This document shows positions 1 to 64,000 of a stretch of DNA of 64,000 nucleotides, piece after piece. The translations under genes were made by a program, and so were the position numbers. Source of the stretch: Bacteroides caecimuris (GTDB lineage Bacteria > Bacteroidota > Bacteroidia > Bacteroidales > Bacteroidaceae); the NCBI RefSeq assembly GCF_001688725.2, contig NZ_CP015401.2:2480001-2544000 (forward strand), in the 5' to 3' direction. Position 1 is the first letter of the stretch, and each line of letters begins with the position of its first letter. The notes beneath the pieces are model-generated. The model saw nothing but the letters and a program-made list of their open reading frames with translations, was not told the origin of the DNA and did not search any database.

Positions 1-988
1 CTGATTCTTCCCGAAGTATACACCTTAAATCACTCACTACACGACGCAACCTACCTTCTACGCCTCTATCTTCCGACCTCCAAAAACATGAAATAATCTC
101 TTCTTTTGTCATCGTATGATTGGGAGCTTTCAAAAGCAGCAAAAGTAAAGATGCAGGTTGGCTAGTAATCCGGATCTTTCGATTATCATCTGTATAAAAT
201 TCATGCGAACTGTAAACATAACGCAGATTCGCTATTTTTATATTTAATTGGGAGATATCTGTTACTGAAGGAATGCTCTTTTTTATTCTTTTTCTTAGAT
301 AATAGATAAAACAAACAAATAAAAGAACAAGGATAATTAATTCTACAATAACCACCATCGTTATTGAAGTGTTTTTAAGAACTGTCAACCAAGAATACCG
401 AATAAAAGGCTCTACTTCAATTTCATTGGAAAGTCCGGAGTAAAAACTACTAATTTTTTTATACTCTGGTAAAAATAACGTAGAATCTCCACAAGCAAGT
501 ACATAGGCACTATCTGTATGAATATGTATTCGTAATGCATGACAAGAAACAATATTAGCCGCAGACAGTTTCTTACTCCACAAAGATAAACAAGCATCGG
601 CATCTATTCCCTCTTCTGCTAAAACGGTATGACTTATTCCAGTATCAATATCCGAACTCACTACGACCTTGTTTTCTTCAACCACAATATCTTTTACTTT
701 TTTACCTTTAGAACTAGTTATAGTACAATGCTCAAAGTTCCTATTTGGTTCCATTTTATAACCAGCCTCATATAGTCCCAGTGCCTTATATTGTGCATTG
801 AATCCATCTTCTATTGTTTCCAATAAAGTTATTCTAGTCTTATTTGCAAGTGCAACTTCTCCTGAAGCATAAAGCATTCGTTCTAATGTAACAACAAGAA
901 TTATCATTAAAATGAAAAATAGCAAAGCCATTCGTCTGTCTGGATCCATAATTCGCACAAATAACAAATTACTACAAATAGTTCTCAT
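1..988 (-). CDS. Membrane-anchored winged-helix transcriptional regulator (3' end outside window)
   Basis: The minus strand is open from an ATG at 986-988 to the window edge (329 codons, no stop). I see a hydrophobic segment at about residues 20-37 (MALLFFILMIILVV), an extracytoplasmic region of about 165 residues, a second membrane segment at about 207-228, and a cytoplasmic C-terminal region with the look of an OmpR/PhoB-type winged helix (LLLLLKAPNHTMTKEEII, then CFWRS and RRVVSDLR). Two membrane segments with a DNA-binding domain after the second suggest a one-component ToxR-like sensor-regulator. A candidate -7 box (TACCTTTG on the minus strand) lies at 1018-1025. Ligand and targets are unknown. 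The domain call comes from pattern reading only. Confidence 0.72.
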   Translation of the reverse strand, partial: MRTICSNLLFVRIMDPDRRMALLFFILMIILVVTLERMLYASGEVALANKTRITLLETIEDGFNAQYKALGLYEAGYKMEPNRNFEHCTITSSKGKKVKDIVVEENKVVVSSDIDTGISHTVLAEEGIDADACLSLWSKKLSAANIVSCHALRIHIHTDSAYVLACGDSTLFLPEYKKISSFYSGLSNEIEVEPFIRYSWLTVLKNTSITMVVIVELIILVLLFVCFIYYLRKRIKKSIPSVTDISQLNIKIANLRYVYSSHEFYTDDNRKIRITSQPASLLLLLLKAPNHTMTKEEIISCFWRSEDRGVEGRLRRVVSDLRCILREES

Positions 989-1017
989 AGTATTTCTTTT
1001 TATATATTTTTCAAGCA

Positions 1018-1025
1018 CAAAGGTA
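1018..1025 (-). promoter_or_regulatory. Bacteroides-type -7 box for the membrane regulator
   Basis: Read on the minus strand it is TACCTTTG, matching TAnnTTTG, 30 bp upstream of the ATG. The -33 element is weak. Confidence 0.45.
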
Positions 1026-1071
1026 ACATTATTTAATTAATTCGCGAATAAACCGTAACAATATCTATAGT

Positions 1072-1113
1072 GCGAGAAACAATATTCTCGCAGTTTCAGC
1101 AGAGTATCCTATT
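1072..1113. repeat. Interspersed intergenic repeat, copy 1
   Basis: The segment from 1075 (GAAACAATATTCTCGCAGTTT) is about 75-80% identical over 33 bp to the segment from 2776. It also contains a short inverted repeat, GCGAGAA...TTCTCGC. Confidence 0.5.
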
Positions 1114-1121
1114 TTATGAAT

Positions 1122-1154
1122 AAAAAAAACGCTCCCAGCACAAATGGAAGCGTT
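1122..1154 (-). terminator. Intrinsic terminator of the Rpn-family nuclease gene
   Basis: Arms at 1145-1154 and 1129-1138 (AACGCTTCCA / TGGGAGCGTT on the minus strand) are followed by a run of eight T. It lies just past the stop codon of the nuclease gene. Confidence 0.7.
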
Positions 1155-1197
1155 GTCTTTATCATTTTAAAATTCACATTTTTCGGGGGCGATCCTT

Positions 1198-2124
1198 CTA
1201 CAAACTTTTTATTTCTTCAATGGATAGTCCTGTAACTTGCGAAATGGTATCAAGTGGAATATTCAAAGATTTCATATTATGTACCATTTCTCTTTTTTCT
1301 TCCATACGACCTTCCATAAGTCCCTCGGCACGGCCCTCAGCACGGCCCTCTGCACGACCTTCAGCACGACCTTCAGCACGGCCCTCAGCACGACCTTCCG
1401 CACGTTCGGTATATATATTGTCACGTAGAATTACTATATTATCCAAATGACGATAATAAGCACTTAATTCTTCTTTTGTCATCTTATCCAGTTTCAGGCG
1501 TTGACGAGCCTCATCCAACCCCGGTGCTGTCGCACCATCAGGTATATCACCTGTATTCATATAATAAATCCATTCTTCCAACGGACTCCGGGCCACTTGA
1601 TTGAAATCATTGACCTTCAGAATATAATATTCGGGATAAAGCTGACTGACACTATCTACTTTGAATGTCTGTTTCTGGAAAGGAGTCAATTCCAAAACAT
1701 CTCCCTGATGGATTCCGCGGAATTCTGTTTTTCCATGATATACGATATCCTTTCCACTCCCTAAAGAGAAATATACAATATTGACACTATATACTTTCCT
1801 TACTTTGTCATACCCTTCCCCGCGGTTTATGTATTCGGTCACCAATTTAGAAGTGCCGAATAACATACGTTGGAAATACGCATACTCATTATTGTTTTGA
1901 ACTTCAATCAAAATGAGTTCACCCTTTGAGTTTTCCGCAAGCATATCCACCCGATTATACTTGTCAAACTCGTCCTCTTGATTGCTCTCACTTTCCAACA
2001 GTTTCTGAATGACTATCTTTTCATTTAGAAGAGTGGTTAGAAAGCCCTCGAGAACTGCAAAATTGGCTTTATTACGCAACAAGCGTTTCATTGCCCAATC
2101 GAAACGAATATAATTACTTGCCAT
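1198..2124 (-). CDS. Rpn family (PDDEXK_2) recombination-promoting nuclease / putative transposase
   Basis: I chose the start at 2124 (MASNYIRFDW) because GGAGA lies just upstream; the reading frame extends 11 codons further to 2157. The N-terminal half has the PD-(D/E)XK layout of the Rpn/PDDEXK_2 family: NRVDMLAENSKGELILIEVQ supplies the D and the E-x-Q pair, followed by YFQRMLFGTSKLVTEYI. Family members are DNA endonucleases that raise RecA-independent recombination and often lie near mobile DNA. Near the C-terminus there is a run of about seven RAEG units encoded by a 12-bp minisatellite, then a short helical tail (SQVTGLSIEEIKSL) common in this family. A terminator follows directly. Confidence 0.85.
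   Translation of the reverse strand: MASNYIRFDWAMKRLLRNKANFAVLEGFLTTLLNEKIVIQKLLESESNQEDEFDKYNRVDMLAENSKGELILIEVQNNNEYAYFQRMLFGTSKLVTEYINRGEGYDKVRKVYSVNIVYFSLGSGKDIVYHGKTEFRGIHQGDVLELTPFQKQTFKVDSVSQLYPEYYILKVNDFNQVARSPLEEWIYYMNTGDIPDGATAPGLDEARQRLKLDKMTKEELSAYYRHLDNIVILRDNIYTERAEGRAEGRAEGRAEGRAEGRAEGRAEGLMEGRMEEKREMVHNMKSLNIPLDTISQVTGLSIEEIKSL
1328..1407 (-). repeat. 12-bp minisatellite encoding RAEG repeats
   Basis: At least six 12-bp units (consensus GCACGRCCYTCA on the plus strand) with silent and near-silent variation lie inside the nuclease gene. Unit number can change without shifting the frame, so the linker length is likely to vary between strains. Confidence 0.85.
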
Positions 2125-2218
2125 AAGTTCGTCTCCTTTACCGTTTCCTTTTTTCATGCTGACAAAGGTAAGCAGAAAATGTTTGATTTCAAGTATATAT
2201 GATTCAATTTATTTCTAT

Positions 2219-2593
2219 CTAAGAATATTCTATCTCCCACTCTCCCAAAGTCCGCGTTGCGCTATCGAAATTCGCTCCAACTTTAACAACCTTGCGATGG
2301 GCTATCTCATAAGGGATGGCATATTGTTTACTATTAATTTGCACCAATGCCTCTTCAGGAGTACCATCCACCTTGAACTCAAGTACATAAACCGCGTCAG
2401 GCATTTTGATTACCACGTCGGCCCTGCCAATGGCATTCTTTACCTCTACATCCACATATTGCCCCATCAAACGGAATAACAAATAGAATATGGTTTGATA
2501 GTGTTTTTCCTGATTGTTCTCCAAATCATAAGGAATAGAAGAGAAGAAAGAACGGGTACGAAGCAGACATTGCTCAATATCACCTTTCATCAA
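2219..2593 (-). pseudogene. C-terminal fragment of an AAA-ATPase-like / PD-(D/E)XK (DUF1703) protein
   Basis: The 124-residue frame corresponds to the C-terminal nuclease domain of the Bacteroides ATP-binding protein family (AAA-ATPase_like plus DUF1703/PDDEXK_9): HYQTIFYLLFRLMGQYVDVEV, then GRADVVIKMPDAVYVLEFKV (D...E-x-K) and INSKQYAIPY. Full-length members are about 500 residues, and the N-terminal ATPase is missing: upstream sequence to 2957 has no matching frame. I read it as a remnant, although the nuclease core motifs are intact and translation cannot be excluded. Confidence 0.7.
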
Positions 2594-2732
2594 ATCCCTT
2601 ACAAAAGAGACTGAATATCTCTTTCATATCAATCTAATGTCTTTTGTTGAAACATATACAAAGATAACGTTTTTACGCATACCTTGTATAATAAAGTTCT
2701 ACTATATTAGATAAAATAATGGCTTATTGCTT

Positions 2733-2811
2733 GAAGATATCCATTGGTTCCGATTGTCCCATATATTGTGGGACTGAAACAATATCCTTGCAGTTTTAAC
2801 AAAGAATGGAA
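2733..2811. repeat. Interspersed intergenic repeat, copy 2 (composite)
   Basis: The first half (ATTGGTTCCGATTGTCCCA, then ATATTGTGGGA) matches 39939-39985 closely. The second half, from 2776, matches 1075-1108. This links the gene-poor 2594-2957 stretch to two other intergenic sites. Nothing else is evident in 2594-2957 apart from the promoter-like TTACTTTG just before the next gene. Confidence 0.6.
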
Positions 2812-2957
2812 TATCAACTATATTCGTTTATAAGGCATTTTGTCAAAAAGTTGGGATAATGTTTTTGGGGATAATAATTTTTATTATCCAAATATTCAAG
2901 CAAAAGTTTGTTCATCTAAAAGCTTTTATTTTACTTTGCATCACAAAGTACTTTTAT

Positions 2958-3557
2958 ATGAATAAAGATAAAGCATTAGAATCGGTAAATGAGATAAAAG
3001 AGTTGATGGAAAAGTCCTCAAAGTTTATCTCTCTAAGTGGTCTCGCTGCAATCATGGCGGGCATTTACGCATTAGTTGGGGCATATATCGCCACACAAGT
3101 TATTACACCGGACACTTATTTAATTGTTGCCCTTGAACTAATGGTCATAATAGCCTCGCTCGTATTGATAGCTGCGGCGGTCACTACCTGCATCCTGTCC
3201 TATTACAAATCTAAAAAGACAGGACAAAAATTTTTCAGCCGCCTCACTTACCGGGCATTGTGGCATTTCTCTTTTCCGATGCTGACCGGAGGTGTTTTAT
3301 GTATTTCCATCCTTATGCACGAGTATTATGACATTATGGCTTCTGTCATGCTTTTATTTTACGGGCTGGCACTGGTCAACGTTTCCAAGTATACTTATTC
3401 CAGCATTGTATGGTTAGGCTATGCTTTCATTTGCCTGGGCGTCGTAGACTGTTTTTGTGAAGGTCATTCACTATTGTTCTGGACTATCGGTTTCGGTGTT
3501 TTCCATATCCTCTATGGTATATTATTCTATTTACACTACGAAAGAAAGAAATCATAA
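2958..3557 (+). CDS. Six-helix integral membrane protein of unknown function
   Basis: Start set at ATG 2958 (MNKDKALESVNEIKEL), because the longer frame adds a spurious hydrophobic leader and TTACTTTG promoter-like sequence lies inside it. The 199-residue product has a short charged N-terminus and six predicted membrane helices (first FISLSGLAAIMAGIYALVGA, last LLFWTIGFGVFHILYGILFY). The stop codon abuts the ATG of the downstream wHTH regulator, so the two are translated together. The function is not recognisable. A membrane protein paired with a small wHTH regulator recurs in bacteria, often as a sensed and regulated unit. Confidence 0.75.
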   Translation: MNKDKALESVNEIKELMEKSSKFISLSGLAAIMAGIYALVGAYIATQVITPDTYLIVALELMVIIASLVLIAAAVTTCILSYYKSKKTGQKFFSRLTYRALWHFSFPMLTGGVLCISILMHEYYDIMASVMLLFYGLALVNVSKYTYSSIVWLGYAFICLGVVDCFCEGHSLLFWTIGFGVFHILYGILFYLHYERKKS

Positions 3558-3854
3558 ATGATAGAAGCATTCCAATATATTAATAAAGCATTCGAAAGCA
3601 AGGTCCGATTAGGCATCATGGCTATCCTGATGGTAAATGAGGAAGCTGATTTCAATTTTCTGAAAGAACAGCTCTCTCTGACCGACGGCAATCTTGCCAG
3701 CCATACCCGCGCCCTGGAAGAGCTGGGATATATCGTATGCAACAAAAGTTTTGTCGGACGAAAGCCACGGACTGTTTTTCAGGCAACCCCGCAAGGCAGA
3801 GAAGCTTTCAAATCGCATATTGAAGCCTTAGAGAAATTTCTAAAATCAAAATAA
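3558..3854 (+). CDS. Small winged-helix transcriptional regulator (MarR/ArsR-like)
   Basis: The 98-residue protein starts one base after the stop of the membrane protein (TAAATG). VRLGIMAILMVNEEADFNFL, then LSLTDGNLASHTRALEELGY (recognition helix) and KSFVGRKPRTVFQATPQGREAF (wing) match the HTH_27 winged-helix family, which is usually a stand-alone DNA-binding domain with no ligand domain. It probably regulates this operon including creD downstream (spacing 26 bp). No operator was identified. Confidence 0.85.
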   Translation: MIEAFQYINKAFESKVRLGIMAILMVNEEADFNFLKEQLSLTDGNLASHTRALEELGYIVCNKSFVGRKPRTVFQATPQGREAFKSHIEALEKFLKSK

Positions 3855-3880
3855 ATAATTCATCAAAACATTACTGGTTT

Positions 3881-5233
3881 ATGGACGCTTTCAACGAAAA
3901 TTCAAATGAGCAACAGGCACAGCAACCTATGGGATGCCTCAACCGTTTTTCCAAAACAATCAAAGTGGTCATCATCGGATTATTAATCCTTCTCCTGATG
4001 ATACCTATGTTCATGATTGAGAATCTTATTTCCGAACGGGGACAAACCCAGGAAGAAGCTATCAACGAGGTAAGCCAAAAATGGAGTCTTGCACAAACCA
4101 TCACTGGTCCTTACCTGAATCTCCAGTATCCGGTTGTCACTGAAAACAACGGCGAGAAGACGGTTTCCATCAAAGACCTGATACTCTTTCCTGACGAGCT
4201 TACGGTCAACGGACAACTGAAGACTGAAATTCTGAAAAGAAGTATCTATGAGGTCAATGTATATCAATCGGAACTGACATTGAAAGGATCATTCAGTTCG
4301 GAAGAATTGAAAAAGAGCAGAATAGATATGGAGCAATTGCAGTTTGACAGGGTAGCAATTTGCTTAAACCTGACCGATATGCGAGGTATCAGCGAACAAA
4401 TCAGCATCACTCTGGGTGATTCTGTTTATATATTCGAACCGGGTATGGACAACAGAGGAATAAATAACACTGGAGTTCATGCAATCGCAAATTTATCGGA
4501 ATTGAAGCAGAACAAAGAACTGCCATACGAAATAAAAATCAAACTGAAAGGTTCACAGTCACTCAACTTTATTCCGCTGGGTAAAACAACCCGTGTAGAC
4601 CTGAAAGCCAATTGGAATACACCGAGTTTCACCGGAAACTACCTGCCTAACAACCGGAATATTACCGAAAAAGAATTTTCGGCACAATGGCAAGTTTTGA
4701 ACTTGAACCGGAATTACTCACAAGTAATGATTGACTATACCAATTCTAATATTAAAGATATAGATAATTCCAGTTTCGGTGTGAACTTCAAAATTCCGGT
4801 GGAACAGTACCAACAGTCCATGCGTTCAGCGAAGTATGCTATCCTGATTATCCTGTTGACATTCGGAGTTATCTTCTTCACTGAAATTATGAATAAAACC
4901 CGTATTCATGCTTTACAGTATTTGTTAGTGGGACTGGCACTTTGTCTATTCTACAGCCTGCTCCTCTCCTTCTCCGAACATATCGGCTTCAACCCTGCCT
5001 ATTTGTTATCTTCTGCACTGACTATTATACTGATAGGCGGATATATGTTCGGAATCACCAAGCAAAAGAAACCGTCATTAATCATGTCCGGTTTGTTGAC
5101 TATACTCTATATTTATATCTTTGTTCTTATCCAGCTGGAGACTTTCGCATTATTGGCAGGCAGCTTAGGATTATTTATTATCTTAGCAATGGTGATGTAT
5201 TTCTCAAAGAAAATAGATTGGTTTAATGAGTAG
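3881..5233 (+). CDS. creD: Cell envelope integrity inner-membrane protein CreD
   Basis: The 450-residue protein is of normal length for the family. One membrane segment lies near the N-terminus (VVIIGLLILLLMIPMFMI), followed by a large extracytoplasmic beta-rich domain with the family hallmark SERGQTQEEAINEVSQKW and the GPYLNLQYP stretch. Five or six helices lie at the C-terminus, beginning around residue 320 (YAILIILLTFGVIFFTEI). CreD-family proteins affect envelope stability and, in Bacteroidetes, stress and beta-lactam tolerance; the biochemical activity is unknown. It is third in the operon with the small membrane protein and the wHTH regulator. Confidence 0.9.
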   Translation: MDAFNENSNEQQAQQPMGCLNRFSKTIKVVIIGLLILLLMIPMFMIENLISERGQTQEEAINEVSQKWSLAQTITGPYLNLQYPVVTENNGEKTVSIKDLILFPDELTVNGQLKTEILKRSIYEVNVYQSELTLKGSFSSEELKKSRIDMEQLQFDRVAICLNLTDMRGISEQISITLGDSVYIFEPGMDNRGINNTGVHAIANLSELKQNKELPYEIKIKLKGSQSLNFIPLGKTTRVDLKANWNTPSFTGNYLPNNRNITEKEFSAQWQVLNLNRNYSQVMIDYTNSNIKDIDNSSFGVNFKIPVEQYQQSMRSAKYAILIILLTFGVIFFTEIMNKTRIHALQYLLVGLALCLFYSLLLSFSEHIGFNPAYLLSSALTIILIGGYMFGITKQKKPSLIMSGLLTILYIYIFVLIQLETFALLAGSLGLFIILAMVMYFSKKIDWFNE

Positions 5234-5254
5234 TCAGTTTTTTAAAATAGAACT

Positions 5255-5362
5255 ATGAACATAATGTATATAAAAGGAGATGCCACATCTCCTATTGCGC
5301 CCAATAATAAAGTTATCACTCACATCTGTAACGATATTGGCGGTTGGGGATATGATTTATAA
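5255..5362 (+). pseudogene. N-terminal remnant of a macrodomain (ADP-ribose-binding) protein
   Basis: A 35-codon frame reads YIKGDATSPIAPNNKVITHI followed by CNDIGGWG, then stops. This matches the first 30 residues of Bacteroidetes macrodomain proteins, including the GDAT and GGWG loops. The rest of the domain (about 120 residues) is absent downstream. I interpret it as a truncated leftover, probably from a deletion at about 5350. The AGGAGATG/CATCTCCT stem at 5275-5293 is within this frame. Confidence 0.6.
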
Positions 5363-5409
5363 ATAAAATCAACACTATCGCATGAGCAACCCGCTTTTCT
5401 TCTGATACA

Positions 5410-5442
5410 TTTGACAAACGATTTTTTTATATTGTATTTTTG
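5410..5442 (+). promoter_or_regulatory. Promoter of a candidate small RNA
   Basis: TTTG at 5410-5413, a 21-bp spacer, then TATTTTTG at 5435-5442: a full match to the Bacteroides -33/-7 pattern with no adequate gene downstream. Confidence 0.5.
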
Positions 5443-5448
5443 AGGAAA

Positions 5449-5575
5449 GAAAAGTAATCAACAGCATGGATAATATAAGAAAAATAGATACATAAATAAC
5501 ATTTAACTGATATATTTTAGTATCAGTACAAATATGGTATAGGGCAATAGTCTAACGATTATTGTCCTATTTTGT
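5449..5575 (+). ncRNA. Candidate small RNA of about 125 nt
   Basis: The interval runs from the predicted start site after the 5410-5442 promoter to an intrinsic terminator at 5539-5575 (ATAGGGCAATA pairing with TATTGTCCTAT, then TTTTGTT). The only frame inside is nine codons (MDNIRKIDT). The existence of a transcript is inferred from promoter plus terminator only; no known RNA family was recognised. Confidence 0.35.
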
Positions 5576-5687
5576 TCATATTTTTACTTAGATCCTGTTT
5601 TAAATTCTCTTCAGTCATAATATTATAGCTGATATTTTAGCTTACCTCGGCTCTTCTTGTCGCGTCCGTCTGTAGTTGGCGGAAGGG

Positions 5688-5992
5688 GTATTAACAGTTG
5701 CGCTCTTGGCTATTAATAGAAAACTTCCCGCCCATTAAGTCTAAAGTTCCTTCGGACAGGAAGGAAACTTTCTTTTCATTCGATGCAAACTATAAACGCA
5801 AGCTTTGATTATATAATTGCAAGCTTCGTTTTTATAATCAAAGCTTTTGTTTTTATAAACGAAGCTTGCGTTTATAGATTACGGTTAACGAAAAATAAGT
5901 TTACATGCTGATAATAAGAAGTTTACAATTAATGAAAGAGAACTTTTCTATTAATGAATGAAAAGTGGGTTATTAAGAGCCTGCTCCGAGTT
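5688..5992. repeat. Phased 21/22-bp repeat array, locus 1
   Basis: Three units with NNATTAA starts at 5688, 5710 and 5732 (period 22). Four units with TATAA at 5791, 5812, 5833 and 5854 (period 21), each carrying AAGCTT at about 5800, 5821, 5841 and 5862. AAGTTTACA at 5897 and 5919 (period 22) and TATTAA at 5949 and 5971 (period 22). The outer TATAA units form a perfect 16-bp inverted repeat (CTATAAACGCAAGCTT, 5790-5805, and its complement ending near 5877). No coding frame covers it. Besides this array, 5363-6305 holds only the small-RNA candidate. Confidence 0.7.
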
Positions 5993-6305
5993 TTGCCCGA
6001 CACAGTTTTGAGAGTTGCTCTCGAGTATATTTTCTGTTACTGTGAGAAGCATGACGGAGACTATGTGACGAATAAAAACAGGTCGGTAAAGCCTATCTAA
6101 CATAATCTCAGGAAAATTTAAACAGGCTCTAATAATTCAAGGAATTCTTTTTTATCCGAAGTTACTAGTTTTATTTCCATATTTTCTTTCTATGAAAAAT
6201 ACATTTGCATCACAAAAGTAATAAACTTACCAATAACTGTTCTTTCAATTAAATAATTATGATATCCAAAGATGAAAAAACACGCTCGTTTAAAAAGAAA
6301 AACAC

Positions 6306-6313
6306 TACTTTTG
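6306..6313 (+). promoter_or_regulatory. -7 box upstream of the NhaC gene
   Basis: TACTTTTG matches TAnnTTTG, 47 bp before the ATG. The -33 element is poor. Confidence 0.4.
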
Positions 6314-6360
6314 CATCACTATTTTGATTTTAGAATAAAAAAAATACCCAACGTCCATTT

Positions 6361-7662
6361 ATGACTGAAGAAAAAATACATAAAGACCGTCGCGGAAACT
6401 GGTGGGCATTGAGCCCGTTACTCGTATTCTTATGCCTTTATCTCGTGACTTCTATCCTCGTCAACGACTTTTATAAAGTGCCTATCACAGTGGCTTTTCT
6501 TATCTCTTCCTGTTATGCCATCGCCATTACACGCGGCTTGAAACTGGACCAGCGTATCTATCAATTCTCGGTAGGAGCTGCCAATAAGAATATTCTCCTG
6601 ATGATATGGATATTCATTCTTGCCGGAGCTTTTGCTCAAAGTGCGAAGCAAATGGGGGCAATCGATGCTACCGTCAATCTGACACTGCATATTCTTCCTG
6701 ACAATTTATTGCTGGCAGGCATCTTTATTGCCGCCTGTTTCATCTCTTTATCCATCGGAACCAGTGTGGGAACTATTGTCGCCCTTACTCCCGTTGCCGT
6801 AGGACTGGCAGAAAAGACTGAAATAACTCTCCCCTTTATGGTAGCTGTCGTAGTAGGCGGTTCTTTTTTCGGAGACAACTTATCTTTTATCTCCGATACC
6901 ACTATCGCTTCGACAAAAACCCAGGAATGTGTAATGCGCGATAAATTTCGGGTAAATTCTATGATTGTCGTCCCGGCGGCCATCATTGTATTGGGAATTT
7001 ACATATTTCAAGGACTGTCCATTACTGCTCCCACCCAAACACAGACCATCGAATGGACCAAAGTTATACCTTACATAATAGTATTAGGAACAGCCATTGC
7101 CGGAATGAACGTAATGCTCGTACTCATAATAGGTATATTGACAAGTGGCATCATTGGCATCGCGACCGAAAGCTTCGGAATCTTCGACTGGTTTGGTGCC
7201 ATGGGAACAGGAATTACAGGAATGGGAGAACTGATTATTATTACTCTGTTGGCCGGAGGGATGCTCGAAACAATCCGTTATAACGGTGGCATTGATTACA
7301 TTATCAGAAAACTCACCCGCCACATCAATGGTAAAAGAGGGGCCGAACTAAGCATCGCCGCTCTGGTAAGTATCGCCAACTTATGTACAGCCAACAACAC
7401 GATTGCCATTATCACAACAGGGCCGATTGCCAAAGACATTGCCATGAGATTCCATATCGACCGAAGAAAAGCAGCCAGCATCCTCGATACTTTCTCCTGC
7501 CTGATACAAGGGATTATTCCATACGGAGCACAAATGCTGATTGCAGCAGGACTTGCCAATGTCTCCCCTATCAGTATCATCGGCAATCTCTATTATCCGT
7601 TTACAATGGGAGCATGCGCCCTGCTCGCGATTTTATTCCGCTATCCGAAACGATATTCGTAA
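6361..7662 (+). CDS. nhaC: NhaC-family Na+/H+ antiporter
   Basis: The 433-residue protein has about 11 membrane helices. Family features include SIGTSVGTIVALTPVAVGLA, then VGGSFFGDNLSFISDTTIAS (the GDNLSPISDTT signature of NhaC) and LCTANNTIAIITTGPIAKDI in the second half. It exchanges Na+ for H+ across the inner membrane and so contributes to sodium and pH homeostasis. It is a single gene with its own promoter, followed by the separate rpsP promoter. The sodium coupling predicted for the V-ATPase further along the window makes sodium cycling a shared theme. Confidence 0.9.
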   Translation: MTEEKIHKDRRGNWWALSPLLVFLCLYLVTSILVNDFYKVPITVAFLISSCYAIAITRGLKLDQRIYQFSVGAANKNILLMIWIFILAGAFAQSAKQMGAIDATVNLTLHILPDNLLLAGIFIAACFISLSIGTSVGTIVALTPVAVGLAEKTEITLPFMVAVVVGGSFFGDNLSFISDTTIASTKTQECVMRDKFRVNSMIVVPAAIIVLGIYIFQGLSITAPTQTQTIEWTKVIPYIIVLGTAIAGMNVMLVLIIGILTSGIIGIATESFGIFDWFGAMGTGITGMGELIIITLLAGGMLETIRYNGGIDYIIRKLTRHINGKRGAELSIAALVSIANLCTANNTIAIITTGPIAKDIAMRFHIDRRKAASILDTFSCLIQGIIPYGAQMLIAAGLANVSPISIIGNLYYPFTMGACALLAILFRYPKRYS

Positions 7663-7677
7663 AAAAGACGCGAAATG

Positions 7678-7708
7678 TTTGTCAATCAAAAGAAAAGCCG
7701 TATCTTTG
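7678..7708 (+). promoter_or_regulatory. rpsP promoter
   Basis: TTTG at 7678-7681, a 19-bp spacer, TATCTTTG at 7701-7708: a textbook Bacteroides promoter 60 bp before the rpsP ATG. Confidence 0.8.
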
Positions 7709-7768
7709 CGCCCGCTATTACGAGATAATAGCATAATTCAAATCAATCATTAAAAACAATTATTTAAA

Positions 7769-8320
7769 ATGGCAACTAGAATCAGATTGCAGAGACACGG
7801 ACGTAAAAGTTACGCGTTCTATTCAATTGTAATTGCAGACAGCAGAGCACCACGTGATGGTAAATTTATTGAGAAGATTGGTACTTACAACCCTAACACC
7901 AATCCTGCTACAGTAGATTTGAATTTCGACGCTGCATTGGCATGGGTACTGAAAGGTGCACAACCAAGTGACACTGTACGTAACATCCTCTCTCGTGAAG
8001 GAGTTTACATGAAGAAACATCTTTTGGGCGGTGTAGCAAAAGGCGCATTCGGAGAAGCAGAAGCAGAAGCTAAATTCGAAGCTTGGAAAAACAACAAACA
8101 GTCAGGTCTGGCTGCTTTGAAGGCTAAACAAGAAGAAGCTAAGAAAGCTGAAGCTAAAGCACGTCTGGAAGCAGAAAAGAAAATCAACGAAGTGAAAGCA
8201 AAAGCACTCGCTGAAAAGAAAGCTGCTGAAGCTGCTGAAAAAGCTGCTGCTGAAGCACCCGCAGAAGAAGCTGCAGCTCCGGCTGAAGAAGCTGCTGCAA
8301 CAGAAGCTGCTGCTGAATAA
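7769..8320 (+). CDS. rpsP: 30S ribosomal protein S16
   Basis: Residues 1-85 are S16 ([40 protein letters not shown]). From about residue 110 a long Ala/Lys/Glu-rich, coiled-coil-prone extension follows (repeated [20 protein letters not shown]), which takes the protein to 183 residues against 80-90 in most bacteria. Such extensions are common in Bacteroidetes S16. It assembles into the small ribosomal subunit. It is monocistronic here, with its own promoter and a strong terminator. Confidence 0.96.
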
Positions 8321-8360
8321 TTTTCGGCAGGTTCCGAATAAGAAATCAGGAAAAGCTATA

Positions 8361-8394
8361 AATCCTCTCCGGTTCGCTGGAGAGGATTTTTTCA
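8361..8394 (+). terminator. rpsP intrinsic terminator
   Basis: AATCCTCTCC (8361-8370) pairs with GGAGAGGATT (8379-8388) and is followed by a T run. Confidence 0.9.
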
Positions 8395-8494
8395 TTTTAT
8401 GCTATAAAACATAGTAAATAATTAGTTTCATTCAGAATAAAACGCCTTCCTTTGCATCAGCATAGTTCAGTACAGTATTATTTACTTTTCGAAT

Positions 8495-9489
8495 ATGAAA
8501 CGAATTGATAAAAAGGCAACATTCGGACAACAGGCAAGCAAGGTTACGCACTAGCGGACACACTTAGCCAGGCGATTTCCAGAAAAGAATTTCTTGAAGG
8601 AGATTCTTTGCCTTCCATCAATCAGTTAAGCGCTCAATACGGAGTATCACGTGATACGGTTTTCAAGGCTTTCCTTGATTTACGCGAACGAGGACTGATC
8701 GACTCCACTCCCGGAAAAGGATATTATGTGACGAGCCAGGTGACCAATATCTTATTGCTGCTCGACCAATACACTCCTTTCAAAGAAGCTTTATACAATA
8801 GTTTCGTCAGACATCTGCCCATTAACTATAAGGTAGACTTATTGTTTCATCAATACAACGAACGGTTGTTCAATACGATCCTCCGGGAATCCATCGGAAA
8901 ATACAACAAATACATCGTGATGAATTTCGATAACGAGAAATTCAGCACTGTTCTCAATAAAATTAATCCTTCAAGATTATTACTTCTCGATTTCGGCAAA
9001 TTTGAAAAAGAAAAGTATTCATATATCTGTCAGGATTTTAATGATTCTTTCTATCAGGCATTGAATCTGCTCAAGGAAATGTTAAGGAACTATCACCAGC
9101 TCGTTTTTCTGTTTCCCAAAAGCCTGAAACACCCTCAAAGCAGTAAGGTATATTTTACCCGTTTCTGTCAGGAACAGGGGGTTCTCTGTGAAATACAAGA
9201 GGATATTGAGAATCTGATCGTACGTAAGGGAGTTGCCTATATCGCCATCAAACAACAAGACGTAGTAAAGGTGGTGAAACAAGGAAGATTGGAAGGGCTG
9301 GAATGCGGAAAAGATTTCGGTCTGTTGGCGTACAATGATATTCCTTCCTACGAAGTGATTGATGAAGGAATAACCTCATTGAGTATTGATTGGGAAATGA
9401 TGGGAAACGAAGCCGCCAATTTCGTTCTCAATAATGTACCGGTGCAGAAGTTCTTGCCGACGGAAGTAAGACTTCGAAAGTCGCTTTAA
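8495..9489 (+). pseudogene. fucR: GntR-family fucose operon regulator FucR, frameshifted
   Basis: The natural start is ATG 8495 (MKRIDKKATFGQQ), but that frame hits TAG at 8552. The remaining protein (LADTLSQAISRKEF, then SINQLSAQYGVSRDTVFKAF, the GntR helix-turn-helix, and a periplasmic-binding-protein-like sensor domain to 9489) is in another frame. Restoring one G in the G run at 8533-8534 gives a continuous reading FGQQGKQGYALADTLSQAI, so I infer a 1-nt deletion. A TTG at 8608 could restart translation, but this loses about 38 residues including part of the winged helix. Homologues repress fucose operons and respond to L-fucose. A sequencing error remains possible. Confidence 0.75.
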
Positions 9490-9495
9490 TTTTTT

Positions 9496-10167
9496 TTGCA
9501 AATAAATCAGCACAGCTCAGCACAGATTTTAATTAATCATTTAATAGATAAACAGTTCATCGAACAAGCACACCGTTACGGAGATGCTAAGTTAATGCTT
9601 TGCAGCAGCGGTAACCTTTCCTGGAGAATCGGAGAAGAAGCATTGATTTCCGGTACGGGTTCCTGGGTTCCTACACTTGGCAAAGAAAAAGTCTCTATCT
9701 GCCATATTGCCAGCGGCACCCCTACCAATGGTGTAAAACCGTCTATGGAAAGCACATTCCATTTAGGGATTCTCCGCGAGCGTCCGGACGTCAATGTCGT
9801 TCTCCACTTTCAATCAGAATATGCCACGGCTGTCTCCTGCATGAAGAACAAACCGACAAACTTCAACGTAACAGCAGAAATTCCCTGCCATGTAGGTTCG
9901 GAAATACCTGTGATTCCGTATTATCGTCCCGGCTCACCGGAACTGGCAAAAGCCGTGGTAGAAGCCATGCTAAAACATAACTCGGTTTTATTGACCAACC
10001 ACGGGCAAGTGGTATGCGGAAAAGACTTCAATCAAGTATACGAACGGGCTACCTTCTTTGAAATGGCTTGCCGCATCATCGTTCAATCCGGCGGTGATTA
10101 TTCAGTGCTCACACCGGCAGAAATTGAAGACCTGGAAATCTACGTATTAGGAAAGAAAACCAACTAA
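9496..10167 (+). CDS. fucA: L-fuculose-1-phosphate aldolase (class II aldolase/adducin family), start codon doubtful
   Basis: The family match spans residues 10-215: AHRYGDAKLMLCSSGNLSWR (phosphate-binding loop), SGTGSWVP, a metal-site region LHFQSEYATAVS and TNHGQVVCG. The enzyme splits L-fuculose-1-phosphate into dihydroxyacetone phosphate and L-lactaldehyde. There is no in-frame ATG before the conserved domain, only TTG at 9496 directly after a T run and seven bases after the fucR stop. In Bacteroides fuc operons fucI lies between fucR and fucA, so the deletion that removed fucI may also have removed the true start of this gene. The catalytic body is intact. Confidence 0.8.
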   Translation: MQINQHSSAQILINHLIDKQFIEQAHRYGDAKLMLCSSGNLSWRIGEEALISGTGSWVPTLGKEKVSICHIASGTPTNGVKPSMESTFHLGILRERPDVNVVLHFQSEYATAVSCMKNKPTNFNVTAEIPCHVGSEIPVIPYYRPGSPELAKAVVEAMLKHNSVLLTNHGQVVCGKDFNQVYERATFFEMACRIIVQSGGDYSVLTPAEIEDLEIYVLGKKTN

Positions 10168-10184
10168 TATCCGGGCAATATACC

Positions 10185-11328
10185 ATGAAAGATACCATCA
10201 AACACACTTATTTAGCAGCGGACTTCGGAGGCGGAAGTGGACGGATTATCGCCGGCTTCCTTTGCCATGGCAAACTGGAGTTGGAAGAGGTATACCGCTT
10301 CTCCAACCGACAGGTCAAACTAGGAAATCATATCTACTGGGATTTCCCGGCACTGTTCGAAGATATGAAAACCGGACTGAAACTGGCTGCACAAAAAGGA
10401 TATGCCGTAGAAAGTATTGGTATTGACACCTGGGGAGTGGATTTCGGACTGATTGACAAACATGGAAACCTGTTAGGAAATCCTGTCTGTTATCGGGACG
10501 CAAGAACAGAAGGAATACCGGAAGAAGTATTCAAGCTACTGGATGAACGCCAACACTATGCCGACACTGGTATTCAAGTGATGTCTATCAATACACTGTT
10601 TCAACTTTACAGCATGAAACAGCATCAAGATGCGCAGTTGGAAGTTGCCCGGCAACTGTTATTTATGCCCGACCTCTTCAGCTATTTCCTGACAGGTGTA
10701 GCCAATAATGAATATTGCATTGCCTCCACCTCCGAATTACTCGATGCCCGGTCGCGGAACTGGCCACTGGATACCATACGCACTTTAGGTCTTCCCGAAC
10801 ACCTATTCGGGATTATGGATTTTGCAACGCTTGATGAGTGAATGGAAAGCATGTGGCGAAGAACAAAATTATGATATAATCATCCCGCAAGCTGCCGAAG
10901 CACAGATTGCGACCATTATCCCTGTGGATGACGCAACATTCATGAACCCGGAGAATATGGAAAACGCCCTTATTCATTATTGTCGGCATCATGCTTTGCA
11001 AGTGCCTAAAAACAAAGCAGAAATCGTGAGATGTGTACTCCAGTCATTAGCTTTCAAATATCGGCAGGCAGTGGAACAGCTCAACCGTTGTCTCCCCTCT
11101 CCGATCCGTCAGCTAAACATCATCGGCGGAGGATCACAAAACCAATTACTCAACCAACTGACAGCTGACGAACTCGGTATTCCCGTTTACGCAGGTCCGG
11201 TAGAAGCCACTGCAATGGGAAACATTCTGACACAGGCTATGGCAAAAGGAGAAATAGCCGATCTCCGTGAATTGAGAGAGATTGTAACCCGTAGCGTTAC
11301 ACCACAAGTATATTACCCTAAAAAATAA
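10185..11328 (+). pseudogene. fucK: L-fuculokinase (FGGY family) with internal deletion and frame change
   Basis: The first part (10185-10815) is the FGGY N-terminal domain: LAADFGGGSGRIIAGFLCHG, IDTWGVDFGLID, GNPVCYRDART. The last part (from 10823) resumes in another frame at LQRLMSEWKACGEEQNYDII and runs to NIIGGGSQNQLLNQLTADEL and the C-terminus. About 100 residues between LPEHLFG and LQRLM are missing, including the usual glycine-rich GSHDTASAV region that links the domains and shapes the active site. The junction GGATTATGGATTTTGC has GGATT microhomology. The product should be a truncated inactive kinase. Confidence 0.85.
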
Positions 11329-11334
11329 AAGTAT

Positions 11335-11727
11335 ATGGAAACACCCCAAACCGGTTATCAGGTTCAATCTTATAACGTTCTCGTCAAACGATATTGCCAA
11401 ACCCTCGATTTACGCGATTCTCCGGAACTGATCGCTGAATATCGGAAAAGACATAGCCAGGCGGGAGCATGGCCAGAAATCCTAGCCGGCATCCGGGAAG
11501 TCGGTATTCTGGAAATGGAAATTTATATCTTGGGAACACGACTGTTTATGATCGTCGAGACTCCCCTTGATTTTGACTGGAACACAGCAATGGAACGCCT
11601 GAACACGCTTCCCCGCCAACAGGAGTGGGAAGAATATATGGCAATCTTCCAGCAAGCCGCTCCCGGAATGAGTTCCGCAGAGAAATGGAAACCAATGGAG
11701 AGAATGTTCCATTTGTATAACACTTAA
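11335..11727 (+). CDS. L-rhamnose/L-fucose mutarotase family protein (FucX-like)
   Basis: The 130-residue protein matches the RhaM/mutarotase family (PF05336): LDLRDSPELIAEYRKRHSQA, AWPEILAGIREVGILEMEIY, LFMIVETPLDFDW and QEWEEYMAIFQQA, with a conserved His and Trp residues. It interconverts anomers of the deoxysugar, feeding the isomerase. It sits six bases after fucK and 18 bases before fucP, in the position of the X gene of Bacteroides fucRIAKXP. It appears intact. Confidence 0.8.
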   Translation: METPQTGYQVQSYNVLVKRYCQTLDLRDSPELIAEYRKRHSQAGAWPEILAGIREVGILEMEIYILGTRLFMIVETPLDFDWNTAMERLNTLPRQQEWEEYMAIFQQAAPGMSSAEKWKPMERMFHLYNT

Positions 11728-11745
11728 AAAATACCAGAAACAACC

Positions 11746-13056
11746 ATGAAACAACCCAAACAGTCCATCCTCTCGAAAGATGGCATCAGTTATCTTATAC
11801 CTTTTGTTCCCATCACCTCATGTTTTGCATTATGGGGATTTGCCAATGATATAACCAATCCGATGGTAAAGGCATTCTCCAAAATTTTCCGGATGAGTGC
11901 TACCGACGGAGCGTTGGTACAGGTTGCCTTCTACGGAGGATATTTTGCAATGGCTTTCCCGGCTGCCATATTCATCCGCAAATATTCTTACAAAGCCGGT
12001 GTTTTATTAGGACTGGGAATGTATGCTTTCGGAGCATTTTTATTCTTCCCCGCCAAAATGACGGGAGAATATTATCCGTTTTTGATTGCCTATTTCATCT
12101 TGACCTGCGGATTGTCCTTCCTCGAGACAAGCTGTAACCCGTATATTCTTTCTATGGGAACAGAAGAAACAGCTACCCGGCGTTTGAACCTTGCACAGTC
12201 TTTCAATCCAATGGGATCCCTTCTCGGAATGTATGTAGCCATGCAGTTCATTCAAGCGAAGCTACATCCGATGTGTACCGAAGAGCGCGCATTGCTTAAC
12301 GACAGTGAATTTCAAGCAATTAAAGAAAGTGACCTTAGCGTCCTGATTGCTCCTTATCTCATTATCGGACTTATCATAGTAGCTATGTTACTTCTGATAC
12401 GATTCGTCAAGATGCCGAAAAATGGAAATCGGAATCATAGAATAGATTTCCTTCCTACACTGAAGCGCATTTTCACCCAAACACGTTATCGTGAAGGGGT
12501 CATTGCTCAATTCTTCTATGTAGGCGCGCAAATTATGTGCTGGACTTTCATCATTCAGTATGGAACACGCTTGTTCATGTCACAAGGTGTGGACGAGAAA
12601 AGTGCGGAAGTGCTATCGCAACAATATAATATCATAGCGATGGTGATATTCTGTATCAGCCGTTTCATCTGTACATTCATTCTGCGTTATCTCAATGCGG
12701 GTAAATTACTGATGATCCTCGCTATCTTCGGAGGTGTTTTCACTTTAGGCGTAATCTTCCTTCAAAATATCTTCGGAATGTATTGCCTTGTAGCAGTATC
12801 GGCTTGCATGTCATTGATGTTCCCTACCATCTACGGTATTGCCTTGAAAGGTATGGGAGATGATGCAAAGTTTGGAGCTGCAGGTCTTATCATGGCTATC
12901 CTGGGAGGTTCTATTCTTCCACCGCTACAAGCAAGTATTATTGATTTGAAACAAATAATCTGGCTACCAGCTGTCAATGTTTCATTTATTCTACCCTTCA
13001 TCTGTTTCCTTGTAATCATCGGTTATGGTTATCGTACAGTGAAAAGAAACTGGTAG
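11746..13056 (+). CDS. fucP: L-fucose:H+ symporter (MFS)
   Basis: The 436-residue major facilitator protein has 12 helices and FucP-family motifs: FALWGFANDITNPMVKAFSK near the N-terminus, LSFLETSCNPYILSMG (with the conserved NPY), RLNLAQSFNPMGSLLG, and FPTIYGIALKGMGDDAKFGA in helix 10-11. It imports L-fucose with protons. It is the last gene of the operon and appears intact, although the first catabolic steps are broken. Imported fucose could still be used for capsule fucosylation by a bifunctional kinase/pyrophosphorylase encoded elsewhere (inference). Confidence 0.9.
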   Translation: MKQPKQSILSKDGISYLIPFVPITSCFALWGFANDITNPMVKAFSKIFRMSATDGALVQVAFYGGYFAMAFPAAIFIRKYSYKAGVLLGLGMYAFGAFLFFPAKMTGEYYPFLIAYFILTCGLSFLETSCNPYILSMGTEETATRRLNLAQSFNPMGSLLGMYVAMQFIQAKLHPMCTEERALLNDSEFQAIKESDLSVLIAPYLIIGLIIVAMLLLIRFVKMPKNGNRNHRIDFLPTLKRIFTQTRYREGVIAQFFYVGAQIMCWTFIIQYGTRLFMSQGVDEKSAEVLSQQYNIIAMVIFCISRFICTFILRYLNAGKLLMILAIFGGVFTLGVIFLQNIFGMYCLVAVSACMSLMFPTIYGIALKGMGDDAKFGAAGLIMAILGGSILPPLQASIIDLKQIIWLPAVNVSFILPFICFLVIIGYGYRTVKRNW

Positions 13057-13219
13057 AAGACATGCCTGAAAATATCAATATTCTTTCGCAAGAATAAATC
13101 GTACTTCCTTTTTATCCGTATATGAGAAAATATAAGGAACCATAGAAGCGGAAGAAAAAGGCTAATATACATATATAAAGACCAAAAACTGACATTTGAA
13201 ATCAAATTATCTCCAGAAA

Positions 13220-13256
13220 GAGTATGCCGTTGCATGATGCGCATGCTCTTTTTTTA
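13220..13256 (+). terminator. Terminator after fucP
   Basis: GAGTATGC (13220-13227) pairs with GCATGCTC (13241-13248), then a run of Ts. Further on, AGACGACAA/TTGTCGTCT (13364-13386) forms a nine-bp stem without a T run. Nothing else is seen in 13057-13430. Confidence 0.7.
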
Positions 13257-13432
13257 TACCTTTCCTCTAAAAAGAAAAATCCCCCGCTCTTATATTCGTA
13301 TGTAACCTACTTGTATCTAATTAATTATACTTATAGTCCGTAAATTTTCCCACAAAACGCCTAAGACGACAAGTATTTTGTCGTCTGAACTAGTAAAGTT
13401 TGTTACTTTCCTCTTCAGCCTAAAAGGACTAC

Positions 13433-14842
13433 GCCGGTGTCCAATCCCTCTATGGATACAATAATTTTGTAAACGCGCTCATGTGGCAGCACAAAGGTAA
13501 TTATGTTGTCGATAGAGGTATATCGGAAAGGTCTATCCGACCAATAACGATTCTAATGCTTGAAGATCATTTTGCCATTCCGCCTGCTTTTCAAGCCGCT
13601 TGAGGTAAACATCTATAAAATCCTCGTCTTTTGTCAGCATATGCCATACTGCGACCAATAACTTTCGGGCGATGGCTACTTGTATCTTCATCTTGTTCTT
13701 ATGGCGTTGGGTGCATTGCACGTAGCTGAAGTTTGAGAAAAAGCATTTTCGGGTTCTTGATGCGACCCAGGATATTTCAATCAATATCTGACGCAGGAAT
13801 CGGTTCCCATGCGTCGTCCTGTTGCTTTTGACTTTATTGTTGCTTATATCATTGCGTGGTTTCAATCCACACCATCCCACAAGGTTTGTTGCTTTTTCAA
13901 ACGGTTTCATGTCAGCCCCGGTCTCCGCAATTATAGCCGAAGCGGCGCGTTCTTTAACACCGGGGATGCTCTGTAGACGTTTGAATTGTTTCGGGAAGTG
14001 TTCCTGGCACATGGAAATGAGAGCATTCCTGCATTCTTCGATTTGTCGCTCGATTACCCCTATAAGCTCTGCGTATTGCTTTAACAAACAGATGTCTGCC
14101 TGGTGAAAGTCACCCGTTACGGCATCCTTTATGATGTTGCGTCCGTATTTCCGTAGAGTTTTTCCATGAATGAGTTTCACCAGCTCCTCAGGGTCGGTTA
14201 TCCCGGTTATTATTGCACGGACGCACTTCTGATAGCTTTTTCCATTGACTCGGGAGACATAGTTACTTAACCGGAAGCCACATCGCTGTAAAGCAGCGTC
14301 CTGTTTATTGCTGTTATACGTCAGGTCTTCATTCAGGTCGAAGATGCGACGGTTATACTTGCGCATGTCCTGCACTGTCTTATCCGGCACAAAACTTCCA
14401 CGAATCAGATTCTTCAACAAGCATTCCGCTATCCATTGGGCATCCTTCACATCACTCTTGCGACCGGGAAGCTGCTTTATAAAATAAGGATTTACCAATT
14501 TGAGAGACATGCTCTCGCACAAGGCATTCCACACAGGGACCCAATAGGTTGAAGTGCTTTCCATGGCTGCCTCTGTCACCCCATGAGAAACCATCTCGGA
14601 ACACACAAGTTCTAAATCAGGAGTCAATGTACCATAAACTTTTGCAAAAATAACGGCCTCGGTATTATCCATCACACAGAGATAAATTGTATCTTTGTGG
14701 ACATCAAGGCCGGCCACGATTCTGTCTTTGTCCATATTTGAGATTTTTTAGTTACACTCCTTAAATATAGGACATTCGTAACAATTAAACGAAGTATGAA
14801 GCAGAGTTTGAGGGTTGGCCTCGGTTTTTATTGTGCCGGTGT
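13433..14842 (-). mobile_element. IS110-family insertion sequence
   Basis: A complete IS110-type transposase is flanked by the octamer GCCGGTGT at 13433-13440 and again at 14835-14842, giving a unit of about 1.40 kb, the usual size for this family. IS110 elements lack long terminal inverted repeats and recombine at a short core repeated on both sides. The octamer may be that core, but an eight-base match could be chance. Noncoding ends of about 92 and 99 bp flank the transposase frame; bridge RNA of IS110 elements is encoded in such ends. Confidence 0.65.
13533..14735 (-). CDS. IS110-family transposase
   Basis: The 400-residue protein has the RuvC-like N-terminal domain (VAGLDVHKDTIYLCVMDN; AAMESTSTYWVPVWNAL; GRKSDVKDAQWIAECL, supplying the D-E-D-D catalytic set) and the Transposase_20 C-terminal domain with LQSIPGVKERAASAIIAETG, WCGLKPRNDISNNK and a catalytic-serine region. 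It is full length with no frameshift, so it is probably active. It is inserted between the fuc operon terminator and the alkD-like gene, very close to the latter's promoter. Confidence 0.93.
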   Translation of the reverse strand: MDKDRIVAGLDVHKDTIYLCVMDNTEAVIFAKVYGTLTPDLELVCSEMVSHGVTEAAMESTSTYWVPVWNALCESMSLKLVNPYFIKQLPGRKSDVKDAQWIAECLLKNLIRGSFVPDKTVQDMRKYNRRIFDLNEDLTYNSNKQDAALQRCGFRLSNYVSRVNGKSYQKCVRAIITGITDPEELVKLIHGKTLRKYGRNIIKDAVTGDFHQADICLLKQYAELIGVIERQIEECRNALISMCQEHFPKQFKRLQSIPGVKERAASAIIAETGADMKPFEKATNLVGWCGLKPRNDISNNKVKSNRTTHGNRFLRQILIEISWVASRTRKCFFSNFSYVQCTQRHKNKMKIQVAIARKLLVAVWHMLTKDEDFIDVYLKRLEKQAEWQNDLQALESLLVG

Positions 14843-14864
14843 AGAAAAAATCGATTTTTCTATA

Positions 14865-14872
14865 TAATTTTG
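14865..14872 (+). promoter_or_regulatory. -7 box of the AlkD-like gene
   Basis: TAATTTTG matches TAnnTTTG, 17 bp before the ATG. The IS110 edge lies 22 bp upstream, so the -33 region may be supplied by or altered by the element. Confidence 0.4.
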
Positions 14873-14888
14873 TGAAATAACCAATTAT

Positions 14889-15590
14889 ATGATGAAAATG
14901 ACAACAACTGAAAACATACGGAAAGAATTACAAGCATTAGTAGATGCCAAATATAAGGAATTTCACTCTTCCCTCCTTCCGGGAGTAAACAATATTCTTG
15001 GTGTACGTATCCCCCAACTGCGAATCATGGCCAAAGAAATTATAAAAAAAGAGGACTGGCGTACGTTTGTTGAGTCAACCGATACGAACTATTATGAAGA
15101 AACAATGCTTCAGGGAATGATTATCGGACTGGCAAAAATGGAACTTGAAGAACGAATGAAATATGTAGCGATGTTCATTCCCCGTATAAATAATTGGGCT
15201 GTATGCGATATTTTCTGCGGTGAACTGAAAACAGCCGTAAAAAAAGGAAAAGAAACCGTATGGCAATTTATACAACCTTATCTGAAATCCTCTAAAGAAT
15301 TTGAAATACGCTTCGGGATTGTGATGCTTTTCCATTATGTGGATAACGAACATATCGATTCATTACTGGAATATGCCGATTTATTCAATCATGATGCTTA
15401 TTATGCACGTATGGGTATAGCATGGATGCTATCATTGTGTTTCGTCAAATTTCCCCAAAAGACAATGGAATATCTGAAACATAGTACATTGGATAACTGG
15501 ACTTACAACAAAACATTGCAAAAAGCAATCGAGTCTTTCCGGGTAGACAAGGATACCAAAGATATACTTCGGAATATGAAAAGACGATAA
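14889..15590 (+). CDS. DNA alkylation repair protein (AlkD-like, HEAT-repeat)
   Basis: The 233-residue protein has the ALK/HEAT fold of PF08713: LGVRIPQLRIMAKEIIKKED, YYEETMLQGMIIGLAKMELE, INNWAVCDIFCGELKTAVKK, SSKEFEIRFGIVMLFHYVD, and NHDAYYARMGIAWMLSLCFV near the C-terminus. Family members are glycosylases or DNA-binding proteins that handle N-alkylated bases, with Trp and Asp residues in the binding cleft (here the NNWAVCD stretch). It is monocistronic and ends at a terminator. Catalytic activity cannot be judged from sequence alone. Confidence 0.88.
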   Translation: MMKMTTTENIRKELQALVDAKYKEFHSSLLPGVNNILGVRIPQLRIMAKEIIKKEDWRTFVESTDTNYYEETMLQGMIIGLAKMELEERMKYVAMFIPRINNWAVCDIFCGELKTAVKKGKETVWQFIQPYLKSSKEFEIRFGIVMLFHYVDNEHIDSLLEYADLFNHDAYYARMGIAWMLSLCFVKFPQKTMEYLKHSTLDNWTYNKTLQKAIESFRVDKDTKDILRNMKRR

Positions 15591-15599
15591 AAACAAAAC

Positions 15600-15650
15600 A
15601 CGGTGAACATCCTGCCATTAGCTTCCCGTTCACCGTACTTCTTATTCTTT
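15600..15650 (+). terminator. Terminator after the AlkD-like gene
   Basis: ACGGTGAAC (15600-15608) pairs with GTTCACCGT (15628-15636), followed by T-rich sequence. It lies between convergent genes. Confidence 0.6.
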
Positions 15651-15709
15651 CTATAGATGCTACTTCTATCTTTGCACCTTTTATTTTGGATTTGCAATCC
15701 GGAGAAATA

Positions 15710-17041
15710 CTAATTCCTCCTCACCTTTTTCCTTCTGCTTCTGCGCTTCTGTTGTTTCTGGCGACTGTAACGCTGGCATCTTTTGTAAATCATCCAACCA
15801 CTCATCAATGCAACAACGACAAAGATAAGAATAGTGATACCAACCCCCAAATTATCGCCCTTAATACGCGACCAAATATCAAGAACTTCTTTTGTCTGAT
15901 CGCCAAAGTCACGAATCATAGCACATCGTTCCACCACTTTGCGATCCGGGTATTGTATCTTATCAATTTGTATGCTGTCTGCACCCGGTCCGAAGAAGTA
16001 ACTTAAGTCAGCATAATAATGGAGGGTCGTATCTATTTTCTCTTCCAGTATTTCGGGCGTAGCTATGGAACTTACATATCCGCAGAAATCCATATTCCGC
16101 AAAGCAATGTCCGGACGGCACATAAAATTGATGAAATAACTAGCTGCTTCCGGGTTTCTTGCATATTTGGGAATCACCCAACCGTCATACCAAATATTAC
16201 TCCCTTCCTCGGGAACCTCATAATCCAAGTCCACTCCTACCTCATTTGCCTCTTCAATCGCCCAAATCGCGTCACCGCTCCAAGTCATATTCAACCAGGC
16301 TTTATTCTTCGTCATCATCTCCTTACCGAAATCCGCTTCCCAACCGGCAATATTCGGTTTCAAGGCTTTCAGATATTTTTCGGCTAGTTTCATTGCACGT
16401 GGAGAGTAGTCGTTCATCAGTTCTTCCACTGTCACCGTTCCGTCTTTCAGTTCCTTCGCATGCGCATAGATGACAGCTGTTCCGTAAGCATCACGATAAC
16501 TATCTTTCATCAGGATTTTTCCAGCATACTCTTTATTCCAAAGACAATCCCAGGACAGCGCTACCGAATCGGGTACATAAGCCCGGTTATACAGAATTCC
16601 AGCCGTTCCCCACATATAACATACAGCATAGCGGCTCGCCTGCTCACCCGTTTGGCTCAATTTATTGATTTGTTCGCGAATAAACGGAGCTACATTATTC
16701 ATATAGTTGGGAGAATGTGCAAAATTCGTATCGATGGGCAACAGCAAATGTTTCTTCAGCATACGCTCGATGATATATTCCGAAGGACAAACCACATCAA
16801 AATCTTCATGCCCCTTCTCAATCTTCGTCAACATGATCTCGTTGATGTCGAATGTCTGGTAAACGATACGGATATTCTCACCAGTCTGTTCTTTATAATA
16901 TGCCTGAAAATCCTCAAGTACACCTTCGCCGATGTAATCTGCCCAGTTGTAGATTTTAAGAATCCGCTCACGAGGTTCACCGGAGTTGTAGCATCCGGTC
17001 AAGGTCAGTAAGAGCAGGATTACGGGAATTATTCTTTTCAT
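15710..17041 (-). CDS. potD: Spermidine/putrescine ABC transporter substrate-binding lipoprotein PotD
   Basis: Start at 17041 (MKRIIPVILLLLTLTGC), a lipobox signal peptide; the frame runs seven codons further upstream. PotD features: LKIYNWADYIGEGVLEDFQA, then FDINEIMLTKIEKGHEDFDV, VCPSEYIIERMLK, and WAIEEANEVGVDLDYEVPEE near the binding cleft. It is fourth in potABCD. An unusual extra is the C-terminus: a membrane segment (VGITILIFVVVALMSGWMIY) and a very basic tail (QKRRSRRKKVRR), so the protein may be anchored at both ends. Confidence 0.9.
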   Translation of the reverse strand: MKRIIPVILLLLTLTGCYNSGEPRERILKIYNWADYIGEGVLEDFQAYYKEQTGENIRIVYQTFDINEIMLTKIEKGHEDFDVVCPSEYIIERMLKKHLLLPIDTNFAHSPNYMNNVAPFIREQINKLSQTGEQASRYAVCYMWGTAGILYNRAYVPDSVALSWDCLWNKEYAGKILMKDSYRDAYGTAVIYAHAKELKDGTVTVEELMNDYSPRAMKLAEKYLKALKPNIAGWEADFGKEMMTKNKAWLNMTWSGDAIWAIEEANEVGVDLDYEVPEEGSNIWYDGWVIPKYARNPEAASYFINFMCRPDIALRNMDFCGYVSSIATPEILEEKIDTTLHYYADLSYFFGPGADSIQIDKIQYPDRKVVERCAMIRDFGDQTKEVLDIWSRIKGDNLGVGITILIFVVVALMSGWMIYKRCQRYSRQKQQKRRSRRKKVRRN

Positions 17042-17073
17042 ATTATTTACGTAGTAGCACATTTGATAGTCTA

Positions 17074-17868
17074 TTAATCTTTTTTCTTCGCTTTTCCTGC
17101 CCGGTAATTGATGACAATCAACAACGCCAGCACTACGACAAAAATAATCGCAGAAAGCGGACGAAGCTCCGGTGTCAAACCACCTTTGCGAGCATCGGCA
17201 TAGATATAAGTAGAAAGCGTCTCCAGACCTTGATTGCCGATGGTAAATACTGTTACGGCAAAATCATCAATAGATAATGTCAATGCAAGCATAAAACCAC
17301 TAATCATTCCCGGGCGAATCTCCGGCACAATGACTTTCCACAAGGCTTGCATGGGAGTCGCTCCCAAGTCAAGAGCGGCCTCATAAATATTCGGGTTCAT
17401 CTGCTTCAAACGAGGCAAAACACTCAAAACAACGTATGGTGTACAAAAAGTAATATGAGCAAACACTACGGTTGTGTATCCTTGTGTGATTCCTAAAGAA
17501 ACAAACAAAAGGAAAAGAGAAATACCCGTGATGATATCTCCGTTCAGAATAGGAATGCTATTCACAAAACCAATCGCTTTACGCGAACGGGATTTCAGAT
17601 TAAAGATGCCGATAGCAGCTACGCTACCCAATAAGGTAGATACCGTTGCAGCTAGCAGGGCAATAGTAATCGTGTTAATCAATGCATTCATCAAAGAATG
17701 ATGCGCGCCCGTAGTGAAAAGCGAAGTATAAAGTTTTGTGGAGAAACCAGTCCAGTTGCCCAATACTTTCGCTTCCGTAAAAGAATAGATAACGATAATC
17801 ACAATAGGAGAATAAAGCAACAACAGCAATATCCATAAGTAAGCCTGAGCGAATATTTTCTTTACCAT
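17074..17868 (-). CDS. potC: Spermidine/putrescine ABC transporter permease PotC
   Basis: 264 residues, six helices, with the binding-protein-dependent transport loop EAALDLGATPMQALWKVIVP (EAA...G...P motif contacting PotA). It starts inside the end of potB (7-base overlap), which implies translational coupling. With PotB it forms the inner-membrane channel for polyamine uptake. Confidence 0.92.
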   Translation of the reverse strand: MVKKIFAQAYLWILLLLLYSPIVIIVIYSFTEAKVLGNWTGFSTKLYTSLFTTGAHHSLMNALINTITIALLAATVSTLLGSVAAIGIFNLKSRSRKAIGFVNSIPILNGDIITGISLFLLFVSLGITQGYTTVVFAHITFCTPYVVLSVLPRLKQMNPNIYEAALDLGATPMQALWKVIVPEIRPGMISGFMLALTLSIDDFAVTVFTIGNQGLETLSTYIYADARKGGLTPELRPLSAIIFVVVLALLIVINYRAGKAKKKD

Positions 17869-18662
17869 AGCCCGCCTCCTTCGTTTGAATTGTCTTTATC
17901 GTCTGTGCTAAATAAGGAAGTAGCAGCAATCAGCAGCAACATAATAAGCGAAAGTGCCGCTCCATAATTCCACATGCTGTTATTGATATTTTCCTGAATC
18001 GTCGTACCAAAGAGTTTGATATTATTCATCGTCAGCAACTCGGCAATGGCAAATGTTGATATAGTCGGCATGAACACCATCATAATCCCACTCATTACTC
18101 CCGGCATGGAAAGCGGAAGGACTGCTTTCAAAAAGACTTGTAGCGGATTGGCTCCCAAGTCTTGTGCAGCTTCAATATAACTATGATCCATTTTCTGCAA
18201 CGTGTTGTAAATAGGATAAATCATAAAGGGGATAAAGTTGTACACCATACCGAATATCAATGCTCCCTCGCCCAACGGTACACTGAAAAAGTCGAACAAG
18301 GCAACCGTAGCAAGGGTACGCACAAGAATATTTACCCACATCGGCAGGATAAACAGTACGACCATCGTCTTAGAACGGTTCAGCTTACTGTTACTCAATA
18401 TCCATGCTGCAGGATAACCCAGCAAAATACAAACAAGGGTGGTAATAATGGCAATACCGATAGAATATACAAAGGTATTGATTGCTGCGGGATGTTCGAA
18501 GAACTTCTGAAAATTGGCAAGTGTCAAATGACCACTATCATCGGTAAAAGCATATATGACAATTAAAAACAGTGGTATTATCACAAAGATCGCCGAAAAA
18601 ATAATGTAAGGGAGAGTCCAACTCTTACGTGATGACAAAAAGACTATAAACTTCTTATTCAC
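17862..18662 (-). CDS. potB: Spermidine/putrescine ABC transporter permease PotB
   Basis: 266 residues with six helices and the EAA loop (EAAQDLGANPLQVFLKAVLP). PotB features include FIPFMIYPIYNTLQKMDHSY. It follows potA by 11 bases and overlaps potC. The PotA-B-C-D order matches polyamine importers in other bacteria. Confidence 0.92.
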   Translation of the reverse strand: MNKKFIVFLSSRKSWTLPYIIFSAIFVIIPLFLIVIYAFTDDSGHLTLANFQKFFEHPAAINTFVYSIGIAIITTLVCILLGYPAAWILSNSKLNRSKTMVVLFILPMWVNILVRTLATVALFDFFSVPLGEGALIFGMVYNFIPFMIYPIYNTLQKMDHSYIEAAQDLGANPLQVFLKAVLPLSMPGVMSGIMMVFMPTISTFAIAELLTMNNIKLFGTTIQENINNSMWNYGAALSLIMLLLIAATSLFSTDDKDNSNEGGGLW

Positions 18663-18673
18663 TTCCTTTCCTG

Positions 18674-20059
18674 TTAATCGGTTATTTTAATTATACGAAT
18701 GGCATCTGGAGGAATGGTAATACCTACACGGTCTCCGTCGTCCCATACATCGTTCGTATCTACAAATACATTCTCGTCCCAGTCTGACAATACAGTCAGA
18801 TGATAATGGTCGCCCTTGTAAAGGATGAATTTCACCTCACCTGTCAGCGTTCCGTCTTCTTCATTATCCTGAAGAATCACTTTTTCAAAGTCTACTTCCA
18901 CTTTGACATTCGTATCGGCAGCTATATCTTCCACCGGAGTACATTCAAAGTTACAGCCCAGGAATTCCACATGAGTGGCATCCAACAATTTTCCTTCAAA
19001 CGTATTGCAGATACGCTCTTTCTTCATGATGTGAATATCAAACGGCTTCACCAGCAGTCCAACTTCCGCTCCCACTTCAAAATGATGGTAATCCTGTACC
19101 AAGAATTCATATCCGCCGCACATCACCGTCATTTCATAATGCACACCTTTGAAAATAGAAGTCTCTACTACACCTACCAACTGCGCCATATCCGAAACGG
19201 GGAAAATATAAAGATCTTCCGGACGGATGACTACGTCTACCGGAACATTTTCACCAAATCCTTCATCCACACATTCAAACTCCGTACCGCAGAAGCGTAC
19301 CAGTTTATCATGAATCATGGTACCATTGAGAATATTGCTTTCTCCGATAAAATCGGCAACAAAAGCGTTGATGGGTTCATTATAAATATCAATCGGTGTA
19401 CCGATCTGCTGAATTTTTCCTTCACTCATCACGACTATTGTATCACTCAACGTCAATGCCTCTTCCTGATCATGAGTGACATAAACAAACGTTATACCCA
19501 AAGATTTATGCATCTCTTTGAGCTCCATTTGCATATCCTTACGCATTTTCAGGTCGAGCGCTGCCAACGGCTCATCCAATAGCAACACCTCCGGCTCATT
19601 CACAATGGCGCGGGCAATGGCTACACGCTGTTGCTGACCACCGGAAAGAGAATCTACATCACGATATTCGTAATCCGTCATACCTACCATTTTTAAAGCA
19701 GCTTTCACTTTCTTCTCAATGGTCTGTTTCGGTATCTTTTTCAGTTTCAGCCCGAAAGCAATGTTATCATATACATTCAAGTGCGGGAATAAGGCATATT
19801 TCTGAAATACCGTATTCACGGGACGCTTGTGGGGAGGGGTTTGTGTTATTTCCATCCCCGAAATTCGGATCTCGCCTTCCGAAGCCGTCTGAAAACCGGC
19901 AATGAGACGCAACAACGTGGTTTTACCGCAACCGGAAGGACCAAGTATAGTGACAAACTCGCCCTTTTTCACGTTTAGAGTCACATCATCCAATGCTGTT
20001 TTCTCGCCAAAATACTTCGAGACATGGCTCACCTCAATGATGGATTTATCTTCTTGCAT
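18674..20059 (-). CDS. potA: Spermidine/putrescine ABC transporter ATPase PotA
   Basis: Start placed at 20059 or 20065 ([20 protein letters not shown]), because the promoter -7 box at 20082-20089 lies inside the longer frame that begins at 20092. Walker A is [14 protein letters not shown], the ABC signature [14 protein letters not shown], Walker [12 protein letters not shown], and the H-loop VTHDQEEAL. The C-terminal region is longer than usual (about 460 residues total against about 370) and appears to contain two TOBE-like segments ([12 protein letters not shown]...; [13 protein letters not shown]), which may bind regulators or stabilise the dimer. It powers polyamine import. Confidence 0.92.
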
Positions 20060-20081
20060 ATTCATACTAAAGTTTGGGCTG

Positions 20082-20089
20082 CAAAGGTA
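20082..20089 (-). promoter_or_regulatory. -7 box of the pot operon
   Basis: TACCTTTG on the minus strand, 17-23 bp before the potA start. It sets the upstream limit for that start codon. Confidence 0.6.
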
Positions 20090-20163
20090 CACATTTCTAC
20101 GGTTTTCACCTAGGTGTTAATCTAATATAACAGTGTTTTTCGATACCCGATAGAAAAAAAATC

Positions 20164-20171
20164 TATCTTTG
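20164..20171 (+). promoter_or_regulatory. -7 box of the thioredoxin-like gene
   Basis: TATCTTTG, 33 bp before the ATG, divergent from the pot promoter. Confidence 0.6.
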
Positions 20172-20203
20172 CATAAATATTTATTCACTAATTTTACAAA
20201 AGC

Positions 20204-21304
20204 ATGAAAAAGTTAACTTATTTAGTTATTGCAACGGCTGCTTTAGGTATGGTAGCTTGTACCGGCAACAAAGCCGGCTACGTTGTTACGGGTACAGTAG
20301 AAGGCGCAGCCAATGGTGACACCGTTTATCTTCAGGAAGCTACAGGTCGAAATCTGACTAAACTCGATACAGCTGTCATCTCTAAAGGAACTTTTACCTT
20401 TAAAGGTACACAAGATTCTGCTGTCAACCGCTATGTCACTTGTGAAGTTAACGGAACACCATTGATGGTTGATTTCTTCCTCGAAAACGGAAAAATCAAT
20501 GTCACTTTAGGTAAAGATGATGATTCCGTTACCGGTACTGCCAACAACGACGCTTATCAGGAACTCAGAGCTAAAATCAATGACATCAGCAAGAAAATGA
20601 ATGCCATCTACGAAGCGATGGGGGATTCCACATTGAGCGATGAACAGAAAGAAGCCAAACAAAAAGAAGGAGCCGACTTACAGGAACAGTACGAAAACGC
20701 AGTCAAGGAAGCTGTACAGAAAAACATCACCAACCCTGTTGGCGTATTCTTGTTCAAACAGACTTTCTACAATAACTCTACTGCCGAAAACGAAGCATTA
20801 CTGCAACAAATTCCGGCAAACTTGCAAAACGATGAAGCTATCGCAAGAATTAAGGAACTGACCGACAAGCAGAAAAAGACTGCCGTAGGTACTCTATTTG
20901 TTGATTTCGAAATGCAGACTCCGGAAGGAAAGACCGTGAAGTTGTCTGACTATGTGGGTAAAGGCAAAGTGGTATTGGTTGACTTCTGGGCAAGTTGGTG
21001 CGGTCCTTGCCGTCGCGAAATGCCTAACCTGGTAGAGGCTTATGCTAAATATAAAGACAAAAACTTCGAAATCGTAGGCGTATCTCTCGACCAGGATGGA
21101 GCGGCATGGAAAGAAGCAATCAAGAAGATGGACATGACTTGGCCGCAAATGTCCGACCTGAGATTCTGGCAAAGTGAAGGTGCACAGCTTTATGCTGTGA
21201 ACAGTATTCCTCACACTGTATTAATCGATGGTAGTGGTAAAATTATCGCTCGCGGTTTGCATGGAGAAGAACTTCAGGCTAAAATTGCAGAAGCTGTAAA
21301 ATAA
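20204..21304 (+). CDS. TlpA/ResA-like thioredoxin lipoprotein with N-terminal DUF4369
   Basis: 366 residues. Lipoprotein signal with cysteine at residue 19 (LGMVACTGN). The N-terminal beta-rich DUF4369 domain (VVTGTVEGAANGDTVYLQEA, TLMVDFFLENGKINVTLG-like) is followed by a helical linker and a thioredoxin domain with the redox motif WASWCGPCRREMPNL and cis-Pro loop NSIPHTVLID. It is a periplasm-facing disulfide reductase or oxidase of the type abundant in Bacteroides. It is monocistronic, divergent from pot. Confidence 0.9.
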   Translation: MKKLTYLVIATAALGMVACTGNKAGYVVTGTVEGAANGDTVYLQEATGRNLTKLDTAVISKGTFTFKGTQDSAVNRYVTCEVNGTPLMVDFFLENGKINVTLGKDDDSVTGTANNDAYQELRAKINDISKKMNAIYEAMGDSTLSDEQKEAKQKEGADLQEQYENAVKEAVQKNITNPVGVFLFKQTFYNNSTAENEALLQQIPANLQNDEAIARIKELTDKQKKTAVGTLFVDFEMQTPEGKTVKLSDYVGKGKVVLVDFWASWCGPCRREMPNLVEAYAKYKDKNFEIVGVSLDQDGAAWKEAIKKMDMTWPQMSDLRFWQSEGAQLYAVNSIPHTVLIDGSGKIIARGLHGEELQAKIAEAVK

Positions 21305-21377
21305 CAGATCGAAAAAGAAGGTTTTTCAAAGGCTTTAAAGTTCAAACAAGGGGCTGTTCGAAATGCCTTGATCCTAT

Positions 21378-21425
21378 AAATCACGCTTACTACGACATGT
21401 TGCAGTAAGCGTGATTTTTCTTTTT
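21378..21425 (+). terminator. Terminator after the thioredoxin-like gene
   Basis: AAATCACGCTTACT pairs with AGTAAGCGTGATTT and is followed by T-rich sequence. Confidence 0.85.
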
Positions 21426-21492
21426 AGAGACTTTTCAGATGGCTTCTTGTTTATTAAAAACGTCACAAGTCAACAACCAAACAGATAAAATC

Positions 21493-21527
21493 CAGCCCCT
21501 GTAATTCTCGAAAGAACACAGGGGCTG
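21493..21527 (-). terminator. Terminator after glycogen phosphorylase
   Basis: CAGCCCCTGT (21493-21502) and ACAGGGGCTG (21518-21527) form a 10-bp stem. On the minus strand GGATTTTAT follows. Confidence 0.7.
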
Positions 21528-21581
21528 AATCTATATATGAAAGTAAGGGAGAAGGACTCCCCTACTTCTATTTCAAATCAA

Positions 21582-24146
21582 TTAGATAAACCAACGTACG
21601 TAGCAGAAATCTTGACGGTGTGGAAGTTCCGGATTCTTCGGGAACATACGGTAAGCCACCTTGAAGCTACCTGCATTGGACAAGCTGTGTTTAACCTGGA
21701 ATGTATACAAGTCACCTTCTTTCTTGATTACATCAAACGGTTCTACAGAGTAGATGTGTTGTTTTCCATCGACCGTTGTGTAAGTAGTAACCAATTCCAG
21801 ACCCACTGCATCATTCAAACCTTTTTCATCGATTACGTAAGTAATAGTATATTCTTTTCCGCTTTCGATATCACCGTTCTTCAGTTCTTCTACCTTATCG
21901 CAAGATACGATTTCGATAGCATCCCATTTGGCAACCACTTCTTCTTTCCAAGCTGCGATTTCTTTGGCTTTCGCATTATCGTTAGCAGACAAAGCAGCGA
22001 AACGTTTGGCTTGCTTACAATAGAATTTGCTATAGTAGTCATCCAACTGACGTTTCATTGTATAATGAGGAGCGATCTGTGCGATAGAATTCTTCACGAC
22101 CTTAATCCAGCCTTCAGAATATCCTTTCTTGTTACGCGCATAATACAATGGCATAATTTCAGTTTCAAGAATGCTGTAGATTGTAGCAGCGTCCAATTGA
22201 TCCTGATGTTCCTGGTTCTGATAAGTACGTTTTTCTGTCAACGCCCAACCTGCACCTTCACGGTAACCTTCCAACCACCATCCGTCTAATACGGAGAAGT
22301 TGACAACACCGTTCATCAAAGCTTTTTCACCCGATGTACCGGATGCTTCCAACGGACGAGTCGGAGTGTTCAACCAAATATCAACACCGGAAACCAAACG
22401 ACGAGCCAACTGCATATCGTAGTTTTCGAGGAAGATAATCTTGCCCAAGAATTCAGGACGGCGAGAAATTTCGATGATACGCTTAATCAATCCTTGTCCT
22501 GCTCCATCGTGCGGGTGAGCTTTACCTGTAAACAGGAACTGTACCGGATAGTCAGGATTGTTCACAATCTTAGAAAGACGTTCCAAGTCGGTAAACAACA
22601 AGTGTGCACGTTTGTAAGTAGCGAAACGACGGCCGAAACCAATCAACAATGCATTCGGATTGATTTTATCCATCAATGAAACAATGCGTGAAGGGTCTCC
22701 CTGATTCTTCAACCAAGTATCGCGGAATGACTTACGGATATAGTCAACCAACTTATTCTTCATAGTCATACGAGTCTTCCAAATCTCTTCATCGGGCACA
22801 TTGTAGATAGCTTCCCAAATCTTAGGATTAGATTGATCGAACCAGAAGTTTTCGTTGAAATATTTAAAGTACAGTTCTTTCCATTCAGTTGCACTCCAAG
22901 TCGGGAAGTGAACACCATTCGTTACATATCCTACATGACTTTCTTCCGGGAAATAACCTTTCCAAATAGAAGAGAACATTTCTTGAGAAACCTTTCCGTG
23001 CAGCCAGCTCACACCGTTCACTTCCTGTGAAGTGTTGCAAGCAAAAACAGACATACAGAAACGTTCGCCTTTGTCACCCGGATTGTTACGTCCAAGATCC
23101 ATCAAGTCATCCCAAGTGATACCCATTCTGGAAGGATAACCACCCATATATTTGCCGAACAGGCCTTCATCAAAATAGTCGTGACCTGCAGGAACCGGAG
23201 TATGAACAGTGTAAAGAGAAGAAGCACGAACCAACTCGATAGCTTGATCGAAAGTCAATCCTGTAGCTACATAGTCGCAGATACGCTGAACATTGATTAA
23301 TGCAGCATGTCCTTCATTACAGTGATAAACATCTTTCTTGATGCCCAACGCTTTCAAAGTCAGGATACCACCGATACCCAACAAGATTTCTTGTTTCAAA
23401 CGGTTTTCCCAGTCGCCGCCATAAAGCTGGTGAGTGATAGGACGGTCGAATTCACTGTTCATTTCATTATCCGTATCAAGCAGATACAAAGAAATACGTC
23501 CAACGTTTACACGCCATACGTTTGCATGAACAAAATAATCAAGATAAGGAACGTCAACTATCAACGGCTGACCATTGGCATCCATTACACGTTCAATAGG
23601 AAGTTGACCGAAGTTTTGTGCTTCGTAGTTGGCAATCTGCTGTCCATCCATAGACAACGTTTGAGTAAAGTAGCCGTAACGATACAAGAAGCCTACCGCA
23701 CACAAATCAACATTGCTGTCGGAAGCCTCTTTCAGATAGTCACCAGCCAATACACCCAGACCACCGGAATATATTTTCAGGACGCTGCTCAAGCCATATT
23801 CCATACTGAAATAAGCGATAGATGGGCGTTGCTCATCCGGCTTCACATCCATGTAATCTCTGAATTTCGTATAAACTTCATTCATTCTTCTTAGAATCAC
23901 TTTGTCTTTTGCCAGCGCTTCCAGCTTTTCATAGCTCATACGTTCCAACAACAGTACTGGATTCTGTCCACATTCTTTCCAAAGTTCCGGATCTAGATCT
24001 CTAAACAGTTCAGTCGCTTCAAAATTCCATGCCCACCAAATGTTGCGTGCGATTTCAGACAACTTCTCCAACTCTTCCGGTATACGTGATTTTACAGTAA
24101 CCTCTTTCCAGTTGGGAGTATTCACATTACTAACTTTGATTTTCAT
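21582..24146 (-). CDS. glgP: Alpha-glucan (glycogen) phosphorylase, GT35 with DUF3417
   Basis: 854 residues. An N-terminal DUF3417 domain ([20 protein letters not shown]) is typical of the short bacterial alpha-glucan phosphorylases. Then come [20 protein letters not shown] and [23 protein letters not shown] [32 protein letters not shown], and the PLP region [15 protein letters not shown], where the Lys binds the cofactor. It releases glucose-1-phosphate from stored glycogen. It lies 36 bases after the glycogen synthase gene, so synthesis and breakdown are probably co-transcribed. Confidence 0.93.
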
Positions 24147-24182
24147 AATGTTTACGTTTACTTATTGATAAATAATTCTTTC

Positions 24183-25844
24183 TTAACTCAACTGACGCTT
24201 CATAGCATTGCGCAAGGCAATGTCATAAGCCTCATAGTAATATTGTATAAAGTGCTTCCATAAAGCCTGTTCCGCTACTTCAGCGGCACGCTTACGGATT
24301 TCCTTCACTTCTTTTTCCGTCTTATCGGCAAACAGCGTAATCGTATCCTTGATGCCATCCGCCACTTCCGAATAATTATAGTCCGAACGATGCAGCACTT
24401 CTACTCCGTCATTAATGCCATGCTGGTTCTTCAGGCTGTTTACCCAAAGACCGAATCCGGCCAAATCAGTAGTGATTGTCGGCACATGAAATGCTACACT
24501 TTCCAGCGGAGTATATCCCCACGGTTCGTAATAAGAAGCGTAGACACTCAAATCCTGTCCCAACAACAAATCGTAATATTCCTTGTTCATAATGCCGTCA
24601 CGACCATTCAGATAGCAAGGCACAAAAATCACCTTTACCTTATCTTCCGGACGATTGCCCATTCCCAGATATTTCAGCATGTCCAACACTTGGTCATGAG
24701 TCATATTATGCAGCCAATGAGTGACAAACGGAACTTCGAGCGGGGTATCAAACTTTTTCTTGCTTTTCAAACGTACTTGCAAATCCTCACGGGGTTCTCC
24801 TACCCAACCGGGAACATTGATGAATGCCAACACATTCTTATGCAAGTTCTTATCCCTGTTCAAGCGGTTTAATGATTCCAAAAAGACATCAATACCTTTA
24901 TTCTTAAACTCATATCGCCCGCTGGTTCCGACAATTAATGTATCATCACCCAGGTTTGTTCCCAATAGTTTATTCGCTACACTGAGCATCAAGGCACGCG
25001 CACGTTTACGTTTTCCGGTAAATGTGCTTCCTTTCGGCACAAAATCATCTTCAAAACCGTTCATAAGGACTACATCCGCTGATTTGTCCAGCAGCTCCTT
25101 ACATTCGTTGTTGGTGATTTCGCTAACTGTAGTAAAGCAGTCTACATAATGCGCGGTTTGTTTTTCAATCGAATGTTTCGATTCCATATTCAGTTCCTGA
25201 GCCATCTGGTCGCCATTATAAGCAAACAGATAGTCATACAACGGCTTATGATTACCAGCAATAGAACGACCGATAGAAGTAGCATGGGTCGTAAAAATAG
25301 TAGCTACCTCCGGCACAGCTTCCTGTACATAAAGCGCTCCCATTCCAGTCATCCATTCATGCGCCTGATATACCACCTTGTCCGTTTCTGTCAGGTTGTA
25401 GCGATAGAAACTCTCCACTACCCTGCCCGCAGCGTATGAAAACATAGAAGCTTCATCATAATCACCGTATGCGTGCAACGAATCTACCTGATAACGATTC
25501 CACATTTCTGTGTATATATCGTTTTTCTTTTCAAAAAAAGGTTGAAAATCAACAAGAATGACTATGGGTTCACCGGGAATGTTCCATCGTCCTACACGGA
25601 CAGAAAGTTCATCTTTCTCACGTGCATGCTCTTTCCAAGCGGCACACAGATTATCCGACTCGATGAATAGAGGGTTTTCTTTTCCTTGCCACACATCAGG
25701 ACCTATGAAGAAAATTCTATCGCGGAATTTTTCCTGCAATGTATTTGCCCGTGTCGACAAGACAGTATATATCCCTCCCACTTTATTACATACTTCCCAA
25801 CTGGACTCGAAGATATAATCGGGGGTTAATAAATCTTTTACCAT
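24183..25844 (-). CDS. Eukaryotic-type glycogen synthase (GT3-like)
   Basis: Start at 25844 (MVKDLLTPDYIFESSWEVCN), because the -7 box at 25879-25886 overlaps the longer frame. About 553 residues. GT3-type motifs: FESSWEVCNKVGGIYTVLST at the N-terminus, FTTHATSIGRSIAG, VSEITNNECKELL, SGRYEFKNKGIDVFLESLNR and YYEPWGYTPLESVAFHVPTI near the C-terminus, with the catalytic E-x7-E type region (EPWGYTPLE). It elongates glycogen from an NDP-glucose. It is the first gene of the synthase-phosphorylase pair. Confidence 0.9.
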   Translation of the reverse strand: MVKDLLTPDYIFESSWEVCNKVGGIYTVLSTRANTLQEKFRDRIFFIGPDVWQGKENPLFIESDNLCAAWKEHAREKDELSVRVGRWNIPGEPIVILVDFQPFFEKKNDIYTEMWNRYQVDSLHAYGDYDEASMFSYAAGRVVESFYRYNLTETDKVVYQAHEWMTGMGALYVQEAVPEVATIFTTHATSIGRSIAGNHKPLYDYLFAYNGDQMAQELNMESKHSIEKQTAHYVDCFTTVSEITNNECKELLDKSADVVLMNGFEDDFVPKGSTFTGKRKRARALMLSVANKLLGTNLGDDTLIVGTSGRYEFKNKGIDVFLESLNRLNRDKNLHKNVLAFINVPGWVGEPREDLQVRLKSKKKFDTPLEVPFVTHWLHNMTHDQVLDMLKYLGMGNRPEDKVKVIFVPCYLNGRDGIMNKEYYDLLLGQDLSVYASYYEPWGYTPLESVAFHVPTITTDLAGFGLWVNSLKNQHGINDGVEVLHRSDYNYSEVADGIKDTITLFADKTEKEVKEIRKRAAEVAEQALWKHFIQYYYEAYDIALRNAMKRQLS

Positions 25845-25878
25845 ATAATATATTAAAACTCTTTTTAGTATGCGGGTG

Positions 25879-25886
25879 CAAAAGTA
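25879..25886 (-). promoter_or_regulatory. -7 box of the glycogen operon
   Basis: TACTTTTG on the minus strand, in a GTGCAAAAGTA context like that of the rRNA promoters in this window. Confidence 0.6.
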
Positions 25887-25975
25887 CACATTATTCTTTG
25901 AAAAATAATACTTTATACAAAAAATATGAGTTAAGAAGAGGAAAGAAACGTTGTCCTACAATGGAAAAAGAATAT

Positions 25976-26009
25976 CCCCTTGTACATGCAAAGCTGCATG
26001 AACAAGGGG
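25976..26009 (-). terminator. Terminator of the V-ATPase operon
   Basis: CCCCTTGT (25976-25983) pairs with ACAAGGGG (26002-26009), with an inner CATGCA/TGCATG stem. On the minus strand ATATTCTTTTT follows. Confidence 0.85.
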
Positions 26010-26070
26010 AGTTACCGTTTTTTAGGAAATAAATCCTAAAAAAAGATTTACGTAGAAAGACTACATAAAT

Positions 26071-26502
<432 letters not shown>

Positions 26503-26521
26503 TTATTTATTTTTTAATTAA

Positions 26522-28348
26522 TTATTTTTTTACTGTAGCAAATGGTTTATAGGCTTCACCCTTACCATTATAACCTGAATTCTTAAAATATTCGACAAAC
26601 GTAAGACGAAGCGGATGCACAAAAGCACTCAGACAAGACATGGCTATATTCAGCGTATGTCCGAATATCAATATCACACCGCAAAAAATCCAGCCCAACA
26701 CCGGACCCGCAGCGTCATTCACCATAAATGCCAATTGATTAAATACTCCGCCAAGCATGGCGCCTGCCAGTCCTAAAGCATACAGACGAATGTAAGAAAG
26801 CACATCACCCATCAGTCCGGTGGCCATATTGTAAGTATCCCATACACCGGCACCGATATTAACGAATATATTGCGATGAATGTTATTCAACAGATAAATG
26901 CCAATAGCCGAAATTCCACCTATCACAATAAATGCCCATGTTGACACGTCTTCTGAAATGACCTTGAAAAATGACAGGCCTCCCGTAGCAATAAAACCTA
27001 CCACAAGCAACAACCATCCCCATGCGCTCAACGACTCCTTGAAACCGAATCGTACTGTCTGTCCGATAGCCTTCACCAGCATGGCAATACAAATATGCAC
27101 CACACCAATAATAAGTGCCAGCAACATTTGTTTATCATACGTAGTTTCACCAATTTTACCGACAATCATGAATTGCTTCAGTTGATCCGGCAATTCCAAG
27201 TCAAACAAGTTGACACCAAAGAATGTACCCAATATGGTTCCGATAACAGATGTAAAAACACCTAACGTTATGACCAGATTCATCATTCCCCGCATCGATT
27301 CCGGCATTTTCTTCTTCAAGAAGAAACCTAAAAGTATCAATGCCAGCCCATATCCTGCATCTCCCATACAAAAGGCGAAAAAAAGCGAAAAGAAAGGAGC
27401 TACAAGAGGAGTCGGATCAAACTCGGCATAATCAGGCATACCATACATCTTGGTAAGCACCTCATACATACGAGTGAAGGCATTGTTTTTCAATTTGATA
27501 GGCGCGTTGTCTTCACGTGTAGCAGGACGTATTTCATAATATACGCTACTATTATCAAGCAATGTCTGCACTTCGTGCTGATTATCTTCCGGAATCCATC
27601 CTTCCAACAACACAACTACGCCTTCGGCCATTTCCCGACTGTTGCGTTTCACTTTCAGCAAATCAATATCGCCCTCAAGTTGAATACTACATTTCTCCAG
27701 TGTACGATAATTCTTCTTGCAGAAAGCTTTCAGTGCATCCTTTGCCTGTACAAGCATCTCTTCCGTCTTTGCCTGTTTCTGTCTCAATTCGGACAGACTC
27801 AAAGAAGGCAAACGAAGAGACTCTCTTTCCAGTTCCACCGCTTGCGAAGTCACAGTCATGAAAAAGATCACTCCACCTTGTTCATTTATAATGATGGCAT
27901 TGTGTTCTTTCACCCACACTTCGTCAAACTCTTTCTCTGGACAAGTATAGAAACGTACATACAAACCTGCTTTTTCTAACCGCTGAACGGACTGCCAATC
28001 GAAATCTCCCCACATTTCCATCTGTGCTATATCTTTGGAAATGGCAGGTAATTGCTGGTTCAAATCTTGTATTCTTACCTGCAACTCTTCGTATTCCTTC
28101 GTCAAAACATCAGCCGACTGTTCCGCATAGATCGTTTCATCCGGTTGTTTATCCGCCCAAGCATACATGTTTTGAAGCATATTCTTGTACAGAACGCGTT
28201 TTTGGATAAACTGTTGCAAGTCATCATCCATTTCGCCCAACTGCTTTTCTACAATATGAACAACTCCTAACTCACGGATTTTTTGCAAAAACAACTCATA
28301 CTCTTTATGATAAACCAGGAATGTGAGTTTCTTCATTTTTGTAATCAT
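26522..28348 (-). CDS. ntpI: V-type ATP synthase subunit I (stator a-subunit)
   Basis: 608 residues. The N-terminal half is cytoplasmic with coiled-coil arms (LTKEYEELQVRIQDLNQQLP; QKQAKTEEMLVQAKDALKAF). The C-terminal half has seven or eight helices, including FFSLFFAFCMGDAGYGLALI and the conserved Arg helix YIRLYALGLAGAMLGGVFNQ. It forms the ion path against the K ring. It overlaps the end of subunit D by four bases. Confidence 0.93.
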   Translation of the reverse strand: MITKMKKLTFLVYHKEYELFLQKIRELGVVHIVEKQLGEMDDDLQQFIQKRVLYKNMLQNMYAWADKQPDETIYAEQSADVLTKEYEELQVRIQDLNQQLPAISKDIAQMEMWGDFDWQSVQRLEKAGLYVRFYTCPEKEFDEVWVKEHNAIIINEQGGVIFFMTVTSQAVELERESLRLPSLSLSELRQKQAKTEEMLVQAKDALKAFCKKNYRTLEKCSIQLEGDIDLLKVKRNSREMAEGVVVLLEGWIPEDNQHEVQTLLDNSSVYYEIRPATREDNAPIKLKNNAFTRMYEVLTKMYGMPDYAEFDPTPLVAPFFSLFFAFCMGDAGYGLALILLGFFLKKKMPESMRGMMNLVITLGVFTSVIGTILGTFFGVNLFDLELPDQLKQFMIVGKIGETTYDKQMLLALIIGVVHICIAMLVKAIGQTVRFGFKESLSAWGWLLLVVGFIATGGLSFFKVISEDVSTWAFIVIGGISAIGIYLLNNIHRNIFVNIGAGVWDTYNMATGLMGDVLSYIRLYALGLAGAMLGGVFNQLAFMVNDAAGPVLGWIFCGVILIFGHTLNIAMSCLSAFVHPLRLTFVEYFKNSGYNGKGEAYKPFATVKK

Positions 28349-28950
28349 GCCTCTACCTCCTTCCTTTTTTCTTGATGGGACTTCATAATCTTTTGCGAAG
28401 ATTTCGACAGGTTTTCTTCATCTTCCATAAATCGCTTGATCTTTCGCAATGCATCCTGATAGCCCGGTATCTGCACCTTCTCAAAAAGGTTCACCTTTTG
28501 AGTGGTCTTTTTCCTTGCATGTTCTAACAAGTTCAGCTTGGCGAGCATAAATTCACGTTCAATTGCCGTATGAGCCAGTTCTTCCAACAGGTGGATACCG
28601 TCGGCATACCACTTGGGGGCATTAAACATACTGTACGGACGTATCTCGAATTCTACATTCTCGAGCAACGGCACGCGCACACCCGCAATCTTTTTCACGC
28701 CAAGATGAACATCATTCACCTTTATTAATGAAGCGTCAAACTCATTCCAAAGGGCGAACATAGCTTCATAGGCTTGAATTTGTTGTTCGAGCCTATCCTC
28801 CAAATCGGCAGCTTCCGTTTTACAGCGTTTCACTTCCATGCGGAGGGCACTTTCCTTATTCTTAATGATAGGAAGCGTACGCACCCGCACTTTCAGTTGC
28901 TTTTCGAGCTGCTGAAGAGAGGTTTTGTTATATTGAAACTTTATAGCCAC
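28345..28950 (-). CDS. ntpD: V-type ATP synthase subunit D (central shaft)
   Basis: 201 residues, long antiparallel coiled coil: FQYNKTSLQQLEKQLKVRVR at the start and LLEHARKKTTQKVNLFEKVQ, then RKIKRFMEDEENLSKSSQKI at the end, typical of the gamma-like D subunit that turns inside A3B3. Its ATG is 90 bases after the repeat element that separates it from subunit B. Confidence 0.88.
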   Translation of the reverse strand: MAIKFQYNKTSLQQLEKQLKVRVRTLPIIKNKESALRMEVKRCKTEAADLEDRLEQQIQAYEAMFALWNEFDASLIKVNDVHLGVKKIAGVRVPLLENVEFEIRPYSMFNAPKWYADGIHLLEELAHTAIEREFMLAKLNLLEHARKKTTQKVNLFEKVQIPGYQDALRKIKRFMEDEENLSKSSQKIMKSHQEKRKEVEA

Positions 28951-28957
28951 GATGTTC

Positions 28958-29050
28958 TATTTACTATTTAACTATTTACGATTTACGATTGAAATTGCTT
29001 TTATGACCATTTACAATTAATAAGTTTCAATCATAAATGATAAATCGTCT
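28958..29050. repeat. Palindromic intergenic repeat between V-ATPase D and B genes
   Basis: The 37-bp segment at 28958-28994 (ending ATTTACGATTTACGATTGAA) is 34/37 identical to 30391-30427. A degenerate inverted copy follows (TTTCAATCATAAATGATAAA), so the interval can fold as a hairpin. It looks like a small REP-like unit. Confidence 0.7.
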
Positions 29051-29055
29051 AATCG

Positions 29056-30384
29056 CTAATTATTTTGTTTTGGCCAGTATTGATCCACCAATTCTTTCTT
29101 GATATTCACTTCTTCCGGACGGAAGTATTTACCGAACAAGCCCCAAGCTACATCCAACATTTCAGTAGTATCCAGATTGACATCAATAGCCAACAACTGA
29201 TTGGAATAGTCCTTCGCAAAAGCCAACGTACGTTCGTCGTAGTTTGTCAGGTCGAAACCGTTTTCCATCTTCGTCTTAGCGTTAGCAGCATCTGCATAGA
29301 GACGTACGGCGGCATTCATCACCTGCGGATGGTCTTTACGCGTCTTCTTACCGGTAACCAGCTGTTTCAAACGAGACAATGAACGGAACGGGTCAACAAT
29401 AACCTTACCAATATCACTATCACGACGCAGGAACAACTGACCTTCTGTGATGTACCCCGTATTATCAGGCACAGCGTGCGTAATATCTCCACCGGACAAA
29501 GTAGTCACCGCAATAATTGTGATTGAACCGCCGGAAGGAAACTGCACCGCCTTTTCGTAAATCTTCGCCAAGTCCGAGTAAAGTGATCCCGGCATAGAGT
29601 CTTTAGACGGAATCTGGTCCATACGGTTGGATACGATTGCCAACGCATCAGCGTAGCTCGTCATATCGGTCAACAGTACCAGCACTTTCTCATTATTATT
29701 TACTGCAAAATATTCAGCAGCAGTCAATGCCATATCCGGAATCAGCAAACGTTCTACCGGTGGGTTTTCGGTCGTATTCATGAAACTCACGATACGGTCG
29801 AGCGCACCGGCATTAGAGAACACATTCTTAAAATACAGGTAATCATCATTCGTCATACCCATACCGCCGAGGATAATCTTATCCGTTTCAGCACGTAAGG
29901 CCACGTTTGCCATTACCTGGTTGAACGGTTGGTCCGGATCGGCAAAGAATGGAATCTTCTGACCGGATACCAGCGTATTGTTCAAGTCGATACCAGCAAT
30001 ACCCGTTGCAATCAGTTCCGACGGTTGTTTACGCCGAACCGGATTCACAGACGGACCACCAATTTCCACTTCCTGTCCTTCAATGTCCGGACCTCCATCA
30101 ATCGGGTCACCGAAAGCATTGAAGAAACGTCCGGCCAGTTGCTCACTCACTTTCAATGTAGGCGATTTGCCGAGAAATACTACTTCGGCATTGGTCGGAA
30201 TACCTTCCGTACCTTCAAATACCTGCAAAGTGACATCGTCACCGGCAATCTTAACCACCTGTGCCAGTTTACCGTCCACGGTGGCAAGCTCGTCATACCC
30301 TACCCCTGTCGCTTTCAACGAACAAGTAGCCTTGGTAATCTGAGTAATCTTGGTATATATCTTTTGAAAAGCTTTTGTTGCCAT
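29056..30384 (-). CDS. ntpB: V-type ATP synthase subunit B
   Basis: 442 residues, a non-catalytic nucleotide-binding subunit with no P-loop. Motifs: GRFFNAFGDPIDGGPDIEGQ, INPVRRKQPSELI-type NPVRRKQPSELIATGIAGID, ADPDQPFNQVMANVALRAET, and PSKDSMPGSLYSDLAKIYEK. It alternates with subunit A in the A3B3 head. It follows the A gene by 31 bases, which are filled by the second copy of the 37-bp repeat. Confidence 0.94.
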   Translation of the reverse strand: MATKAFQKIYTKITQITKATCSLKATGVGYDELATVDGKLAQVVKIAGDDVTLQVFEGTEGIPTNAEVVFLGKSPTLKVSEQLAGRFFNAFGDPIDGGPDIEGQEVEIGGPSVNPVRRKQPSELIATGIAGIDLNNTLVSGQKIPFFADPDQPFNQVMANVALRAETDKIILGGMGMTNDDYLYFKNVFSNAGALDRIVSFMNTTENPPVERLLIPDMALTAAEYFAVNNNEKVLVLLTDMTSYADALAIVSNRMDQIPSKDSMPGSLYSDLAKIYEKAVQFPSGGSITIIAVTTLSGGDITHAVPDNTGYITEGQLFLRRDSDIGKVIVDPFRSLSRLKQLVTGKKTRKDHPQVMNAAVRLYADAANAKTKMENGFDLTNYDERTLAFAKDYSNQLLAIDVNLDTTEMLDVAWGLFGKYFRPEEVNIKKELVDQYWPKQNN

Positions 30385-30390
30385 CTTACT

Positions 30391-30427
30391 TATTTACGAT
30401 TTAACAATTTACGATTTACGATTGAAG
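30391..30427. repeat. 37-bp intergenic repeat at the end of the V-ATPase A gene
   Basis: 34/37 identical to 28958-28994. It overlaps the 3' end of the A gene, so the last three codons (L-Q-S) and the stop are supplied by the repeat. Confidence 0.75.
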
Positions 30428-32176
30428 TTTCCTCTCTTCAATCAATTCCTTCAGTTGTTTCTGGAATCCTTCATACTGTTCTGACTTGAACTTCGAATAG
30501 TTCATCTGCTTACAGATATTAATTATCTTCTTGAAGTAGTCCATTACTTCATTGAAGTTATCAAATTCAAATTCCGTATGACAGATGTCGATTACCATGT
30601 TCAGAATGTCTTCCTGACGTTCCATCGGAGTTACCGCATCAATTTCGTCGAATGCATCCTGTTGCAGGATTACAAAGTCAATCAATTCAGATTTCCAGAA
30701 GATCACGTGATATTCTACTGGTACACCGTCGTCACCGAGGATATTGATCTGTTCAGCAATTTCCTTACCACGTTGTAAACGGGTCTTAAGCTCATTGACT
30801 TTTCTGATCCATTCACCGTTGATATGACCTTTGATATACTCTTCAAATTCCGGATATTCGATATATTTTGAATAAGAATCAATCGGATTCACTGCCGGAT
30901 AACGTTTCTTATCGGCACGGTCCTGCTCCAAAGCATAGAAACAGCGAGCTACCTTCTTCGTATTTTCAGTTACCGGTTCCTTCAAGTTGCCACCAGCAGG
31001 AGATACCGTACCGATAAATGTAATAGAGCCCGTTTCATCATTGTTAAGTTTTACATATCCCGCACGACCGTAGAAGTTGGAGATAATAGCCGAAATATCC
31101 ATCGGGAAAGCATCTGGACCAGGCAACTCTTCCATACGGTTGGACATCTCACGCAGAGCCTGTGCCCAACGGGAAGTAGAGTCAGCCATCAACAAGACTT
31201 TCAATCCCATTGAACGGTAATATTCCGCCAGTGTCATCGCTGTATATACAGATGCTTCACGGGCAGCTACCGGCATGTTAGAAGTATTGGCGATAATAAT
31301 AGTACGCTCCATCAACTTACGTCCTGTGTGCGGGTCTACCAGTTCGGGGAACTCGGTAAAGATTTCCACCACCTCATTCGCACGTTCACCGCAAGCTGCA
31401 ATGATAACGATATCCGCTTCCGCCTGCTTAGAAATAGCATGCTGAAGCACCGTTTTACCTGTACCGAACGGACCGGGGATAAATCCCGTACCACCTTCCA
31501 CAATCGGATTCAGCGTATCAATCACACGTACACCAGTCTCCAACAATTTGAAAGGACGCGGTTTCTCCTTATAATTCGTCATCGCACGTTTTACGGGCCA
31601 TCTCTGAATCATAGTTACAGAAATATCATTACCTTCTTCGTCTGTCAGGATTGCGATGGTATCTTCTATCTTATAATCACCTTCCGGCATGATTGTTTTT
31701 ACGGTAGCCGTTCCCTTCATAGTGAACGGGGCCATTATTTTCAACGGCTGAAAGTTTTCATCCACCTGTCCCAACCATGCAGAAGCCTGCACTTTGTCAC
31801 CTACATTCGCCAATGGTACGAAATGCCATATACGCTCCTTATCCAACGGATACGTATATTGTCCTCTCTTCAGGAAAACTCCATCCATCTTATCGAGGTC
31901 ATTTTGCAGACCATCATAGTTTTTCGATAACATACCCGGGCCTAATGTAACCTCAAGCATGTGTCCTGTAAATTCGGCTTCGGCACCCACTTTCAGCCCA
32001 CGGGTACTTTCGAACACCTGGACATATACATGTGAACCTACAACCTTAATCACCTCCGCCATCAACTTATCGCCACCGGTCGAGATATAACAAATCTCAT
32101 TTTGAGCTACCGGTCCGTCAACGACGAGGGTCACCATGTTGGCAATAACGCCACTAACAGTTCCTTTTGTTGCCAT
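30416..32176 (-). CDS. ntpA: V-type ATP synthase catalytic subunit A
   Basis: 586 residues. P-loop GPFGTGKTVLQHAISK, then IIAACGERANEVVEIFTEFP, and ADSTSRWAQALREMSNRMEE. It hydrolyses or makes ATP in the A3B3 head. The C-terminal residues come from the intergenic repeat. It is third in the operon E-DUF2764-A-B-D-I-K. Confidence 0.96.
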   Translation of the reverse strand: MATKGTVSGVIANMVTLVVDGPVAQNEICYISTGGDKLMAEVIKVVGSHVYVQVFESTRGLKVGAEAEFTGHMLEVTLGPGMLSKNYDGLQNDLDKMDGVFLKRGQYTYPLDKERIWHFVPLANVGDKVQASAWLGQVDENFQPLKIMAPFTMKGTATVKTIMPEGDYKIEDTIAILTDEEGNDISVTMIQRWPVKRAMTNYKEKPRPFKLLETGVRVIDTLNPIVEGGTGFIPGPFGTGKTVLQHAISKQAEADIVIIAACGERANEVVEIFTEFPELVDPHTGRKLMERTIIIANTSNMPVAAREASVYTAMTLAEYYRSMGLKVLLMADSTSRWAQALREMSNRMEELPGPDAFPMDISAIISNFYGRAGYVKLNNDETGSITFIGTVSPAGGNLKEPVTENTKKVARCFYALEQDRADKKRYPAVNPIDSYSKYIEYPEFEEYIKGHINGEWIRKVNELKTRLQRGKEIAEQINILGDDGVPVEYHVIFWKSELIDFVILQQDAFDEIDAVTPMERQEDILNMVIDICHTEFEFDNFNEVMDYFKKIINICKQMNYSKFKSEQYEGFQKQLKELIEERKLQS

Positions 32177-32193
32177 ATATTTCTTTAATTTTA

Positions 32194-33036
32194 TTATCTG
32201 AATTCTGCAGGAATCTGCACTTCGTTCTTCAACGACTCAATTATGCTTCTGAACAACTGATTACCTCTTTCCTTATCCAGTGAAATCCACCTTTCAATTA
32301 TTTCCAACTTCAGCAGGAAAGCGAAAATACGCTCAATAGTGAAATAATCGAAGAAAGTAGCATCCTCTATCCAGTTCCACCGTAGGGCATCCAATTTCTT
32401 CTCACGCTCCACCAATTCTGTAATCTCACTGATTTTCACTAACGATTCAAAAACATCCACTTCACCGGACAGTCCGAAATCGCGGGCACTTGATGTACGC
32501 AATGCTTCGCATACTTCCGTATTTCCCACAACATTGGAAGCAATATCCCACTTAAATTTACGGCTGGTAAATGCAACAAGAATATTATTGATGTTCAAAT
32601 TGAACTCAAACCAGGCAGAAACAAACTTATTTCCACACTTCATAGCATGCTCATAATACAAAGCAGCCAGATGATCTTCGTGCAAAGTCGTACTATCAGC
32701 CGGAGTATTCAAATAATCAGTTATAAAAGTAGAAAGATAGACCGGAAATTCTTTAGGACTAATTTCTCCACCTTCTCTCAGAACAGAAATATATTCTGTG
32801 AGTTCTTCAGCAGAGTAATTTCCCCGTTTGTCGATTTCCGCTTCTTTATCTTTGAGAAGTTTCAGCACATTTGCATTATCAAATTTCAGATAAAACAAGT
32901 CGATCAACTTCCGGTCTGAAGCAGACAATCCATTATAGATTTCAGTCTTAAAATCGGCTACTGTATAGCTCAGCTTGCTGTCTTCCAGCGAAAGTTCCGG
33001 CAAACCTGCTACCAAGTAATAGTACTTACTACTCAT
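32194..33036 (-). CDS. DUF2764 protein of the V-ATPase operon (C-subunit-like role inferred)
   Basis: 280 residues, helical, starting MSSKYYYLVAGLPELSLED. The YYYLVAGLP opening and internal FNLNINNILVAFTSRKFKWD are typical of DUF2764, found only in Bacteroidetes-type V-ATPase operons between E and A. No canonical C or F gene is present in the operon. Position, size and helical content suggest it replaces subunit C at the rotor-ring interface; this is inference. Confidence 0.85.
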   Translation of the reverse strand: MSSKYYYLVAGLPELSLEDSKLSYTVADFKTEIYNGLSASDRKLIDLFYLKFDNANVLKLLKDKEAEIDKRGNYSAEELTEYISVLREGGEISPKEFPVYLSTFITDYLNTPADSTTLHEDHLAALYYEHAMKCGNKFVSAWFEFNLNINNILVAFTSRKFKWDIASNVVGNTEVCEALRTSSARDFGLSGEVDVFESLVKISEITELVEREKKLDALRWNWIEDATFFDYFTIERIFAFLLKLEIIERWISLDKERGNQLFRSIIESLKNEVQIPAEFR

Positions 33037-33047
33037 AGTCGCTTCTT

Positions 33048-33638
33048 TTAAAATAGCATTTCTACTAATTGAGGACGCAAGAACGCTTTGAAGTAATTCA
33101 TGAATTCTTCTTCTCCGAAGTTCACCTTATACGAACCGTCCGCTGGAGAAACGGTAAACAGAGTCTTGATACCATTTACTTGCTGGATAGTCATTCCCTT
33201 GTCTAATAAAGCTTTTGCATGAGCTGCAAAATACTTTTTCAGTGATTCCGCATCGGCTGTTGAGATGACGATAGGTTCGTCTATGCTCCATTTGGATGCC
33301 AATGCTACGATAAACGCGTTCAGATAATCTTTATCCTGAGCGAAATCTTTCACGGCAGCGGTTATCAACTTGTCAGTTACCATTGTAGCGACTTCAGATT
33401 TGAGCGCATTCACAGCCTGACCGGCAAATAGTTTTAACTCTGATTTAGTATTTTCTGCTAACTCATCAGCAGATTTACGAGAGAAGTTTACAATTGATTC
33501 TGCCTCTTTACGGGCATCCTCAATGATTTTCTTAGCTTCTTCCTGAGCATTCGCGATAAGTCTTTGCGCTTCCTCGTTTCCTTTTTCCACGCCTTCACGA
33601 TAAATCTTATCGGTCAACTCTTGAATTTTGTTTTCCAT
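33048..33638 (-). CDS. ntpE: V-type ATP synthase subunit E (peripheral stalk)
   Basis: 196 residues. The N-terminal half is a charged coiled coil (GNEEAQRLIANAQEEAKKII, EDARKEAESIVNFSRKSADE), the C-terminal half globular, as in E subunits. It is the first gene of the operon, and a -7 box lies upstream at 33700-33707. Confidence 0.85.
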   Translation of the reverse strand: MENKIQELTDKIYREGVEKGNEEAQRLIANAQEEAKKIIEDARKEAESIVNFSRKSADELAENTKSELKLFAGQAVNALKSEVATMVTDKLITAAVKDFAQDKDYLNAFIVALASKWSIDEPIVISTADAESLKKYFAAHAKALLDKGMTIQQVNGIKTLFTVSPADGSYKVNFGEEEFMNYFKAFLRPQLVEMLF

Positions 33639-33699
33639 ATTAACAGGAGTATTTAGTATTATTACTATATTAACTATGTGTCCTTTCTCAGATTCTCGC

Positions 33700-33707
33700 C
33701 AAATTTA
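33700..33707 (-). promoter_or_regulatory. Candidate -7 box of the V-ATPase operon
   Basis: TAAATTTG on the minus strand, 62 bp before the subunit E ATG. The rest of 33708-34040 shows no gene or clear motif. Confidence 0.4.
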
Positions 33708-34050
33708 CAAAAATCAATTTGATAAAAAAGAGAAAGAAGAAAAGAAAAAAGATTCGTTTGCAAAAAAATCACAGACCTACACCTATTTTGTTCCACTTTT
33801 GCCCTTTTTCTATTACTAAATGACACATTCCCGGATTTTTCAAACCGGAAAACAAATATATATTGAAAGCGACAAACAGGATATTAATACAAGATTAAAT
33901 AACAAAAGCTATTGGTATCACATTTGGCATTAGTGAATATAGCAATCTTATTTGCGGAAGAAGAGAAGAGGTTATCTTTTATCCATCCTTAAAAACAGCC
34001 CCTCTTGATTCATTGATGGATCTTTTTGCAAAGTTCCAAAACACCGAAAT

Positions 34051-34082
34051 CCCCTTGACTCATTCCTGAATCAAGGGGATTC
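34051..34082 (-). terminator. rRNA operon terminator
   Basis: ATCCCCTTGA and TCAAGGGGAT form a 10-bp stem just beyond 5S rRNA. The minus strand continues with TTTCGGTGTTTT. Confidence 0.7.
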
Positions 34083-34091
34083 TTCTTTAAA

Positions 34092-34200
<109 letters not shown>

Positions 34201-34296
34201 ATAAGGTTATGACATGATGAAAAGTAAAATATAAAGTATTATTCTCAAAAGAATAATCCGCTAAACGTATATACCCAACCGGTACATATTTGAAAG

Positions 34297-37173
<2,877 letters not shown>

Positions 37174-37330
37174 AAACGTTCTGTCCGTGTATTGGTATTG
37201 GTGTGGAATCGCTTCCGGCCGCCAATATTGCATACCCGGACACGTACGGTTTGATATATACTTTTAGCTCTTACTTTTTATTTTACTTCTTGTACATCAT
37301 GTCAAAGATCGTTTCTCTTTTCAGAGACTG

Positions 37331-37403
37331 TGGAGAATAACGGATTCGAACCGTTGACCCTCTGCGTGCAAGGCAGATGCTCTAGCCAGCTGAGCTAATC
37401 CCC
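37331..37403 (-). tRNA. tRNA-Ala (anticodon TGC)
   Basis: Minus-strand cloverleaf: GGGGGATTAGCTCAGCTGGC, anticodon loop CTTGCAC, T-arm GGTTCGAATCC, discriminator A. CCA is not encoded. It lies in the 16S-23S spacer. Confidence 0.96.
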
Positions 37404-37418
37404 CAAAAGAGTTTCGGA

Positions 37419-37493
37419 GTAGTCCCAGGCAGAGTTGAACTGCCGACCTCTACATTATCAGTGTAGCGCTCTAACCAACTGAGCTATAGGACT
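37419..37493 (-). tRNA. tRNA-Ile (anticodon GAT)
   Basis: Minus-strand AGTCCTATAGCTCAGTTGGT, anticodon CTGATAA, T-arm GGCAGTTCAACTCTGCC, discriminator A. It follows 16S in the usual Ile-Ala spacer order. Confidence 0.96.
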
Positions 37494-37655
37494 AGTTCAA
37501 CCTTGTCTACCTGTGCGTTAGACTCGGCTTCTTGTTTCTCTTGTTTATCTCTATCTATACTTCTATAGATGGTTGATCTATATCTTATAAATAAACAAGT
37601 ACCAGTAGTACAAAAACAGAACCTTGAAAAAGCCATCATTACGGCATCTCTCCAG

Positions 37656-39184
<1,529 letters not shown>

Positions 39185-39386
39185 AAAAGTATCTTTAATC
39201 ATCCCTTAGGATGTCTTTTTGCTCTGTTCAGGACGCCGTAAATTCATTGACTCTTTTCAAGTACCTGTGTCTCATAATGCATTGCTACATTAAGACAAGT
39301 ATTGACGGTTCTATTTTTTACTTGTACTACTTGTATTGTTTATCAATATTTCAAAGAACTTGTCGCTTTCGTTTCAAAAGCGGGTG

Positions 39387-39418
39387 CAAAGGTAAGCGCT
39401 TTATTTTTAACCACCAAA
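39387..39418 (-). promoter_or_regulatory. rRNA promoter P1
   Basis: Minus strand TTTG (39415-39418), 20-bp spacer, TACCTTTG (39387-39394). An A/T-rich AAACTTCCGAAAAAG segment lies just upstream, possibly an UP-like element. Confidence 0.8.
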
Positions 39419-39538
39419 CTTTTTCGGAAGTTTTTTTTTCATTTTTTCTTTTTACTCATTTCTCAGGCTCTCTTTGCGAAAGGGAAAGAATGTATAAAAG
39501 AAAAGAAACAAAGGACGCTTTCTTTACGAATCGGACTG

Positions 39539-39571
39539 CAAAGATAAGAACTTTATTTTATATCTTCCAAA
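39539..39571 (-). promoter_or_regulatory. rRNA promoter P2
   Basis: Minus strand TTTG (39568-39571), 21-bp spacer, TATCTTTG (39539-39546), preceded by AAAAAAACTTCGAAAAAG. Confidence 0.8.
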
Positions 39572-39668
39572 ACTTTTTCGAAGTTTTTTTGTTCTTAATG
39601 TTGAAGACCAAGACGCGCTTTCTCACTAAGTCAATCTTACAAGGCTTTCTTCTCTTGGAAAGCGGGTG

Positions 39669-39700
39669 CAAAAGTAGGCCCTTTTCACATATACTCCAAA
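39669..39700 (-). promoter_or_regulatory. rRNA promoter P3
   Basis: Minus strand TTTG (39697-39700), 20-bp spacer, TACTTTTG (39669-39676), again preceded by AAAAAAACTTCGAAAAAAG. The three promoters are about 130-150 bp apart and share their upstream boxes. Confidence 0.8.
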
Positions 39701-39938
39701 TATATCAGGATCTTTTTTCGAAGTTTTTTTGAAGGATTTTGCTAAAGTGCTGAAAGAGAATGATGTTGTAGAACATGTTTTCTTTATCATAAAAGGATTG
39801 GGGAGGAAACGGTAAAGGAAATGCACATTATTATATTGCATGCGGGTACACGCGTGCGCATCCGAAGAATCGCACACATGAAAAGAATAGGGCGAAAGGG
39901 ATAAACAAAAGAAAAAAGGTAGATTAGACAACGGATTG

Positions 39939-40083
39939 TTGATTGAAGAGACCTATTGGTTCCGGTTGTCCCACATATTGTGGGAAAGTATTCCCGCATA
40001 TTATGGGAATTTGTTCCCAAGTAATAGGGAATCTTTTCCCAAGCAGTAGGGAAACTTTTCCCACAATATATGGGACTGATGCA
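39939..40083. repeat. Phased 22/23-bp palindromic repeat array, locus 2
   Basis: Five units with TCCC starting at 39969, 39992, 40015, 40037 and 40059. Each is an imperfect palindrome of the form TTCCCA...TGGGAA with an A/T core. The first unit and its 30-bp left flank match 2733-2775. No gene covers it. Confidence 0.75.
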
Positions 40084-40284
40084 CGGTATATGGAAACAAG
40101 CAAAAGGAAGAGGGCGGATACGATATAACTATACTTGGCAAAAGCCGGCAATTGAGGCATATATCAGGCATTCAAGCGATAAAAAAAACGAGAAATACAC
40201 TAAAAACAGAGGAGTGCTTGCAGAGGTGCAAAAACGACATATATCATTATCAATCAACGGATTGAATAAAAAAAGGGAAATTCA

Positions 40285-40316
40285 CATAGTGAGGGCAAAC
40301 GCCTGCCCTCACTATG
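40285..40316. other. Perfect 13-bp stem hairpin in an otherwise empty intergenic region
   Basis: CATAGTGAGGGCA (40285-40297) and TGCCCTCACTATG (40304-40316) enclose a 6-nt loop. No T run follows on either strand, so it is not an ordinary terminator. The rest of 40084-40526 holds only a low-quality open frame that I do not accept. Confidence 0.6.
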
Positions 40317-40526
40317 CTATCATACTTGCCCTAATAGCGGAAAGCACGATGAATAAAGGGATTGGGAGGAGATATGAGAGCATGAGGGCAAAAAAGGGAA
40401 ATAATTCCTGTGGGAGGATTAAGAAAAATGAATTTAGGGGAGAATTGAGAAAGCATCCCAACCCTATCACTCAAACAACACACATAAGCTCGTTAATCAT
40501 TGTGTTATTTTCAAGTCTTTGTTTTT

Positions 40527-41939
40527 CTATTTTACCTTAATTCCTTCCACAAATTCATTCGTTATAAAGCCATTGATATTCTTCATCTTCACCCCATTTA
40601 TTATCACATTATCAAAAGTCACATTTTTTATTCTACGATTCTCATCTAATCCTTTCAATAGAGAGGGATTCTCCCCTACTCCATTATAGGTTATATTACG
40701 GAAAATAATATCCTCAATACCTCGTCCGGGCTGCTTGTCATATTTCGGATTGAAGCGGACATTGACATGGAACAAACGCCCTTCCTGAATACTTTCTACT
40801 CTTATATTATCGAACAAGATATTACGTACCAGGTTCTTATCACCGCAATCTATCGTCATGCATCCCTGATAAAGGGGATCATCTTCATCATGTTCCAGAA
40901 TATCGACATTGCGAACTGTTACGTTTTCTACTGTCTCTCCCACTTCATCTGCCGGATTACCATGTCCGCCGATATTGACAGGGTGTGCAATATCAGCCCA
41001 AAGGATAGAATTCTGCAAAGTGATATTTTTACTTCCACCGTAATAATTCCAACGATGTGCATAAACAGCAATACAGTCATCACTATTCCGCATGAAAATA
41101 TTATCAATCAGTACCTCATTGCAACACATCAGATCAATGCCGTCGCTCCATCCTTTACAACTGAAAGATTTCAGGTTCTTGATGGTCAAGCCGGTGGCTT
41201 CACCTCCGAAAACCGTATAATGATCAGGATTTACAATGGTTATTCCATCAACCAATACATTTTTAGAATAGGTTACTTCAATGCCGCGCAATGGATGATC
41301 GAGAATTCCACGGCCAATGATACGTACATTCTCGGCTTTATCCACCAATAATTTTGCTTTTACGACAGCGCCCGGTGCCAGATAAACGGTTGTATTGGAA
41401 GGGATTCTAATTTGATTATTGGGAACATCCTGGGGACGATGTATTCCCGGTCCAAAAAACATGACGCCCGCACTGCTTTCCGAGTAGGTTTCTGTCTCTA
41501 AAGGATTAGCAAACAGATGAAGATTATGTAAACGGTCTCCATTAAATTCCACGGATAGATATCGTGGTTTCTCCAAAGTAAATGAAATAGTATTCTGATT
41601 TACTGTATGACGGATTTTATTTTCCAAAGGTCGGATTTGCACATCCTGAATCAGTCCGTTATTCTTCTTTACCATCACCTCAACGGGACTGCCCATATCA
41701 AACTGTACCATAGAAGCTGATTGCACATTATCCATATCCACACTGACATTGTATTCAAACAAGTCTTTCCATTCTCCACCCGGCACACGTACCCGGACGG
41801 TATAATCGTCATTATGTTGCATCCCCGTTTTTAATCCTTCCGGATAAGTCACCAGTTGCGCATTTGCAAATATCGAAAATGCCATAAATGTGAGCAATAG
41901 GCACTTTTTTCTATCTTGCAATTTCTTAAATAGATTCAT
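40527..41939 (-). CDS. GH28-like glycoside hydrolase (parallel beta-helix), secreted
   Basis: Start at 41939 (MNLFKKLQDRKKCLLLTFMA), giving a signal peptide cleaved after FANAQ. About 470 residues. Right-handed beta-helix repeats with GH28-type active-site signatures SDGIDLM, NSDDCIAVY and NIGGHGN. GH28 enzymes hydrolyse polygalacturonan or rhamnogalacturonan bonds. It lies 15 bases after the heparinase II/III-like gene if the longer frame is used and about 135 bases with my start, so the two are probably co-transcribed. The substrate cannot be fixed; no SusC/SusD pair is in the window. Confidence 0.82.
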   Translation of the reverse strand: MNLFKKLQDRKKCLLLTFMAFSIFANAQLVTYPEGLKTGMQHNDDYTVRVRVPGGEWKDLFEYNVSVDMDNVQSASMVQFDMGSPVEVMVKKNNGLIQDVQIRPLENKIRHTVNQNTISFTLEKPRYLSVEFNGDRLHNLHLFANPLETETYSESSAGVMFFGPGIHRPQDVPNNQIRIPSNTTVYLAPGAVVKAKLLVDKAENVRIIGRGILDHPLRGIEVTYSKNVLVDGITIVNPDHYTVFGGEATGLTIKNLKSFSCKGWSDGIDLMCCNEVLIDNIFMRNSDDCIAVYAHRWNYYGGSKNITLQNSILWADIAHPVNIGGHGNPADEVGETVENVTVRNVDILEHDEDDPLYQGCMTIDCGDKNLVRNILFDNIRVESIQEGRLFHVNVRFNPKYDKQPGRGIEDIIFRNITYNGVGENPSLLKGLDENRRIKNVTFDNVIINGVKMKNINGFITNEFVEGIKVK

Positions 41940-42074
41940 CTTTGTTATTTCCATATATAATTCTCCCATCATAAAAAAGACACGTTTTGTCCTACCTTGT
42001 TTCATCCCATCATAAGTATCATTAATAACCACCCCACACAAGATATGCTTTTTTTTCATTCAGAATCATTTTAA

Positions 42075-44843
42075 TCAGACAGGCAATAACGTGAGTTGCG
42101 ATGTTATTCCTGATTTTATCTTTTTGCCATTAATAACCACTGTACAAGGAACAGAAGAAAGGATATACCATTTCCCCTGTTTCTTTTCGAGTAGCACATT
42201 ACCTGCCTGATCCGTATGGACCGTCACTCTGGGTGCAACAAGTTGTGTTCCGTTTCCCAAGAATAAAGTTCGGTTTCCTGCATATTCATTGCTGATAATC
42301 GCATAGTCTGCTTTTACTTTCATTCCTCGATAAGTGGCGGTCTGCGTAGCATCAGACAAGGAGAAAATATAATCTGTACGCCTATTTTTGCTTTTCACAC
42401 AAATACCGGCAAAGTCTTTCAAAACAGTTTCTTCTGCATCAAAATAGGATACAGACTGAATGGCAGATGGTTCTTTCTTCGTACTCGGTTCATAGACTGC
42501 GACAAAAGGACGAGTCCATGCTTCTCCATGCTGACGGGCCACGAAAGTCAATGTCGGTTGTTCTTTTATATTATATGGCATACCAGGTGTACGACTTAAA
42601 CCTTCGGTCATCGGTGACAAGGCTGTGAAAACTTCACGATCCGGTTCCCCTTTCATCCAGAGGTTCATTACTATATCATCCCCGCCTTTATCTTTCATGT
42701 CGATGATAAAGGTCGCTTTTACATCTTTACTGGTAGCTGCAACTTTCTTGTCATATAAATAAGAATAACCATACAGATGCGCTCCAGCAAAAGCTAGTTC
42801 TTCTGTCGGTTGAAGATTCAGGTCTGTACCATCAGCTGCTGTCAATGTCATGACCTGTCCGAGATTATGATAGAAATAATCATGCATCTTATCCCCTCCC
42901 CGCTCTTTCCGGCTTCGGAATACATCTACATAATATCCTGTCTCGGGGCTGGTGGTAACAATACTCATCATCCGGGTCTGATCCGCCCTGCTTTCCGGTT
43001 CACGAAAATAGACATTACTGTAAGTAACAGAAGTAAACTCCTTTCCCGGTTCTGCCGAAGCAGGAAAACAGGAAAGCAAATCAAAAGAATGATTACTTTT
43101 CATTACCGGATAGCTTGATATTCCATCTACGCATACTGTATTGTGACTTGGAAATTGAGAGTAATATTCGGCATAATCCAGACCGCTATACAAAGTCAAA
43201 CCGATTCCTGCATCTGGTCCAAGCACATATCCTTTTCCATAAAGTTCCATGGAAATACCGTTAGCGTGCATGTGGTTTCCTTCACTGGCATTCAGAGAAA
43301 TCATCAGGCTATGACGCGGATGCATTCCGTTCCGCTGCACCAACCACGACACATTGGGAGCATAGAACAAAGGAGAAACATAATCCTCTATCTTCCCTGC
43401 TTTCACTTTCGGACTCAGACTTAACGGTTTATCTTCAAAGAAAGAATTGACAGATACACGCACGTTATTCTTCTCTCCTTTTTCATTATCAATTTCGGGA
43501 TTCAAGCATTTCAGCAAAGCGGTGAAGTAGTTCTCTTGTTCCGTCTTACCGTTTGCCTGCGCATTCTGTATCATGCGGATAAAGAAGTTCGTATTCAAAT
43601 AGCTTGGATGCGTATCTCCGAAACCACAAATCATCCGGTTGGGAAAAAGATATTGCGGAGTGGCTGCCACTGCTTTCGACAGCACAGGCATAGCCTTTAC
43701 CAAATCATATTTCAAGTTGTTATCAAACTGGTTGGCAAAATTAGCATAATCGTTGATTACTACACTACTATATCCTGGACACTCTGCCCAGATACCAGTT
43801 GTTGAATCAAAGCCATAATCAGCAAGACGAGTCAGACTCCATTGGCGGATACTGGAACGGTTCAACACATAATCAATATAATATTCACGTCCTTTTCCAT
43901 CTGCATACTCTTTATTATCTTCAAGCACCAATCCCACATTCATGATATATCGTGCCTGCAATAAATCCCAGTTATTATGAGGGACTCCATTCGCTATGAT
44001 GTTATCCGCCCATTTCTTAAATGCACCGGCATAGATGTCCATCTTTTCCGGATAGTTGGTCCTCAGGTAATTATAAAGAAAATCATACAAGGGAACGACG
44101 ATATGCAGGGCGTCTTCGTGAATTACTTCAAAAGAAGTCAATCCTACCAATGTCTGTTGATGGCCATGATTCAGATCAATGGGAACATTTCTGTAATAAA
44201 TTCCGGTCATATACGTATCAAACACACCGGCTGCCAGTTTCGCGAATTTTTCCTCATCTGTCATCCAATAGAGGAAAGCTGCATCACAAGCTATTCCTAG
44301 AATTTCCCGGTTCAGGCTTTCGATATTTCGTCCTGTTTTTGACGGATGTACACTTTCCAAAGGACGTTCCGGCAATGCATTGTTGCAAAAAGTCACATTT
44401 CCGTTTTCATCATCGTCATAAGGTACTACATCTGCCAGTTTGGGACGGCCATGAGTAGCAGCCGTTCCACGTGTCCCTGTATAACGGACAGTCGGATAAG
44501 GAGCTTTCTCGCCTCCGGCATGATCGTAATTCTCACCTTTCACATATACCTCGGTTGCATGAGATTTCCAATACATTGCCAGACGGAATAACAACCATGC
44601 GGGTTGAGCATCCGTCAGTTTGGTATATACTTCGGTTCGTTCCTTTAATTTATTGAATACGTCTTTCGCCCATTTCTCTTTTTTAATCAACTCCCACGTA
44701 TCCTGCTTTTCATCCGGTGTGGTCAACACTCTCGGATGTTCTTGCGGCATTTTCTCCGGCAACGGAATTTCCCGTCCGTTTTCCTGTCCGGATGCATTAT
44801 TCAATAAGCAAAGAAGACATAGTCCCAGTAAAAATTGTCTCAT
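42075..44843 (-). CDS. Heparinase II/III-like polysaccharide lyase, secreted
   Basis: 922 residues with signal peptide (MRQFLLGLCLLCLLNNASGQ). The N-terminal half is an alpha-toroid with PLYDFLYNYLRTNYPEKMDI, NWDLLQARYIMNVGLVLEDN and GIWAECPGYSSVVINDYANF. The middle has the heparinase II/III beta-sheet motif SLNASEGNHMHANGISMELY (catalytic His region) and SQFPSHNTVCVDG. The family eliminates uronic-acid polysaccharides. With the GH28-like gene it forms a small two-enzyme unit, perhaps acting on a pectic or other uronate-containing glycan (inference). Confidence 0.85.
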   Translation of the reverse strand: MRQFLLGLCLLCLLNNASGQENGREIPLPEKMPQEHPRVLTTPDEKQDTWELIKKEKWAKDVFNKLKERTEVYTKLTDAQPAWLLFRLAMYWKSHATEVYVKGENYDHAGGEKAPYPTVRYTGTRGTAATHGRPKLADVVPYDDDENGNVTFCNNALPERPLESVHPSKTGRNIESLNREILGIACDAAFLYWMTDEEKFAKLAAGVFDTYMTGIYYRNVPIDLNHGHQQTLVGLTSFEVIHEDALHIVVPLYDFLYNYLRTNYPEKMDIYAGAFKKWADNIIANGVPHNNWDLLQARYIMNVGLVLEDNKEYADGKGREYYIDYVLNRSSIRQWSLTRLADYGFDSTTGIWAECPGYSSVVINDYANFANQFDNNLKYDLVKAMPVLSKAVAATPQYLFPNRMICGFGDTHPSYLNTNFFIRMIQNAQANGKTEQENYFTALLKCLNPEIDNEKGEKNNVRVSVNSFFEDKPLSLSPKVKAGKIEDYVSPLFYAPNVSWLVQRNGMHPRHSLMISLNASEGNHMHANGISMELYGKGYVLGPDAGIGLTLYSGLDYAEYYSQFPSHNTVCVDGISSYPVMKSNHSFDLLSCFPASAEPGKEFTSVTYSNVYFREPESRADQTRMMSIVTTSPETGYYVDVFRSRKERGGDKMHDYFYHNLGQVMTLTAADGTDLNLQPTEELAFAGAHLYGYSYLYDKKVAATSKDVKATFIIDMKDKGGDDIVMNLWMKGEPDREVFTALSPMTEGLSRTPGMPYNIKEQPTLTFVARQHGEAWTRPFVAVYEPSTKKEPSAIQSVSYFDAEETVLKDFAGICVKSKNRRTDYIFSLSDATQTATYRGMKVKADYAIISNEYAGNRTLFLGNGTQLVAPRVTVHTDQAGNVLLEKKQGKWYILSSVPCTVVINGKKIKSGITSQLTLLPV

Positions 44844-44995
44844 ACTTTATATTTCATTTTTAAGTTTACTACCTATTAAATACGAAGATAGAGAATTATT
44901 TACCTAATTACCTTCATTAAGGCCTGTTTTATTTGCCCGAACGCTGCTTCTATTCAAAACTATATTTGCAAAAAGATTATTGAAGAATTGGGGAT

Positions 44996-45833
44996 CAGTT
45001 GTAATTCTTGGAGATTTGATTCAGGGCAATCACATCCTTAAAATTTAATTCAATTCTATACTGGAATGAATGAGATTTTGTTTTCAATTACTGATTTGCA
45101 TAAGTATAACATGAACTTTTGATTCATAAGTTCCACCAGCTTCACCTTATAACTGAAACATCGATGAATAAGGAGATAACGGGTGAAAGCGTAGGAAAAA
45201 AACAGGTGAAGTCTTCCATTATCGCTTTCACCTTTTGAATTTATTTATACCGATTGCTAGACATATAGAGCCATCATGATGGACATATAGAGCCACCGTG
45301 CTGAATATATAGATGCAATACGGTGAGTATATAGATGTACCAATTCAAATATTAACAGATGAGAGCCAAGGTATTAACAACTGACAACTAGGCTATTAAT
45401 ATCTGACAGTTTATCTGTTAATACCTGACAATGGATTTGCTATAAGCATATTTTCATTAGCTATAATGATATTGGTTTTAGCTCAAAGGATATTTTGAAA
45501 AGACAAGGTGAAACCAATAATGTCCTGTTTCACCTGATTTCACCCCTCGCTTTCACCCGCTATAGCCTTATTCATCGGCATTTCAAGAATCAGGTGAAAT
45601 CGATGAATGGCAATAATTTTATAGTAGCATTGATGATACTTTATTTATAAAGAAAGAGGTAAGTTACGCAGTATTCCGCTATCGAATGAGTCAGAACTGC
45701 ACAGTTTAGCTCATTTTCACACCGGAATGAATCTATTTTGTTAAGGATGTGATTGCCCTGAATCAAATCCCCCAATTTCCAGACTGAGCCCAAAAATAAG
45801 AATTTTAACGCAATCCCCCAAGAATTACAACTG
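44996..45833. repeat. Large imperfect palindrome (about 840 bp) around a 22-bp array
   Basis: Matching inverted segments, from outside in: 44996-45011 with 45818-45833 (16 bp exact); 45013-45041 with 45741-45769 (29 bp exact); 45162-45173 with 45566-45577 (12 exact); 45180-45191 with 45548-45559 (12 exact), the last two spaced equally on both sides. Intervening parts have diverged. TTTCACC/GGTGAAA words recur in both arms. No frame longer than 60 codons is convincing. Confidence 0.8.
45261..45502. repeat. Strict 22-bp repeat array, locus 3
   Basis: Eleven consecutive 22-bp units without indels. Block a (four units from 45261, 45283, 45305, 45327) begins RYATATAGA. Block b (45349, 45371, 45393, 45415) begins NTRTTAA. 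Block c (45437, 45459, 45481) begins with GCTATAA-like sequence. Within a unit the first 8-10 bases are conserved and the rest varies. It lies at the centre of the palindrome. Confidence 0.85.
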
Positions 45834-45911
45834 CCCCCCGTTCCAAATGTGTTCCACTAAAAACAAATCAGCCGCTAACTGTCCGTCAGCAGCTTTCTTA
45901 CACCCTTATTT

Positions 45912-45934
45912 GCGGAGAGGGCGGGTTTTGAACC
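45912..45934 (-). other. tRNA-Ser 3'-end-like segment, left boundary of element A
   Basis: Read on the minus strand: GGTTCAAAACCC, then GCCCTCTCCGC, like the T-arm, acceptor strand and G discriminator of tRNA-Ser. No tRNA body follows on the element side. The plus-strand form GCGGAGAG...GAACC recurs at 53577-53599. Confidence 0.5.
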
Positions 45935-46120
45935 TATAACTCTAACCGCTTATATTTCAGCTACTTTACTTTCAAAATTTCAAATAGGTAACGAAACAGT
46001 AACGATTTTCAACCGTTAAGCCTGTCCAACTTTGACCGCTGTTTGTCTGCCTAACTTTCGGGTTCAAAGATACGGCTTTCTTTTGAAACTCGCAAATATC
46101 TGATAATAAATATTTTTGGG

Positions 46121-46173
46121 TTAGTGCAAGGTGCAAGCTATATATATAAATATATACTTGCACCTTGCACTAA
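46121..46173. promoter_or_regulatory. 17-bp perfect inverted repeat upstream of tetR
   Basis: TTAGTGCAAGGTGCAAG (46121-46137) and its exact complement (46157-46173) enclose an A/T loop that is itself nearly palindromic. On the minus strand a T run precedes the stem rather than following it; on the plus strand an A run follows. So it is not a standard terminator for either side. The ATG of tetR is 70 bp away. Confidence 0.6.
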
Positions 46174-46243
46174 AAAAAAGCACTGGAGTACAAATGGTTA
46201 AAACAAAATCCGTATCTTCGTAACCAATTAAAAACTAACATGT

Positions 46244-46858
46244 ATGATAATAACTAACCGTGAAGAAGTAATAGATAAAGCGTTCGGCGTATTTGTCAGG
46301 ATGAACTACGAGAAAGCAAGTATCATCACGCTTGCCAAAGCCTGCGGGGTGACAAAAACGGGTATCGTTTATTATTTTCCGCACAAGCTGGATTTGTTCA
46401 TGGCTGTGGCGGACAAATACGTGTTAAAAATGCACGAACCGGGAAACAAGTTTGCCACTCCTGCCGATACGTTGGCAGAGTTCATCGGTCAATACGTGGC
46501 GGGGGTAGCCGCTTCCATGAAAAGGATTGTTGAACTGATTGGCGACAATGGCGACCCGCATGATTGTAGCCCCAACTTCTACTACTTTCATTTCCTGTCA
46601 CAAGTGCGTATGTACTATCCGGGCATCAGGCAGAAAATCGAAAGGATGTTCAGCCACGACCATGACCTGTGGGCGAAAGTCGTGCAGAAAGCAAAAGACA
46701 GCGGGGAAATCAGGAGCGACACGGACGTGAAGAAAACGGCTACCATGTTCCGGCAAATGTTTTTAGGACTGTCATACGAACAAGCATTTCTGAACGGTTT
46801 GAACGTGGACGAACTGGCAGAAAACTTTCGCTATATCTATTCGCTGCTTAAAGCCTGA
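46244..46858 (+). CDS. TetR/AcrR-family transcriptional regulator
   Basis: 204 residues. The N-terminal HTH is typical (EEVIDKAFGVFVRMNYEKAS; ITLAKACGVTKTGIVYYFPH), and the C-terminal helical domain is the effector-binding part. No efflux or enzyme gene, the usual TetR partner, is beside it; the next gene is the recombinase, 98 bp away. A 20-bp palindrome of TetR-operator type lies in that gap, so control of the recombinase is plausible. Confidence 0.9.
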   Translation: MIITNREEVIDKAFGVFVRMNYEKASIITLAKACGVTKTGIVYYFPHKLDLFMAVADKYVLKMHEPGNKFATPADTLAEFIGQYVAGVAASMKRIVELIGDNGDPHDCSPNFYYFHFLSQVRMYYPGIRQKIERMFSHDHDLWAKVVQKAKDSGEIRSDTDVKKTATMFRQMFLGLSYEQAFLNGLNVDELAENFRYIYSLLKA

Positions 46859-46887
46859 TACAGTTTTGTTTTTTTAACTTCCATTAT

Positions 46888-46907
46888 TTTTGAACGCATG
46901 TTCAAAA
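46888..46907. promoter_or_regulatory. Candidate TetR operator in the recombinase promoter
   Basis: TTTTGAACGCATGTTCAAAA is a perfect 20-bp palindrome (TGAAC-GCAT-GTTCA core) ending 16 bp before the TATCTTTG box at 46924-46931, i.e. over the -33 region. Confidence 0.5.
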
Positions 46908-46923
46908 TGTGGCGTTTTTGTTT

Positions 46924-46931
46924 TATCTTTG
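46924..46931 (+). promoter_or_regulatory. -7 box of the recombinase gene
   Basis: TATCTTTG, 24 bp before the ATG at 46956. It shows that the longer frame opening at 46890 is not the start. Confidence 0.55.
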
Positions 46932-46955
46932 GAGCATGAAGCAAAATTCAGCGAC

Positions 46956-48062
46956 ATGGATAAGGTTCAGAAACAAAGAGGAAGCATCGTGCTACACAAA
47001 GAAACAAGGGACGGTGCAGACTACATACGGGTAGAATATGCGAACAGTCAGGCTGTCGCCCGACTGCTCGCCCAAGACACGGGCATGAAAATGGCTGGCA
47101 ACGGTTCTGCATACATAGCGTCAGCCGCTTTCAGCCTGCCGGATTTCTACGACCGCTATTCACCCCACGCCTATATTGATTACAGCCGGGTTTACGTGCG
47201 GCATCCCAAACCCAAAAGGGAATACACACTGCCAAAAGGCTATCTCGAACTGCTGGAACAAAAGCGTTACAGCCCTTCGACCGTCAAAACATACCGTGCC
47301 TATTTCAGCGATTTCATGGAATATCACAAGGGACGGAACATCGACCGCCTGAAAGTGCCGGACATCAACAAGTACATACTCTATCTTGTGAACGAGAAGA
47401 AAATCTCGGTGTCGCAACAGAATATGCGCATCAATGCTATCAAGTTCTATTACGAGCAGGTGAAAGGCGGCAAACGGCAATACTACGGCGGTATCACCCG
47501 TGCCAAAGAGTACAAGAGCCTGCCCGAAGTGTTGAGCAAGAATGAAATTAAGCGCATCCTTGCACAAATTTCCAACATCAAGCATCACTGCATGATTTCA
47601 TTGGTTTACTCTGCCGGACTTAGAAGAAGCGAATTGCTTAACCTGACCCCGCAGGACATCAACAGCGAAACAATGTCGGTTCGCATCATGGGCAAGGGGA
47701 AGAAATGCCGTTATTCGCTCCTTTCGCCCAAGTTGCTGGAAGAACTACGGCACTACTTCCGGGAATATCGTCCACAAAAATGGTTGTTTGAAGGCGAAAC
47801 ACCCGGAGAGCAATATTCGGCAAGTGCATTGGTGAAAGTGCTGAAAGAAGCCGCACATCGTGCAGGCATCAAACACCGGGTACACGTACACATGCTGCGT
47901 CACTCCTTTGCCACACACTTGTTGGAACAGGGAACAGACCTGCACACGATACAGGAATTGCTGGGACATAACGACATCAAGACCACAACCATTTATCTTC
48001 ATGTGTCAAGTGCCCATAAAGCAAAAATCCCTAATCCTCTTGATACACTGGATAATTCGTGA
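46956..48062 (+). CDS. XerD-like tyrosine recombinase with extra N-terminal domain (rAID-type)
   Basis: 368 residues from MDKVQKQRGS. An N-terminal domain of about 95 residues precedes the SAM-like core-binding domain (LELLEQKRYSPSTVKTYRAY). Catalytic residues are all present: Arg in AGLRRSELL (about 223), Lys in MGKGKK (about 247), HMLR (H312, R315), LLGH (H338) and Tyr in TTIYLHV (about 347). The insertion typical of integron IntI is absent. It is followed by small AT-rich genes with palindromic sites between them. This arrangement matches the recombinase-associated acquired interbacterial defence (rAID-1) clusters of Bacteroidales, where the recombinase is thought to shuffle immunity genes. 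Confidence 0.85.
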   Translation: MDKVQKQRGSIVLHKETRDGADYIRVEYANSQAVARLLAQDTGMKMAGNGSAYIASAAFSLPDFYDRYSPHAYIDYSRVYVRHPKPKREYTLPKGYLELLEQKRYSPSTVKTYRAYFSDFMEYHKGRNIDRLKVPDINKYILYLVNEKKISVSQQNMRINAIKFYYEQVKGGKRQYYGGITRAKEYKSLPEVLSKNEIKRILAQISNIKHHCMISLVYSAGLRRSELLNLTPQDINSETMSVRIMGKGKKCRYSLLSPKLLEELRHYFREYRPQKWLFEGETPGEQYSASALVKVLKEAAHRAGIKHRVHVHMLRHSFATHLLEQGTDLHTIQELLGHNDIKTTTIYLHVSSAHKAKIPNPLDTLDNS

Positions 48063-48063
48063 G

Positions 48064-48116
48064 GTGCAGTTATAGGAATGTAGGAACGACACCATAAGGT
48101 GCGGTTATAAATAAAT
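48064..48116 (+). repeat. Palindromic site R0 after the recombinase gene
   Basis: AACGACACCATAAGGTGCGG at 48085 onward, ending GTT, is an imperfect palindrome (AAC-ga-CACC-ataa-GGTG-cg-GTT). GGTGC(A/G)GTTATA is repeated at 48063 and 48098. It may be the array-proximal site. Confidence 0.45.
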
Positions 48117-48129
48117 TATATGTAACAGT

Positions 48130-48462
48130 ATGGAATATCACGATAAAGAAATAACATCAATTGCATACCAAAAAGATGATGCAACACTAATCTTTACTAT
48201 ATCAAACATTCGTTTGGTTTGTAAAGGTGTTGAATGGTGGGAATTATCTTCTTTTGATATTCAAAATGTTATATTTGAACTCAATATCTTCACGAACGCC
48301 AACATACCAGCCTATCTGATTGGCGAGTATAGTTGGGTGAAGAATTATCAATCAAAAGATACTTTGAAGTTCATTCATATAGATTCATCTGTTGGTATGA
48401 ATGGAATGATAGTAGCCAGTGATATTCAAGAAATACATATAACGACGAAAGATAGCATCTGA
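48130..48462 (+). CDS. Small soluble protein, candidate immunity cassette 1
   Basis: 110 residues, no signal peptide or membrane segment, AT-rich codons. EYHDKEITSIAYQKDDATLI and IRLVCKGVEWWELSSFDIQN resemble small beta-rich immunity-type proteins, but I do not recognise the family. Its last codons and stop lie inside the palindromic site R1, as in gene cassettes. The function as antitoxin or T6SS effector immunity is inferred from context only. Confidence 0.6.
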   Translation: MEYHDKEITSIAYQKDDATLIFTISNIRLVCKGVEWWELSSFDIQNVIFELNIFTNANIPAYLIGEYSWVKNYQSKDTLKFIHIDSSVGMNGMIVASDIQEIHITTKDSI

Positions 48463-48484
48463 CGATGCTCCTTTCTAACCATTA
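48440..48484 (+). repeat. Palindromic 45-bp cassette site R1
   Basis: Identical over 45 bp to 48916-48960. The core GCATC-TGAC-GATGC is flanked by imperfectly complementary arms (AACGACGAAAGATA and TCCTTTCTAACCATTA). Confidence 0.8.
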
Positions 48485-48506
48485 CTAACAATACGAATAA
48501 CTCTTT

Positions 48507-48899
48507 ATGATAAAATTCATTTTAGATGCGATGTATTATCAGATATTCATATTTAATAGGGATAAATTTATATTGGAAAATCCACATGAGCGGACGATAC
48601 AGATAATATGTGGAATATTATTTCTTCCTGTTATAGTATTGACATATCTACTGATAGAGGAGAATTTCAATTATAAAACCCCTTTTGTGTTTTTCATCAT
48701 AATCTATATTTTATTATATAAGACATTCTGTTCGTATTATATAAAAGGGAAAAAAGGTATGGAAATTATAAGAAGTAAACCTCTGATATTTAATAGTCAA
48801 AAGATTTCTTCCTTCATATCATGGATGATTTATCCCATTTTGGTTGTATTACTTTATTTTATAATAACACATCGTCATTGGCTAAAAGTTATACAATAA
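48507..48899 (+). CDS. Small membrane protein, candidate immunity cassette 2
   Basis: 130 residues with three membrane segments (IICGILFLPVIVLTYLLI; FVFFIIIYILLYKTF; SWMIYPILVVLLYFIIT). Very AT-rich. It is enclosed by two identical 45-bp sites and could be excised as a unit of 476 bp. Membrane-located immunity proteins protect against envelope-targeting toxins, but the assignment rests on context. Confidence 0.6.
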   Translation: MIKFILDAMYYQIFIFNRDKFILENPHERTIQIICGILFLPVIVLTYLLIEENFNYKTPFVFFIIIYILLYKTFCSYYIKGKKGMEIIRSKPLIFNSQKISSFISWMIYPILVVLLYFIITHRHWLKVIQ

Positions 48900-48915
48900 A
48901 GATTTAATAAGTTAG

Positions 48916-48960
48916 TAACGACGAAAGATAGCATCTGACGATGCTCCTTTCTAACCATTA
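48916..48960 (+). repeat. Palindromic 45-bp cassette site R2
   Basis: Exact copy of R1. The left end is GTTAGTAACG and the right end CTAACCATTAGC, so the imperfect palindrome extends outward. Confidence 0.8.
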
Positions 48961-48975
48961 GCTGTAATTAATGAC

Positions 48976-49554
48976 ATGAAAATCTATGAGAATAAAATAT
49001 TGAGAATACTTGGATTTATTTTTATTTGGATTTATGTATTCGGTGTGGGCATTTGCTTTGCTGCAAAATGGTATGCTATTGGAATATCGGGAGCTATCTT
49101 ATTGGCTGTTTGGTTGAATTCCGGACTTATTGGTGATACCATTTATAAATATAGAGTAAAACAGGCTACAAAACAAATAAAAAGGCATGGAATACAATTA
49201 TTTGTTGATTTAAACCAATGTAAAGTCACTACACAGAAATGGAATACCAAGAAATCAAGGATGCAAGAGCCTATCTTTCGGATATTCCATACATGGGAAA
49301 TCCAATTTTGGAATGGTGTCAGTGGCTATTTATTCCCTGACATTTATCATAGTGAACAAATTGTGTCCACTACAATATGCACCGTAACGTACACAACCAA
49401 ATACAATGGAAAGACAAAAACATTTCGCAGTGATGCAATCTTGAAGGAAAAAGTTTCATTGGAAATGCTATTGCAACACTATGGAATGACGAAGATTTAC
49501 ATAAATCCGAAGAATGACAATCAATATTATTTTGATTTAGATTTTCTAAAATAG
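48976..49554 (+). CDS. Membrane-anchored protein, candidate immunity cassette 3
   Basis: 192 residues. Two N-terminal membrane helices (ILGFIFIWIYVFGVGICFAA; AIGISGAILLAVWLNSG) and a soluble beta-rich C-terminal domain (STTICTVTYTTKYNGKTKTF), loosely DUF3592-like. AT-rich, followed by site R3. The function is inferred from position only. Confidence 0.6.
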   Translation: MKIYENKILRILGFIFIWIYVFGVGICFAAKWYAIGISGAILLAVWLNSGLIGDTIYKYRVKQATKQIKRHGIQLFVDLNQCKVTTQKWNTKKSRMQEPIFRIFHTWEIQFWNGVSGYLFPDIYHSEQIVSTTICTVTYTTKYNGKTKTFRSDAILKEKVSLEMLLQHYGMTKIYINPKNDNQYYFDLDFLK

Positions 49555-49556
49555 AT

Positions 49557-49612
49557 ACAGCTAACAACGCAGGATAACGGATAAGCCGTTTCTATGCTGA
49601 ACCATTAGCAAC
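49557..49612 (+). repeat. Palindromic cassette site R3 (diverged)
   Basis: Arms GCTAACAACGCAGGATAACGG and CCGTTTCTATGCTGAACC... fold together. Its right part (CTGAACCATTAGC) matches R2 (TCTAACCATTAGC), so it is a diverged member of the same site class. Confidence 0.55.
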
Positions 49613-49670
49613 TTTTTATTTGTTGCTTAGTAGCGTATGAGGGAATACAATTTGAAAAGTAAAAATAATT

Positions 49671-49865
49671 ATGAGCTATATTACAGCGGAAAGATTGGGA
49701 AAAGTTCTTATATGGGCATGGAACAAGTATGTGAAGAAAACCGCCATTCCTTACAAGAAGATTGACTTTCATTATTCGGATTGGGTCTTTCTCCTGACAG
49801 GTCTTGTCTTTTTTGGAATTGTGCTGGGTATTACCCTGCTTCATTTTGCATTTTGGAGAACATAA
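49671..49865 (+). CDS. Small single-pass membrane protein
   Basis: 64 residues with one helix (WVFLLTGLVFFGIVLGITLL). It precedes the next membrane protein by 14 bases and is probably co-translated. Family unknown. Confidence 0.5.
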   Translation: MSYITAERLGKVLIWAWNKYVKKTAIPYKKIDFHYSDWVFLLTGLVFFGIVLGITLLHFAFWRT

Positions 49866-49879
49866 TTCATCGAATATAT

Positions 49880-50338
49880 ATGAGTAAAGGAATAAAAAAG
49901 ACAGATAACTATTTTGAACGAGTGAAGCAACGTGCCAACCGGACGAATTACAGATACTATTTTTTTGACTACCTATATTTCAAGGGAGAGGTTTGGGGCA
50001 AGAAAATAGGACGGATGTCAGGTTTTATACTGCTGTTTTGGTATTGGTGGTGGGTAGTAGTTCTGCCCGGCAACTTTCTCCTGATTAACAGTGTACCGGA
50101 ATGGTCGTCCTTACATCTTGGCTATTTAGGTGCAATGTTTTTGCTTATTTGTATATTTATTCTTGCACGATACAGGAAAGCCCGTGTACAGGCATTGTTG
50201 AACCGCTACCGCCGCTCTAAGCATATCAGCGCAGTACAGGCATATTTTCTGTTCCTGCTGCCCTTTGTACTTTTCTTCTTAGAAACATGGCTGTTCGATG
50301 AATGGGGTTGGACGGATTGCGTGAGGTGGAACAAATGA
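49880..50338 (+). CDS. Membrane protein of unknown function
   Basis: Start at 49880 (MSKGIKKTDNYFERVKQRAN); the longer frame is out of context. 152 residues with a basic N-terminus and three helices (GFILLFWYWWWVVVLPGNFL; YLGAMFLLICIFILARY; YFLFLLPFVLFFLETWLF). It may be a fourth cassette together with the 64-residue protein, but no palindromic site follows it. Confidence 0.6.
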   Translation: MSKGIKKTDNYFERVKQRANRTNYRYYFFDYLYFKGEVWGKKIGRMSGFILLFWYWWWVVVLPGNFLLINSVPEWSSLHLGYLGAMFLLICIFILARYRKARVQALLNRYRRSKHISAVQAYFLFLLPFVLFFLETWLFDEWGWTDCVRWNK

Positions 50339-50366
50339 TATGTCATTCATATATAAAACATCAGAT

Positions 50367-51209
50367 ATGGAACAACGGATTACATCATTATTGCTTCCCG
50401 CTCCCGAAGTGGAGCTGGAAGCGTCCTGCAAGGAACTGGACGAAAAGGTAACATGGCTGCTGCACAACGGCCGGAAAATGGACAACTACTTGGAACTTGA
50501 ACCGTTCAGCAAGGACGTGCGGCTGTGCGCCCACGTGTGCGACACGCTCAAAAGCCTGCCGGAAACACCGACACTGGCAGCATACAAGGACTACAAGGCA
50601 ATCATCATCCTGCTGGGTATATCCACCACACATTACGCCATACTGGACGAACTGGCGGAACAGCACCGCAAGCGGGACGACATACCCGAACTGACCGCCT
50701 ACTGCGATGCGCTCCACTGGATGCGACCGGGACGGCAGTACCTCTGCAACGTGTACAACACGGTATGCCACGCTTTCCACCTGCTGCGGAGAAACCCGGT
50801 AAGGGACAACCGCCTGCTGGTGACGGAAAAGGAGCTGCGCCACGCCGAACGGATGTTGCCGGAACTGGGCAGGCAGACGTTCACCGAAATGGTACGTCTG
50901 AAAGGCTACATGGTCTATGATGCCGAGCAACTGGCGGACAAATGCGGCATGGAATACGGCTCGTTCCGGCGAAAGGTAAAGAAAATGACCGGGTACACGG
51001 CTAAGGAATGGGTGATAAAGGAACGGGTAAAGGATGTGGAACACTACCTGATGAACACAAACCTCACGCTTACCGAAGTGGCGTTCACCACCGGGTTCGC
51101 ATCGACATCGAACCTGAACGACTTCTGCAAGGCGTATCTTTTAGATACCCCCGGAGAAATACGCAGAAAAGCGCAGGAAACAAGAAAATGCACAGTTACA
51201 AGAACGTAA
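50367..51209 (+). CDS. AraC-type helix-turn-helix regulator
   Basis: Start at 50367 (MEQRITSLLLPAPEVELEAS). 280 residues; the C-terminal 100 contain two HTH units (YDAEQLADKCGMEYGSFRRK; LTEVAFTTGFASTSNLNDFC). The N-terminal helical domain is not a sugar-binding cupin. It is GC-rich compared with the preceding cassettes. It sits in front of rteC, as regulators do in CTnDOT-like elements. Confidence 0.8.
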   Translation: MEQRITSLLLPAPEVELEASCKELDEKVTWLLHNGRKMDNYLELEPFSKDVRLCAHVCDTLKSLPETPTLAAYKDYKAIIILLGISTTHYAILDELAEQHRKRDDIPELTAYCDALHWMRPGRQYLCNVYNTVCHAFHLLRRNPVRDNRLLVTEKELRHAERMLPELGRQTFTEMVRLKGYMVYDAEQLADKCGMEYGSFRRKVKKMTGYTAKEWVIKERVKDVEHYLMNTNLTLTEVAFTTGFASTSNLNDFCKAYLLDTPGEIRRKAQETRKCTVTRT

Positions 51210-51247
51210 TGTGAAAAATCAAGAATAAAACAGATTTTTTATGCCCG

Positions 51248-51255
51248 TAACTTTG
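51248..51255 (+). promoter_or_regulatory. -7 box of rteC
   Basis: TAACTTTG, 28 bp before ATG 51283; it overlaps the longer frame that begins at 51241 and so rules it out. Confidence 0.55.
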
Positions 51256-51282
51256 TGCTTCATAAAAGATAAGCACAAGGTT

Positions 51283-52143
51283 ATGGAACATAAGATACTG
51301 TTGGAAACATACTTCGTCGGACTGCTTCAAAAAGTGGAATGGCAGATACAGGAATACGAGGACACCGCAGCGGACACGCTGACGCTCTGCCGCCTGTGCG
51401 TGGACTACCTGCAAGAGATACTGGGCGAACTCAAAACCTTTATAATCTCCTACCCGTTCGCCAGCACGGAAGAAGAAATACACTTCTTCAAGGAACTGAA
51501 ACCGCTTTTAGCAAGCAAAATCATCTATTACAACACCGTTTACAAGATAGAGGTGCGCTTTCCCAGCGGCAGCGAGGACGTGCAGCGGGACTACCTGCTG
51601 TCGGAAACCGACCGGATTTCAAAGTCGTTCCAGCGGAACTTGGCGTTCTACCAGTACCACCGCACGAAAGCCACCTACTTGGACAGGCAGTATTTCATGC
51701 GTGGGAAGCCTGACATACAAATCATTGTGGACAGTTTCTATTACGAAACAGACCCACAGTTCAGCACCAGTCACGACTTCAAGGTAGCAAAGATTTTAGC
51801 CAACGAACTGCTGGAAATATACCTCACCAACCGCCTGCACGAGCTGGAACGCCGGGAACAGCGCAAGCGGGTGAAGAACGGCTTCACGGGAAAGGTGCTG
51901 CGCTGGACGGGGACGAAAAGGGCGTTGGTGGAGCTTGTCTATGCACTGGACGCCTGCGGCTGTCTGAACAAGGGAACGGTTGATATAAAGGAGATTGTAG
52001 CCTATTTTGAATATGTTTTCGACATCGACCTCGGCGACTTCTACCACACCTACATGGAACTAAAAGCCAAGACCAAAGACCGCACGGGCTTCCTCTCCAC
52101 CCTGAAAGACAGGTTGCTGCTGCGCATGAGGGAGCAGGATTAG
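51283..52143 (+). CDS. rteC: RteC family protein
   Basis: 287 residues, mostly helical, with RteC-domain features: YFVGLLQKVEWQIQEYEDTA, LAFYQYHRTKATYLDRQYFM and WTGTKRALVELVYALDACGC. In CTnDOT, RteC activates transcription of the excision operon (xis2c-xis2d-orf3-exc). Here the next gene is an HTH excisionase-like protein, in keeping with that role. Confidence 0.88.
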   Translation: MEHKILLETYFVGLLQKVEWQIQEYEDTAADTLTLCRLCVDYLQEILGELKTFIISYPFASTEEEIHFFKELKPLLASKIIYYNTVYKIEVRFPSGSEDVQRDYLLSETDRISKSFQRNLAFYQYHRTKATYLDRQYFMRGKPDIQIIVDSFYYETDPQFSTSHDFKVAKILANELLEIYLTNRLHELERREQRKRVKNGFTGKVLRWTGTKRALVELVYALDACGCLNKGTVDIKEIVAYFEYVFDIDLGDFYHTYMELKAKTKDRTGFLSTLKDRLLLRMREQD

Positions 52144-52170
52144 GCAACCGTTCTTTAACAAAATTTATTT

Positions 52171-52206
52171 CGCCACAGGTGGGTTCGCCTGTGGCGTTTT
52201 ATTTTT
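52171..52206 (+). terminator. rteC terminator
   Basis: CGCCACAGG (52171-52179) pairs with CCTGTGGCG (52188-52196), then TTTTATTTTT. Confidence 0.9.
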
Positions 52207-52247
52207 CAGGACACCCGAACTTTGCGGCAAATCAATTAGTTACCATT

Positions 52248-52607
52248 ATGGAAATAATAACATTCGAGTCCAAAGCCTACAAGGAGCTGGACAATAAGAT
52301 TACCGCCATTGCCGACTACATCTTCAACCATGTGGAAACGGCAAGACAAAGCGAGGAAGATATGTGGGTGGACAGCTACGAGGTCTGCACGTTCCTGAAA
52401 ATAAGCGAAAAGACCCTGCAACGCCTGCGGGTGTCGGGGACTATCGCCTATTCCAACATCAGGGGACGCTACTTCTACAAGGTCAGCGAGATACGCCGGA
52501 TGCTGGAAGAACGCCTGATAAGGAGCAACAAGGAGAACATCGACAACCTGATAACCAACCACCAGTTGTATGCTAAGGAAAGAGGAAATCTTAGAAAGGA
52601 CAAGTAA
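52248..52607 (+). CDS. HTH protein, excisionase-like (Xis2-type)
   Basis: Start at 52248 (MEIITFESKAYKELDNKITA). 119 residues; the middle has a MerR/HTH_17 motif (VDSYEVCTFLKISEKTLQRL, SNIRGRYFYKVSEIRRMLEE). This family includes recombination directionality factors of CTnDOT-like elements. GAACTTTG, one base off the -7 consensus, is at 52217-52224. The 3' end overlaps the next gene by 38 bases. Confidence 0.8.
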   Translation: MEIITFESKAYKELDNKITAIADYIFNHVETARQSEEDMWVDSYEVCTFLKISEKTLQRLRVSGTIAYSNIRGRYFYKVSEIRRMLEERLIRSNKENIDNLITNHQLYAKERGNLRKDK

Positions 52608-53373
52608 CGGGCTGGCGGTGTTCAAACACTACCTGCCCGGAAACTGGCGCATAGGTCGCAACTTCCTTAACCCGCTGTACGAGGACAGCAAGGCTTCCTG
52701 CAACATCTATTTCGACCGCCGGGGCGGTATCTACAAGATGAAAGACTTCGGCAACGACAGTTACAGCGGCGACTGCTTCTTCCTCGTGGGGCAGTTAAAG
52801 GGGCTGGACTGCAACCGGGCGGCTGACTTCGTGGAAATACTGGAAATCATCGACCGGGATTTGGGCTTGGGGCTGGCTTCCGGCACCCCGGTTTCCATTC
52901 CCCCGGCAACCGTCCGCCGGGCAGAGCCGGACAAACCCGAAGAAACGCCCGAAAAGCCTGTCAAGCCCTACCAGTTCCGGGAACAGAAGTTCCCGCTTGC
53001 CGAACTGGTGTACTGGCAACAGTACGGCATCACGCCCGAACTGCTGGAACATTACAAGGTCTGCTCGCTCCGGGAATACAATAGTGAAACGACAGAGGGG
53101 AAGCCGTACACCTACATTTCATCGGTGGCAGAACCCATGTACGGCTACAAGGGCAAACAGCACATCAAGCTGTACCGCCCGTTCTCCACGCCCCGCTTCC
53201 TCTATGGCGGCAGCTTCGGCGAGAACTATTGTTTCGGACTGGAGCAACTGCCCGCCAAAGGTGACACGCTCTTTATCACGGGTGGCGAGAAAGACGTACT
53301 TTCACTGGCGGCGCATGGTTTTCACGCTATCTGCTTCAACAGCGAAACGGTGACGATACCAACTATGGACTAA
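52570..53373 (+). pseudogene. Truncated primase-like (toprim) protein of element A
   Basis: 267 residues. The N-terminal part resembles a CHC2-like domain without zinc ligands (NPLYEDSKASCNIYFDRRGG, YKMKDFGNDSYSGDCFFLVG). The C-terminal part begins a toprim fold (LFITGGEKDVLSLAAHGFHA) but ends abruptly after FNSETVTIPTMD, before the D-x-D motif. Homologues continue for more than 100 residues. The break lies next to the A/B junction and suggests deletion of the rest of the original element. Confidence 0.75.
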
Positions 53374-53506
53374 TCAAGTCATTTTCAGGTCATTTGAGGA
53401 CAAATCGTTACCGTTTTTGTCCGGCGGGGAATAGGTAACGATTTAGTAACGAAACTTTGTCTTTTACCGTACTTTTGAAGTCTTGGAAGCTGGACTTTCG
53501 GGTAAT

Positions 53507-53541
53507 AAAAAAAGCCACAAATCATTGATTTGTAGCTTTTT
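53507..53541. terminator. Hairpin terminator near the right end of element A
   Basis: ACAAATC/GATTTGT with outer AAAAAGC/GCTTTTT arms; usable on both strands. Confidence 0.7.
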
Positions 53542-53576
53542 GTTCGCTTACTGACCATTTCTGTCCAGTAAGTTCA

Positions 53577-53599
53577 GCGGAGAGACAGGCTCCAGAACC
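53577..53599 (-). other. tRNA-Ser 3'-end-like segment at the A/B junction
   Basis: Minus strand GGTTCTGGAGCC then TGTCTCTCCGC: acceptor strand and G discriminator conserved, T-arm degraded. It shares GCGGAGAG and GAACC with 45912-45934. It could be attR of A and attL of B. Confidence 0.45.
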
Positions 53600-53690
53600 T
53601 ACGCTTTCAGAAAATATCATAAAATTGCAAATCACTGATAATCATATATTATCTACAATGAAGAGTAAATCTAAATCTTTCTAAATGCCT

Positions 53691-53721
53691 TTTGCTATTT
53701 CAATTTTTGGGTGTATATTTG
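53691..53721 (+). promoter_or_regulatory. Integrase promoter of element B
   Basis: TTTG (53691-53694), 19-bp spacer, TATATTTG (53714-53721), 28 bp before the ATG. Confidence 0.7.
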
Positions 53722-53748
53722 GGTGTAGAATTTCAAACGCACCCAATT

Positions 53749-55032
53749 ATGAATATCAAACGTAACATCATTTTTGCATTGGAGAGCCGGAAGAAGAACG
53801 GTGTGCCAATCGTAGAGAACGTGCCTATCCGTATGCGTGTCATATACGCAAGCCAACGCATCGAGTTTACAACAGGCTACCGGATTGACGTAGCCAAATG
53901 GGATGCCGACAAACAACGGGTAAAGAACGGATGCACCAACAAGCTGAAACAAAGCGCATCCGAAATCAATGCAGACTTGCTGAAATACTATGCCGAAATG
54001 CAAAACGTGTTCAAGGAGTTTGAGGTGCAGGAAACCATACCTACCACCCAGCAGCTAAAGGATGCATTCAATCTGCGGATGAAAGACAGCAGTGAAGAAC
54101 AACAGGAAGAAGTACAGATTAGTTTTTGGGAAGTGTTCGATGAGTTTGTAAAAGAGTGTGGCAACCAGAATAATTGGACGGCATCCACCTATGAGAAATT
54201 TGCAGCGGTAAGAAATCACATCAAAGAGTTCAAGGAGGATGTAACCTTTGAATACTTCAACGAGTTCGGGCTGAACGAGTATGTTAATTTCTTGCGTGAT
54301 AGAAAGGACATGAGAAACAGCACCATTGGTAAACAGATGGGGTTTCTCAAATGGTTCCTGCGTTGGAGCTTCAAAAAAGGGCATCATCAGAACATTGCAT
54401 ACGACGCATTCAAGCCCAAATTGAAAACAACCCCTAAAAAGGTAATATTCCTGACATGGGATGAACTGAACAAGCTGAAAGATTATCAAATACCGCATGA
54501 CAAGCAGTATTTGGAACGTGTCAGGGATGTCTTTCTGTTCTGTTGCTTCACGAGCTTACGATATTCGGATGTCCGTAACTTGAAAAGAAGTGATATTAAG
54601 CCCGACCACATTGAAGTCACCACAGTCAAGACTGCGGACAGCCTGATAATCGAACTGAACGACCACAGCAAAGCCATTCTTGAAAAATACAAGGATGTTC
54701 ATTTCGAGAACCACATGGCATTGCCCGTCATCAGCAATCAGAAGATGAACGATTATCTGAAAGAACTGGGTGAACTGGCGGAAATCAACGAGCCTGTACG
54801 GGAAACCTACTACAAGGGAAATGAGCGCATAGATGAAGTCACACCCAAATACGCATTGTTAAGTACCCATGCAGGAAGAAAGACTTTCATCTGTAATGCG
54901 TTGGCACTCGGAATTCCGGCGCCGGTGGTTATGAAATGGACTGGACACAGTGATTACAAAGCCATGAAGCCCTACATTGATATAGCGGATGACATCAGAG
55001 CAAACGCCATGAACAAGTTTAATCAACTATAA
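53749..55032 (+). CDS. int: Tyrosine integrase with arm-binding domain
   Basis: 427 residues from MNIKRNIIFALESRKKNGVP. N-terminal arm-DNA-binding domain, SAM-like core domain (STYEKFAAVRNHIKEFKEDV), and catalytic domain with FTSLRYSDVRNL (Arg), HAGRKTF (His, Arg), WTGHSDYKAMKPYIDIA (His, Tyr). It lies 150 bp inside the tRNA-end-like boundary, as expected for an element integrase. Confidence 0.92.
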   Translation: MNIKRNIIFALESRKKNGVPIVENVPIRMRVIYASQRIEFTTGYRIDVAKWDADKQRVKNGCTNKLKQSASEINADLLKYYAEMQNVFKEFEVQETIPTTQQLKDAFNLRMKDSSEEQQEEVQISFWEVFDEFVKECGNQNNWTASTYEKFAAVRNHIKEFKEDVTFEYFNEFGLNEYVNFLRDRKDMRNSTIGKQMGFLKWFLRWSFKKGHHQNIAYDAFKPKLKTTPKKVIFLTWDELNKLKDYQIPHDKQYLERVRDVFLFCCFTSLRYSDVRNLKRSDIKPDHIEVTTVKTADSLIIELNDHSKAILEKYKDVHFENHMALPVISNQKMNDYLKELGELAEINEPVRETYYKGNERIDEVTPKYALLSTHAGRKTFICNALALGIPAPVVMKWTGHSDYKAMKPYIDIADDIRANAMNKFNQL

Positions 55033-55097
55033 AAGTATCAATTAGTTTCATGGATTACCACCATTGAAGTATATTTGTATTCTGAAAATATCATAAG

Positions 55098-56387
55098 ATG
55101 AGCAACAACGGACATAACATAGAAAAAACGAACTTTGACGCATTTATAAATGCTGTCGGTTCGGAAATACAACAGGCGCAAGTCCGGCTGATTACCGCTG
55201 CCAATGCGCAAATGTTGTTCCATTACTGGAAAATGGGCAACTATATTCTCTATCATCAGCAACTGCACGGATGGGGAAGCAAAACCATCAAACAGTTGGC
55301 AAAGGCTATCCGGCTAAATTTCCCTGAAAAGAAAGGCTATTCAGAACGCAACCTTACCTATATGTGTCAGTTTGCAAGAACATATCCATTGAGAGCATTG
55401 CAGAATTTCATTGATACGGATGCAAAGTTGATAGCTCCAAGCGTGAAGAAAATTGAAGATGAAGTACACTACTTAAACGATTCGCAATTTACGCAAGAGC
55501 CTCTTGCGCAAATTCAATCCATTGATAACAAAGAAATTATAATCACGCAAGAACCTCTTGCACAAATTCATAATGTTGCCAGAACCGTATCCGACATTTA
55601 CCGTATGGAAATTAAGGATATAGAAAACATATTTATGGCATCACCTGTTGCAAGAACCAATTGGGCGAGCCATGTGATTATGCTTAACAGTTCGCTTCCA
55701 TTGGGTGTAAGCTATTGGTACATGAAACAGTCCGTGGAAATGGGCTGGAGCAGCAATGTTCTTAAAATACAAATTGAAACCAATCTGTATAGCAGACAAA
55801 TCAGCAACAACAAGATTAACAATTTCACAGCCACGCTTCCTGCACCGCAAAGCGACCTTGCCAATTACCTTCTAAAAGACCCATACATCTTTGACTTGGC
55901 TGGAACTAAGGAAAAGGCGGACGAAAGGGACATAGAAGAACAACTGGTTAAGCACGTCACACGTTACTTGCTGGAAATGGGAAATGGCTTTGCTTTCGTT
56001 GCCCGACAGAAGCATTTTCAAATTGGTAACAGCGATTTCTATGCAGACTTGATTCTGTATTCCATCCCCCTGCACGCATACATTGTAGTAGAATTAAAGG
56101 CTACCCCATTCAAACCGGAGTATGCGGGGCAACTGAACTTCTACATCAATGTAGTGGATGACAAACTGAGGGGAGAGCATGACAACAAGACTATCGGGTT
56201 GTTGCTGTGCAAGGGGAAAGACGAAGTTGTAGCGCAATACGCATTGACAGGCTACGACCAGCCGATAGGCATCAGCGATTACCAGTTAAGCAAGGCTATA
56301 CCTGAAAACTTAAAATCGGCTCTGCCAAGTATAGAGGAAGTGGAGGAAGAACTGACTTCCTTTCTTGATAAAGATAAGAACCCGTAA
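55098..56387 (+). CDS. PD-(D/E)XK nuclease domain protein (DUF1016/YhcG family)
   Basis: 429 residues. N-terminal DUF1016_N domain (ITAANAQMLFHYWKMGNYIL, KAIRLNFPEKKGYSERNLTY), C-terminal nuclease domain (ARQKHFQIGNSDFYADLILY, HAYIVVELKATPFKPEYAGQ, with the D...E-x-K core). The middle linker contains a duplicated TQEPLAQI segment. YhcG-type proteins are thought to act in DNA cleavage or defence near mobile elements; the exact role is unknown. It is cargo between integrase and replication genes. Confidence 0.85.
   Translation: MSNNGHNIEKTNFDAFINAVGSEIQQAQVRLITAANAQMLFHYWKMGNYILYHQQLHGWGSKTIKQLAKAIRLNFPEKKGYSERNLTYMCQFARTYPLRALQNFIDTDAKLIAPSVKKIEDEVHYLNDSQFTQEPLAQIQSIDNKEIIITQEPLAQIHNVARTVSDIYRMEIKDIENIFMASPVARTNWASHVIMLNSSLPLGVSYWYMKQSVEMGWSSNVLKIQIETNLYSRQISNNKINNFTATLPAPQSDLANYLLKDPYIFDLAGTKEKADERDIEEQLVKHVTRYLLEMGNGFAFVARQKHFQIGNSDFYADLILYSIPLHAYIVVELKATPFKPEYAGQLNFYINVVDDKLRGEHDNKTIGLLLCKGKDEVVAQYALTGYDQPIGISDYQLSKAIPENLKSALPSIEEVEEELTSFLDKDKNP
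55491..55570 (+). repeat. Duplicated 26-bp palindromic segment inside the DUF1016 gene
   Basis: 55491-55516 and 55545-55570 are 24/26 identical. The first contains the CGCAAGA/TCTTGCG palindrome. The spacing of 54 bp keeps the frame and yields TQEPLAQI twice. Confidence 0.75.
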
Positions 56388-56398
56388 ACTAAGCGTAT

Positions 56399-57424
56399 AT
56401 GGCAGGAAAAATACAGATTATGATTCCCCAATATGGCGAACTCAACCGGATATACAGCGACTTTATAATCAGCCATGCTTTCTCTTTTGAAAGGCAGAAA
56501 TTCATCACGGACTTCTACAAGCAATACAATGACACAAAATCTTTTGAAGCCGCCATCCTTGAACTGGTGCTTGACAAACCGAAAGAACAATATACTCTGG
56601 TCCTCAACAGCCTGAGAACCGAGATAGAGAAAAACATATTGATTTACGAAAAACATCCATTGTTTGATGATGAGATAATTTCTCGTGTGTGTTACAACTT
56701 CGCTGGCAGATATGACGCTGATATAGAAGCACAGCTGAGAGTTACACAAAATTTAAGCAAGCCTTTGAATGAAGCATACAACAGGTATGATTCCATTGGC
56801 TACAGGGTACATACGGCAGAAGAAGAAAAGCAAGCCGAAAAGGAGCATGAACGCTGCAAGGCTGAATATGAGAAGGAAAAAGAAGAACTGGACAGGCTTT
56901 ATGAATTGGAAAGGCAGGCAAGAAAGGAATCTCTCCAATATATTGAGAACTGTTGCGGAGATATTTATAAACTGAGTTTCCATTTTATGGAAATATTGGC
57001 AAAATATATTCCCGTAGAAAAAGACAAGCCGGATGAACCGAGCAAGCAAGAGAAACAGCAGGATGCGCCAAAGGAGCAATCCGAATATTTCGATGCAGAA
57101 TTACTTTCGCTTATTCATAAAGTCTGTGTGGGGGAACAGTTTGAAGATATTGCAACGCAGGACTTCTATGCCAACATGAACCTATCCTCCTGTAAAAAGG
57201 AATTAAAAATCAAGGCAAGGGAAAAGATACGGGTGTGTTACCTGATATTCCTGATGAGTGAAAGACTGCCCAAACAAGACAGGGATAAATGGAAGAATAC
57301 AATCCTGAAACAGTTGGATATTGACGAGAACTACTACAAGTCAAAGTACAAGGAACCGGTGTCGGATTTTCCAAGTGACAGTAACCAGAAGTTCGCCAAA
57401 GAAATGGACGCAATATTCCGATAA
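56399..57424 (+). CDS. Uncharacterised coiled-coil protein
   Basis: 341 residues, no membrane segment. Residues about 140-195 form a charged coiled coil (HTAEEEKQAEKEHERCKAEY, EKEKEELDRLYELERQARKE). An acidic, flexible linker (DKPDEPSKQEKQQDAP) separates it from a helical C-terminal domain ending FPSDSNQKFAKEMDAIFR. I do not recognise the family. It starts 11 bases after the DUF1016 gene, which suggests a functional pair. Confidence 0.7.
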   Translation: MAGKIQIMIPQYGELNRIYSDFIISHAFSFERQKFITDFYKQYNDTKSFEAAILELVLDKPKEQYTLVLNSLRTEIEKNILIYEKHPLFDDEIISRVCYNFAGRYDADIEAQLRVTQNLSKPLNEAYNRYDSIGYRVHTAEEEKQAEKEHERCKAEYEKEKEELDRLYELERQARKESLQYIENCCGDIYKLSFHFMEILAKYIPVEKDKPDEPSKQEKQQDAPKEQSEYFDAELLSLIHKVCVGEQFEDIATQDFYANMNLSSCKKELKIKAREKIRVCYLIFLMSERLPKQDRDKWKNTILKQLDIDENYYKSKYKEPVSDFPSDSNQKFAKEMDAIFR

Positions 57425-57463
57425 TCCGTGATACACCCTGATATTTTACGAAATTACCACTTT

Positions 57464-57497
57464 TACCACTCAAATTAATTTTTGAGTGGTATTTTTA
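57464..57497 (+). terminator. Terminator after the cargo pair
   Basis: TACCACTCAAA (57464-57474) pairs with TTTGAGTGGTA (57481-57491), then TTTTT. Confidence 0.9.
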
Positions 57498-57570
57498 TTA
57501 TCTGATATTCAGAGAAATAATAAAACATTCCATTTATACCAACCACATCCTTTCCACTCACTCCCCTATC

Positions 57571-57650
57571 TAATTTTGCATCGTTCGAGAACAGAGATAA
57601 CAGCCAGTGCGCAGGGCTGATTGTTTAACGGCTAAATAGATTGAACGATG
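57571..57650 (+). promoter_or_regulatory. Promoter and structured leader of the replication operon
   Basis: The -7 box TAATTTTG is at 57571-57578. CATCGTTC (57579-57586) is the exact complement of GAACGATG (57643-57650), which contains the start codon of the DUF3853 gene. An inner stem CAGCC/GGCTG lies at 57601-57619. If folded, the ATG would be occluded. Confidence 0.5.
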
Positions 57651-57956
57651 ACAAATCTTCAAGAGTTATTATTAAAACCCGTCTGGCAGATGACAGGCGA
57701 AGAGTTCATATTCCTGAGCAAGCACGCTTCCGGTCAAACGGAAACGCAACCACGACCCGTTACGGACACAAAAAGAAAATATGTGTACGGAATACTGGGC
57801 ATAGCCAAACTGTTCGGGTGCAGCCTGCCCACCGCCAACCGCATAAAGAAAAGCGGAAAGATAGACAAAGCCATTACGCAAATAGGGCGCAAGATTATCG
57901 TGGATGCGGAACTTGCCCTTGAACTGGCAGGAAAGAAAACCGGAGGACGGAAATAA
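57648..57956 (+). CDS. DUF3853 family protein
   Basis: 102 residues: TNLQELLLKPVWQMTGEEFI, then VYGILGIAKLFGCSLPTANR (helix-turn-helix like) and KAITQIGRKIIVDAELALEL. DUF3853 proteins are usually encoded just before the RepA-like ATPase of Bacteroides mobilizable elements and probably bind DNA as replication or excision accessory factors. The ATPase gene follows by eight bases. Confidence 0.85.
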   Translation: MTNLQELLLKPVWQMTGEEFIFLSKHASGQTETQPRPVTDTKRKYVYGILGIAKLFGCSLPTANRIKKSGKIDKAITQIGRKIIVDAELALELAGKKTGGRK

Positions 57957-57964
57957 CGGGAGGA

Positions 57965-59047
57965 ATGGCTATGGACTACATGAAAGAGTTTAAGGACATA
58001 TCGGCAGAAGAAGCCGTAATCCTTTGGCAAGCCTCACGTTTGAGCCTGTCGAAAAGTTATGAGAAAGCACCCGAAATCCTCAAAGTGCATGGTTCTGTCA
58101 TTGGGACATTGGGCAATTTCAGCGCATCCATCGGCAAAGCCAAAAGTAAAAAGACATTCAATGTTTCGGCTATTGTAGCCGCCGCATTGAAGAATGGCAC
58201 AGTGTTGCGGTATGTAGCGGAACTCTCCGACGGGAAGCGGAAAGTGCTTTATGTTGATACGGAGCAAAGTCCTTATCATTGCCTGAAAGTCATGAAACGC
58301 ATTTTACGGATGGCTGACTTGCCTGATGACAGGGATAATGAGAACCTTGAGTTTCTCGCCTTGAGAAAATACACACCTGAACAGCGTATCAGGATTGTCG
58401 AACAGGCTATCTATAATACGCCCGACATTGGTCTTGTAATCATAGACGGCATCCGTGACATGGTATATGACATCAACAGCCCCGGCGAATCCACACGCAT
58501 CATATCCAAACTGATGCAGTGGACGGACGACAGGCAGATACATATCCATACGATACTGCACCAGAACAAAGGGGATGAGAATGCGAGAGGGCATATCGGC
58601 ACGGAGTTGAACAATAAGGCGGAAACCGTATTGCTGGTGGAAAAAGACAAAAGCAACGGAGATATAAGCAATGTTTCAGCCATGCACATCCGGGCAATGG
58701 ATTTCGAGCCTTTTGCCTTTCGTATCAATGACAGTGCCTTGCCTGAACTCATAGAGGGTTACAAACCCGAAGCGAAGAAACCGGGAAGACCGGAAGAGGA
58801 AAAGTTCGACCCTTACAGGCATATTACCGAGCAGCAGCACCGTATCGCATTGGAAGCCGTTTTCGGGCTGAAAGAGGAATACGGTTACAAGGAACTGGAA
58901 GATGCCTTAATCAAAAGCTATACGTCAATAGGTGTAAAGCTGAACCATCAAAAGGCGGTACCGCTCATCACCATGCTTCGCAACAAACGGATGATAGTGC
59001 AGGAGAACGGCAGAAAATACACATTCATGCCCGACTTCCACTATTAA
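57965..59047 (+). CDS. RepA-like AAA/RecA-fold ATPase
   Basis: 360 residues. Walker A region GNFSASIGKAKSKKTFNVSA, Walker B DIGLVIIDGIRDMVYD, then TILHQNKGDENARGHIGTEL and the C-terminal winged-helix-like region from about residue 275. It resembles hexameric replicative helicases of the RepA type found in mobilizable elements, acting at the element's origin together with the downstream primase. Confidence 0.8.
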   Translation: MAMDYMKEFKDISAEEAVILWQASRLSLSKSYEKAPEILKVHGSVIGTLGNFSASIGKAKSKKTFNVSAIVAAALKNGTVLRYVAELSDGKRKVLYVDTEQSPYHCLKVMKRILRMADLPDDRDNENLEFLALRKYTPEQRIRIVEQAIYNTPDIGLVIIDGIRDMVYDINSPGESTRIISKLMQWTDDRQIHIHTILHQNKGDENARGHIGTELNNKAETVLLVEKDKSNGDISNVSAMHIRAMDFEPFAFRINDSALPELIEGYKPEAKKPGRPEEEKFDPYRHITEQQHRIALEAVFGLKEEYGYKELEDALIKSYTSIGVKLNHQKAVPLITMLRNKRMIVQENGRKYTFMPDFHY

Positions 59048-59060
59048 CCCGTTACCTGCA

Positions 59061-59190
59061 CTCGCTTCACTTTATTCTATGGGTCTATATATTAAGGATA
59101 AAGCGAAGTGATGCAAGGAATGGATAAACCGCTTCACTTTATTGCCGTACTCTATATATACGACAATTTAGTGAAGTGGTTATATAGACC
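59061..59190. other. Candidate replication origin (iteron-like region)
   Basis: GCTTCACTTTATT occurs at 59064-59076 and 59131-59143, with related inverted forms AAGCGAAGTG (59101) and AGTGAAGTGG (59170). GGTCTATATA (59082-59091) and TATATAGACC (59181-59190) bracket it. A/T-rich and located between helicase and primase genes. Confidence 0.5.
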
Positions 59191-59259
59191 GTACTTCTTA
59201 AAATGGTACGGGCGAAAAGAAAAATAAATCAATTCATTAACTACTCAAACAATTATCTT

Positions 59260-60216
59260 ATGGATATACAGACAGCCAAGCAAATCAGGATAGCGGATTA
59301 TCTGCACAGTTTGGGATATTCTCCCGTCAAACAACAGGGTATCAACCTATGGTATAAATCACCGTTAAGGGAAGAAACCGAAGCCTCGTTCAAGGTAAAT
59401 ACCGAGCGCAACCAATGGTATGATTTTGCACTCGGCAAAGGCGGCGGCATCATCGAACTGGCTTCACACTTATATGCTACTGACCATATACCTTATATAT
59501 TGGAACGCATAGCGGAACAGACACCACATGTCCGTCCTGTTTCTTTTTCTTTTGGCAAGCAATCATTTTCCGAGCCAAGTTTTCAGCAACTGGAGATTGT
59601 ACCGCTTTCTTCTCCTGCCCTACTCACCTATTTGCAGGAAAGGGGAATAAACATTGTACTGGCGAAAAGAGAATGCAGTGAAGCGCACTTCACCCATAAC
59701 GGCAAACGGTATTTCGCCATCGCCTTTCCCAACGTGTCGGGTGGGCATGAAATCCGCAACCGATATTTCAAAGGTTGTATCGCACCAAAAGATATTTCCC
59801 ACATCAGACAGCCGGGAACAGCGAGGGAAACGTGTTATGTGTTCGAGGGATTTATGGACTATCTTTCATTTCTTACTTTGAGATTGGAAAATTGCCCGAA
59901 ATTTCCCGAACTGGACAGACAAGATTATATGGTATTGAACTCTGTATCGAATGTGAGCAAGGCTCTCTATCCGTTGGGTAGTTACGAGCGCATACATTGT
60001 TTCTTTGACAATGACCGTGCAGGGATGGAAGCACTCCGGCAAATCCGTATGGAATACGGCAGAGACTTATACATCCGTGACGCTTCGCAGACCTACAGCG
60101 GATGCAAGGACTTGAACGAATACCTACAGAAACAGGCTGAAAGAAACAGGCAAGTCCAGTCCGTAAGAGAGACGCACACCCAGCCACCGAAAAAGAAGAA
60201 CGGCTTTCGGTTATAG
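59260..60216 (+). CDS. Primase-like toprim protein of element B
   Basis: Start at 59260 (MDIQTAKQIRIADYLHSLGY). 318 residues. N-terminal CHC2-like fold (NLWYKSPLREETEASFKVNT, YDFALGKGGGIIELASHLYA) without the zinc cysteines, then a toprim domain: CYVFEGFMDYLSFLTL (Glu) and ERIHCFFDNDRAGMEALRQI (D-x-D). It primes replication or second-strand synthesis after transfer of element B. Confidence 0.85.
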   Translation: MDIQTAKQIRIADYLHSLGYSPVKQQGINLWYKSPLREETEASFKVNTERNQWYDFALGKGGGIIELASHLYATDHIPYILERIAEQTPHVRPVSFSFGKQSFSEPSFQQLEIVPLSSPALLTYLQERGINIVLAKRECSEAHFTHNGKRYFAIAFPNVSGGHEIRNRYFKGCIAPKDISHIRQPGTARETCYVFEGFMDYLSFLTLRLENCPKFPELDRQDYMVLNSVSNVSKALYPLGSYERIHCFFDNDRAGMEALRQIRMEYGRDLYIRDASQTYSGCKDLNEYLQKQAERNRQVQSVRETHTQPPKKKNGFRL

Positions 60217-60425
60217 CCCACTATAACTACACGCTCCGCTTCCGTAGTTGTGGGCTCTCCCGAAGGGATTAGGGCTTTGCCCTAATGACCCACTCAGGGC
60301 GTTTCACCCCTGAGAACCCCGAGCAAAGAGTGACCCTCTCTTTGCAATCTCCGCTTATGGGTTACCCCTAAGAACCCCGTTACGGAAGCGGACAAAGTAA
60401 TCTAATGTAAACAAAAAAAGAAGCT
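60217..60425. other. oriT-like hairpin cluster
   Basis: CCGCTTCCGTA (60236-60246) and TACGGAAGCGG (60381-60391) form an outer 11-bp inverted repeat. Between them are stems TTAGGGC/GCCCTAA, CTCAGGG/CCCTGAG and GCAAAGAG/CTCTTTGC. It lies directly before the MobV gene, the usual place of oriT. Confidence 0.6.
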
Positions 60426-61829
60426 ATGGCAACAAAATCAAGCATACACATAAAGCCTTGCAACATCGCATCGAGTGAGGCGCATAACCGAAGGACTGAC
60501 GAGTATATACGAAACATCGGGGTGTCCAAAATCTATGTTGTGTCCGAACTTTCTGCCGACAACGAACAATGGATAAACCCGAACTTCGGCACTCCCGAAC
60601 TGCAAACGCACTATGACAATATCAAACGGATGGTCAAGGAAAAGACCGGACGTGCCATGCAGGAAAAAGAACGGGAACGCAAAGGAAAGAATGGTAAAAT
60701 AATCAAGGTGGCAGGATGTTCACCTATCCGTGAGGGAGTGTTGCTCATCAGAGCGGACACCACATTGGCAGATGTGCGTGAATTTGGCGAAGAGTGCCAA
60801 AGACGCTGGGGCATCACGCCACTCCAAATATTCCTGCATAAGGACGAAGGACATTGGCTGGGTGAAAAACCTGACGCAGAAGACAAAGAGAGTTTTCAAG
60901 TGGGTGAAAAATGGTTTAAGCCGAATTATCATGCCCATATTGTTTTTGACTGGATGAACCACGATACAGGAAAGAGCCGTAAACTCAATGACGAGGATAT
61001 GGCAAAAATGCAGACTTTGGCATCAGACATTCTAATGATGGAACGTGGGCAATCAAAAAATGTTACTGGCAAAGAACATCTGGAACGCAATGACTTCATC
61101 ATTGAAAAACAGAAAGCCGAACTGCAACGCATAGATGCTGCAAAGCGGCATAAAGAACAACAGGTGGAACTTGCCGAACAGGAACTCAAACAGGTAAAAT
61201 CGGAGATACGCACCGACAAGCTCAAAAGCGCAGCCACCGATGCTGCCACAGCCATAGCAAGCGGTGTAGGTTCTCTTTTCGGAAGTGGAAAGTTGAAAGA
61301 ATTGGAGCGAACCAACGAAGATTTGCATCAAGAGGTTGCCAAACGTGATAAAGGTATTGACAACCTCAAAATCCAAATGCAGGAAATGCAAGAGCAACAT
61401 GACAAACAGATACGCAATCTTCAAGGAATACACAGTCAAGAACTTGAAGCTAAAGACAGAGAAATATCACGGCTGAACACTCTGCTTGAAAAGGCATTCA
61501 AGTGGTTTCCGATGTTTAGAGAAATGTTGAGAATGGAAAGACTATGCGCTGTCATTGGGTTTACCAAAGATATGATAGATTGTCTTTTGACAAAGAAAGA
61601 AGCCATCAGATGCAATGGTAAGATTTATTCCGAGGAACATAAACGAAAGTTTGACATCAAGAACGATATTTTCAAGGTGGAGAAAAATCCAGCCGATAGC
61701 GGTAAACTTATGCTGACCATAAACAGACAGCCGATTGGAGAGTGGTTCAAAAAGCAGTTTGATAAGTTACGGCAAAGTTTACGAATATCAGCAGAAGAAC
61801 CAAGAAAAAGCAGGGGATTCAAATTATAA
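60426..61829 (+). CDS. mob: MobV-family relaxase
   Basis: 467 residues. The N-terminal relaxase domain has IFLHKDEGHW and NYHAHIVFDWMNHDTGKSRK (the paired His motif for metal) and the usual N-terminal SSIHIKPCNIASSEAHNRR. The rest is a long coiled coil (residues about 215-360), then a C-terminal globular part. It nicks oriT and pilots the strand through a helper's conjugation channel. Confidence 0.9.
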   Translation: MATKSSIHIKPCNIASSEAHNRRTDEYIRNIGVSKIYVVSELSADNEQWINPNFGTPELQTHYDNIKRMVKEKTGRAMQEKERERKGKNGKIIKVAGCSPIREGVLLIRADTTLADVREFGEECQRRWGITPLQIFLHKDEGHWLGEKPDAEDKESFQVGEKWFKPNYHAHIVFDWMNHDTGKSRKLNDEDMAKMQTLASDILMMERGQSKNVTGKEHLERNDFIIEKQKAELQRIDAAKRHKEQQVELAEQELKQVKSEIRTDKLKSAATDAATAIASGVGSLFGSGKLKELERTNEDLHQEVAKRDKGIDNLKIQMQEMQEQHDKQIRNLQGIHSQELEAKDREISRLNTLLEKAFKWFPMFREMLRMERLCAVIGFTKDMIDCLLTKKEAIRCNGKIYSEEHKRKFDIKNDIFKVEKNPADSGKLMLTINRQPIGEWFKKQFDKLRQSLRISAEEPRKSRGFKL

Positions 61830-61843
61830 TTGTTTAAATCAGA

Positions 61844-61888
61844 AAATAAAAGTGCAATTCTGATTGTTTATGAATTGCACTTTTATTT
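61844..61888. terminator. Bidirectional terminator between mob and the AEP-exonuclease gene
   Basis: AAATAAAAGTGCAATTC (61844-61860) and its exact complement (61872-61888): a 17-bp stem with A/T flanks between convergent genes. Confidence 0.85.
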
Positions 61889-61929
61889 CCTACGTGTAAA
61901 CATAGTAGATATAACACATAACATCACTT

Positions 61930-63888
61930 CTAAAAATACAATTCATCATCCGTTCGATAGCCTGCCACATAAAACAAACCACAATTTTTACATTGCAATG
62001 TAAACTCCCAATCCCATTTAGGGAAGCTACAATAAGACGATTCCAACAAACCGCCACATTGACAACAATATTTATTTTCTGAAACAAAATTTAATTGAAT
62101 TGGAGAGTTTTTACAGTATTTAACAATTCCTCTTTGAGATAATTCCCAAAAACATTCTGCCGTAGCTCTTACGTCATACAAGGAATTATGCATATTATCA
62201 AAATCTTTGTGAAATAAGTAATTGTACAATTCCTTTAAAGAAGGGTATTTGTACTTTCTATCAGCCATATTACTTTCAATTTTACACACATCTACAGTAG
62301 CCTTCATCGTACAAATAATACATATTCCATAAAACAGTAGATTTATATCATCCTTTGACAACTCTGTATAACGCAAGAGCTCACATTTAAGAACATTTAT
62401 ATCAAAATCCGCATTATGAACTACTATATAATGAACAGCTTTTAGCTGCTCCACGAAATATCTATAAAAATCTCGTCTATCCCATCCTTCTTCCTGTGCC
62501 CTATCATTAGTAATTCCATGAATAGAAACAGAAGCAGCAGGAATTGTGAAGCAATCTGGTTTCAATATATAATCAGACTCCTTCAATATATCATTATCAT
62601 AACCTGAAAAGATTTGATAACTTATTTGAACTACGTACGGCCAGTTATCTATATTATCAAAAGACACGTTCAAATCTTGTGCCAGTCCTGTTGTTTCAAT
62701 ATCCAAAACAAGGATTACTGTCTGATATAAATCATAGCGTCTGACACTAGGTCCTATATTTGTCACTTTACAATGGATTATTTCTTCATAATTTAATGCT
62801 GTATTATAGCCAAATTCTTGCAAAGATGATAATAAGACCGAAGAAGATATCGTCTGTGGATCATTTTGAGGTAATCCACCAATAAAATTATAATTGAAAC
62901 CATATCCAGACAAAGAAGGTGGCATTATTACATGACATTTCCATCTCAATTCTATTCGTTTAAAAACGTTTTTATATTTTTCATTTGGCTCAAAAACAAT
63001 AAAACCTGCATTTTTAAAAAGCTTCTCTGCGTGGCTATTCATTAGTAAATTAGAAGGCAATTCTTCCACCTTTATCCAAACATGAAAACCATTATTACTT
63101 CCAGTACTAATAACCCAATCATATATGCCTTTAATGCCCAAAGATAATAAGACCTGTTTTACAAATTCAGTAGAAGAACAGCCATCAATATCAATGCACC
63201 TATACGAATTAGCACCAGAAAGGACACCAATACCTGTCGCGGAATTCCAAAAATAAGATTTCCATTCAATATTATTGTAACAATTCGTTATGTGTTTTCT
63301 TTTTCTAAAATAAGTAATAGGTCTTTTAAATTGTTGAACAAAATCATATTGTGACAATGTAAAGTCTGTATTTTCTGTTTTTATCAAATCCAGTTCATCT
63401 AAATGAAGTATTTGATAGCTTATCTTATTTGCAACTACATCTTTATATTCACAAATAACCGCATCAGTCCACCAATCCCAATCTTCAAACTTATCAGCCT
63501 TTATACGGGCAGAATTTCTAAAACAGAAATAATTACTAAACGGTAAAGCCGTAGCAACACTATCAGTTTCAGCATCCATACCACTTGACAAATTAATCGC
63601 CTCGTAAATTCTATTTACATCATTTTTTACTATATCAATTTTAAATATAGGTGAACAGTCTTTTTGACATTCAAATATCGCCCAAAGTATATTCTCCTTC
63701 AATCCAAGACTAATGTTATATATCTCATTATCATAATATTTACAGAAGTTTTGAAATGTAAACACACGCAAAACACCCTTATTTCCAAAATATCCATTTA
63801 TGAATGTGACTTGAAATCCCATTGACTTATAAAAATGAGAATACAACGAGAATTTGTCTCTATTACAAATGATTGTGTTGCTTTGCAT
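61930..63888 (-). CDS. Primase-polymerase (AEP) and DEDDh exonuclease fusion with zinc ribbon
   Basis: 652 residues. Residues 1-170: no recognised domain. About 215-340: AEP prim-pol signature GIGVLSGANSYRCIDIDG (D233, D235), STGSNNGFHVWIKV (S261, H269), RIELRWKCHVIMPPS (E313, then PPS loop). About 392-585: DnaQ-like 3'-5' exonuclease with VLDIETTG (D396, E398), HNADFDINVL (D496) and HNSLYDVRATAECF (H567, D572). The C-terminus has two CxxC pairs (608/611, 633/636). The gene is AT-rich and starts four bases after another frame's stop. It may act in element replication or in defence. Confidence 0.75.
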   Translation of the reverse strand: MQSNTIICNRDKFSLYSHFYKSMGFQVTFINGYFGNKGVLRVFTFQNFCKYYDNEIYNISLGLKENILWAIFECQKDCSPIFKIDIVKNDVNRIYEAINLSSGMDAETDSVATALPFSNYFCFRNSARIKADKFEDWDWWTDAVICEYKDVVANKISYQILHLDELDLIKTENTDFTLSQYDFVQQFKRPITYFRKRKHITNCYNNIEWKSYFWNSATGIGVLSGANSYRCIDIDGCSSTEFVKQVLLSLGIKGIYDWVISTGSNNGFHVWIKVEELPSNLLMNSHAEKLFKNAGFIVFEPNEKYKNVFKRIELRWKCHVIMPPSLSGYGFNYNFIGGLPQNDPQTISSSVLLSSLQEFGYNTALNYEEIIHCKVTNIGPSVRRYDLYQTVILVLDIETTGLAQDLNVSFDNIDNWPYVVQISYQIFSGYDNDILKESDYILKPDCFTIPAASVSIHGITNDRAQEEGWDRRDFYRYFVEQLKAVHYIVVHNADFDINVLKCELLRYTELSKDDINLLFYGICIICTMKATVDVCKIESNMADRKYKYPSLKELYNYLFHKDFDNMHNSLYDVRATAECFWELSQRGIVKYCKNSPIQLNFVSENKYCCQCGGLLESSYCSFPKWDWEFTLQCKNCGLFYVAGYRTDDELYF

Positions 63889-63891
63889 AAC

Positions 63892-64000
63892 TTATGATAT
63901 TTTATTTATGGAAAGTATCTCCAATTTATCCATTTCTATATTACATTTTAAATACTTAGCCAATTCTACTTTTATAGAATACTTAATATCCCGCATTTGC
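63892..64000 (-). CDS. 3' end of an upstream gene in the same operon
   Basis: The minus strand reads MRDIKYSIKVELAKYLKCNI, then EMDKLEILSINKIS and TAA at 63892-63894, four bases before the ATG of the AEP-exonuclease gene. The gene continues beyond the window. It is not identified. Confidence 0.5.
   Translation of the reverse strand, partial: QMRDIKYSIKVELAKYLKCNIEMDKLEILSINKIS

Follow-up and report, generated by a model that had tools for sequence, protein, structure and literature searches.

The array and the element that carries it

The window analysed here, a stretch of 64,000 nucleotides from the genome of Bacteroides caecimuris (G000), contains a tandem array of short units at 45261-45502. 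This array occupies the middle of a non-coding, MITE-like element with inverted repeats that occurs in dispersed copies, and two further arrays are found elsewhere in the window. The element is flanked by a heparinase-like gene and by genes for a TetR regulator and a tyrosine recombinase; no recognised initiator is among them. The features are as follows.

44988..45041, + strand: left outer terminal inverted repeat, resembling a resident ISL3-type IS (it matches the terminus of one whose transposase is DDE_Tnp_ISL3)
45060..45722, unstranded: core dispersed element, its ends degenerate in the window copy and related to CGGTGCGGAAATGA; ends placed by eye from the copies
45141..45234, + strand: left inverted arm, pairing with 45505-45598 (74%)
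45261..45348, unstranded: block 1, four 22-bp units with a TATATAGATGCA-like core; lag 22, 45/66 matches, 0/5000 shuffles
45349..45436, unstranded: block 2, four 22-bp units with a GTTAATACCTGA-like core; lag 22, 46/66 matches, 0/5000 shuffles
45439..45501, unstranded: block 3, three 21-bp units with a ATTAGCTATAATGATAT-like core, the last one degenerate; period 21
45505..45598, - strand: right inverted arm, pairing with 45141-45234 (74%)
45741..45782, - strand: right outer terminal inverted repeat, ending in CTGAGCC
45783..45839, unstranded: probable remnant of another ISL3-type end adjoining the element; the genome has identical 31-nt stretches at other places
39968..40076, unstranded: second array of the window, TTCCC-N7/8-GGGAA units, 22 bp
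5791..5966, unstranded: third array of the window, part of a multi-copy element; AAGCTT units of 21 bp come first, then units of 22 bp

To the right of the element, the region 45905-47000 and beyond is the left end of another mobile island, with the TetR regulator at 46244-46858 and the tyrosine recombinase at 46890-48062. Stretches of this island are 93-94% identical in genomes G106, G139, G138, G030 and G092. The own genome has a copy at 96%, located at G000:668627-669702.

The periodicity of the array is far above chance. Identity at lag 22 over 45261-45502 is 118/220, compared with 61.7 ± 6.5 in 5000 dinucleotide shuffles, none of which reaches the observed value, and the value at the best lag among 10-60 was reached by none of 2000 shuffles. 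The first-pass annotation had described eleven consecutive 22-bp units in three blocks without a single indel. This description holds for the eight units of blocks 1 and 2, which are strict 22-bp repeats with the cores TGCATCTATATA and GTCAGGTATTAATACCTGAC, respectively, but not for block 3, which is off the 22-bp lattice: at lag 22 it has 10/44 matches, and 4544 of 5000 shuffles do equally well or better. Its units GCTATAAGCATATTTTCATTA, GCTATAATGATATTGGTTTTA and GCTCAAAGGATATTTTGAAAA begin at 45439, 45460 and 45481, and hence are spaced by 21 bp, a period also seen in copy L002. The array is therefore real, with blocks of 4, 4 and 3 units at 21-22 bp; its dyad symmetry has an uncorrected p of 0.033.

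The conserved heads and variable tails described earlier for the units were recovered in an alignment of 13 copies of the element, where conservation varies with the position within the unit (p 0.009 for block 1 and 0.006 for block 2), the TATA and TTA heads being invariant and the tails variable. A coding explanation was rejected, as no open reading frame of at least 60 aa is listed across the array or anywhere in 44908-45971, and 22 is not a multiple of 3. A CRISPR, with near-identical repeats and unique spacers, was rejected as well, since the units abut at 22 or 21 bp, differ among themselves and show no repeat-spacer alternation. Both points agree with the initial reading of the locus. 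Rfam models at gathering thresholds matched only rRNA and tRNA in the whole window. On the other hand, the assertion that no known repeat class accounts for the array went too far, as the array sits in a dispersed inverted-repeat MITE-like element built like BrickBuilt of Porphyromonas gingivalis; the flanking inverted arms and the 21-bp period of block 3 had been overlooked.

Using 45000-45850 as a query, we found seven long copies in the own genome, including that of the window, and matches in 30 of 149 genomes of a genus sample. Apart from the own genome, long matches (at least 435 bp) occur in G009, G085, G058, G012, G110, G021 and G127, and G090 has one at 64% identity. In a family sample (121 genomes, part of them from the genus), the only matches outside the genus are short stretches in two genomes, and a phylum sample yielded no match to the element in 60 other genomes. 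Differences between copies amount to entire units: L002 carries one additional unit in block 1 and one in block 3, and L005 has still more.

Short, non-coding and dispersed, the element also shares its outer ends with a resident IS whose transposase is DDE_Tnp_ISL3, as expected of a MITE with shared terminal repeats. Duplications made by ISL3 elements are 8 bp long. In G009, the copy has long imperfect inverted ends that begin with GGCTCA, together with a perfect 8-bp target duplication, the only one in 14 copies when this exact length is considered; the window copy is among the 13 without it. The window copy has both outer ends, and in own-genome alignments L002-L005 and L007 are without them, so the core seems to spread without the outer ends too. 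The end of the core is close to CGGTGCGGAAATGA in several copies. This exact sequence occurs twice in the genome, each time next to an array of 22-bp units from a different family (TTCCC in one case, CTATAG in the other), and no array is situated near its four one-mismatch matches in the genome. An empty-site comparison is weak: G106 and G092 carry the left gene and the right island about 260 bp apart, with no element between them and an intervening sequence that differs from the window flanks.

A genus-wide class of phased arrays

The autocorrelation of intergenic regions that had been proposed as a check was run on 864 kb of G000 (40 evenly spaced 20-kb stretches and the window), calls requiring 88 comparisons and z > 5 at lags 10-60. 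Of the 38 periodic stretches obtained, 19 have lag 22 and 6 have lag 21, and each of the other lags occurs at most twice. With a period spectrum of intergenic DNA that peaks at 22, this genome is not open to the objection raised in advance, that A/T-rich intergenic sequence might show similar periodicity at random. The same preference is seen in B. finegoldii (150 kb) and in G085 (200 kb), each with 8 periodic stretches, 5 at lag 22 and 1 at lag 21. Lags 21 or 22 account for 3/6 and 2/8 periodic stretches in two other genera of the family and for none of 10 (lags 21-22) in G535, and G509 and Escherichia coli, at 200 kb each, gave zero intergenic periodic calls. In G508, which belongs to another family of the taxonomic class, 4/16 stretches fall at lag 21-22, and three of the four carry a GTCATTGCGAGGA-type repeat; this dispersed repeat, with a spacing near 22 at L146 and L150, is probably a different one.

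Arrays were found in 24 of 210 gaps of at least 130 bp in the G000 sample. A role tied to gene direction was rejected, as there is no clear bias among convergent (6/47), divergent (6/61) and co-directional (12/102) gaps. The array families differ in sequence and include GTTTC-N-GAAAC, TTCCC-N-GGGAA, ACTATAGT, GACTGGAGTTGTC, CACTGGAGTG, AAGCTT at 21 bp, and others. Units are palindromic above chance in 40 of 59 arrays (p ≤ 0.05, uncorrected, with a few near-duplicate loci among them). The array at 45261-45502 belongs to a class, found across the genus, of regularly spaced and mostly palindromic sites whose core varies by array family.

The TTCCC array of the window is located upstream of an rRNA operon (34090-39184), and L083 carries a 93-94% copy of it together with its flanks. 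Its similarity to the array in L088, 88% over 119 bp, covers approximately the extent of the array, i.e., the block was copied whole.

Constraint on cores and on their spacing is seen in the ACTATAGT family. In six copies from five genomes, picked by BLAST, the four cores at 22-bp spacing have 475/480 identical letter pairs, while same-letter pairs outside the cores number 269/630 in linkers and 344/480 and 779/1320 in flanks: the cores of this family are conserved and the linkers drift. We also scanned species genomes for three ACTATAGT cores with free gaps of 4-26 bp, grouping by record title the loci obtained (at least 120, several of them from one genome and hence not independent). Among the matches listed, 76 loci have Bacteroides, Prevotella, Phocaeicola or Bacteroidales-type labels, and 67 of these have exact (22,22) spacing, followed by (23,23) in 4, (21,21) in 2 and other combinations in 3; among the same matches, the (22,22) spacing is seen in 0/37 loci outside Bacteroidales and in 0/4 from other Bacteroidales. 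Bacteroides- and Prevotella-type arrays, again among the matches listed, contain three, four, five and six sites in 11, 51, 3 and 2 cases, respectively. One metagenome-assembled genome labelled Bacillota has exact 22-bp spacing in all three of its ACTATAGT loci (L304, L330, L338), being mislabelled, a mixed bin or a case of transfer. The outer flanks of 55 four-site arrays pair far above permutation (1462 vs. 1128 ± 20), as would be expected of transposon ends or of a hairpin.

A comparison of 16 ACTATAGT arrays gave 97.2% identity for the core, 52.1% for the linker and a spacing of 22 in 43/43 cases, although it selected arrays by their core and favoured spacings near 22, and 5 of the 16 look like other families; moreover, as the orientation of linkers is ambiguous in palindromic arrays, the value of 52% is that for the best orientation, in 11 arrays. 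Because of this selection, the argument is based on the six BLAST copies and the free-spacing scan. In a GTTTC array compared between two species, arms (50/55) differ little from loops (33/40) and flank (103/125). Within single arrays, columns are scarcely more heterogeneous than under uniform decay (p ≤ 0.05 in 5/57 arrays; observed sum reached by 28/400 simulations; 1/3 long arrays).

Several other occurrences of these motifs were recorded. Viral contigs contain ACTATAGT triplets in 67 stretches (L380-L446), most commonly at a spacing of 26, and these are perhaps phage promoters. A viral origin of the arrays was rejected, as 2/67 viral loci have the 22,22 spacing and a GTTTC pattern is found in one viral contig. 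The only plasmid match, NZ_OY725936.1 (L094-L096), recorded as a plasmid of B. finegoldii, carries dnaN, recN, hisA, hisH, hisF and many metabolic genes and looks chromosomal, and the only phage-collection match, MT835639, is an unannotated and unverified record. A second neighbour cluster of ACTATAGT loci comprises 11 proteins at 9 loci, SusC-like by look, at distances of 233-1592 bp (first ten distances).

Linkage to HU-HIG genes

The proteins adjoining arrays belong to the HU-HIG family (PF18291), and two of four score above the cut-off of TIGR01201 (HU_rel). Three Bacteroides genomes have from 22 to 34 HU-HIG matches each. An array is situated at most 400 bp upstream of 30 of their 35 long HU-HIG genes, compared with 24 of 203 gap-matched controls; as orthologues and near-duplicates occur among the 35 long proteins, and likewise among 11 ACTATAGT loci, the number of independent cases is lower. 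Short HU-HIG proteins have an upstream array in 4/35 cases. The arrays are localized 14-225 bp upstream of long HU-HIG starts, and orthologues of HU-HIG genes keep the array core or motif. In other genera the link is weak (2/15 in G396 and 0/1 in G400).

Among paralogues, similarity of motifs correlates weakly with protein identity (rho 0.16 for the HU domain and 0.11 for the C-terminal part; 286 pairs), and motifs differ between two HU-HIG proteins whose C-terminal parts are 75% alike. A candidate winged helix at the C-terminus of the long proteins is suggested by one structure model, in which the HU half is poor, by a match to PF22168 in one of two proteins and by the Pfam family description. 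None of 10 HU-HIG proteins of the own genome has a C-terminal Pfam match, and a sequence search of PDB with an HU-HIG protein gave no matches. The family lines for PF18291 and TIGR01201 themselves give no cognate DNA sites, and in the open-licence literature we found neither a paper on DNA sites of HU-HIG proteins nor a description of the class of phased palindromic arrays. A study from 2017 reportedly proposed that the HU expansion in Bacteroidetes serves the recognition of mobile elements.

The correspondence between dispersed arrays and those of HU-HIG genes is partial. The unit profile of the third array of the window matches the array upstream of the HU-HIG gene L490 in the same genome (4.06 vs. 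4.60 for the self-match). Overall, 9 of 57 arrays score > 2.9 against 28 arrays upstream of long HU-HIG genes, one of the nine (L055) being itself an upstream array; as so few match, other proteins may serve most families.

For the blocks of the studied array, the link to HU-HIG genes involves the motif of block 3 only. Five copies of its core, spaced by 21 bp, are present in the HU-HIG region L487 (G000:1694993-1697355), which contains genes for DUF4248, a short Gly-rich HU-HIG protein and an amidase; the array is localized 3' of the DUF4248 gene, about 680 bp before the HU-HIG start. A similar form of the motif is present in L512 (G110) and L531 (G085), which look like the loci corresponding to L487, judging by upstream sequence and protein length. 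Blocks 1 and 2, TTCCC and GTTTC were found in phased form in none of 80 HU-HIG regions (one block-2 pair has a spacing of 66, in L495), and none of 33 upstream arrays matches block 1, block 2 or the TTCCC family. Hence, for blocks 1 and 2 we infer the step from the class to this array. No recurrent neighbours were found for the families of the studied array and GTTTC (L031-L050, L184-L223), where 29 array-preceded ORFs formed 20 clusters, the largest of four near-identical loci. An HU-HIG profile search in the ORFs of many fetched loci identified 12 proteins, none of them in L031-L050.

Possible function of the arrays

An array of phased binding sites for a nucleoid-type protein, as suggested at the outset, is consistent with the class, given the arrays before most long HU-HIG genes; for the blocks studied here, the link to an HU-HIG locus is limited to the motif of block 3, some distance from the HU-HIG gene. 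Nothing was found that bears on chromosome partition. Sites of this class, some of them situated just before HU-like genes, are probably landing strips for such proteins. Judging by sequence, we consider it somewhat better than an even prospect that the arrays are phased, same-face sets of putative binding sites for HU-HIG proteins and have also been copied into MITE-like elements. The three blocks would then be three phased arrays of about four recognition sites each, 22, 22 and 21 bp apart; as such sites are two helical turns apart, the sites within a block would all lie on the same face of the helix. Dimeric, sequence-specific DNA-binding proteins would recognise arrays of the class, and the best candidates are the long HU-HIG proteins of Bacteroides, with an HU domain and a predicted C-terminal winged helix. 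The array directly upstream of most examined long HU-HIG genes would reflect autoregulation. Some of the HU-HIG-linked cores recur in dispersed arrays carried by MITE-like elements; proteins binding there would most likely coat or bend the DNA, silencing or marking these elements.

Two other explanations dispense with double-stranded binding sites. A plain minisatellite within a MITE, similar to BrickBuilt, would expand by slippage or unequal exchange, have no binding function and move by means of the resident ISL3-type transposase. The inverted arms, the dispersed copies, the gain and loss of whole units, the single 8-bp duplication, the inverted ends matching a resident ISL3-type IS, the likeness to the BrickBuilt architecture and the low column heterogeneity within single arrays are all as expected from this explanation. 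However, slippage alone does not explain why many unrelated unit sequences share one period, nor why palindromic cores are conserved between drifting linkers of constant length, nor the four-site rule of ACTATAGT arrays and the position before long HU-HIG genes, and we regard it as rather unlikely. Still less probable, in our opinion, is that the arrays act as hairpins of RNA or single-stranded DNA, i.e., as transcript stabilisers or as processing or transposition intermediates. The inverted arms and the pairing flanks of ACTATAGT arrays agree with hairpins, as do a slight within-unit covariation (1328 vs. 1301 ± 14 and 1332 vs. 1293 ± 14) and whole-block palindromes above the 95% level of the background in 14/57 arrays. 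Yet paired outer ends are equally expected of transposon ends, the arrays are about equally frequent in gaps of all three orientations, ACTATAGT cores are kept letter for letter and not by compensation, and hairpins need neither a strict period nor a constant linker length.

The array next to a gene might also be merely the tandem operator of that gene, the dispersed copies being functionless relics. The first half of this scenario overlaps with the favoured one and is in agreement with the location of arrays shortly upstream of long HU-HIG starts and with the motifs kept between orthologues. Its second half is difficult to reconcile with the arrays in convergent gaps (6 of the 24 in the G000 sample) and with the BLAST-picked ACTATAGT copies, whose cores are nearly identical while the linkers differ. 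We consider this version unlikely, if less so than the minisatellite.

Returning to phased binding by HU-HIG proteins, a stronger form may be tentatively proposed, which we hold to be a possibility short of even: each HU-winged-helix paralogue would read a palindromic core of its own, present in about four repeats at two-turn spacing, control itself by way of such an array, and coat or silence the dispersed mobile-type elements that carry the same array. If so, this would be a bacterial counterpart, in its logic, of the vertebrate zinc-finger repressors that track transposons, and the element described here, whose three blocks differ in core, would have three such proteins reading it simultaneously. 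Array and gene together would constitute a testable protein-site code in a little-studied family from common gut bacteria, and such a code would account for the genome-wide 22-bp periodicity of intergenic DNA. This opens the question of whether bacteria track mobile elements by HU-type proteins.

Comparison with known systems

Iterons of plasmid origins are direct repeats of about 22 bp in helix phase, and the arrays resemble them in unit length and phasing. An iteron function was rejected, as there is no recognised initiator beside the element and arrays of the class are found at many places in the chromosome. REP and BIME sequences are dispersed intergenic palindromes paired with a chromosomal RAYT protein, a Y1 transposase. 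The arrays share with them the dispersed intergenic palindromes and the chromosomal protein; in contrast, they have many unrelated cores at one period, and the linked gene encodes an HU-HIG protein and not a Y1 transposase.

BrickBuilt of P. gingivalis is a MITE made of head-to-tail 23-nt units without spacers, with ends like those of ISPg1/ISPg9 of the IS5 family (PMC4596501). It differs from the element studied here in having one family of 23-nt units, where we observe abutting blocks of 22, 22 and 21 bp, and IS5-family ends, where ours are of the ISL3 type (PMC4596501). The passages of its description examined here name neither a binding protein nor dyad-symmetric units, and the word "Bacteroides" is absent from the main text (PMC4596501). 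As far as can be judged from that text, BrickBuilt is nevertheless the nearest described object, both being dispersed, intergenic and non-coding, with IS-like inverted ends and head-to-tail core units of about two helical turns (PMC4596501). The locus at 45261-45502 is a real array in an element of this MITE type, and it belongs to a class of phased palindromic arrays that is tied in part to long HU-HIG genes.
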